From: Dysgonomonas sp. Marseille-P4677
GTDB lineage: Bacteria; Bacteroidota; Bacteroidia; Bacteroidales; Dysgonomonadaceae
Assembly (NCBI RefSeq): GCF_016652235.1
Contig: NZ_JAEPKU010000037.1
Span: forward strand, 1-35,235
Reading direction: 5' to 3'
Length of the DNA: 35,235 bases
The stretch's first letter is position 1, and each line of letters starts with the position of its first letter. The notes under the pieces are model-generated. The model made no database searches. It saw only the letters and a program-made list of their open reading frames with translations, and was not told the DNA's origin. A program made the position numbers and the translations under genes. Positions 1-35,235 of the stretch are shown here, piece by piece.

Positions 1-1297
1 TGCAGATAATGATATTCTTGGCCTGATCCACATTCAGAACAGGCATACCATAGATCGGCGTATCTTCTGCATAGCGGGCTGCTGGATTGAGAACATCATT
101 GGCGCCGATAACGATTACAACATCCGTATCTTTAAAATCATCGTTGATAGCATCCATTTCATAAAGCTGGTCGTAGGGTACATCCGTCTCGGCTAGAAGA
201 ACATTCATATGACCGGGCATACGTCCGGCCACAGGATGAACCGCATATCTAACCTTTGTTCCCTGCGACTCCATAACATCTGCCAATTGGCGAACCTGAT
301 GCTGTGCCTGTGCCAGTGCCATACCGTAACCCGGAACGATAATAGCTGCCTTAGCGTTACGAAGAATATCTCCTACTGTTTTTTCTTTATCCTCTTGCGC
401 CAGTGTATCATGGAGTATTGTCCGACTTTCTTCTGCTATTTTTTTCGCTATTGGAGATGCTGCTGTTTTACCCGTTAAGATAACCATTAATTTGCGGTTC
501 ATAGCCTTACACATAATTTGTGTCAGTAACAAGCCAGATGACCCAACTATACCCCCAATAGAAACGACCAGTAAATCACCTATCGCCATACCTGCTATTG
601 CAGCTGCTACTCCGGCCAAGGATGTCAACAATGAAATTGTAATAGGCATATCTGCCCCTCCTACCCTGATAGCAAAAACATATCCAAAAAGAGAGCCGAA
701 TACAATGCTCAATATAAGAATAAAGTTTACATTAGATAATAGCCCAAAGTCTTGTCCTATGACGAATGCAAGGCCAACTGTAATTATCGAACCTATTAGT
801 AATGTTGTTGTTATTAATTCATGATGTTTCCACACAACAGGTTGTTGTGGTAATAGCCGATGTAATTTTCCTGCTGCTACCATACTTCCAACGAATGTGA
901 CCATACCAACCACTACGGCTAATACACCTGTTACATTCACAAATGTTGGAAATTCGGAAGGAAGTACTCCTATGCCTACAATAGTCAGCCCTCCAACGAT
1001 TGCTCCAGCTAAGCCTCCCAAGCCATTTAGCATAGCCACTGTTTGAGGCATCTGAATCATCTGTACTTTACGGGCTAAAACAGCACCTACTATAGTTCCA
1101 ACCAACATAAGGGCATAGATAGTCGAGACATCATATATTTTGTAATATATAAGAGTTAGAACAATGCCGGCCAACATACAAAAAGACAACAGTAAATTAC
1201 CTTTTACTGAGGTCGGCACTTTACTCATCATTGATATCCCCAGTAGAGCTAAAAGTGATAATAAACCACAAATGATATAATATAAAGTTTCGGTCAT
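1..1297 (-). CDS. pntB: NAD(P) transhydrogenase subunit beta, 3' end cut by window
   Basis: Inner-membrane beta subunit of the proton-translocating transhydrogenase, which reduces NADP+ with NADH using the proton gradient. Translating the minus strand from the ATG at 1297 gives an open frame of 432 codons that runs off the window; the family is about 460-475 residues, so only the last ~30-40 are missing. The first ~270 residues are a run of hydrophobic helices (domain II). The rest is the NADP-binding domain III, with the conserved stretches VPGYGMALAQAQ, HPVAGRMPGHMNVLLAE, YEMDAINDDF and VIGANDVLNPAA. The ATG overlaps the stop of the upstream gene in an ATGA, so the two are translationally coupled. 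The assignment is firm; the end is the window edge, not a truncation. Confidence 0.96.
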   Translation of the reverse strand, partial: MTETLYYIICGLLSLLALLGISMMSKVPTSVKGNLLLSFCMLAGIVLTLIYYKIYDVSTIYALMLVGTIVGAVLARKVQMIQMPQTVAMLNGLGGLAGAIVGGLTIVGIGVLPSEFPTFVNVTGVLAVVVGMVTFVGSMVAAGKLHRLLPQQPVVWKHHELITTTLLIGSIITVGLAFVIGQDFGLLSNVNFILILSIVFGSLFGYVFAIRVGGADMPITISLLTSLAGVAAAIAGMAIGDLLVVSIGGIVGSSGLLLTQIMCKAMNRKLMVILTGKTAASPIAKKIAEESRTILHDTLAQEDKEKTVGDILRNAKAAIIVPGYGMALAQAQHQVRQLADVMESQGTKVRYAVHPVAGRMPGHMNVLLAETDVPYDQLYEMDAINDDFKDTDVVIVIGANDVLNPAARYAEDTPIYGMPVLNVDQAKNIIIC

Positions 1298-1605
1298 AAT
1301 TTCTTAGTTTTCTTCTTAGGATTGAACATTTTTAACATGCGGTGTGTCACGCCAAATCCCGCAACAACATTTATTGTTGCCAGCAATACACCTAAGCCTC
1401 CAAACACTTGTCCAGCGATAAGACCTGCACCTCCGGCCTGATAAGAATAACCAACTGCAACGATAGCACCCAGTAAACATATTCCGGCTAAAGCATTCAT
1501 ACCTGACATAAGTGGCGTATGCAACAAACTTGGAACATTTTTTATAATTAAATATCCAACAATAGAGGCTACCAAAAATATTATGATTAAAAAAATTGGA
1601 TTCAT
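1294..1605 (-). CDS. pntAB: NAD(P) transhydrogenase subunit alpha, membrane part (PntA part 2)
   Basis: A 103-residue membrane protein with about three to four hydrophobic helices and a basic C-terminal tail (NPKKKTKKL). It corresponds to the C-terminal membrane segment of PntA, which in E. coli is fused to the NAD-binding domain but is a separate polypeptide in Rhodospirillum rubrum-type enzymes. The stretch HTPLMSGMNALAGI, ending in an aromatic-poor glycine-rich helix, is typical of this segment. It lies between pntA part 1 (61 nt upstream) and pntB (4-nt ATGA overlap), the expected order for the three-gene form. Start at 1605 is the first ATG of the frame and leaves the first helix intact. 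Confidence 0.93.
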   Translation of the reverse strand: MNPIFLIIIFLVASIVGYLIIKNVPSLLHTPLMSGMNALAGICLLGAIVAVGYSYQAGGAGLIAGQVFGGLGVLLATINVVAGFGVTHRMLKMFNPKKKTKKL

Positions 1606-1626
1606 TCTATTCGTTTTTTATTAAGA

Positions 1627-1657
1627 AGGGCTGCTTTTGTTTTGTAAAAGCAACCCT
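1627..1657 (-). repeat. Intercistronic stem-loop between the two pntA genes
   Basis: On the minus strand a 12-bp stem with one internal mismatch forms between 1627-1638 and 1646-1657, with a 7-nt loop. It fills most of the 61-nt gap between pntA part 1 and part 2. No long T run follows it before the next ATG, so it looks more like an mRNA-stability or partial-termination hairpin than a full terminator. The structure is seen in the sequence; its role is inferred. Confidence 0.55.
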
Positions 1658-1666
1658 AGAATCGAT

Positions 1667-2824
1667 TTATTTATTCATGGCTTCTAGAGCCCCTGCATGT
1701 ACAACCTTACCATCCATTGTAACTAATATTGATTTTACAATTTCATCGGTCATATCCAGTTCAATTTTACCATCTTTAGTTAAAAACTTAACCAGATTAT
1801 ACACATTCTGAGCAAACATCCATGTCGAGCTTTTAGGTAATGTTCCCGGAATATTTTTCACTCCAATTATAGTTACTCCATGTTTCGATTCGATTGTTCC
1901 CGGAGGTGTTACTTCGCAGTTACCTCCTTGGTCGATAGAAATATCTACAATAACAGAGCCGTTAGGCATTTCCTCAACCATCTCTTTTGTTATAAGAATT
2001 GGTGCTATTTTACCCGGTACCAGCGCACTACAGAATACAATATCCATTTCTTTTAAAACCTCACGTAATTTTTCACGTTCTTTTCTAATCCATTCTTCAG
2101 GTAAAGCTTTTGCATATCCTCCTTCGGCTATTGCCAATTCGGCAGGAACTCCCAAATCTATGACTTTGGCGCCCAGGCTCTGTGCTTGCTCTACTGCTGC
2201 CGGACGTATATCTGTGGCATATGTAACGGCACCTAAACGCTTAGCTGTAGCTAATGCTTGCAGCCCGCCGACACCGACACCTATAACCAATACTTTTGCC
2301 GGTTGCATTGCTCCCACAGCCGTAAACATGGGAGGCATAAACTCAGCCATTTCATTAGCTGCCATTATAATCCCTTTATATCCTGCACAAGTGCTCATTG
2401 ATGTTAAAGCATCCATAGATTGGGCACGAGAAATACGAGGCACACTATCGAGTGTCATTCCTATTACACCTTGCGCAGCCAATTTCTTCACCATTTCGTG
2501 ATTAACGGGTGATGCCGGGTGAATAAATGTAATAAGATATTGTCCTTCATGCATTAACTCAACTTCATGCTTTCCATATGTATTATTAAATAAAGGTTCT
2601 TTTACTTTCAGTATCAAATCTGATTTTTGGTAAAGCTCTTCCGCCGAGGCTATTATTTGGGCTCCCGATGCAATGTAATCTTCATCAAAATAGAAAGAGC
2701 CGACACCGGCATTTTTTTCTATTAATACTGTCGATCCATCTGCGATATATTTCTTCACAGCTTCCGGGCTAGCTGCTACACGAGCTTCGCCTGGCATAAT
2801 TTCTTTAGGTATTCCAATAATCAT
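1667..2824 (-). CDS. pntAA: NAD(P) transhydrogenase subunit alpha, NAD-binding part (PntA part 1)
   Basis: Soluble, cytoplasmic NAD(H)-binding domain I of the transhydrogenase, 385 residues, related to alanine dehydrogenase. It opens with the family signature MIIGIPKEIMPGEARVA. The conserved RISRAQSMDALTSMST stretch lies around residues 130-145. The Rossmann glycine motif GVGVGG is at about 182-187, followed by the mobile-loop region. It has no membrane helices, which fits the split form in which the membrane part is the next gene. The porin-like gene ends 46 nt upstream on the same strand, so they may be co-transcribed. Start at 2824 matches the family N-terminus. Confidence 0.95.
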   Translation of the reverse strand: MIIGIPKEIMPGEARVAASPEAVKKYIADGSTVLIEKNAGVGSFYFDEDYIASGAQIIASAEELYQKSDLILKVKEPLFNNTYGKHEVELMHEGQYLITFIHPASPVNHEMVKKLAAQGVIGMTLDSVPRISRAQSMDALTSMSTCAGYKGIIMAANEMAEFMPPMFTAVGAMQPAKVLVIGVGVGGLQALATAKRLGAVTYATDIRPAAVEQAQSLGAKVIDLGVPAELAIAEGGYAKALPEEWIRKEREKLREVLKEMDIVFCSALVPGKIAPILITKEMVEEMPNGSVIVDISIDQGGNCEVTPPGTIESKHGVTIIGVKNIPGTLPKSSTWMFAQNVYNLVKFLTKDGKIELDMTDEIVKSILVTMDGKVVHAGALEAMNK

Positions 2825-2870
2825 AATGCTATGTTTTTTAATTGGTTGTTATTTAGATTTATTGAGTAAC

Positions 2871-4157
2871 TTAATATTTATATTGAATTCTGAATGAAAA
2901 TACATTATCATTCCTGTTTCGGTTGTAACCTTGCTCTGCCAAATTGATAGATTTTTCGTTTATAGGCATTTCATAAAAGGCCTGTACTCTTATTGCGGGA
3001 TATGGAAACCATACAAGGCCAAGACTAACTGTCTGATAACTGATATCTGTTTCATTTGTATTATATTTACCAATATCGGCCCCCGATACATCTGTATTTG
3101 GGTCGTGCCAACTATAGCCCCCCCAGAACGTGAGTGGAAGTTTCGGGCCAATCTGTTGTAAATAATAGATATATCCACCATTAAAGTCCCGAATATAAGT
3201 ATCTGTTTCCGGTCGTTTGCTTGAGTTTGGACTATTGTAAGAGTCTTTTCCAGCAGGCTGTGTTCCCTTTACGTATTCACACCTTAATTGGCTTAACCCG
3301 AAAAGAGTTTCAACTGCCAATTGTGCATTGACATCAAAGTATCTACGTTTTGCATATTGTCCTTTGTTATTAACATTATTATCAAGAAAAAACGCTTTCT
3401 CCTTCATCTTATACACATTTTCATTTCCTTGATACACAAAACCATTGTAGTAAGCCAAACCTCCTGAAAGGCGAAATGGCCTGTTTTTATTGGTACTAGC
3501 ACTGATACTTCCCACAAAATCTCTTTTACTATCGGTTTCTTGTTGCACTCCATTTCCTGCTACCAGACCTAAGTTAACATTGAGACTCCCGTACTTCTCC
3601 GGTGCTTTGTATGAAACCTGTGCTCCCACATCATATATATCTGGAAATAAGCTATATAAAAATGAGGTTCCTTCTATTAACTCATAAACCGAAGGTGAAA
3701 CACTAAGCTCATACCCGAAAAGAGTATTCAGTGATCCTAAAGTTAAGCTAAATTTTTTACTCCAAGGCTCAGTTATATTTAAATATGCATCACTAAACCA
3801 AATATTCTTATTATCCTTAACCTCAATTGTTACAAGTCCGTATACTATACCGGTTTCGAACATCGTACTTAGAAATGCTCTCCTTAGTCCAAACCGATTG
3901 AATGAGCTTTTTCCATAGTTTTCATTTGCTGAACCAACCATCAGTCTATTTACATCTTTTTGCCCAGATTGATATTGCCCCTGAAAATAAGCGGAGAAGT
4001 ATACATTCTTTGCAATTTCTTTTAATGCAGTCGGTGTTGACACCGATTTTTTCACAGAAACTGAATCGACTTCATTTTCGATATTCTTATCATCCTGTGC
4101 CGATAAGGAAAGAATAGATAACAACAAGATCCCGGCTAAAATTCCAATCTTTGTCAT
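2871..4157 (-). CDS. Porin-like outer-membrane beta-barrel protein
   Basis: A 428-residue exported protein. A signal peptide covers the first ~20 residues (MTKIGILAGILLLSILSLSAQ), with a cleavage context ending in SAQ. A short linker (to ~45) is followed by alternating aromatic and polar strands ending in the aromatic C-terminus FRIQYKY, as expected for a beta-barrel. The early segment FNRFGLRRAFLSTMFE resembles the RRA motif of phosphate-selective porin O/P-like proteins, but the substrate cannot be read from the sequence. The open frame extends two codons upstream to a TTG; the ATG at 4157 is preferred because it starts directly at the basic n-region. It lies between kynU (151 nt upstream) and the transhydrogenase genes; a functional link to either is unproven. 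Confidence 0.75.
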   Translation of the reverse strand: MTKIGILAGILLLSILSLSAQDDKNIENEVDSVSVKKSVSTPTALKEIAKNVYFSAYFQGQYQSGQKDVNRLMVGSANENYGKSSFNRFGLRRAFLSTMFETGIVYGLVTIEVKDNKNIWFSDAYLNITEPWSKKFSLTLGSLNTLFGYELSVSPSVYELIEGTSFLYSLFPDIYDVGAQVSYKAPEKYGSLNVNLGLVAGNGVQQETDSKRDFVGSISASTNKNRPFRLSGGLAYYNGFVYQGNENVYKMKEKAFFLDNNVNNKGQYAKRRYFDVNAQLAVETLFGLSQLRCEYVKGTQPAGKDSYNSPNSSKRPETDTYIRDFNGGYIYYLQQIGPKLPLTFWGGYSWHDPNTDVSGADIGKYNTNETDISYQTVSLGLVWFPYPAIRVQAFYEMPINEKSINLAEQGYNRNRNDNVFSFRIQYKY

Positions 4158-4308
4158 AAGCAAATTTTAAATAGATAAAAAGATTGATGGACAACTTTGG
4201 CGTTTACATGTATAAAATAGTATAACAGGTATCAATAACTCGGAAAGTCGGAGACTAACAATCTCTATCGCCAGCCCCGGCATTTCCTTGATAACCAAAA
4301 CAGAAATC

Positions 4309-5598
4309 TTACATCACCATAGTTCTTTCAGAACTATATTTCTCCCATTCTTTGTTCTTACCTATAATCTCTAACGCATCTATCAGCCTGTATCCATCTT
4401 CATAAGTATTATAAAGGGCTATTGGAGCTAAACGGATAACGTTCGGTTCTCGATAGTCAGGTATGACATTATGGTTCTTTAATGCCAAGCATATACGATA
4501 GGCCTCATCATGCACTAAGGCGACATGACCTCCGCGTTTCTCATCATCTGTCGGGTTATTATATGAATATCCATATTCTCTAAGTCTTGCATCGACCAAA
4601 TACATCAGATAAGCTGTCAGATTTAAAGACTTTTCTCGTATCCGATCCAAACCTGCTTTATCGTATATATCTAGAACTCCTTGAAGTGGAGCCATAGAAA
4701 GCATATTAGGCGTGCCTGTTTGCCAAGCTGTAGCATCTAACGCTTGATCGAACTGATGTTTCAATTGGAATTGGGTTTCGTCTTTGTTTCCATACCATCC
4801 GGATAAACCTACAGTCTTCCCGAAATGTTTCTTATTAATATATAATCCGGCAGAAGCACCCGGTCCGGCAGACAGATATTTGTAATTACACCAGATAGCA
4901 AAATCCGGATTTATTTTCTTAAAGTCGTGAGGTACGCCACCAATAGAATGACAAAGATCCCAACCAATATAAATACCTCGTTTATGTGCTTCTTTTGTAA
5001 GGCGCTCCATATCCAGTAGCTGAGAGCTTCGATATAGAGCTGATGGCAATAATATGATTGCAACATCATCAGTCATAGCCTCTACAACAGCATCTTCATC
5101 GATGAATATTCCATCTTTACTCTTTACTACCTTTATTGTATCTTCTACTTTCAAGCCTTTTAAGAGAATTTGGCTATCAATAGCATACCTATCTGTAGGG
5201 AAATTCAGATCGTCGACCAGTATTTTATATCTTTCCTTAGTCGGTTTCCAAAAGGTCGCTATCATCTGATGAATATTGATCGTGGTGTTTCCTGCTACTA
5301 TAACTTCATTGCCTTCTGCATTGATTAGTTTCGCCAATCTTTCGCCTAACTTCTGCGCATACTGGAAGTAAAATCCATCTTCAATATTCCAAAGCAGGAT
5401 TCCTTTCGTTTTCCAGATTTCGAACATATTTATCAAAGCGGCCTCTGCGTCTTTCGATGCTAATCCCAACGAATTGCCATCCATATAAATTTTATTTCCT
5501 TCCAGCTGATAGAATCTGTCTTTAAATTTTCTTAATGGATCTTTTTGATCTAATTCTTTTGCATAATCCAATCCTTCTTTGAAATTCTTGTTTGCCAT
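4309..5598 (-). CDS. kynU: Kynureninase
   Basis: PLP-dependent cytoplasmic hydrolase that cleaves kynurenine to anthranilate plus alanine (or 3-hydroxykynurenine to 3-hydroxyanthranilate). The 429 residues match family length. The cofactor lysine is Lys240 in WCNYKYLSAGPG, and the PLP-contacting GWDLCHSIGG lies at 212-220. Other family stretches are YMDGNSLGL (38-46), LNFPTDRY (131-138) and WQTGTPNML. The C-terminal RLAPIALYNTYEDGYRLIDAL is also typical. The gene follows the MFS transporter by 39 nt and carries a perfect AGGAGG ribosome site. No tryptophan dioxygenase, kynurenine formamidase or later NAD-pathway gene is visible, which favours use of imported kynurenine. Family assignment is firm; substrate preference is not readable. 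Confidence 0.96.
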   Translation of the reverse strand: MANKNFKEGLDYAKELDQKDPLRKFKDRFYQLEGNKIYMDGNSLGLASKDAEAALINMFEIWKTKGILLWNIEDGFYFQYAQKLGERLAKLINAEGNEVIVAGNTTINIHQMIATFWKPTKERYKILVDDLNFPTDRYAIDSQILLKGLKVEDTIKVVKSKDGIFIDEDAVVEAMTDDVAIILLPSALYRSSQLLDMERLTKEAHKRGIYIGWDLCHSIGGVPHDFKKINPDFAIWCNYKYLSAGPGASAGLYINKKHFGKTVGLSGWYGNKDETQFQLKHQFDQALDATAWQTGTPNMLSMAPLQGVLDIYDKAGLDRIREKSLNLTAYLMYLVDARLREYGYSYNNPTDDEKRGGHVALVHDEAYRICLALKNHNVIPDYREPNVIRLAPIALYNTYEDGYRLIDALEIIGKNKEWEKYSSERTMVM

Positions 5599-5606
5599 TT
5601 TTATTT

Positions 5607-5612
5607 CCTCCT
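5607..5612 (-). promoter_or_regulatory. Canonical Shine-Dalgarno site of kynU
   Basis: The minus strand reads AGGAGG, 8 nt before the kynU ATG. Bacteroidota genes usually lack strong Shine-Dalgarno sequences and none as clear was noticed at the other starts here, so this site stands out and supports the chosen start. Confidence 0.6.
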
Positions 5613-5637
5613 ATAATTTGATTAATAAAATTTGTTA

Positions 5638-6909
5638 TTATGAATTTGTTGATATCGTCTTACTCTCTTGTCTGAAAAAAGGGTATGACAATACTGCTCC
5701 CAATAGTGCAACTACTGTAAGAGGTAGTACACCAATAGCCCATCCGTAACTTCCGACTAAGCCTGATACTATAGGTATTCCTATAAGTGCACCGATATAA
5801 TAGAATAAATATATTATTGCAAAGCTATCTTCAATAAGGCCGGGATGTTTTACAATTTTAGGAACTGAAGATGCTATTGATGTAGACGTAAAACTTATAC
5901 ATGTAGATAAAACTATTATTTGAATGATCAATAATGATTCGGGCGTCTTATCGGTCATAAAACATGCTATAGCCATTACGATAAAAGAAAAGAATCCGAT
6001 AGTGATTGGTTTTCCTATTTTTTCGATAAGGAAACCAATGATAAACCCAACCGGTATACCAACAAGGCCAAAAGCGATTGAATTGAAGCTCGAACTTTCG
6101 GTGGTGAGGTTATAAACATTCTTGAATATGGTAGGATATCCATCCAGAAATGTAAATAATATGAAACTAACTGTTGCCATAGCAATAGCAAGAGTTATTA
6201 TCCGTGTATTTTTAAATGCTTCTTTGAATGAGGCTTTCTTAATATTGCTTTCTGTTGTGTTTTGCGGATTGTCGAAAAGGATAATGAATAACAATCCTAA
6301 AACAGCAGATACTGCAGCTAAGACTAACCATATATTTTTCAATCCATAGTTGTCATAAACTATAGGAAGTACATAAATTACAGCAGCATACCCAAATGCA
6401 GAGAAAGTACCGAATATTCCGACTGCCAACCCATAACCTCCATCTCTGAACCAATGTGTAATCAATACCATACCTGTTACCATAATAAAGGAAAAGGATA
6501 TCCCTTCTATTATTCTTGCGATCAACATTAAAGGGTAGGACTCGGTAAAATAACCTATAAAATTGCCTAAGAATAATGCTGTCATGATAAGGATGCTAAT
6601 CCATTTTGCACCATACTTTTTCACCAAGCTACCCCCCGGTATAGCTAAGAAAACAGGTGCAAAGGCAAATATTGAAACATAGATAGAAACCTCAAGAGGA
6701 CTTATATCCAACATAGAAATAAACGACTCCCGAAGGTTGGTAGGAGATATTTTCATCTGGCTGACAGATAATAATATCGCACCCAAATATAATACTGTAA
6801 ATTTGATCCATTTAGAAGCTTTCATGTGTATTAACGGTATTAAGTTTTTTAGTATCCTTATTGTATCCCTATCGCTATACTTGGGATCTTTCTGTATTTT
6901 CATTTCCAT
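5638..6909 (-). CDS. MFS transporter, upstream of kynureninase
   Basis: Inner-membrane major facilitator superfamily protein with about 12 hydrophobic helices in two halves, separated by a hydrophilic loop near residues 220-235. The KKYGAKWIS-type segment after helix 2 matches the MFS loop 2-3 signature region. The longest frame (423 residues) starts at 6909 with a charged N-terminal tail; an internal ATG at 6825 (MKASKWIKF) lies directly before helix 1 and is an equally plausible start giving 395 residues. The gene precedes kynU by 39 nt with no terminator between them, so one transcript is likely. The neighbourhood suggests kynurenine or a related aromatic compound as substrate, but the sequence itself does not show this. 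Confidence 0.85.
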   Translation of the reverse strand: MEMKIQKDPKYSDRDTIRILKNLIPLIHMKASKWIKFTVLYLGAILLSVSQMKISPTNLRESFISMLDISPLEVSIYVSIFAFAPVFLAIPGGSLVKKYGAKWISILIMTALFLGNFIGYFTESYPLMLIARIIEGISFSFIMVTGMVLITHWFRDGGYGLAVGIFGTFSAFGYAAVIYVLPIVYDNYGLKNIWLVLAAVSAVLGLLFIILFDNPQNTTESNIKKASFKEAFKNTRIITLAIAMATVSFILFTFLDGYPTIFKNVYNLTTESSSFNSIAFGLVGIPVGFIIGFLIEKIGKPITIGFFSFIVMAIACFMTDKTPESLLIIQIIVLSTCISFTSTSIASSVPKIVKHPGLIEDSFAIIYLFYYIGALIGIPIVSGLVGSYGWAIGVLPLTVVALLGAVLSYPFFRQESKTISTNS

Positions 6910-7017
6910 GATAATGAAAATGTAGCGTTCATATCCTAGGTATTAGATTCTATTGTTTCAAAACAACCACACACTCTTGTACTATTTTTCTATACACAAG
7001 TAAGCAAATTGTTGAAA

Positions 7018-7069
7018 ATAATTAAGCAATATTATTTTCTCAAAATGAAAAAAAATGTTGCTTAATTAT
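7018..7069. repeat. 12-bp perfect inverted repeat, candidate operator
   Basis: ATAATTAAGCAA at 7018-7029 is repeated exactly, inverted, at 7058-7069, with a 28-nt spacer. The core heptamer TAAGCAA also occurs directly at 7001-7007, 22 bp (two helical turns) from the left arm. It lies upstream of the MFS-kynU operon, so it may be an operator for the neighbouring regulator. The repeat is seen; the function is inferred. Confidence 0.5.
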
Positions 7070-7102
7070 CTCTTTTTATATTAAATATCACTGGTTGGAA
7101 AA

Positions 7103-7131
7103 TCTTTTCTTTTCTGAAAAAAAAGAAAAGA
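7103..7131. repeat. Purine/pyrimidine hairpin
   Basis: An 11-bp perfect stem (7103-7113 with 7121-7131) around a 7-nt loop, made of TTTTC/GAAAA repeats. Such low-complexity arms can arise by chance in AT-rich DNA, but on the minus strand it could end transcripts from the upstream regulator gene. Confidence 0.4.
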
Positions 7132-7178
7132 AAAAACAGGAAAAATATTCTGTAGGCATTATTTTAGCACCAAAAACA

Positions 7179-7221
7179 CTTTCCGAAAATATATATTCAT
7201 ATTGTGATACATTTCGGAAAG
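7179..7221. repeat. 10-bp perfect inverted repeat, candidate operator
   Basis: CTTTCCGAAA at 7179-7188 and TTTCGGAAAG at 7212-7221 form a perfect inverted repeat whose centres are 33 bp apart, close to three helical turns. The arms are less AT-rich than their surroundings. They may be a protein-binding site or the base of an RNA stem. Not attributable to a known family from sequence alone. Confidence 0.45.
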
Positions 7222-7295
7222 AAACTAACAGATAATTGAACTTGTAGTCCTACAAGCCAAAAACTGAGGTTAAGTAAGAGTGGAGAATAAAAGGG

Positions 7296-8240
7296 CTATA
7301 AATGATATAGCTTTTCTCTTTGTCTATTTAGAAAAGCTATCTTATTGAGTTCTCCTGACTGACTAATCAGAGACGAACATTTTTTAATAATCTGCAAACG
7401 TTTCATTTGAGCCTGTGTCATTTCTTGATCGAAAGACAATAATGAATTTGGATAGTGCAAATTTATAATGGAAGCTTCTAAGCCTTTTGAAACAATTAAC
7501 GAATGGGATAAGGCGAGTGTAACATGTGATACATAAAACGACACTTTCTTTCCTCGATACAAACCGGTACTAGCCGATTCATTTATAGTATCTAAAACAG
7601 AGATTAGTTCTCTTTTCAGTTGATTCTTTTCTTCTTCTGTTATAAGATTCAAATTATAGAAGAATGAGATATCATTTACAACAGAGGTAAGTAAATTCGG
7701 GTCTAGGATAAAAATGAGTTTGAAGAGTTTTATCTCGTCCCAGTATTCCTGTCGAACCTTGGATAGTACATCAGGAATATCTATCTGCGCTAGGGGCAAT
7801 GGCTGAACTGTTCCTTTGTTGAACTGGATCTTAAACAGCTTAAGCTTGGTCAAATATGTATAAGGAAAATAAAATAGTTCGGGGATAGATCTGTTTACTG
7901 TATAGAACGTAGAACCTGATTTTTTCTCGAAGCCTTCCAAGATATTTAAGTCAGCCTCAATCTTCTTTATATAACCATGTACAGCGCTTGTTTCGTCTAT
8001 TAGCCGCAGATTACATGTCACTTTCTCCCCTCCTTCTCTTATAATCAAAGAGGTTAAATTTATATTTAGCTTTTTGGCTATTGTCACTACCTCCGACAAT
8101 GTAAATTCTACCTCACATCTTATGCGCCTATAGCTGGCTTCTTTTCCTAAATGAATTAATCCTGAAATAAAATCAACCAGTTTTTCATCTTCTGGTACAT
8201 ATCTAGATATAATATCTATTAGTTTTTTTTGATATTCCAT
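7296..8240 (-). CDS. BetR/XRE-like helix-turn-helix regulator
   Basis: A 314-residue cytoplasmic protein. Residues ~20-66 contain a helix-turn-helix-like segment (SGLIHLGKEASYRRIRCEV, then FTLSEVVTIAKKLNINLTSLI) that resembles the BetR-type DNA-binding domain common in Bacteroidales regulators. The remaining ~240 residues are predicted helical, lack membrane segments and match no domain I recognise; they may be a sensor or dimerisation region. The gene lies upstream of, and on the same strand as, the MFS-kynU pair, with a repeat-rich gap between, so it is the obvious candidate regulator of that operon. A weak stem-loop spans its stop codon (around 7291-7315). Family call is moderate; target and ligand are inferred. 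Confidence 0.6.
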   Translation of the reverse strand: MEYQKKLIDIISRYVPEDEKLVDFISGLIHLGKEASYRRIRCEVEFTLSEVVTIAKKLNINLTSLIIREGGEKVTCNLRLIDETSAVHGYIKKIEADLNILEGFEKKSGSTFYTVNRSIPELFYFPYTYLTKLKLFKIQFNKGTVQPLPLAQIDIPDVLSKVRQEYWDEIKLFKLIFILDPNLLTSVVNDISFFYNLNLITEEEKNQLKRELISVLDTINESASTGLYRGKKVSFYVSHVTLALSHSLIVSKGLEASIINLHYPNSLLSFDQEMTQAQMKRLQIIKKCSSLISQSGELNKIAFLNRQREKLYHL

Positions 8241-8644
8241 GGATTATAGGTATTTAGGTTGTAAGATTCTTAAATATAAGCTTCACCACAAGATTGACAA
8301 AGGAAAGCTGTAAACAAATATAAGATATTTTTTAATATCCTTGCAGATATTAAATGATAGATTATACAATATATTTTCACATTTCTGATTCAACAATCTG
8401 GCCTAAAAAACTTATTCAATTGCTATACATATAGGGATACAGGAGGTATTTTTACAGAATTTTGCCATTACTATCTTATATTATATTTTAATTTCTGTTA
8501 GTATCTATTAGGCTACTATAATTTATGTCTACCATCAATAATAAACATTAATAAAAGCCATTAATGGCAATTAATTATGCACAAAGTCTGTTTTAATAAT
8601 ATGCTGATATTAATCAGTTTTTATTAACAAAATAATTACTTATT
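8241..8644. other. Divergent intergenic region with a 12-bp palindrome
   Basis: About 400 bases between divergent genes, very AT-rich, with no credible gene. It holds the candidate regulator promoter near 8315 and a perfect palindrome GCCATTAATGGC at 8557-8568. A shorter inverted repeat (CTGAT/ATCAG) lies at about 8601-8614. The palindromes are 40-90 nt upstream of the exported-protein gene at 8645 and could be operator sites for it. Confidence 0.45.
8315..8322 (-). promoter_or_regulatory. Candidate -7 box of the regulator gene
   Basis: The minus strand reads TATATTTG, an exact match to the Bacteroidota -7 consensus TAnnTTTG, about 75 nt before the regulator ATG. No clear TTG -33 element is seen at the expected distance, so confidence is moderate. 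Confidence 0.4.
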
Positions 8645-9028
8645 ATGAAAACAATTAATTTCAAAAAAGGTATTGTGTTAGTATTCACAATATTACTATC
8701 AACAATGGCGGGATTTTCCCAGGATGACAAACGAACTGAGGCAGCTAAAGAAGCTGCAAGCGCACTAACGGGCTCTATGGTTGAAACTCTGAAGCTGACT
8801 TCTACTCAATCAGATTCTGTGGGACAATATAACCAATCTTATGCCTTGGTATTATTTACAACAGTACCGCTAACTGAGGATGCAATAAAAGAATTCGACT
8901 ATACACTTGATACTAATCTGAAGGGTGTTTTCAATGAAGAACAATATTCGGTATGGACAGAAAACAAAGACACTTGGCTGAATATGATTAAAAGTAAAAT
9001 ACCTAAAGAAGATCCGATCGAGCAATAA
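8645..9028 (+). CDS. Small secreted protein, unknown function
   Basis: A 127-residue exported protein: basic start (MKTINFKKG), hydrophobic core to ~25 and cleavage context GFSQ. The mature ~100 residues are acidic and helical. The pattern LKLTSTQSDSV and FNEEQYSVW loosely resembles LTxxQ-type periplasmic proteins of the Spy/CpxP kind found in Bacteroidota, but the similarity is weak. A lipoprotein gene starts 27 nt downstream and a strong terminator closes the pair, so they form a two-gene operon. Function is not known; an envelope-stress role would be only a guess. Confidence 0.7.
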   Translation: MKTINFKKGIVLVFTILLSTMAGFSQDDKRTEAAKEAASALTGSMVETLKLTSTQSDSVGQYNQSYALVLFTTVPLTEDAIKEFDYTLDTNLKGVFNEEQYSVWTENKDTWLNMIKSKIPKEDPIEQ

Positions 9029-9055
9029 GATTGCAACATTCTAAATTTGAATATT

Positions 9056-9235
9056 ATGAGAATAATAGTAATACTACTGTCATTATCAATGGCCATCTTA
9101 ACATTCAGCTGTGCTAATAAGGAAAGGAAGGAGGCCCCGATAAACGATATGGATACCATTGATAATTCATTAGATGCAGAAACAACTGATACTTTATTAA
9201 TGAACAAAAGCGAAAACGACTCTCTTAAATATTAA
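9056..9235 (+). CDS. Small lipoprotein, unknown function
   Basis: A 59-residue protein from the ATG at 9056; the open frame extends three codons upstream to a TTG. It has a lipoprotein signal peptide with the lipobox LTFSC and then a short, acidic, low-complexity tail (NDMDTIDNSLDAETTDTLL) with no domain. It resembles the many tiny anchored lipoproteins of Bacteroidota. It follows the secreted-protein gene by 27 nt and is followed 40 nt later by a terminator, supporting a real two-gene unit rather than a chance frame. Confidence 0.6.
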   Translation: MRIIVILLSLSMAILTFSCANKERKEAPINDMDTIDNSLDAETTDTLLMNKSENDSLKY

Positions 9236-9274
9236 CCAATAATCATTAAACATGTTACAAATGTATGTTTATTT

Positions 9275-9316
9275 AAGGGATACCCTTTATTATCAAATAA
9301 AGGGTATCCCTTTTTT
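9275..9316 (+). terminator. Strong intrinsic terminator
   Basis: A perfect 17-bp stem (9275-9291 with 9296-9312), a 4-nt loop, and a T6 run at 9311-9316. It ends the two-gene exported-protein unit. Confidence 0.9.
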
Positions 9317-9484
9317 AATGTCTTTGCCATCTTCCTCTAAAATATCGTCGTATCACTTTTCAGTACGTCCTACTTTTATCGTTAAAATAGCCCCCTCTTA
9401 TATTAAAAGCGTCCGAAACTTTCCAATAATCTACTCTTAACCAATTCTTTCGCTAATTACCACTCCTATCTTCATTTTTATTTA

Positions 9485-9492
9485 TATATTTG
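9485..9492 (+). promoter_or_regulatory. Possible -7 box before the two-helix membrane protein
   Basis: TATATTTG matches TAnnTTTG, but no -33 TTG is seen and the predicted leader would be only about 12 nt, so this is a weak call. Confidence 0.3.
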
Positions 9493-9510
9493 ATTTTTAA
9501 ACAATTTATT

Positions 9511-9771
9511 ATGGAACAAAACGAGAGTACTTCTAGAGTAATGTCCGTTAAAGAATGGCTTATAAATCTGGTTATAATGTGCATTCCTGTTGTTAATATC
9601 ATATTCCTATTCATATGGGGATTCGGACAAAGTGACATTAATGAAACTAAAAAGAATTGGGCTAAAGCTAGTCTGATTTTAATGGCTATCGGAATTGGAT
9701 TAACTATCTTATTCTATGTAATAGTAGCTATTCTAGGTATAGCTATACTTAGTTCCAGTGGACACATCTAA
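9511..9771 (+). CDS. Small two-helix inner-membrane protein
   Basis: An 86-residue protein starting at the ATG at 9511; the frame extends upstream only to a TTG. The segment VKEWLINLVIMCIPVVNIIFLFIWGFG forms helix 1. A polar loop (NETKKNWAKAS) follows, and helix 2 spans about 50-78. Small proteins with this WLI...PVVN...WGFG...KKNWAKA layout are common and uncharacterised in Bacteroidales. It has no cotranscribed partner; a bidirectional hairpin follows it. The coding call is good, the function unknown. Confidence 0.7.
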   Translation: MEQNESTSRVMSVKEWLINLVIMCIPVVNIIFLFIWGFGQSDINETKKNWAKASLILMAIGIGLTILFYVIVAILGIAILSSSGHI

Positions 9772-9777
9772 CTAAAA

Positions 9778-9812
9778 CAATGGCATGTTTTAATAATTAA
9801 AACATGCCATTG
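9778..9812. terminator. Bidirectional terminator hairpin
   Basis: CAATGGCATGTTTTAAT (9778-9794) and its exact inverse (9796-9812) form a near-continuous stem, realistically about 14-15 bp with a short loop. It lies between convergent genes (membrane protein and beta-glucosidase) and could end both. Flanking T runs are short on each strand. Confidence 0.75.
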
Positions 9813-9866
9813 CCTCCTTTTATTATCTTATCTACTGTTTGTTAAGATTATGAGTAAACATTCAAT

Positions 9867-12239
9867 CTATTTACTTATAGTAGATTTTAGAAAATTCATT
9901 TCTTCCTGGGGCCTTAAGACATCATTAACTTTCTCCGTCATTTTTTCTTCTATATCAATATTCATAGCATGTTTAATATCTACTGATGATGAACCAACCA
10001 TGAATTTATACAACCCGGGATCTACAACCCAGGAACTATTTGTTTGATCGAAAGAAGCTAAATCCAATTTTGCTATGTACATCTTTACTTCTTGCTCTTC
10101 GTTTGGCATAAGCTCTCGAGTTTTGTCGAAGGCTTTAAGTTCCATAGTTGGTTTTCCATAATTATCATTCAACGGTGCTGCAACATATACCTGTACAATC
10201 TCTTTACCTTTAACTGATCCTGTATTCTTAACTGTCAGGCTAATTTCATATCCACTATTTACAGCTTTGATTTTGGGAACAGAATATTCAAACTGAGTAT
10301 AAGATAATCCATAACCAAAGGGATAAGATACAGCTTTATTAAATGTATTAAAAAAACGATAACCGACATATATATCTTCTTCATATACTGTATAATCTAC
10401 ATTTCTGACAAGATTCTTTCTTTCCGGATTACGTGCTAGCATACTCTCTGTCAAATTACCTTTATGTACAAAGTCGTAAGGAAAATTTGTAGCAGATGAT
10501 ACATCTGCATATTGTATAGGAAAACTCATCGTTAGCTTACCAGAAGGGTTCGTTTTTCCGCTTATTACATCAGCAACCGAGTTACCACCCTCTTGCCCTG
10601 CTAACCAAGTAAGCAGTATCGCATCCGGAATATTCTTCCAAGAAGCAGTCTCTATCACTCCCCCAACATTTAGTATTACCACAACTTTCTTTCGTTGCGA
10701 ATGATATACTTCTGTAACCTTGTTGATTAGTCGTAATTCTTCGGTCGTTAAATTAAAATCACCATCAATCTTCCTATCCAGAAACTCACCCGAAACACGC
10801 CCTATAGTTATCAGAGCTATATCTGCGGTTGCTGCTTGAGCTTTTAATTCCGTATCATTCGGAATAAGCTCTTTTGGACGAGCACCTGCTGTATGAGAAG
10901 CCAACTTATCTTCTTTATTTTTATTGGCATTCAATTTATTATTTTCGATGGTAATATACTTTTCATATCGACTTTGCAAATCAGAATTCAACATATAGCC
11001 TGCGCTAGCAAGGCCATCAACTAAGGATACTGTATAGGCACTATTAACATCTCCACTACCTGCACCTCCCGAAATGAAATCGTATGAAGTAATACCATAG
11101 GCAGCAATTTTCTTAACATCTTTAGCTAGAGGAAGGGTATTGTCGTTCTTCAATAAAATCATTCCTTCCGAAGCCGATTGGCGAGAAACAGCTGCATGTG
11201 AATTTAAATCAGGACTCTCAGTGTATTTATATTTTTTAAAGCGAGGTGTTTGAACCACTAATTCTAATATTCGAGTGACAGCTTTATCTAAATCCTCGAT
11301 AGTTAACGTTCCCTTTTCAACGGCTTCAATGATCTCTTCCTTTTGAGATGTCAGCCCTGGCATCAAAAGTTCATTTCCTGCATGTATCATCTTAGGTGCA
11401 CTTTCACCACCAAACCAGTCTGTCATAACAACTCCTTTATACCCCCATTCATCTCTTAATACAGTGGTTAGTAGTTCATAATTCTCTGGAGCATACACTC
11501 CGTTTATATAATTATATGCCGACATTACTGTCCACGGCTTCGACTCTTTGATTCCAATTTCAAAGCCCTTCAGGTAAATTTCACGTAATGCTCGTTGAGT
11601 CAGCCTACTGTCACTCGACGTACGGTTCGTTTCCTGATTGTTAGCAGCATAATGTTTTATAGATGTACCAACTCCGCTAGCCTGTATTCCATTAATCATA
11701 GCTGCAGCTATTTTTCCCGATACAAGAGGGTCTTCCGAATAATATTCAAAGTTTCTACCACATAGAGGATTGCGATGAATATTTAGAGCCGGAGTAAGAA
11801 GAATGTCAATGCCATATTCTAAAGCTTCATCCCCCATTGTTTTACCAACCTCCTCAACAAGGCTAGTGTTCCATGTAGAAGCTAATAGTGTCCCTGTGGG
11901 AAAAGCAGTGGCATAATACGTCCGATCACTGCCTTCCCGTTTAGGTGAAATCCTTACTCCGGCAGGACCATCTGCCAGAACAATTGAAGGAATACCTAAT
12001 CGTGGTATTTCTTGGGTTGTACCTGCTGCTCCTGCTATAATCGTATTAGATTCTCCAACAACAGCACTCTCGCCTGTAAAGCCAGCCATGCCGGTACCAA
12101 TAGTAAGTGTAGCTTTCTCCTCCAATGTCATGGCATTTACAACACTCTCTATACTGTCAGTTCCCAACTGAGGCACTTTTTTATTACATGAAGCAAGTAA
12201 AAAGACAGCTCCACATATAATCAATCCTTTCAATTCCAT
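9867..12239 (-). CDS. GH3 family beta-glucosidase-like lipoprotein
   Basis: A 790-residue glycoside hydrolase family 3 enzyme, probably removing terminal beta-linked glucose (or xylose) from oligosaccharides in the periplasm or at the cell surface. The lipobox LASC places the lipid cysteine at Cys18. The N-terminal barrel carries DGPAGVR (90-96), KHYAANNQET (195-204) and the nucleophile Asp274 in VMTDWFGG. The second domain carries RVSGEFLDR, where Glu485 is the likely acid/base. A fibronectin-III-like domain fills about 660-770. Length and domain order match bacterial GH3 beta-glucosidases. It lies downstream of the OmpA-domain gene, separated by a hairpin, so probably transcribed alone. No SusC/SusD or other polysaccharide-utilisation gene is in the window. 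Exact sugar specificity cannot be read. Confidence 0.92.
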   Translation of the reverse strand: MELKGLIICGAVFLLASCNKKVPQLGTDSIESVVNAMTLEEKATLTIGTGMAGFTGESAVVGESNTIIAGAAGTTQEIPRLGIPSIVLADGPAGVRISPKREGSDRTYYATAFPTGTLLASTWNTSLVEEVGKTMGDEALEYGIDILLTPALNIHRNPLCGRNFEYYSEDPLVSGKIAAAMINGIQASGVGTSIKHYAANNQETNRTSSDSRLTQRALREIYLKGFEIGIKESKPWTVMSAYNYINGVYAPENYELLTTVLRDEWGYKGVVMTDWFGGESAPKMIHAGNELLMPGLTSQKEEIIEAVEKGTLTIEDLDKAVTRILELVVQTPRFKKYKYTESPDLNSHAAVSRQSASEGMILLKNDNTLPLAKDVKKIAAYGITSYDFISGGAGSGDVNSAYTVSLVDGLASAGYMLNSDLQSRYEKYITIENNKLNANKNKEDKLASHTAGARPKELIPNDTELKAQAATADIALITIGRVSGEFLDRKIDGDFNLTTEELRLINKVTEVYHSQRKKVVVILNVGGVIETASWKNIPDAILLTWLAGQEGGNSVADVISGKTNPSGKLTMSFPIQYADVSSATNFPYDFVHKGNLTESMLARNPERKNLVRNVDYTVYEEDIYVGYRFFNTFNKAVSYPFGYGLSYTQFEYSVPKIKAVNSGYEISLTVKNTGSVKGKEIVQVYVAAPLNDNYGKPTMELKAFDKTRELMPNEEQEVKMYIAKLDLASFDQTNSSWVVDPGLYKFMVGSSSVDIKHAMNIDIEEKMTEKVNDVLRPQEEMNFLKSTISK

Positions 12240-12318
12240 AAATTTTTCATTAAAAATAAACCGGGTTTACAACATATAAAATACTCATCTCAATAAATAG
12301 TACGTTTTGAATATATCA

Positions 12319-12352
12319 AACGGTTGTCTCAATAAATAATGAAACAACCGTT
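12319..12352 (-). terminator. Weak hairpin after the OmpA-domain gene
   Basis: A 9-bp perfect stem AACGGTTGT/ACAACCGTT (12319-12327 with 12344-12352) with a 16-nt loop, about 30 nt downstream of the OmpA-domain stop and 80 nt upstream of the beta-glucosidase start. No T run follows, so termination is uncertain. Confidence 0.45.
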
Positions 12353-12381
12353 ACTATAAAAAGTTTTTATCCTATGAATAA

Positions 12382-13251
12382 TCAATTTGCATCAAGCGAG
12401 CTTTTAGGAGCTTGTTCAATCAATTCCATAAACTGATCTAATTTCGGAGTAATTATTATCTGAGTCCTACGGTTGCGCTCTTTACCTTCTGGAGTACTGT
12501 TTGTTGCAATAGGATTATACTCTCCTCGTCCGGCGGCCGTCAAACGTTTAGGGTCGATCCCGTAATTAACTTGCAAAGCTTGTACTACCGACGATCCGCG
12601 CAAAGCACTTAAATCCCAATTATTGCGTATATTAGGCCGGGAGATTGGATCTGTATCTGTATTTCCTTCGACCAAAACATCATAATCTTTATAATCTAAA
12701 ATTATTTTGGCAATCTTACTTAGAATCTGCCCTGCCTTATCACTTATTTCATAACTTCCGGACCGATACAACATATTGTCGGCCAAAGAAATATAAACGA
12801 CGCCCTTCAACACTTTAATATCCAGATCTTGCATTTCGGAGCGAGTTAAAGAACGGGTCAGGTTGTTAATCATTACAATATTCAACGAATCAGATCTGTT
12901 TTTAGCCTGCACCAGATGTTGAATAAATCGATTAGATGCGTTAATTTCATCTACTAGTTTTGCTATATTCGTATTTCCTTGAGAGTTTTGCGAAAGACTC
13001 TTATTTAATGAATTTTGCATATCTGCTAAAGCCCCACGCAATTTTTCATTGTTTTTCTGGGCTTCAGCCAATCTATCTTCAATGCCCTTCGCACGAGTAT
13101 CACATTCGGTCAACCGCAATTGACTGCCTTGAAGCTCTGCTTGCAACTCTTTATACTCAGCTTCTAGATTGCGGAATTTACCATTACTTACACAACCCGT
13201 TAATATTAGACTTGTTGTTAATACCAACAGTAACCAAAAAGAATGTTTCAT
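12382..13251 (-). CDS. OmpA-domain lipoprotein with coiled coil
   Basis: A 289-residue envelope protein that probably links the outer membrane to peptidoglycan. The signal peptide ends in the lipobox LTGC (Cys20). Residues ~28-95 are rich in E, L, Q and K with heptad spacing, indicating a coiled coil. The C-terminal OmpA/MotB domain covers about 150-275 and includes VLVEGNTDTDPI, NNWDLSALRGSSVVQAL and GIDPKRLTAAGRGEYNP. The peptidoglycan-contacting pattern D...R is seen in NNWDLSALR and KERNRRTQ. It follows the carbonic anhydrase gene by 45 nt on the same strand, so the two may share a transcript. Confidence 0.92.
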   Translation of the reverse strand: MKHSFWLLLVLTTSLILTGCVSNGKFRNLEAEYKELQAELQGSQLRLTECDTRAKGIEDRLAEAQKNNEKLRGALADMQNSLNKSLSQNSQGNTNIAKLVDEINASNRFIQHLVQAKNRSDSLNIVMINNLTRSLTRSEMQDLDIKVLKGVVYISLADNMLYRSGSYEISDKAGQILSKIAKIILDYKDYDVLVEGNTDTDPISRPNIRNNWDLSALRGSSVVQALQVNYGIDPKRLTAAGRGEYNPIATNSTPEGKERNRRTQIIITPKLDQFMELIEQAPKSSLDAN

Positions 13252-13296
13252 AAGCTTAATCTTATTTATATATATGATTAAAAATTACTTCGTTAA

Positions 13297-14073
13297 TTAA
13301 AGAAAGTCAACCTTACCTGTTTCCATATGATATACACCACCAACTATTTTAATCTCACCCTTGTCTTCCATTTCTTTCAGGATAGAACTTTTTGAACGAA
13401 TCTCATTTATGGCATGATCTACATTCTGACTACAAACAGCCTCTACAAATTTAGGATTATCAGATGTTTTATCTCCATCATAGTTTTTGGCTGCTGCAGC
13501 TACCGCAGGACGTATTTTAGATAACATTGCCGTAATATTACCTAATTTCACGTCATCTATAGCCGATTTAACAGCTCCACAATGTTCATGACCAAGTACT
13601 ACAATCAATTTTGCACCCGATACCTTACAGGCAAATTCAAGGCTACCCAGAATATCCTCATTTATAATATTTCCAGCTACACGAGCGACAAATATATCTC
13701 CTATACCACGATGAAACACATCTTCGACAGGTACACGTGAGTCAAGGCATGATACAATCGCTGCCTTCGGATACTGACTGAGTGCCGCCTCACGCACACG
13801 CTGCAAATTATTACGAACCGTAAGATTGTCTTCTGTAAATTCTTTGTTTCCCTTTTGAAGAATTTCCAATACGGCATCGGGGGTCAACCGAGCTTGTTCA
13901 TCAGCCGAAAGTACCGTATTGATTAAAACCGCCGAATCTGGAACTTCCAACACTCCTTGTTTTATTAGTTCAGAACTTTTTTCTGTTTTAACCTTATCCT
14001 TACACGAAGAAACTACCAAAAATAAGGATAGTAACAACACTCCAAATAGAATAATCTTTTTCATACTTGTCAT
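13297..14073 (-). CDS. Exported beta-class carbonic anhydrase (lipoprotein)
   Basis: Interconverts CO2 and bicarbonate. The zinc site of a beta-carbonic anhydrase is complete: Cys109, with the Asp111-Arg113 dyad, in SCLDSRVPVEDVF, and His162 and Cys165 in LGHEHCGA. Unlike the usual cytoplasmic enzyme, it starts with a basic and hydrophobic signal peptide and a lipobox-like VVSSC (Cys24), followed by a ~40-residue linker. This points to an envelope-anchored enzyme facing the periplasm. The total of 258 residues fits a ~190-residue catalytic domain plus the export segment. A second in-frame ATG at 14064 (MKKIILFG) is an equally good start. It is followed 45 nt later by the OmpA-domain lipoprotein gene, suggesting a shared envelope context. 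Confidence 0.92.
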   Translation of the reverse strand: MTSMKKIILFGVLLLSLFLVVSSCKDKVKTEKSSELIKQGVLEVPDSAVLINTVLSADEQARLTPDAVLEILQKGNKEFTEDNLTVRNNLQRVREAALSQYPKAAIVSCLDSRVPVEDVFHRGIGDIFVARVAGNIINEDILGSLEFACKVSGAKLIVVLGHEHCGAVKSAIDDVKLGNITAMLSKIRPAVAAAAKNYDGDKTSDNPKFVEAVCSQNVDHAINEIRSKSSILKEMEDKGEIKIVGGVYHMETGKVDFL

Positions 14074-14499
14074 TAATTATGTAATTTGTAAGAAAAAATA
14101 ATGGCCAAATACTTCCATGAAGAAATATAACCGGAATAATTGACCGTTTAACCTTAGGTTGTTGTATAAAACAACCAATTAGAATTTGAGTAGTACCTTT
14201 TCATATTTTTCTTGAGAATCCCTTTTTATTTATAGATCATCCCCTTGACCTGTTGTAGGACTCTTTTGGGCTTTTCTTTGCTAGAAACTAAACCTTTTTG
14301 TGTACTATCCTTGATATTGACTTCAGTTACATACTTTCTTCCAATAAAACACTTATGAATATGAATTGTTCATAAACTATATAGTTATCCAAATCTTAAT
14401 CAATAGTTTATACAACTCAATTTATTATATCCCTTCAGTGCGGATACAATATTAAGATTAATTTATCATACCTTCTTTGTCTCTTCATATGTTTAGTTA
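14074..14499. other. Intergenic region between carbonic anhydrase and the PFL promoter
   Basis: About 425 AT-rich bases between divergent units, without a credible gene. A small hairpin (GGTTGTT/AACAACC, 14157-14163 with 14170-14176) is present. No TAnnTTTG box for the carbonic anhydrase was found on the minus strand. Nothing else stands out. Confidence 0.5.
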
Positions 14500-14530
14500 T
14501 TGTACATTTTATTTATATTCCGTACCTTTG
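14500..14530 (+). promoter_or_regulatory. Bacteroidota-type promoter of the PFL operon
   Basis: A -33 TTG at 14500-14502 and a -7 box TACCTTTG (TAnnTTTG) at 14523-14530 are 20 nt apart, as expected for the primary sigma factor of this phylum. Transcription would start around 14536-14538, exactly where the riboswitch begins. Confidence 0.8.
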
Positions 14531-14535
14531 CGCCG

Positions 14536-14745
14536 ATTTTGGTGTCGTTATTTATATTCGTAGATAATGATGAAAAGGGAACTGAGTGAGAATCCCAGAT
14601 AGACCCGCTGCTGTAAGCTCTATTTAAGCTTCAAATAATACTCTAGCCACTATTAACAATGGGAAGGCATTTGAAGAATGAGTAAGTCAGAAAACCTGCC
14701 AAAATAATTGAGGTTTGAAACTTTCGGGTAATAAAGGTATCAAAC
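14536..14745 (+). ncRNA. Cobalamin riboswitch in the pflB leader
   Basis: The leader matches the cobalamin (B12-box) riboswitch from end to end. P1 pairs ATTTTGG (14536-14542) with CCAAAAT (14699-14705). A hairpin follows at about 14545-14571. The core contains AAAAGGGAA, GTGAGAATCCC, ACCCGCTGCTGTAAGC, GCCACT, GGGAAGGC and the B12-box AGTCAGAAAACCTGCC. A second hairpin, P13 (14713-14718 with 14740-14745), exposes TAATA (14729-14733), which is complementary to TATTA in L5 (14651-14655). This is the kissing-loop pair that the class uses to sense the ligand. No clear expression platform was found in the 95 nt before pflB. This class normally lowers expression when B12 is present. Confidence 0.93.
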
Positions 14746-14840
14746 GATCTGATATTATTCATAAAAAAAAGAATACTAAATAGCAAGTTATATACTTACA
14801 ACTTTTTATATAAGCATAATTTACAAATTCAATAATAGAA

Positions 14841-17072
14841 ATGGAAGCGTATAAAGACTTTAAAGGGAATAAATGGAAAGAAGAAATCAATGTAAATGAT
14901 TTCATTCTTAAAAACTATACTGAATATACAGGCGATGAATCTTTTCTGGAGAATCCGACAGTAGCGACAAAAGAACTTTGGGCTAAATTGAGCGAAATGT
15001 TTATAGAAGAGAAAAAAAGAGGTATCTATGATGCTGAAACTAAATACCCTTCTCAGATCGATGCTTACGGAGCCGGATATATTGACAAGAACTTAGAGAA
15101 AATTGTAGGTATACAAACAGACAAGCCTCTCAAAAGAGCTATATTTCCGAATGGAGGATTACGAATGGTACAGCAAAGCCTTGAAGAGTATGGTTACAAA
15201 TTAGATTCTAATACAGCAGAAATATTCACTAAATATCGTAGGACTCACAACGAAGGTGTATTTTCTGCATATACAGATAGTATCCGCCGTGCCAGAAGTA
15301 ACGGCTTATTAACAGGATTGCCCGACGCATACGGACGAGGACGTATTATCGGTGATTATCGTCGTGTAGCACTCTATGGTATAGATCGTTTAATAGCAGA
15401 AAGGGAAAAACGTTTTAAAGAATGTGACCCTATCGTAATGACAGACGATCTGATCCGCCTCCGCGAAGAATTAAGTTCTCAATTATTGGCGTTAAAAGCA
15501 TTAAAAAGAATGGCTTCAGCATATGGCTTTGATATTTCACAGCCTGCTAAGACAGCTCAAGAAGCTATTCAATGGACATATTTCGGCTATCTAGGCGCCA
15601 TTAAAGATCAGAATGGGGCCGCCATGAGTCTTGGCAGAGTAACCACATTCTTAGACATTTATATAGAGCGTGATCTTAAAGCCGGCCTTATCACAGAATC
15701 TGAAGCTCAAGAATTTATCGATCATTTTGTGATGAAACTGCGCATCGTGAGATTCTTACGTACACCCGAATACGACGAACTGTTCTCGGGTGACCCGGTT
15801 TGGGTAACTGAATCGATAGGCGGTATGACCAATAACGGGCACTCGATGGTTACTAAAAACAGCTTCCGAATGCTGCATACTTTATATAATTTAGGACCTG
15901 CACCGGAACCTAATCTTACCATTCTTTGGAGTGACCGTTTGCCCGATGCATGGAAAAAATATTGTGCAAAAGTATCTATTGACACTTCATCGCTTCAATA
16001 TGAAAACGACGACATTATGCGTCCTCAACTAGGCGATGACTACGGTATCGCTTGTTGTGTTTCGCCTATGCGTATAGGTCACCAAATGCAATTTTTCGGT
16101 GCACGAGCCAATCTGCCTAAAGCTCTGCTTTATACAATAAACGGAGGTAAAGACGAGAAAACAAAAGCGCAGGTATTACCTAAACATTGGATAGAAAAAG
16201 TTACCGGCGATTATCTTGAGTTTGATGAAGTATGGGAAAAATTTGACCGAACATTAGACTGGGTTGCCGAAACTTACGTGAAAGCATTAAATATTATCCA
16301 CTATATGCACGATAAATATTCGTACGAAGCACTTGAGATGGCTTTACACGATGTAGATATTGTGCGTACACAAGCCTTTGGAGTATCCGGATTGTCTATT
16401 CTCGCCGATTCGTTTGCTGCAATTAAGTTCGGTAAAGTTCGCATTGTCAGGGATGAGGATGGCGATGCAGTCGACTACATAGTAGAAAAAGAGTATATTC
16501 CATTCGGAAATAATGATGATAATACAGATAAATTTGCGGTAGAAATTGTTGAGAAGTTTATGAATAAGATCCGTAAACGTAAGATGTATAAAGATGCAAT
16601 ACCTACACAATCTGTGTTAACTATAACATCTAATGTTGTTTATGGCAAGAAAACAGGTAATACACCTGACGGACGTCGCGACGGAACGCCATTTGCACCG
16701 GGTGCAAACCCAATGCATGGCCGAGATACAAAAGGAGCGGTAGCTTCTCTCTCTTCGGTAGCCAAACTTCCGTTTGAACATGCGAATGATGGTATTTCAT
16801 ATACGTTCGCAATAACACCTAATACATTGGGTAAAAACAGGAATGAAGAAGCCGCAAACCTATCAGGTCTGCTCGACGGATATTTTCTTCAATCAGGACA
16901 TCATTTAAATGTAAATGTATTTGATCGGGATTTACTGGTTGATGCAATGGAACATCCTGAGAAGTATCCTCAATTGACAATACGTGTATCAGGTTACGCT
17001 GTTAATTTTGTAAAGCTCACACGCGAACAACAGCTGGATGTGATAAACAGAACAATAACAACGACATTCTAA
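14841..17072 (+). CDS. pflB: Formate C-acetyltransferase (pyruvate formate-lyase)
   Basis: Cytoplasmic glycyl-radical enzyme that converts pyruvate plus CoA to acetyl-CoA plus formate under anoxic conditions. The 743 residues match PFL length. The active-site pair Cys405-Cys406 lies in GIACCVSPM, and the radical glycine is Gly718 in [12 protein letters not shown]. Other family stretches are [18 protein letters not shown] (158-175) and [11 protein letters not shown]. The double cysteine separates it from B12-independent diol or glycerol dehydratases and choline lyase, which have one cysteine. It is the first gene of a pflB-pflA-focA unit and carries a cobalamin riboswitch in its leader, which is unexpected for an enzyme unrelated to B12. 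Confidence 0.98.
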
Positions 17073-17095
17073 CTCATACAATAATTATTCTTATA

Positions 17096-17137
17096 AACAG
17101 AGAATCGTATTTTACGATTCTCTGTTAATTTTGTTTT
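17096..17137 (+). terminator. Intercistronic hairpin between pflB and pflA
   Basis: A perfect 14-bp stem (AACAGAGAATCGTA at 17096-17109 with its inverse at 17113-17126) and a 3-nt loop, followed by a T-rich stretch that runs to the pflA ATG. This has the form of an intrinsic terminator inside the operon. It probably lets only some transcripts continue, giving more pflB than pflA, as suits a catalytic activase. Confidence 0.7.
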
Positions 17138-17854
17138 ATGCAGGGATACATTCACTCTTTCGAAACCTTTGGAACAAAAGACGGTCCGGGAATCCGCTTT
17201 GTACTATTTATGCAAGGCTGCCCTTTGCGTTGTCTATATTGTCATAACCCTGATACATGGAAAATAAAAAAAGCTAAGTACGAATTAACTCCACAAGAAG
17301 TTTTTCAAGAGATAAACAAAGTGAAAGCTTTTGTTCGCGGAGGTGTCACCATCTCGGGTGGAGAGCCTTTATTGCAACCCGAATTTATATTGGAGTTATT
17401 CAAAATATGTAAAGAACAAAACATCCATACCGCAATTGACACTTCAGGTATATTATTGAACGAGCAAGTAAAACAAGTACTTGAATATACCGATTTGGTT
17501 TTACTGGATATAAAGCATATCAATTCCGAAAAATATAAAAAACTGACTAATGCCTCATTAGAACCAACACTGAAATTCATGGATTATCTGGCTTCTATGA
17601 ATAAATCTACGTGGTTACGCTATGTTCTTGTCCCCAATTATACTGATGAGGAGGAGGATTTGAAAGAATGGGCCAGGTATGCATCACAATTCAAAAACGT
17701 GGAGAGAGTAGACGTTCTACCATTCCACCAGATGGCAATCCATAAATGGGACGAACTGAACATCGAATACAAACTTAGGGATATAACTCCCACTAGTTTA
17801 GAACAAAAAGAAAAGGCGGAAACTATTTTCAAGTCCTTTGGTCTGCCTGTTTAA
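17138..17854 (+). CDS. pflA: Pyruvate formate-lyase activating enzyme
   Basis: Radical SAM enzyme that abstracts a hydrogen from the PFL glycine. The iron-sulfur cluster motif CxxxCxxC is Cys28-Cys32-Cys35 in MQGCPLRCLYCHNPD. The GGE SAM-binding segment is present as VTISGGEPLLQPEF, and the later VLVPNYTDEEEDL and ERVDVLPFHQMAIHKW match PflA. At 238 residues the length is normal and there is no extra ferredoxin domain, which separates it from activases of other glycyl-radical enzymes. It lies 65 nt after pflB, behind a terminator-like hairpin, and 21 nt before the formate channel gene. Confidence 0.97.
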   Translation: MQGYIHSFETFGTKDGPGIRFVLFMQGCPLRCLYCHNPDTWKIKKAKYELTPQEVFQEINKVKAFVRGGVTISGGEPLLQPEFILELFKICKEQNIHTAIDTSGILLNEQVKQVLEYTDLVLLDIKHINSEKYKKLTNASLEPTLKFMDYLASMNKSTWLRYVLVPNYTDEEEDLKEWARYASQFKNVERVDVLPFHQMAIHKWDELNIEYKLRDITPTSLEQKEKAETIFKSFGLPV

Positions 17855-17875
17855 AATACAATCATATCTAAATTC

Positions 17876-18676
17876 ATGCTTAATTATTATAAACCAAAAG
17901 AAATAACCCACAGCTTTGCAGCCTCTGCCGATATTAAGAGTAATATGATACTCATCAAATTCTGTATATTATCTGTACTCGGAGGCGTATTCATTGCTTT
18001 TGGAGGGCTTCTTTCTGTTGTAGTTGCAGGTGGAATGCCCGGTGTAGCTGCATCTAATCCCGGTCTTATAAAATTTGTAGCCGGAGTGTTATTTCCTGTC
18101 GGGTTGATTATGGTTTCTATTACAGGAGCTGACCTTTTCACCAGTAATTGTGCAGCATTCACTTATCCATTATTAGAGAAGAGGATTAAGGCTAAATTAT
18201 TTTTTAAATATTTATTACTGTCTTATATATTCAATTTTGCAGGCACACAAATTGTAGCTTTCATTCTTTCTTTTCAGGTCGGATTACTGGATAATGATCC
18301 TTGGTTAACTTATTTACATCATTATTCCGAAATGAAGGTTGATCAGGATTTCGCAACTGTTTTTATTAAAGGAATAGGTGCTAATTGGCTTGTTTGTTTA
18401 GGTATGTTTATGGGATATGCAGCCAAAGACATCTCAGGAAAGTGTATCGGAATATGGATTCCGGTAATGTTGTTTGTGACGTTAGGATATGAACATTCAA
18501 TCGCAAACATGTTCTTTATTCCTGCTGCAATATATTCTGGAGCTGATATATCTTGGAATGCTTTCATATTGCAAAATCTTATTCCTGCCACAATCGGTAA
18601 TATTATAGGAGGAGGTGGACTAGTCGGTTGTATATATTGGTATTTATATCTTAAAAACGAAAGTATTACAAAGTAG
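17876..18676 (+). CDS. focA: Formate/nitrite transporter family channel (FocA-like)
   Basis: Inner-membrane pentameric channel of the FNT family, 266 residues with six hydrophobic helices. Family stretches are GADLFTSN near 84-91 (GAELFTGN in E. coli), the IGANWLVCLGMFMGY segment, and GYEHSIANMFFIP, which includes the conserved gating histidine His207. Its place directly after pflB and pflA makes formate the likely substrate, in or out depending on pH. A terminator overlaps its stop codon, so it is the last gene of the operon. Nitrite as substrate is less likely, as no nitrite genes are nearby. Confidence 0.93.
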   Translation: MLNYYKPKEITHSFAASADIKSNMILIKFCILSVLGGVFIAFGGLLSVVVAGGMPGVAASNPGLIKFVAGVLFPVGLIMVSITGADLFTSNCAAFTYPLLEKRIKAKLFFKYLLLSYIFNFAGTQIVAFILSFQVGLLDNDPWLTYLHHYSEMKVDQDFATVFIKGIGANWLVCLGMFMGYAAKDISGKCIGIWIPVMLFVTLGYEHSIANMFFIPAAIYSGADISWNAFILQNLIPATIGNIIGGGGLVGCIYWYLYLKNESITK

Positions 18677-18706
18677 CCACGAAAAAGTATTCTTTCGTGG
18701 CTACTT
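18671..18706 (+). terminator. Terminator after focA
   Basis: A perfect 14-bp stem (18671-18684 with 18693-18706) with an 8-nt loop overlaps the focA stop codon. It is followed by a short T/A-rich stretch and marks the end of the PFL operon. Confidence 0.8.
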
Positions 18707-18799
18707 CAAATTTAAAAAGAAGTAACTGTAAGTACCAAGAGTGATCTATTTTAATCTAATGTTTGTAATCCATCCTGATAAAATATAACATTACATATA

Positions 18800-19012
18800 T
18801 TATATATTATTTGGTGATAGCCTTATATAAGCCATTCCTCGCTTGTAGACCAATTTTAATTTATCTTCTCTCGCAAGCCAGCCTATGGCTAAAAATATAA
18901 CAGAATCTTTATATCCTGTAAGCTCACCTATATTCCGCATATTGAGTTCTCCGTTTTCGAAAAGCAGATGCCAAATTACGCCTGCTTTTATACCGATATT
19001 ATTTATGTACAT
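18800..19012 (-). CDS. Small winged-helix protein
   Basis: About 70 residues from the ATG at 19012 (MYINNIGIKAGVIWHLL); the frame also extends to an ATG at 19051, adding 13 residues that do not resemble the family. The pattern AGxIWxLL, GELNMRNIGELTG, and VIFLAIGWLAREDKL matches the small winged helix-turn-helix proteins of the DUF2582 type, which are widespread in Bacteroidota and presumed to bind DNA. It may be a single-domain regulator. It is not clearly part of an operon; another minus-strand gene ends ~130 nt upstream. Confidence 0.6.
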   Translation of the reverse strand: MYINNIGIKAGVIWHLLFENGELNMRNIGELTGYKDSVIFLAIGWLAREDKLKLVYKRGMAYIRLSPNNI

Positions 19013-19142
19013 TGTGTATAAGGTTGTATGATTTATCTTGATAATAATCATCGCTTATTTTTGCCTATTACAATAATAAGCCACAATTAAATACCTTTTA
19101 CTCATAAAGTATTTATGTAGAGAGGGCATTTGTCTCTAATAT

Positions 19143-19478
19143 CTAATAATACAAGGGGTAATTATTTATAGTATTCCTATCACTAGATTCGAATGTATCG
19201 TACAATAGCACAGTAATACCAGCATCACAAAATTTAGCAGCAATATTTTCATCCTCATTATTTTTCAAAATAATAATCGAACTTTCCTTTAATCCTCTTT
19301 TGGGTTTAACCAACTGACCCGATAAACATATCTTATCGTCTACATTAAATGTCGCATATGCTTTAACAAACTGTTCTGTTTCTTCGATTATTCCAAACAC
19401 AGAGATATTATCTTCTGCTGATTGAACTATTTTTCTTAAACTATAATTTACACTTTTTTTGTTATCAAAAACATTCAT
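19143..19478 (-). CDS. Hypothetical protein, possible alpha/beta-hydrolase N-terminal remnant
   Basis: A 111-residue soluble protein I do not recognise as a named family. From about residue 50, the pattern ICLSGQLVKPKRG, SIIILKNNEDEN, FCDAGITVLLYDTFESSDR follows the first strands of exported or cytoplasmic alpha/beta hydrolases (xLSGxLxxPK, ViLxHG, aGxxVLxYDxRGxG). It stops before the catalytic serine would appear, and the oxyanion HG motif is absent. It could be a decayed remnant, an independent small domain, or a chance resemblance. The start at 19478 is the first ATG. Confidence 0.5.
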   Translation of the reverse strand: MNVFDNKKSVNYSLRKIVQSAEDNISVFGIIEETEQFVKAYATFNVDDKICLSGQLVKPKRGLKESSIIILKNNEDENIAAKFCDAGITVLLYDTFESSDRNTINNYPLYY

Positions 19479-19601
19479 AAAAATTAAACAATATTTGGGG
19501 TTTATTCTTTGCTTTTACAAATATCCCCATTATATATTTTATTTTATGTGCAATATTTCTTGAAAAACGTACAAAAGGGAGGTACTTTAACATTAATGTG
19601 T

Positions 19602-19609
19602 TAAATTTG
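19602..19609 (+). promoter_or_regulatory. Candidate -7 box of the AraC-type gene
   Basis: TAAATTTG is an exact TAnnTTTG match, 26 nt before the regulator ATG. No TTG at -33 is seen; a GGGAGG stretch lies just upstream. Confidence 0.45.
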
Positions 19610-19635
19610 CATTTATCTGGCTATAAAGAAAAGAT

Positions 19636-20496
19636 ATGGATATGGATAGAGATAATATTAATAACTTTTCGCAGAACATTCCTTTAGATGGACTTTCTGT
19701 GATAGATAATGTTAAAGCTCCTATTGATTTTCTAGTAAATCAACCATACATTATTGATGGTCTACTTATTGCTCTTGTTGAATATGGAGAAAGTAAATTA
19801 ACTATCAATTTCAAAGAATATACAACCAGCAAGAATACTGTATTGGTAATTCATAATCAATCCATTATTGAAATTCTAGATCTTGCGGAGAATAGAAAAG
19901 TAAAGGCATTTTTCATATCTACAGATCTGTTATTCGAAGAGCATTTTTTTGCTGACTATGAGGTCTTTTCGAAGTTGTCGAAATATTCGTTCTTCACGGT
20001 GGATGATAAAACTATGGAAGATTTACTCCATTTTTATAATTTTATTTCAAATCAGCAGAATAATATTAACATGCAATTTCAGGCTGAGATAAACAAATAC
20101 TTAACATATGCATTTTGTTTTAGAATAAAATCTATATATAAGAATCTCAATATTATTAATACTTCTATTCAAAAGACAAGAAATGAAATTATTGTTGATA
20201 ATTTCTTCATATTACTTTTCGATCATTACATAGAAGAGCGAAATATCTCCTTCTATGCAGATAAGCTATGTGTCAGCGCCAAACATTTATCTTTTATAGT
20301 AAAAAAGGTTTTAGGAAAGCCTTGTCATCATTGGATCAACCAAATGATTATTTATCAAGCTAAGTTCAAACTAAAAACAAGTGAAATAAGCATTAAGGAG
20401 ATATCTGATCAGCTCAACTTTATAACACCATCGCAGTTTGGCAGATTTTTCAAGCAATATACTGGATTAACTCCGCTTCAATATCGATTGATGTAG
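19636..20496 (+). CDS. AraC-family transcriptional regulator
   Basis: A 286-residue DNA-binding protein. The C-terminal ~95 residues carry two helix-turn-helix motifs of the AraC/XylS family: ISFYADKLCVSAKHLSFIVKKVLGKPCHHWI for the first, and IKEISDQLNFITPSQFGRFFKQYTGLTPLQYR for the second, with the family ending FGRFFKQYTGLTPLQYR. The N-terminal ~180 residues probably form a cupin-like effector-binding domain, though no metal or sugar ligands are clear. It is divergent from the small minus-strand genes and isolated from other plus-strand genes. Its target is unknown; the secreted-protein gene downstream (550 bp away) is a possible one. Confidence 0.88.
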   Translation: MDMDRDNINNFSQNIPLDGLSVIDNVKAPIDFLVNQPYIIDGLLIALVEYGESKLTINFKEYTTSKNTVLVIHNQSIIEILDLAENRKVKAFFISTDLLFEEHFFADYEVFSKLSKYSFFTVDDKTMEDLLHFYNFISNQQNNINMQFQAEINKYLTYAFCFRIKSIYKNLNIINTSIQKTRNEIIVDNFFILLFDHYIEERNISFYADKLCVSAKHLSFIVKKVLGKPCHHWINQMIIYQAKFKLKTSEISIKEISDQLNFITPSQFGRFFKQYTGLTPLQYRLM

Positions 20497-21052
20497 AATG
20501 TCTCTAGCATCATCTATCTTTCGATGAGGTCTCAAGTGATTCTTCACCCTTATATTTTTAAATAATAAAAAGCCTAGCAGCATCATTTTTTTAATCATTC
20601 CTGTAAACATTCTTTTCTACAAAACTGTTTAATTTGAGAAGAAAATCCGAATACTTTGTTGGTCTTTTGGGTATCACCAAAATAAACCTTGTACGTTTTA
20701 TAGATTAAATAAATAAAATGCAAAAAAAACATTTTCTTTGTATGCTTTATTGATGAATTATCTAATTGAAGACAAATAACCAAGAGCTTTATTATTCTAA
20801 AATTAAATGATGTACACACACATAAATGAGAGACTGAACGATATATTAAAAAATAATATACTAATTTTATATCTCTACTTAGATTTCTTCAAGAAATTTG
20901 TCCTGTTTTTATCGAGACATGGCATAAATTCAAACGATAGCTTACAGAACATCTCCAAATTATCAATTCGAATAATAACATAATCGATAACAAACTTAGA
21001 ACCAAAGAAACCTTCATATAACAGATAACAATTTACTAATTTAGAATTTAGA
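20497..21052. other. Intergenic region with a 15-nt palindrome
   Basis: About 555 AT-rich bases without a credible gene; a 74-codon minus-strand frame at 20595-20819 is low complexity and was rejected. A 15-nt palindrome ATTTCTT-C-AAGAAAT lies at 20883-20897, about 155 nt before the secreted-protein gene. The heptamer AATTTAG is repeated in tandem just before that gene's ATG. No consensus promoter was found. Confidence 0.45.
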
Positions 21053-22651
21053 ATGGAACGTATCGAAGTTAATCAAACAAAAATAAAACCGAAAATAATT
21101 TTTACTTTTATCGCATGCATACTATATGTTTTGTCAATACAAGCGCAAGTTACGATCGGGAGTAATGAAGCACCTCAAAAATACTCAATTTTAGAGATTA
21201 TTTCAACAGCAAACAATCCGGGGGGCCTTCGCTTACCTCATTTCAACGAAGCAGACAAAACTGCTCTTAATGCAGATTTATTAGCCAGCCCTGAAAAAAG
21301 CAAAGGCTTGTTAATATACAATACGGATAAGAATCAGGTAGAATTTTGGGATGGAACACAATGGATTGCAGCAAAAGGCGGAGACTCTATTACAATACCA
21401 ACCGAGCCATGGTTAGTTTCGGGTACTACAACCGAAGCAACCTCTAATACTGAAAATATATATCAGATGGGGAATATAGGTATTGGAACTAAAAATCCTC
21501 AAAATACATTTCATGTAGATGGAGCTAAAGACAATTCTACAACGCCTACTGCAACAGAAGTAGCTAATGATTTCATTATTACCTCTACAGGGAGCGTTGG
21601 TATCGGGACAATATCCCCTGACGCATCGGCAATCTTAGATATAAATGCATCAAGTAAAGGTTTTTTAGGTCCTAAGGTTGCTCTTCAAAGCTCGACCGAC
21701 GTTATTACTATACCCAACCCCGCCGTCGGACTTTTGATCTATAACAAAGGTACCGGTGCTTTAAAAACTGAAGGTTATCTATATTGGAATGGGACTGAGT
21801 GGGTTCAATTCACTACCGGAAGTAGCAAAGACCCGGAAATTGCTAATTTAGATTGCATCAATGCTAGGATTGTTCCTTCAAGATACCAAGCTGGAGTAAA
21901 ATACGAAGGAGTACTAATTGTTCCATATTCGGGAGGAAATGGAGGACGTTATGCCTCCGGTACACCAACTATTTCGACAGGTGTAACAGGTCTTACAGCA
22001 ACCTTGCAACCTGCAAATTTAGCTTATGGAAATGGGGATCTGATATTCTCTCTTTCTGGAATCCCATCTGCATCAAGTCCTAATCTGGCCTCATTTAATG
22101 TAGATTTTCTAGGATACCAGTGTACAGCTATAGTCGGTTCTAATGCAATGATGCAAGGAGAACAAACTTTCTGGCGTGGTTCTATGCCTGCGGATGTGTA
22201 CGGAACAACAGTACTAGCCAGTAATTATATAAATGACATGCCCGTAATTGAAGATGTTTTTAGAATGGACGCTCAATTCTCAGCCACTTCCACATCAACA
22301 GGTGGTGCCACTCTAAATCCACGGATGTATAACATTTCGGAGGAACCTGTCAAAATATGGGCGAGTTCGATGTCTTCGCAAGAAGGGTTTGGTTATTCGA
22401 ATATAATAATTCCAGCTGGAGGATATATAGAATTTGACAATGGTGTTTATTTACATCAAGGTAGTCTTGCAAGTACAACACCTTCTTCTGGCAGGTTGGC
22501 AAACAACGGACAGGAAACGGTTACTATAGACATGTTTTATAATGGAAAATGGTTCAGGTTATATTACACAATTTGGGTTGATAATAAAAAGGCAAATGTT
22601 GCAGCCAACATGACAAGAGAGTTATATCTTTCAATCCAAAGACTATATTAA
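21053..22651 (+). CDS. Secreted protein with repeated GIGT units
   Basis: A 532-residue exported protein. The signal peptide has a long charged n-region (MERIEVNQTKIKPK), a hydrophobic core and the cleavage context SIQAQ at about 32. The mature protein contains two copies of a layout seen in Bacteroidota cell-surface proteins: a GLLIYN block (85-90 and 226-231), a WDGTQWI/WNGTEWV block (98-105 and 245-251), and GIGT units (NIGIGT at 141, SVGIGT at 181). The last ~270 residues are rich in G, S and T, probably beta-sheet. The function is unknown; adhesion or surface display is a guess. It stands alone, closed by a strong hairpin. Confidence 0.7.
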   Translation: MERIEVNQTKIKPKIIFTFIACILYVLSIQAQVTIGSNEAPQKYSILEIISTANNPGGLRLPHFNEADKTALNADLLASPEKSKGLLIYNTDKNQVEFWDGTQWIAAKGGDSITIPTEPWLVSGTTTEATSNTENIYQMGNIGIGTKNPQNTFHVDGAKDNSTTPTATEVANDFIITSTGSVGIGTISPDASAILDINASSKGFLGPKVALQSSTDVITIPNPAVGLLIYNKGTGALKTEGYLYWNGTEWVQFTTGSSKDPEIANLDCINARIVPSRYQAGVKYEGVLIVPYSGGNGGRYASGTPTISTGVTGLTATLQPANLAYGNGDLIFSLSGIPSASSPNLASFNVDFLGYQCTAIVGSNAMMQGEQTFWRGSMPADVYGTTVLASNYINDMPVIEDVFRMDAQFSATSTSTGGATLNPRMYNISEEPVKIWASSMSSQEGFGYSNIIIPAGGYIEFDNGVYLHQGSLASTTPSSGRLANNGQETVTIDMFYNGKWFRLYYTIWVDNKKANVAANMTRELYLSIQRLY

Positions 22652-22692
22652 TAATAAAACACTCATTGTAAGCAACTTATAAATTAATTATA

Positions 22693-22738
22693 TATAACGA
22701 AGCCCTTTCTATTCCAAAATAGAAGGGGCTTCGTTATA
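22693..22738. terminator. Bidirectional terminator
   Basis: A 21-bp stem (22693-22713 with 22718-22738), perfect except one G-T pair, closed by a 4-nt loop. It lies between the convergent secreted-protein and ribB genes. Confidence 0.85.
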
Positions 22739-22774
22739 AAAGAATGCACTAACAATATTGCTCTTTTTTAATTT

Positions 22775-23425
22775 TCACTCTTTGAACGACTCTTCTGATA
22801 TTCTGTATTTATAAATATCATCGACTGAAACAACCGACATATTATGTTTTTCCGCAAAATCGATTATTTCGGGCATTCTTGCCATAGTTCCATCTTGGTT
22901 TGTTAGCTCACATAATATAGAAGTATCTCCTAATCCGGCTAATTTTACAAGATCTATACTACCCTCTGTATGTCCCCTTCTTTCAATGACACCTTTTTCT
23001 CTTGCTATCAAAGGAAAAACATGCCCCGGATGTGCAAGATCTATCGGTTTAGCATTTTTTGAAATCGCTGTTTTTATCGTATGAACCCTGTCAGCAGCCG
23101 AAACTCCTGTCGTAACTCCTTCTTTTGCTTCTATCGATATAGTAAAAGCCGTTTGGTTTTTACTTGTATTATGGCTTACCATCGGATGTAGCTCAAGCCT
23201 TTGACTTTTGTCAGGAGTTAGGCATAAACAAACAATTCCACTACATTCTCGAATCATTAAAGCCATATCTTGAACAGTAATTGTTTCGGCAGGGAAAATT
23301 ATATCACCTTCATTTTCTCTGTTTTCGTCATCAACAAGTATAATTCCTTTTCCCGATTGTAATTTACTTACTGCATTTTCGACACGTTCTTTGTAATCTG
23401 TTCCAAAATCTTTGATTGTTTTCAT
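22775..23425 (-). CDS. ribB: 3,4-dihydroxy-2-butanone-4-phosphate synthase
   Basis: Converts ribulose 5-phosphate to the four-carbon precursor of riboflavin. The metal-binding acidic motif [17 protein letters not shown] and the later [36 protein letters not shown] and [14 protein letters not shown] all match RibB. From the ATG at 23425 the protein is 216 residues, close to the 217 of E. coli RibB. An in-frame ATG at 23443 adds six residues but lies inside a stem that covers the translation start, so the later ATG is preferred. There is no fused GTP cyclohydrolase II (RibA) domain. An FMN riboswitch lies upstream. Confidence 0.95.
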
Positions 23426-23429
23426 TTGT

Positions 23430-23477
23430 TTACCCTGTTTCATTAATAATTAAAATTCATACTCTAACACAGGGTAA
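23430..23477 (-). promoter_or_regulatory. Start-site sequestering hairpin of ribB
   Basis: TTACCCTGT and ACAGGGTAA pair perfectly (plus-strand 23430-23438 with 23469-23477). On the mRNA the 3' arm, containing AGGG, lies 4 nt before the preferred ribB ATG. This is a plausible translational expression platform of the FMN riboswitch, hiding the ribosome site when FMN is bound. Structure seen, role inferred. Confidence 0.55.
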
Positions 23478-23554
23478 TAAAAGAAGGGGAAGTACACACA
23501 TAACACCATACTGACAGGCATACGCCAATCGGTAGATAATATGTTCATTATCTT

Positions 23555-23676
23555 TATCCTTCTCCCATCCAGACTTTAACTGTCGGTTTTGGAGTTTCAC
23601 CAAATCAATCCTTTTTTTATGAAGGAGTCGCGGACTATCACCGCCGGTAAGGAATTACACCCTGCCCTGAAGAATA
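23555..23676 (-). ncRNA. FMN riboswitch (RFN element)
   Basis: The minus strand matches the RFN element throughout: P1 pairs TATTCTTC with GAAGGATA at the two ends, and the core shows AGGGCAGGGTG, AATTCCTTACCGGCGGT, AGTCCGCGAC, GATTTGGTGAAACTCC, ACCGACAGT and AGTCTGGATGGGAGAAGG. The variable arm (CTCCTTC...AAGGAT) is also recognisable. A consensus -7 box lies just upstream on the minus strand (TAATTTTG, plus positions 23684-23691). It controls ribB; the 75-nt linker holds two further hairpins (23534-23553 and 23430-23477). Confidence 0.97.
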
Positions 23677-23683
23677 TCGATAG

Positions 23684-23691
23684 CAAAATTA
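23684..23691 (-). promoter_or_regulatory. Candidate -7 box of the ribB transcript
   Basis: The minus strand reads TAATTTTG, matching TAnnTTTG, about 8 nt before the RFN element. A TTG at -33 is not evident. Confidence 0.55.
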
Positions 23692-23771
23692 CATATTTTT
23701 TTCATAAAAACGATATAAAAGAAAGATTACCCTTTTTCTCTTATCAGGAGAAATAATTTATCTAAAGGTTG

Positions 23772-23809
23772 TGTAAAAAAAATTACAGGAAGTGTAAACT
23801 TATTTTACA
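23772..23809 (+). promoter_or_regulatory. Two tandem inverted repeats, candidate activator sites
   Basis: TGTAA-N6-TTACA (23772-23787) and TGTAA-N7-TTACA (23793-23809; its arms extend to AAGTGTAAA/TTTACACTT, 23790-23812). Their centres are about 21.5 bp apart, two helical turns. They lie about 60-90 bp upstream of a sigma-54-like -24 box, where enhancer-binding proteins usually bind. Repeats are seen; binding by an NtrC-type protein is inferred. Confidence 0.55.
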
Positions 23810-23864
23810 CTTTGTGCTTAAGATAAAACTCATAAACACATATATAACAACATCTTAATCCTTT

Positions 23865-23879
23865 TGGCACGAAATTAGA
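23865..23879 (+). promoter_or_regulatory. Possible sigma-54 promoter of the efflux operon
   Basis: TGGCACG at 23865-23871 is a perfect -24 element. At the correct distance the -12 element reads TAGA instead of TTGC, keeping only the first T and the G. Transcription would start near 23891, 21 nt before tolC. The half match makes this a moderate call. Confidence 0.45.
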
Positions 23880-23911
23880 ATAAATTATATAAAAGAAAAA
23901 TATTCTCTATC

Positions 23912-25243
23912 ATGAAGCAATTGATCTTAATTCTTATTACAATAGCAACGATTAGCAATTCACATGCTCAAGAAAAAAAGTGGACACTCAACGACTGTAT
24001 ACTATACGCTGTAGCCAATAGTCCCAAGACAAATAAACAAAAACAACAAAATTCAATTTATCATCAAAATTATCTCGAAGCCATTGGTGCCCTCTTACCT
24101 AATATTAACGCCAATACTTCAGCAGGATTTAATTTTGGTCGAGGGCTAGACGGAGAAACAAACACCTATATTGATGTAAATTCATTCGGTAATGATTATA
24201 ACCTATCTGCCTCATTAACAATATTCGATGGATTAGCAAACTATGCTAAAGTAAAAATCGGAAGAATAAGTAAAGTACAAGGCAAGCAGCAGTTGGAGGA
24301 AGCAAAAGATATGGTAGCTTATGAAACAATGGAAGCTTATCTGAATGTACTATACTATAAAGATATGGTCGATATCGGAAAGGAGCAAGTGGATGAAAGC
24401 ACAAAAAGTTTAGAACAGTTGAAACGGATGGAAGAACTCGGATTAAAAGGACTTTCCGATGTGGCTGAAGCCGAATCGAAACAGGCTGAGGACAAATATA
24501 ACCTAACCCGGCAAAAGAATTTGTTGACAATCGGAACTATTCTATTGAAAGAAAAAATGAATTTCCCTATCGACGAAGAATTGAATATCCTCAGCGAGGA
24601 CTACTCTAAAATGATAGATAAAATAATAGAAACTCCATTGAGCATCTACGAAGGCTCTCGGTTATTCAATCCAAAAGCACAAGCAGCCGAATCTGCTTTT
24701 ACTATTCAGAAGCTAAATTATAAAGCCAGTAAAGGAAATCTTATGCCGCGTATTTCGATGGGAGCCGGAATATCCTCAAATTTCTTCCGAAATATGGATG
24801 GTTCTGACTATGCATCTTTTCAGGAACAGATAAAAAATAAAAGAGGAGAATATATAAGCTTCACCCTATCTATTCCCATCTTCAGTGGATTCTCGCGTTC
24901 AGCAAGTGTAAAAAAAGCAAAAGCACAGATGCATATGGCACAGACAGATCGTGACGATATATTAAGAAAATTATATAGTGATATCGAACAGGCTGTCGCT
25001 GACACCAACGGACAGGTAGATGAATATGAACAAGCCGTAAAACGCAAGGATGCTGCTCAAATAGCCCATAAAATAAACCAACGAAAATATGAAGAGGGAA
25101 TGATTGACCCCATTATATTGCATACCAGCTCTAATAGACTAATGCAAGCTAAAGCCGAAGAATTAAATGCAAAATATAAATACCATCTCAAGCATAAACT
25201 TGTAAGCTACTATATGGGTGAACCTTTATATGTTGAAAAATAA
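23912..25243 (+). CDS. TolC-family outer-membrane efflux protein
   Basis: Outer-membrane channel of a tripartite efflux pump, 443 residues. The signal peptide covers about 1-19 (cleavage context SHAQ). The mature protein shows the TolC/OEP layout of two repeats, each of long helices with strand pairs: WTLNDCILYAVANSPKTNKQ opens the first, and a second NPKAQAAESAFTIQKLNYKASKGNLMPRISMGAG opens the second. Both are the typical starts of OEP repeats. Long coiled helices rich in E, K and Q fill the rest. It is the first gene of the operon; the periplasmic adaptor follows 14 nt later. Confidence 0.92.
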   Translation: MKQLILILITIATISNSHAQEKKWTLNDCILYAVANSPKTNKQKQQNSIYHQNYLEAIGALLPNINANTSAGFNFGRGLDGETNTYIDVNSFGNDYNLSASLTIFDGLANYAKVKIGRISKVQGKQQLEEAKDMVAYETMEAYLNVLYYKDMVDIGKEQVDESTKSLEQLKRMEELGLKGLSDVAEAESKQAEDKYNLTRQKNLLTIGTILLKEKMNFPIDEELNILSEDYSKMIDKIIETPLSIYEGSRLFNPKAQAAESAFTIQKLNYKASKGNLMPRISMGAGISSNFFRNMDGSDYASFQEQIKNKRGEYISFTLSIPIFSGFSRSASVKKAKAQMHMAQTDRDDILRKLYSDIEQAVADTNGQVDEYEQAVKRKDAAQIAHKINQRKYEEGMIDPIILHTSSNRLMQAKAEELNAKYKYHLKHKLVSYYMGEPLYVEK

Positions 25244-25257
25244 AAAAAACACTAGAT

Positions 25258-26514
25258 ATGACAATGGATCGAAAAATAGAAAAAAAGAAAGGAATACAAA
25301 AAAAGCATATTCCATACATTGCCGGAGCGATATTGATTATACTTGTTGCCGGATGGCTGATTTTTGGGAATCATTCTTCAAAACTAAACGTAGAAAAAGA
25401 TAAGATAAGCATTCAATCTGTCACCAAAGGAGAATTTAACGATTATGTACGTATAAACGGACAGGTACAACCAATCAATATAGTTCAACTTAGTGCTATT
25501 GAAGGTGGAATGGTAGAAGAAAAACTAGTAGAGGAAGGTGCGCAAGTTAAGGCCGGGCAGATAATCGTTCGATTAACCAATCCAATGCTTAGTCTTAATA
25601 TACTTGACAGCGAAGCTCAACTAGCCGAAAAACAAAACTTCTTACGGAATACACAGGTTACAATGGAGCAAGAAAAGCTGAGACTAAGACAAGAAAGGTT
25701 ACAGCTAGAGCTTGATGTGGATCGCAAAAAAAGAAAATATCTACAGTATAAACAATTGTATGCCGAAAAATTAACATCAAAAGAAGACTATTTGCAAGCA
25801 AAAGAAGATTATGAATTTTCTGTAAATGGGCTAAAGCTTGTTTTAGATAGACAAAAGCAGGATTCCATATACAGAGGATTACAAGTCGACCAGATGGAAG
25901 AAAGTTTGCAAAATATGCGTCGTAATATGCTCTTAGTACGTCAACGAAGCGAGAACCTAAATATCAAAGCTCCGGTAGATGGCCAGTTAGGTTTATTAGA
26001 AGTTGAAATAGGACAAAATGTGGGTACAGGTGCTAAAGTGGGCCAAATAAGTGTGCTATCCGACTACAAGGTAGAAGCGCTTATCGATGAACATTACATT
26101 GACCGAGTACGTACCGGACTAGACGCAACATTTGAGCGCCAAGACAGAAACTATGCCCTGCGTGTCAGAAAAGCATATCCCGAAGTACGTGAGAAACAGT
26201 TTAAGACAGATTTCGTTTTCGTAGGCGAACGCCCCGATAATATTCGCGCCGGTCAGACCTACTACATCAACCTACAACTTGGACAACCTATCGAAGCTGT
26301 ACTAATACCAAGAGGAGCTTTTTATCAATACACCGGAGGTCAATGGATATTTGTAATTACATCCGACGGAAGTAAAGCCGTAAGAAGAAATATTACAATA
26401 GGTCGCCAAAATCCTATGTACTATGAAGTAACTAGTGGATTAGAACCCGGAGAAAAAGTTATCACATCTAGCTACGACAACTATGGAGAAATACAAGAAT
26501 TAATCTTAAACTAA
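25258..26514 (+). CDS. Periplasmic adaptor (HlyD/MacA-like membrane fusion protein)
   Basis: Links the inner-membrane ABC transporter to TolC. The 418 residues start with a charged cytoplasmic tail and one membrane helix at about 19-37. A lipoyl/barrel-sandwich hybrid domain appears in two halves (IEGGMVEEKLVEEGAQVKAGQ near 80-100, and IKAPVDGQLGLLEVEIGQNVGTGAKVG near 235-262), separated by a long coiled-coil hairpin (~110-230). A beta-barrel follows (VEALIDEHYIDRVRTG), and the membrane-proximal domain ends with ITIGRQNPMYYEVTSGLEPGEKVITS. A second ATG (25264) is possible. It lies between tolC and the first permease, 7 nt from the latter. Confidence 0.92.
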   Translation: MTMDRKIEKKKGIQKKHIPYIAGAILIILVAGWLIFGNHSSKLNVEKDKISIQSVTKGEFNDYVRINGQVQPINIVQLSAIEGGMVEEKLVEEGAQVKAGQIIVRLTNPMLSLNILDSEAQLAEKQNFLRNTQVTMEQEKLRLRQERLQLELDVDRKKRKYLQYKQLYAEKLTSKEDYLQAKEDYEFSVNGLKLVLDRQKQDSIYRGLQVDQMEESLQNMRRNMLLVRQRSENLNIKAPVDGQLGLLEVEIGQNVGTGAKVGQISVLSDYKVEALIDEHYIDRVRTGLDATFERQDRNYALRVRKAYPEVREKQFKTDFVFVGERPDNIRAGQTYYINLQLGQPIEAVLIPRGAFYQYTGGQWIFVITSDGSKAVRRNITIGRQNPMYYEVTSGLEPGEKVITSSYDNYGEIQELILN

Positions 26515-26521
26515 AATTACT

Positions 26522-28846
26522 ATGAATTTGAGCGATATATTTAAAAGTTTCAAGCGTTCTCGTCTGTTTATGGTTATCAACGTCTGTGGGCTTACTATAG
26601 GACTTGCTGTTGCTATTATGTTAATATTATTTGTTCAGACTGAACTGAGTTTCGATAAGCATTTTAAAGATAGTGACAGAATTATTAGCCTGAATACAGT
26701 TATGGAACTTGAGGGACAGAAAAACCAAATGCCGATCTGTACCAATAAAGCGACGACAGAAGTCCCAGCTAAGGTTCCTGGTATAGAGGCTTCTACACAA
26801 ATATATAAAGGAGGAAAAATAGAAGTAGTTCACGAAAAAGAACGCTTTCTCGATTTGGCAGCCCTATATACCAAACCAAGTTTTTTTGATGTCTTTGATA
26901 TGAAATTTGTAGAAGGAAGTAAAACTGCTTTATCTGCCCCCCATACAGCAATTATCACATCTAAATATGCAAAAATTATCTTTGGAAAAACAGAACAAGC
27001 TTTAACTAAAAAGATATCTATCAATAACCTTGAATATACAATTCTTGCTGTTGTAGAGGAACTACCAAAAAATACCCATTTCACATTTGACATTTTACTA
27101 GAAGATGATACCAATTATCCTTCCATCGAATATTTTACTTTCTATAAAATAGCTAAAGAAATGTCTGTTGACGATGTTTCTAAATCAATAGAAAAAGAAT
27201 ATACAAAAGAAGTTAAAGCTTTTTTAGAAGGCTTTTCCGGAAATGCATATGGTGTGACAGAAAAACTTACCGACATCTATCTACACACAAAATCGGTTAG
27301 TACTCTAGGGAAAAAAAGTCAAATGAGCTTTGTATGGCTATTATCTCTGGTGGCTATACTCATACTACTATTGGCTATAACAAACTTCGTAAATCTATTT
27401 ATAGCACAAGGGGAAACCAGAAGTGTTGAAATTGGTGTAAGAAAGGCAAATGGAGCTGAAAAGAAAGACATTATAAAACAATTTTTTTCTGAGATAGCTA
27501 TTATCGTTTTACTCGCTTTCATCTTAGCCTTTGTTATCATATCTTTTATTTTACCTTATTTTGCAAAATTAATAAAAAGAGACATTGAATTATCTCAACT
27601 ACTAAATCCTACATTTCTCGTTAGCATAATTATACTATACATCCTAACAATTATACTATCCGCCAGCTATCCTTCATTTTATCTGGCTAAATTCAATCCT
27701 CTCGACATTTTAGCAAAAAGGCTACAGTTCTCGAAACGCAGACTTGCAGCGGTTATAGTTATATTTCAATCTGTTGTATCTATCGTATTGCTATCATATA
27801 TTTTTGTGGTAACACAACAAACAATCTATTTACAAAGCCTACCTACAGGCTATAATCCAAAAGGAGTAATGATGGTTTATCTCAACAAAAAATCTTTTGA
27901 TAATCTTAGCGCCATCAAGCAAGAATTGCAAAATATACCAAGTATAATTGGCGTAAGTACAGCAGGACACACATTTGGAAGAAGTGGTAGCGGACAAGGC
28001 ATAAAATTATTAGGAGACGAAAAGACACTAAATATCAACGAATACCGAATGGAGCCCGGCATATGCGAAATAATGGGATTAGAATTGATAGAAGGTAAAT
28101 TCTTTTCCGAAGATGACCCTAAGAATAAGGAATCGATCATACTAAACGAAGCTGCAATACAGATGCTAGGACTAAGCCTTCCTGTTGTAGGTACCACAGT
28201 AGATTATAAAGGACAAAATGAAATAATAGGTGTTGTTAAGAATTTTATATATGGACAACCTCAGGATGAAATAGCCCCTATTGTTTTTAGCAGTGCTTGG
28301 GGAACTAGATCGGCTCTTTATATAAAGTTTAATGACAACCTTAATAGAAATGAGGCTAAAGATATAGTAGAAAAAGTATTTAGAAAAATCGACTCTGAGT
28401 TTATATTATCGCCTACGTGGAGTGAAGATGTATATAATGATAAGTTTGATGATCTTAAAACTCAGTCTAAAATTTTATCTTATGCCGCTATATTATCCAT
28501 ATTTATCTCTATGCTTGGCTTACTGGCTATCCATACATTTACTACTGCTCGCCGCACAAAAGAAATCGCGATAAGGAGAGTAAATGGAGCAAGTGTACAA
28601 GCTATATTTATAACACTTTCTATCAATATTTTTAAATGGATTTCCATTGCTGCCGCTATAGCAATACCTATAATATATTATATTTCGTCCAATTGGCTAA
28701 ATAATTACACAAATCGAATTTCACTGGAAATAGGTTTGTTTGCAGGCCCTATTCTATTACAGTTTATAATCGCTATAATTACAACTTCAGGAGTAAGCCT
28801 TAATGTTCTATCAAAAAACCCTGTCGAATCATTAAAGTCTGAATAA
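26522..28846 (+). CDS. ABC transporter permease, FtsX/MacB type, paralogue 1
   Basis: Inner-membrane permease of 774 residues with the Bacteroidota-type duplicated FtsX layout: a membrane helix at ~16-38, a periplasmic core, three helices (~270-400), a second helix near 410-430, a second periplasmic core, and three more helices to the end. Both cytoplasmic coupling segments are visible: GETRSVEIGVRKANGAEKK and ARRTKEIAIRRVNGAS. There is no ATPase domain, so it relies on the separate ATPase gene downstream. The C-terminal NPVESLKSE matches the ending of the next permease. The 1-nt gap to that gene suggests translational coupling. The substrate is not known. Confidence 0.9.
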   Translation: MNLSDIFKSFKRSRLFMVINVCGLTIGLAVAIMLILFVQTELSFDKHFKDSDRIISLNTVMELEGQKNQMPICTNKATTEVPAKVPGIEASTQIYKGGKIEVVHEKERFLDLAALYTKPSFFDVFDMKFVEGSKTALSAPHTAIITSKYAKIIFGKTEQALTKKISINNLEYTILAVVEELPKNTHFTFDILLEDDTNYPSIEYFTFYKIAKEMSVDDVSKSIEKEYTKEVKAFLEGFSGNAYGVTEKLTDIYLHTKSVSTLGKKSQMSFVWLLSLVAILILLLAITNFVNLFIAQGETRSVEIGVRKANGAEKKDIIKQFFSEIAIIVLLAFILAFVIISFILPYFAKLIKRDIELSQLLNPTFLVSIIILYILTIILSASYPSFYLAKFNPLDILAKRLQFSKRRLAAVIVIFQSVVSIVLLSYIFVVTQQTIYLQSLPTGYNPKGVMMVYLNKKSFDNLSAIKQELQNIPSIIGVSTAGHTFGRSGSGQGIKLLGDEKTLNINEYRMEPGICEIMGLELIEGKFFSEDDPKNKESIILNEAAIQMLGLSLPVVGTTVDYKGQNEIIGVVKNFIYGQPQDEIAPIVFSSAWGTRSALYIKFNDNLNRNEAKDIVEKVFRKIDSEFILSPTWSEDVYNDKFDDLKTQSKILSYAAILSIFISMLGLLAIHTFTTARRTKEIAIRRVNGASVQAIFITLSINIFKWISIAAAIAIPIIYYISSNWLNNYTNRISLEIGLFAGPILLQFIIAIITTSGVSLNVLSKNPVESLKSE

Positions 28847-28847
28847 T

Positions 28848-31178
28848 ATGAAATTCATCTTACGAAATTTTATTTACGTTCTTAAACGTTTCAAGACTTC
28901 CAGTATATTAAATATTATTGGGTTGTCAGCTGCGTTTTCTGTATTCATAACTTTAGCTATACAAGTATATTATGATTTTAGTTATGATAGGAACTTTAAA
29001 AATGCAGATGATATATATCTGATGTCTTATTACTATCCATCTAGAGATCAGGCTGCTTGCTGGCTCTCAACTCAGGTAGGAGATGAATTGCCTACAAAAA
29101 CGACATTAGTAGAGAGTTATACAACAATCCAAAAAGGAGGGTTAAAAATATACGATAAGGATTCTGATCCGGAAACTGCAATTGACGAACAGCTAACTTC
29201 TGTAAGAGGAAACTTTATAGATATTTTCACTCCCACTGTTGTGGAGGGAGATTTAGCCGCAGGAATTGCAGAAGGAAATAATCTGGCTATTTCCGAAAAA
29301 GTAGCGAAAAAGCTTTTTGGAGAGAAATCTGCTATAGGAAAAACTGTAATAGGATACTATAATCAAACACCCTATACAATTCGTGCAGTAATAGAAGATT
29401 TTCCCGAAAACTGTTCTCTGAAGAATGGCTTATTTATGTATTTGCCAGAGAATTCACCATCGGAATGGAGTTTTAATCTTTATATGAAGGTAAATTCGGA
29501 AAACAAAGTGAAATTTGATAATTTCTTAAAGAGTGACACCTATTGGGGACAAGAGTTTGCCAAAGAGATGGAAGGTGATCCTGCAAAAAAAGTAATAGCT
29601 TCAGCTATTCCATTAACTAGTATCCATCTTGAGTTTCCGACGATGGGTAATGGCGACCTAAATACAACTTTAGCGTTATTAGGTATTGGGGTTCTCACTT
29701 TAATTATTGCCTATATAAATTTCATGAACTTTTCGGTTGCCATGGCACCTGCCAGAGTCAAAGCCTTAAATATCCAGCATATATTAGGTGCAGGAAAGAT
29801 ATGGCAACGCATAATCATAGCAACAGAATCTGCGGTATTTACGTTCATCGCATTGCTACTCGCTATATTATTTGTCAGCTTTATAAAGAGTAGCCCTATC
29901 TATGAATTGTTTTCAGCCGATTTATCTTTGAGAAGTAATGGTACACTACTGCTTATAGTGAGTGGTATAGCTATTTTATTCAGTTTTCTGCTAGGACTAT
30001 ACCCGGCAAAATATATTACCAACTTTAGCACCATAGATGCTCTTAAAGGAACCAGTACAAACAGTGTTGCGGCATCAAAATTGCGTTCAGTATTAATTAC
30101 TATCCAATTTACTGCTGCTATTATTCTAATTATAGTTACCGCTTTTATTAAAATCCAACACAACTACATGTTGAATTATTCGTGGGGGATACAAAAAGAT
30201 AATATAGCTTTTATTAATTTACGAAACACAGGAGTAAAATATAAAGAGTTTGGAGAGAAAATGCTCCAAGATCCCCGTATAATTGATTATACAGCTGCAC
30301 AATTTTCCCCCGGCAATGTACAAATGGGCTGGGGACGGAATTGGCTGGGAAAACAAGTAAATTTAATGTCATGGCCGGTAGCAGATAATTATCTGCAATT
30401 TTTTGGAGCAACAATGGCAGCCGGAGATGATTTCCCTGTATTAAATAACCCTGAAAAAGTGAAAATAATTTTTAACGAAGAATTTCTTCTTGAGCATAGT
30501 TTTACACCTGACGATGTTATAGGAAAAGAATTTCCGGCATTTGAGCATGAAGCACAAGTGATGGGAGTTGTTAAGAATATCAATTTTGAAAGTCTAAAAA
30601 TGTCTATTCGTCCAATGGCTTTTGTTACATTAGGAGATAGCAGGAACTCTTTATTATTCTTAAAACTATCCGGATCTGATATTAAAGGAACTATCAATTA
30701 CATAGAAAAAACATGGAAAAATTTTAGCAAAGAGCCTTTGAAGCTGGAATTCTTAGATCAAAACTTAGAAAAATTATACCGTAACGAAAATAATCTTGCA
30801 AAACTTGTAGGAATCTTCAGTATCATTACAATTCTGATCGCCATTATGGGTGTATACGGCTTAGTAACATTCAATACAAAATATAGAGCCAAAGAAATTG
30901 CCATAAGAAAGGTAAACGGAGCTTCTGAAAGTTCAATAATGTTCCTCATCAACAAAAACGTACTATATCAGTTAGCTATAGGATTTGTGATTGCGATTCC
31001 ATTGGCTTACTATATTGTAGACAAGTGGCTCGATAATTTTGCTTACCGTTCAAATATACATTGGTGGGTATTTCCTATAACAGGAGTTATTGTGCTTATT
31101 ATAACAATTGCTACCGTTAGTTGGCAAAGTTATAAAGCCGCAATACAAAACCCTGTTGATTCATTAAAATCAGAATAA
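28848..31178 (+). CDS. ABC transporter permease, FtsX/MacB type, paralogue 2
   Basis: A 776-residue paralogue of its neighbours with the same layout of first helix, core domain, three helices, second helix, second core, three helices. The C-terminal coupling segment is standard (KYRAKEIAIRKVNGASESS), but the first one has drifted (ARVKALNIQHILGAGKIWQ) and lacks the E-I-G/A-I-R-K core. This suggests an asymmetric role for the first half. It starts one base after the stop of paralogue 1 and ends in NPVDSLKSE. Twelve nt separate it from paralogue 3. Confidence 0.9.
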   Translation: MKFILRNFIYVLKRFKTSSILNIIGLSAAFSVFITLAIQVYYDFSYDRNFKNADDIYLMSYYYPSRDQAACWLSTQVGDELPTKTTLVESYTTIQKGGLKIYDKDSDPETAIDEQLTSVRGNFIDIFTPTVVEGDLAAGIAEGNNLAISEKVAKKLFGEKSAIGKTVIGYYNQTPYTIRAVIEDFPENCSLKNGLFMYLPENSPSEWSFNLYMKVNSENKVKFDNFLKSDTYWGQEFAKEMEGDPAKKVIASAIPLTSIHLEFPTMGNGDLNTTLALLGIGVLTLIIAYINFMNFSVAMAPARVKALNIQHILGAGKIWQRIIIATESAVFTFIALLLAILFVSFIKSSPIYELFSADLSLRSNGTLLLIVSGIAILFSFLLGLYPAKYITNFSTIDALKGTSTNSVAASKLRSVLITIQFTAAIILIIVTAFIKIQHNYMLNYSWGIQKDNIAFINLRNTGVKYKEFGEKMLQDPRIIDYTAAQFSPGNVQMGWGRNWLGKQVNLMSWPVADNYLQFFGATMAAGDDFPVLNNPEKVKIIFNEEFLLEHSFTPDDVIGKEFPAFEHEAQVMGVVKNINFESLKMSIRPMAFVTLGDSRNSLLFLKLSGSDIKGTINYIEKTWKNFSKEPLKLEFLDQNLEKLYRNENNLAKLVGIFSIITILIAIMGVYGLVTFNTKYRAKEIAIRKVNGASESSIMFLINKNVLYQLAIGFVIAIPLAYYIVDKWLDNFAYRSNIHWWVFPITGVIVLIITIATVSWQSYKAAIQNPVDSLKSE

Positions 31179-31190
31179 AAATTATTAATT

Positions 31191-33518
31191 ATGATTACCA
31201 GAAACCTCAGAACCTATTTTAAGTTCTTGTCTAAAAACAAGCTCTATAGCTTTGTTTCTATCTTTGGGTTTTCTATATCACTTATGTTTGTCATATTGTT
31301 GAGCCTATATGCAAGACAAGAAATGTCTGTTGATAATTTTCATGAGAAAAAAGACCGAATATATTTAATGACTCATGAATATACTGCTAGCTTTGGGAAT
31401 CCGGTTGCACAGTTTGTCAAAGATAAGTGTCCGGAAGTCGAAGCATATGTGCGGATTTTGTCTCGATCTGTGGCTGTGGGCAAAAAGGGAAGCGATAAAT
31501 TCAGATCTACAGCTTTATTTGCCGACTCTACATTTTTCAATATCTTTTCTTTCAGGCTTATCGAAGGTAACTCGTCGCAAGTATTAGCTTCGCAACAGTC
31601 CATTGTTGTCACTCCTTCTTTTGCAAAAAAAGTATTTGGCAGTGATAATCCTATCGGCAAAACCACAACTATCGACGAACATGATTATACTGTAACGGGT
31701 ATTATGGAAGAAATTCCGCAAAACTCACAAATTCCGCAATGCGACTTTATCCTGCCTTATTCGAATATTATATATTATTGGGGGGGAAGTTGGATACTCG
31801 ACAGTAGCGACAATTTTGGCTTTACAATGTATTTCTTAGAAAAAGAAGGCACTAAGCTATCTGATAAAATACCAATGCTGCTAGGGCTATTCAAAGAAAA
31901 CTTTTGGTATTATAAAAATGGTTTTACGGACAAACTTGAGTTTATTCCTCTAGAAGATGTTTATTTCACACTGAAAGGATCATGGTCTCTCGATATCAAA
32001 ACAAACAGTAAAAATCTTATCAAGATTTATATCGGTATTGCTGTCTTGATACTTATTATTGCCACTCTCAATTATATAAACATGACTGTTGCTCAATCCG
32101 GATTTAGGGGAAAGGAAGCTGCCATAAAAAAACTGTTGGGAAGCAGTAAGAAAAGTATCGTATTACAGCTACTGGGGGAATCATTATTTATGACTCTTAT
32201 AACTTTTGGAATCGGCTTGATCTTAGCATTTCTGAGTGAACCATTTTTCAATAATGTATTAACAACTAAATTGGAATTAGCACAACAATTTACACTTCCT
32301 ATTATTTCTCTATTTTTCCTGCTAATTTTACTTATAACATTCATTGCTGGTCTGATTCCGGCACTAGTAATTTCAGGATTTAGCCCATTAGAAGTAGTTA
32401 AAGGTACATTTTCGAAAAAAGTTAAAACCACATATTCAAAAAGTCTCATTATATTTCAATATATTGTTGCAATAGCGCTATTAATCTGTAGTTTCTTTAT
32501 CTGGCAACAATCAAACTTTTTGGTCAATCATGAAATGGGATATAATCAGGATCGTATTTTGATCATTAATAATGTACTGGATACTACACAAACGATAGGC
32601 TTCAAAAACAAATTACTCTCAATTGCAGGAATAGAAAAAGTATCTTATGCATGTGGAACTCCTATCGATGGTGGAAATAATATGTCTTTTGAAAAAGATG
32701 GTCAACAGTATAGTTTCCAAGAATTAATTGTAGACTCTGATTTTTTCTCAATTTTTGGAGTAACCATAGAAGAGACCGGGATACCAGCGACTGACAAAAC
32801 GTTCTGGATAAACAGAAACGCATTCAATTCGCCCCTAACCAACAAAAATGATATGACCATCGATTTAGGACATAACAATATTGTATCTATAGCCGGAATA
32901 TTAAACGATATGCACTTCCGATCATTGTATCAAAACGTAGAATATTACCGAATACGCAAGTTGACTAACAATATATTTCCTTGGCATATCGTAATCAAGA
33001 TAGAAGATAACTCCGATATGTTTGCTATTGCCAACAGGATACAGGAAGAGTACTCGAAATACAATGGTGGAGAAATAACAGATGCTAGTTTTGTGAATAA
33101 TACTATTCAGAAGTGGTATGAAAGAGAACAAAAGCTGTCTCTAATCCTTACAGCCTTCACGTTGCTAACCATTATAATCTGCATAATGGGAGTATTTGCA
33201 ATGTCGATGTATATGATCAAGCAAAAAGAAAAAGAGATAGGAATACGAAAAGTAAATGGTGCTACTGAGATGGAGATTCTTTTAATGTTGAATAGAAGTT
33301 CTATGGTACGAGTTCTCATCGCTTTTGTTATAGCAAACCCTATCGCTTATTATGCAATATCTAAATGGCTACAGGATTTTTCGTACCGGATAGACATTAA
33401 TTGGTGGACATTCGCACTAGCCGGTATTATCATTGCCCTCCTCACTCTTATATCAGTAAGCTATATGACGTGGAAAGCTGCAACAGCCAATCCTATTACA
33501 ATATTGAAAAATGAATAA
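31191..33518 (+). CDS. ABC transporter permease, FtsX/MacB type, paralogue 3
   Basis: A 775-residue permease of the same layout. The first helix is around 18-40. Coupling segments are SGFRGKEAAIKKLLGSSKK in the first half and QKEKEIGIRKVNGATEMEI in the second. Its N-terminus (KFLSKNKLYSFVSIFGFSISL, then MSVDNFHEKKDRIY) is much closer to paralogue 4 than to 1 or 2, which implies a late duplication of this pair. The ATPase gene follows 30 nt later. It ends in NPITILKNE. Confidence 0.9.
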   Translation: MITRNLRTYFKFLSKNKLYSFVSIFGFSISLMFVILLSLYARQEMSVDNFHEKKDRIYLMTHEYTASFGNPVAQFVKDKCPEVEAYVRILSRSVAVGKKGSDKFRSTALFADSTFFNIFSFRLIEGNSSQVLASQQSIVVTPSFAKKVFGSDNPIGKTTTIDEHDYTVTGIMEEIPQNSQIPQCDFILPYSNIIYYWGGSWILDSSDNFGFTMYFLEKEGTKLSDKIPMLLGLFKENFWYYKNGFTDKLEFIPLEDVYFTLKGSWSLDIKTNSKNLIKIYIGIAVLILIIATLNYINMTVAQSGFRGKEAAIKKLLGSSKKSIVLQLLGESLFMTLITFGIGLILAFLSEPFFNNVLTTKLELAQQFTLPIISLFFLLILLITFIAGLIPALVISGFSPLEVVKGTFSKKVKTTYSKSLIIFQYIVAIALLICSFFIWQQSNFLVNHEMGYNQDRILIINNVLDTTQTIGFKNKLLSIAGIEKVSYACGTPIDGGNNMSFEKDGQQYSFQELIVDSDFFSIFGVTIEETGIPATDKTFWINRNAFNSPLTNKNDMTIDLGHNNIVSIAGILNDMHFRSLYQNVEYYRIRKLTNNIFPWHIVIKIEDNSDMFAIANRIQEEYSKYNGGEITDASFVNNTIQKWYEREQKLSLILTAFTLLTIIICIMGVFAMSMYMIKQKEKEIGIRKVNGATEMEILLMLNRSSMVRVLIAFVIANPIAYYAISKWLQDFSYRIDINWWTFALAGIIIALLTLISVSYMTWKAATANPITILKNE

Positions 33519-33548
33519 AAAAAATATTAACAAAAAAAATTACGAACT

Positions 33549-34223
33549 ATGTTACAGATTAATAATTTAACAAAAGTATTTCGCACCGAAGAAATAGAAA
33601 CAGTAGCATTAAATGGAATAGACATCAATGTGAAACAGGGTGAATTTATTGCTATTATGGGACCTTCGGGATGTGGAAAATCAACCTTACTGAATATAGT
33701 AGGACTACTCGACAACCCAACTTCCGGACAATATCTTCTTGATGGAAAAGAAGTAGGCAACCTGAAAGAAAAAGAACGGACACAGACTAGAAAAGGAAAT
33801 ATTGGATTCATATTCCAGAGTTTCAACCTTATCGAAGAAATGACCGTATATGAAAATGTAGAACTACCATTAGTTTATCTGAATATCAAATCGTCGGAGC
33901 GTAAGCAACGTGTAGAAGAAGCTTTAAAGAAAATGAATATTAGCCACCGTTCGGGACACTTTCCAAATCAACTTTCGGGAGGTCAGCAACAACGTGTTGC
34001 TATTGCGCGTGCAGTTGTAGCCAATCCTAAATTGATTCTTGCCGATGAGCCTACAGGTAACCTAGATTCTAAAAATGGATTAGATGTAATGGACCTGTTG
34101 ACTAAGTTGAACCAAGATGGAGCTACAATAGTAATGGTGACTCACTCTCAGCACGATGCTTCGTTTGCTCATAAAATAATTAATCTATTTGATGGTAAAG
34201 TTGTAGCTGAAACTCAACTATAA
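33549..34223 (+). CDS. ABC transporter ATPase (LolD/MacB-type)
   Basis: The 224-residue cytoplasmic ATPase that drives the permeases. Motifs are intact: Walker [10 protein letters not shown] (38-46), Q-loop Gln90 in FIFQSFNL, signature [14 protein letters not shown] (142-155), Walker [14 protein letters not shown] (162-174) and the switch His199 in VTHSQHD. The stretch [22 protein letters not shown] is typical of the LolD/MacB/FtsE group that works with FtsX-type permeases. It lies between paralogue 3 and paralogue 4, and it is the only ATPase gene visible in the operon. Confidence 0.97.
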
Positions 34224-34242
34224 GCGGTAATTAGTGAATCAT

Positions 34243-34310
34243 TGCAGAGTAGAGTAGTAACAATTATATGAAGTAATTTCATTGCAAAACACGGGCTGCT
34301 CTATTCTGCA
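34243..34310 (+). repeat. Large stem-loop between ATPase and fourth permease
   Basis: A 15-bp stem (34243-34257 with 34296-34310) containing two G-U pairs encloses a smaller hairpin (ATGAA/TTCAT, 34268-34272 with 34278-34282). It lies in the 126-nt gap after the ATPase, much larger than the other gaps in the operon. No T run follows at once. It may set mRNA stability or reduce read-through to the fourth permease. Confidence 0.5.
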
Positions 34311-34349
34311 TATTTTAGTATTCTTATAAAACACACTAAGGTATAAATA

Positions 34350-35235
34350 ATGAATTCGATTATAACGAACATAAATACTTATCGAAAATTCTTATCCAGA
34401 AATAAACTATATACTGCTGTTACAATCATTGGATTTGCTATATCAATTTCATTGGTTATACTAATTGCTTGTCATGTTCATCATGAGTTTTCTATGGATA
34501 ATTTCCATAGCAAGAAAGATAGAATCAAGACCGTAGTATCTGAAAATTCCACTACCTTCCCCAACAAACTGGCCGACTATATAAAAGACAGGTGCCCCGA
34601 AGTAGATTACTATACAAGGGTATACACAGAGAAGCATACTATAAAACCCATAAGTGGAGAAAGTTACATTGCAAAAATAATGTTTGCTGAACATAACTTT
34701 TTCGACATGTTCGATTTTGAACTAAAAGAAGGGAATACGGAAGAAGCCCTTAGCCTGAGAAGTACTGTATTACTCTCAGAAGCCATGGCAAATAAAGAAT
34801 TTGGAAAAAGAAATCCAACAGGAGAGAGTGTAATAATAGATGATATTTCTTATAAGGTTACAGGAATATTTAAGAATTTTCCTAAAAACACGCAATTCAA
34901 TCAACCCGACTATATAGTAAGTTATTCGTCATTAGATAACACACGAGATGACGATATCCTAAACAGCTGGAATAACGCATCTTATAATATTTTCTTTTTA
35001 GAAAAGGAAAACACAAACTTTAAAGCGAAAGAAAAGTCTATTTTAGAAGGGCTGAAAAAAGATTATTTTTCCTACGAAAAAGGATGGAATAAAGAATTTA
35101 AGATAATTCCGTTGAAAGAACTATACTTCCACCCTATCAAATATCAATATGAAACCACAAAATCAAATAATCTGACTACTGTTATAATATACTTAGGTAT
35201 TGTTTTTCTTATTCTTACTGTGGCAATACTTAATT
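34350..35235 (+). CDS. ABC transporter permease, FtsX/MacB type, paralogue 4 (cut by window)
   Basis: An open frame of 295 codons from the ATG at 34350 to the window edge, not interrupted. It begins MNSIITNINTYRKFLSRNKLYT with a first membrane helix at about 21-43, then the periplasmic core (HHEFSMDNFHSKKDRIK, DRCPEVDYYTRV, MFDFELKEGN, NPTGESVIIDDISYKVTGIF). It ends inside the second helix (TVIIYLGIVFLILTVAILN). It aligns well by eye with paralogue 3 along its length. The normal ~775 residues would extend ~1.4 kb beyond the window. It is the fourth permease around a single ATPase. Confidence 0.9.
   Translation, partial: MNSIITNINTYRKFLSRNKLYTAVTIIGFAISISLVILIACHVHHEFSMDNFHSKKDRIKTVVSENSTTFPNKLADYIKDRCPEVDYYTRVYTEKHTIKPISGESYIAKIMFAEHNFFDMFDFELKEGNTEEALSLRSTVLLSEAMANKEFGKRNPTGESVIIDDISYKVTGIFKNFPKNTQFNQPDYIVSYSSLDNTRDDDILNSWNNASYNIFFLEKENTNFKAKEKSILEGLKKDYFSYEKGWNKEFKIIPLKELYFHPIKYQYETTKSNNLTTVIIYLGIVFLILTVAILN

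Follow-up and report, generated by a model that had tools for sequence, protein, structure and literature searches.

Cobalamin riboswitches are usually seen as protecting B12 supply and governing the choice of isozyme. In Dysgonomonas sp. Marseille-P4677 the same RNA class precedes pflB, the gene for a central fermentation enzyme, pyruvate formate-lyase (PFL), and elsewhere in the genus it precedes genes for probable succinate exporters and bypass enzymes. What would a B12 sensor control at this position? The DNA examined (the window) is 35,235 nt long and comprises positions 1-35,235, forward strand, of contig NZ_JAEPKU010000037.1 in assembly GCF_016652235.1.

The pflB leader

The features of the locus, all on the + strand, are as follows.

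14500..14530, +, Bacteroidota-type promoter (presumed): TTG (14500-14502), 20 nt, -7 box TACCTTTG (14523-14530)
14523..14717, +, cobalamin riboswitch aptamer (RF00174), cmscan 95.1 bits, gathering score 31.5
14603..14607, +, L5 loop ACCCG, complement of L13 CGGGT
14685..14700, +, B12 box AGTCAGAAAACCTGCC, read from the sequence
14713..14745, +, P13 hairpin with L13 CGGGT (14725-14729), an L13-type motif 3' of the B12 box
14841..17072, +, pflB, predicted formate C-acetyltransferase, 743 aa, TIGR01255 1145.3 bits, cut-off 994.2
17096..17126, +, terminator-like hairpin between pflB and pflA, 14 pairs, T-rich tail
17138..17854, +, pflA, predicted PFL-activating radical SAM enzyme, 238 aa, TIGR02493 335.9 bits, cut-off 231.75
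17876..18676, +, focA-like gene, predicted FNT-family formate channel, 266 aa, TIGR00790 239.1 bits, cut-off 232.3

The leader of pflB is confirmed as a cobalamin riboswitch of class RF00174. An earlier sequence-only reading had proposed a complete riboswitch here and an Infernal search as the check, and the cmscan match covers the full length of the model (1-189 of 189, E 1.1e-22), its score being three times the gathering threshold. It is this match that supports the assignment, because the predicted folding energy of the leader is no better than that of shuffles (no excess stability, z 0.27). Of the first 180 riboswitches retrieved, 178 have the B12-box motif. The -7 box TACCTTTG coincides with the 5' start of the aptamer match and, with TTG, forms what we take to be a Bacteroidota promoter. 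At the same place relative to the aptamer, TANNTTTG occurs in 14/15 pflB leaders and 126/163 other leaders, compared with 28/1246 background windows, in agreement with the good promoter proposed before.

The kissing loops described in that reading are likewise upheld, as L5 and L13 of this leader are exact complements. A 4-nt complement of L5 was sought within 70 nt 3' of the B12 box of the 168 usable riboswitches among the 180 then fetched, with tails permuted among riboswitches as the null. It was found in 120/168 tails against a permuted mean of 84.7 (maximum 99 in 500), so that L5-L13 loop-loop pairing is supported, although such a match is missing from the leaders of G006 and G024, both among the 14 intact ones of pflB. 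The L13-type motif, counted class by class within 75 nt after the B12 box, is present in all 14 intact pflB leaders, as well as in leaders of btuB2 (17/17), btuB1 (13/14), nrdD_a (11/11) and the carboxylase (8/8). Most corrinoid-synthesis leaders carry an L13 motif other than the pflB type (cbiL/cobI 1/13, cobQ 0/6), as do most YjjPB leaders (yjjB 3/10), and the motif is infrequent in btuB3 (1/10) and btuB4 (3/14). Median leader lengths overlap (pflB 166 nt, btuB1 137, btuB2 108, nrdD 120).

Genes downstream of the riboswitch

Judged by its equivalog match, its CC pair and its RVSGYA motif, the pflB product is a true PFL. It also matches the Gly_radical domain PF01228, and the C405-C406 active-site pair and the C-terminal glycyl radical loop RVSGYAVNF are invariant in 5 aligned orthologues. 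The operon pflB-pflA-focA suggested from the sequence stands as to its contents, namely PFL, its activase and an FNT channel 3' of the riboswitch, but the hairpin at 17096-17126 splits pflB from pflA, and riboswitch control of pflA-focA is therefore uncertain. Folding of the native sequence alone gave a stem in the pflB-pflA gap of each of 8 chosen genomes. Assignment of the third product as a formate channel holds at the level of the FNT family (TIGR00790), but the protein falls short of the FocA equivalog TIGR04060 (160.3 bits, cut-off 290.1).

Distribution of the pairing

Among 32 genomes surveyed, 26 carry PFL and 15 of these have a same-strand riboswitch within 700 nt 5' of pflB. This amounts to 15 of the 24 assessable pflB genes, all in two Dysgonomonas genera; pflB of G008, which starts 4 bases from a contig end, is not among the 24. 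Fourteen of the riboswitches score 74-109 bits and occur in differing gene neighbourhoods, and the remaining one (G011) is degenerate, at 32.8 bits with the B12 box lost. The placement seen in the window recurs in 14 other genomes, in one of them as the degenerate copy, and this conservation is the ground on which chance was rejected as the source of the pairing. In G030, pflB-pflA and focA are at separate loci, each with its own riboswitch.

The survey of relatives that had been called for found the pairing in none of the genomes and contigs scanned beyond these two genera. It was not seen by cmscan in 25 PFL genomes from other genera of the family, a set that excludes the partial PFL matches of G044, G069 and G076 and includes three contigs with less than 400 nt upstream (G084 356, G066 162, G077 72). 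By the B12-box pattern alone, by coordinates, it was found at 0/22 PFL genes of the order, one with only 237 nt upstream. Nor was it seen in 78 further named contigs; apart from L203, L204 and L213, the 80 named contigs were searched with the pattern alone, and six have less than 600 nt upstream. One Prevotellaceae contig (L213) has a B12-box-like site 886 nt before pflB, which was rejected as it is below the riboswitch threshold.

All 13 riboswitch-bearing rows used in the pfl tree fall within a single 19-member clade (support 83/97, unstarred), in which 5 members lack the riboswitch and 1 has a degenerate copy; the changes total 5. A single origin followed by later losses is likely, if not proved; no single branch separates off the outgroup, and G035 sits on a long branch. 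G011 was omitted from the state counts, G018 is absent from the tree, and G000 groups with G034, a member of another GTDB genus. The aptamer in other genomes nearest to a pflB aptamer is again that of a pflB gene in 11/15, and the G030 focA aptamer in a twelfth.

The least probable of the explanations considered, and a very improbable one, makes the riboswitch a relic or the control of a short leader RNA, with no influence on pflB. The degenerate copy in G011 would fit, as would 7 relatives in which no pflB riboswitch is detectable even at E 10. However, the 14 intact copies keep the B12 box and the L13 motif despite their differing surroundings, and the promoter box is kept in 14/15 leaders. 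A scan between aptamer and pflB, including the region 3' of P13, found no terminator-like site, and in the window the ORFs that overlap this stretch, on either strand, are no longer than 22 to 48 codons, which argues against a transcript that ends before pflB or serves another small gene.

Other targets of the riboswitch class

The survey comprised 218 riboswitches in the 32 genomes, with overlapping target classes; three matches that did not reach the gathering score, of which G018 had two and G030 one, were left out. Targets include nrdDG, nrdEFI, metE (2/32 genomes), a second YjjPB-like exporter, an AspT-family transporter, a second MmdA-like carboxylase, genes of a succinyl-CoA-to-4-hydroxybutyrate (4HB) route, and a protein of PEPCK fold accompanied by a small Cys-rich one. 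Targets that could be assigned comprise genes for uptake or synthesis, substitutes that need no B12, and candidate bypass genes; 34/218 riboswitches have no assigned target. A palindrome-like repeat precedes some start codons.

Searches for YjjP, MmdA and the 4HB genes covered 26 of the 32 genomes. Where two YjjP copies are present, one is behind a riboswitch in 12/12 genomes, compared with 0/13 of single copies; the YjjPB-like protein is, by homology, a probable succinate exporter. Divergent second MmdA-like copies are behind a riboswitch in 9/12 (721-748 bits, counted by hand), the automatic single-copy MmdA figure being off for G009 and G026 because fragment rows were omitted (four MmdA in these two genomes, and one ThrE in G031). 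Riboswitch-linked homologues of succinate-semialdehyde dehydrogenase, 4HB dehydrogenase, 4HB CoA-transferase and 4HB-CoA dehydratase are distributed over 3 genomes, the dehydratase being found in 1/26, in an assembly that is 82% complete and 6% contaminated. In 2 genomes the riboswitch precedes a transporter of the AspT/YidE family, which includes the succinate exporter SucE1. Together, the 218 riboswitches point to a wider B12-scarcity regulon.

Methylmalonyl-CoA mutase matches were found in 97/101 genomes of the family, 90 of them above the cut-off, and the mutAB locus of the strain studied here has no B12 box within 2 mismatches. PFOR is present in 23/23 genomes searched, and PFL is therefore a second pyruvate route.

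Role of the pflB riboswitch

The best reading, and one that we consider rather probable, is that the riboswitch works as an OFF switch, so that PFL rises under B12 scarcity, when conversion of succinate to propionate stalls. The leader would act as a class-I (AdoCbl-type) riboswitch, with pflB lowered when B12 is plentiful and rising when it is scarce, as part of the B12-scarcity regulon. Without B12, methylmalonyl-CoA mutase would be unable to convert succinate to propionate. The B12-independent substitutes (nrdDG, nrdEFI, metE) would be turned on, succinate would be exported by the dedicated second YjjPB-type or AspT-type transporter and, in some species, succinyl-CoA would be reduced to 4-hydroxybutyrate. 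More pyruvate would pass through PFL, giving acetyl-CoA and formate with no ferredoxin loading, unlike PFOR, and the formate would leave through the FNT channel. The aptamer, the promoter box, the conserved placement and the kinds of target gene are observed, and from them we infer repression by B12, the ligand and the fermentation shift. The metabolic idea of the earlier reading, in which lack of B12 blocks the mutase and carbon and electrons are redirected, gains indirect support from the wide occurrence of the mutase in the family and from the riboswitches before the probable exporters, the second MmdA-like carboxylase and the succinyl-CoA reduction genes. The nine assessable pflB genes of the same two genera that have no riboswitch, though the mutase is present, count against this explanation. 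A simple CO2 balance also speaks against PFL as the better route, because PFL releases no CO2 whereas PFOR does, and because succinate formation without later decarboxylation consumes CO2. Riboswitch-pflB occurs with a riboswitch-exporter in 10/12 genomes compared with 1/9 (Fisher p 0.0019), but on the tree, with G035 left out, the association is not significant, as it comes down to 3 independent pairs, of which typically 2 agree and none opposes. Also to be set against this reading are the different L13 motif of most corrinoid-synthesis and YjjPB leaders, the single occurrence of the 4HB-CoA dehydratase, the hairpin 3' of pflB and the riboswitches that have no assigned target.

Repression of pflB by bound B12 is suggested only by analogy, through the L13 motif common to two btuB groups and the nrdD leaders. 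Most described cobalamin riboswitches repress, according to a passage in PMC11575231. An ON switch, by which B12 would raise PFL, for example to balance propionate formation, seems hardly likely. Direction is not readable from the sequence, and the absence of a terminator-like site 3' of P13 in the pflB leader would fit an ON switch, but the logic of the btuB and nrdD groups sharing the motif demands repression, and the kinds of assigned targets and the lack of a B12 box at the mutAB locus speak against activation.

Unlikely, but with more in its favour, is a role for PFL in giving formate to B12-independent NrdD once the B12-dependent ribonucleotide reductase fails, formate then being the reductant for DNA synthesis and not a fermentation valve. 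The riboswitch-controlled NrdD of this genome matches P. copri NrdD (8p23) at 1338.6 bits, Asn435 occupies the place of the third Cys in redoxin types, and on sequence grounds the protein is of the formate-requiring type; P. copri NrdD was shown to need formate (PMC11226230). Riboswitch-nrdDG adjoins riboswitch-pflB in G006, G010, G023 and G024, and riboswitch-nrdD occurs in 11/12 high-quality genomes with riboswitch-pflB compared with 2/9 without (Fisher p 0.0022, uncorrected for kinship, G011 counted among those without). However, the formate need of the reductase should be small, and the pflB gene set includes a formate channel, which in G030 has its own riboswitch. G021 has riboswitch-pflB but no riboswitch-nrdD, and in G005, which likewise has riboswitch-pflB, the riboswitch-controlled NrdD is of another type (nrdD_b, whose member in G007 is TIGR02827 and has no MGCR motif). 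Formate supply to NrdD would also leave the exporters and the carboxylase unexplained.

It is very improbable that the formate feeds one-carbon metabolism under conditions in which MetH has stalled and folate is locked up as methyl-THF. The metE gene is behind a riboswitch in two genomes, and the methionine branch therefore senses B12 there. However, formate use needs free THF, which the methyl-THF trap removes, riboswitch-metE is confined to those two genomes, and co-regulation of focA points to export.

Comparison with known systems

Riboswitches before B12-independent isozymes (metE, nrdDG) belong to the same aptamer class, and their targets serve the cell only under B12 shortage. In these genomes the nrdD leaders share the L13 motif of the pflB leader, which the two metE leaders lack. 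Unlike these targets, PFL, by family model a formate C-acetyltransferase, replaces no B12 enzyme but sits at the pyruvate branch point, and thus lies outside the isozyme class, which is defined by replacement of a B12-dependent activity. No B12-dependent enzyme is known to have formate C-acetyltransferase activity. No description of the pairing was found in the open-licence papers searched, supplements aside.

Xylanibacter ruminicola KHP1, like Dysgonomonas, belongs to the Bacteroidales and forms propionate in a B12-dependent manner, but its four cobalamin riboswitches are near no propionate-pathway gene, and the authors of that study suggest post-translational control (PMC11575231). In Listeria, a cobalamin riboswitch and an antisense RNA act on propanediol catabolism, so that B12 sensing likewise decides a catabolic route; there B12 turns the route on via the antisense RNA, whereas in Dysgonomonas B12-independent genes are directly downstream. 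The Listeria system is summarised in PMC11575231. In Tannerella, a cobalamin riboswitch lies 5' of 4-hydroxybutyryl-CoA dehydratase, likewise a gene of succinate-derived fermentation, but this is a passing mention labelled adenosylcobalamin biosynthesis, and the paper makes no mention of formate (PMC7160235).

Implications

There is perhaps an even chance that the B12 riboswitches of Dysgonomonas jointly form a fermentation-mode switch, by which shortage would bring on PFL, formate release, the second succinate exporter, the PEP-carboxykinase-fold protein with its small Cys-rich partner, the second MmdA-like carboxylase and, in some species, conversion of succinyl-CoA to 4-hydroxybutyrate. The recurrence of uncharacterised genes behind these riboswitches offers hints to their functions. 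If the joint switch is real, a vitamin obtained from neighbours would set the acid output of the cell by RNA alone, unlike in Xylanibacter, for which post-translational control was proposed. Such a switch would link a vitamin that gut bacteria share directly, and in a way open to test, to their output of formate, succinate and propionate; which acids the Dysgonomonas among them produce may depend on the supply of B12.

The cobalamin riboswitch upstream of pflB

The riboswitch and the genes that follow it in the window are all on the forward strand.

14523-14717, +, cobalamin riboswitch (RF00174), full length
14523-14530, +, TACCTTTG, presumed Bacteroidota-type -7 box
14841-17072, +, pflB
17096-17126, +, terminator-like hairpin with a T-rich tail, between pflB and pflA
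17138-17854, +, pflA
17876-18676, +, focA-like gene

The complete riboswitch proposed in the sequence-only reading was recovered by cmscan as a full-length match of 95.1 bits (gathering score 31.5). TACCTTTG, presumed from the consensus to be a Bacteroidota-type -7 box, lies at the 5′ edge of this match. The same box is found at the 5′ end of the aptamer in 14 of 15 pflB leaders and 126 of 163 other riboswitch leaders, compared with 28 of 1246 background windows, in keeping with the promoter assigned in the sequence-only reading. Loops L5 (ACCCG) and L13 (CGGGT, in P13) are exact complements, as expected of the proposed kissing pair, and a 4-nt L5 complement occurs within 70 nt 3′ of the B12 box in 120 of 168 usable riboswitches (permuted tails: mean 84.7, maximum 99), being absent from 2 of the 14 intact pflB leaders. 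The predicted folding energy of the window leader was no better than that of shuffled sequences (z 0.27). Against the case that the riboswitch serves another small gene, ORFs overlapping the aptamer-pflB stretch on either strand span only 22 to 48 codons, and a scan for terminator-like sites between aptamer and pflB found none.

By family models, the genes that follow encode pyruvate formate-lyase (PFL), the PFL activase and a channel of the FNT family, the last scoring under the FocA equivalog cut-off. The gene content of the proposed pflB-pflA-focA operon stands, but read-through into pflA-focA may be partial because of the hairpin after pflB and because stems fold in the pflB-pflA gap of all 8 chosen genomes, though their sequences differ. 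The hairpin may set a high ratio of PFL to activase. In one genome (G030), pflB-pflA is apart from focA and each has its own riboswitch.

The window also includes an FMN riboswitch at 23553-23678 (-) (RF00050, 119.1 bits), preceding a gene for 3,4-dihydroxy-2-butanone 4-phosphate synthase at 22775-23443 (-). The family of Dysgonomonas thus differs from the Bacteroidaceae, for which one survey reports no FMN motifs (PMC3766115).

Distribution of the arrangement

PFL and RF00174 were searched in 101 genomes of the Dysgonomonadaceae, and every riboswitch match was then listed in 31 relatives and the own genome. A riboswitch precedes pflB in 15 of the 26 PFL-bearing genomes among these 32. The survey of Dysgonomonas leaders suggested earlier gave 15 of 25 for GTDB genera g1 and g3, with G008 among the 25 not assessable; both genera are counted here as Dysgonomonas in a broad sense, because two of the relatives, G011 and G032, are Dysgonomonas strains. 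Scores of 14 copies range from 74 to 109 bits. The other, in Dysgonomonas sp. 521 (G011; stretch L028, 3883-4013 (-), 32.8 bits), keeps the promoter box and first stem region, and no B12 box was found in it; judged by sequence, it is a decaying copy. Nine assessable pflB genes of g1 and g3 are without a riboswitch: seven loci gave no match even at E 10, and two (G007 and G014) gave none at the gathering score, the only level applied to them. Elsewhere in the family, the 25 PFL genes examined from other genera gave no riboswitch match upstream (3 contigs give <400 nt there), nor, using the B12-box pattern alone, did 22 PFL genes at the order level. Of 80 named contigs, two belong to G011 and Dysgonomonas sp. 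HGC4 (G032), and no riboswitch was found before PFL on the other 78.

The pflB tree places all 13 riboswitch-bearing rows used inside a single 19-member clade (support 83/97) and implies 5 changes. When a pflB aptamer is compared with the aptamers of the other genomes, the closest also belongs to a pflB leader in 11 of 15 cases. A literature search found no report of this pairing, consistent with the claim that it is undescribed; the classes that one survey gives for cobalamin regulons are B12 synthesis, transport of B12 and cobalt, and isozymes of B12-dependent enzymes (PMC3766115).

Targets of cobalamin riboswitches

For the 218 riboswitches above the gathering score in the 32 genomes, downstream DNA was compared with annotated references.

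Target classes of 218 cobalamin riboswitches (classes overlap; 34 riboswitches have no assigned class)
Target; riboswitches; genomes
TonB/BtuB-type receptors; 75; 31
Corrinoid synthesis; 43; 18
Cys-rich CWC protein and/or 576-residue protein; 30; 20
NrdD; 18; 18
pflB; 15; 15
YjjPB-like pairs; 13; 13
focA (ten within the pfl set); 11; 11
A carboxylase; 9; 9
NrdEFI; 5; 5
4-hydroxybutyrate (4HB) gene set; 3; 3
MetE; 2; 2
AspT/YidE-family transporter; 2; 2

Assigned targets are predicted to provide B12 supply, B12-independent substitutes, or functions by which a block at methylmalonyl-CoA mutase could be circumvented. The L13 motif of pflB leaders is shared with two btuB groups and with nrdD and carboxylase leaders; a different motif predominates in corrinoid-synthesis, YjjPB and metE leaders. 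Leader lengths of pflB, the two btuB groups and nrdD overlap.

YjjP (taken to be PF06738, with PF12821 as YjjB) was searched in 26 genomes and is a single copy without a riboswitch in 13, present twice in 12 and absent from 1; exactly one copy is behind a riboswitch in all 12 two-copy genomes. Three g3 genomes have a second riboswitch 3′ of the YjjPB-like pair (stretches L200, 4580-4786 (-); L163, 4502-4706 (-); L191, 3296-3502 (+)), with no clear gene within 350 nt after it. Succinate transport is reported for E. coli YjjPB (PMC7236211), and the succinate exporter SucE1 belongs to the AspT family (PMC9527358).

MmdA-like proteins occur in 26/26 genomes, mostly at about 793-821 bits and without a riboswitch (in pieces in 2). 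A divergent second copy (721-748 bits) is present in 12, in 9 of them behind a riboswitch. In stretch L044 (116-3178 (-)) and eight relatives, the B12 riboswitch precedes this carboxyltransferase with a biotin carboxylase, and in the relatives also a carrier protein.

The closest solved structures support the assignment of the 4HB set: for the dehydratase candidate, 4-hydroxybutyryl-CoA dehydratase 1u8v (829 bits), followed by vinylacetyl-CoA isomerase (638) and 4-hydroxyphenylacetate hydroxylases (134); for the others, 3eh7 (4HB CoA-transferase), 8cei (CoA-dependent succinate-semialdehyde dehydrogenase) and, for the candidate 4HB dehydrogenase, 30sm (named Cvir-Hbd2). The dehydratase is found in 1/26 genomes only (G018; assembly 82% complete, 6% contaminated), divergent from pflB on the same contig. 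A Tannerella riboswitch before this dehydratase is mentioned in one sentence of PMC7160235. In stretches L115 (3046-7564) and L101 (527-5300), a riboswitch precedes genes for 4HB dehydrogenase, CoA-dependent succinate-semialdehyde dehydrogenase and an AttM-type lactonase, followed in L101 by an AspT-family transporter. The dehydratase was not found in these two genomes, although a divergent riboswitch in G008 extends past the contig end. Succinyl-CoA may be converted here to 4-hydroxybutyrate or the corresponding lactone.

Predicted role in fermentation

By analogy with the btuB and nrdD leaders that share the L13 motif, B12 likely represses pflB via the riboswitch. Methylmalonyl-CoA mutase matches occur in 97 of 101 family genomes (90 over the cut-off), and no B12 box was found at the own mutAB locus. 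The four riboswitches described for X. ruminicola include none near a propionate gene (PMC11575231). PFOR is present in all 23 genomes searched, which makes PFL an additional route for pyruvate, one that could lower the load on ferredoxin when flux through the succinate branch slows. A simple carbon balance speaks against such a fermentation role, as succinate formation uses CO2 and PFL releases none, as does the lack of a riboswitch at nine assessable pflB genes of g1 and g3.

Alternatively, PFL may feed formate to NrdD when the B12-dependent ribonucleotide reductase fails, since the own genome's riboswitch-controlled NrdD has its closest match in P. copri NrdD, which needs formate (PMC11226230), and carries Asn435 in the position of the third Cys. 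Riboswitch-nrdD and riboswitch-pflB gene sets adjoin in four genomes, and the two are associated (Fisher p about 0.002, kinship not taken into account). However, the formate channel and exporters are also predicted to be co-regulated by riboswitches, and the fermentation role is therefore preferred; both may hold. Riboswitch-pflB and riboswitch-exporter are likewise associated (Fisher p about 0.002), though the tree gives just 3 independent pairs, too few for significance.

The cobalamin riboswitch class is known, but a probable fermentation-switch role for it in Dysgonomonas is new, as far as the literature was searched.
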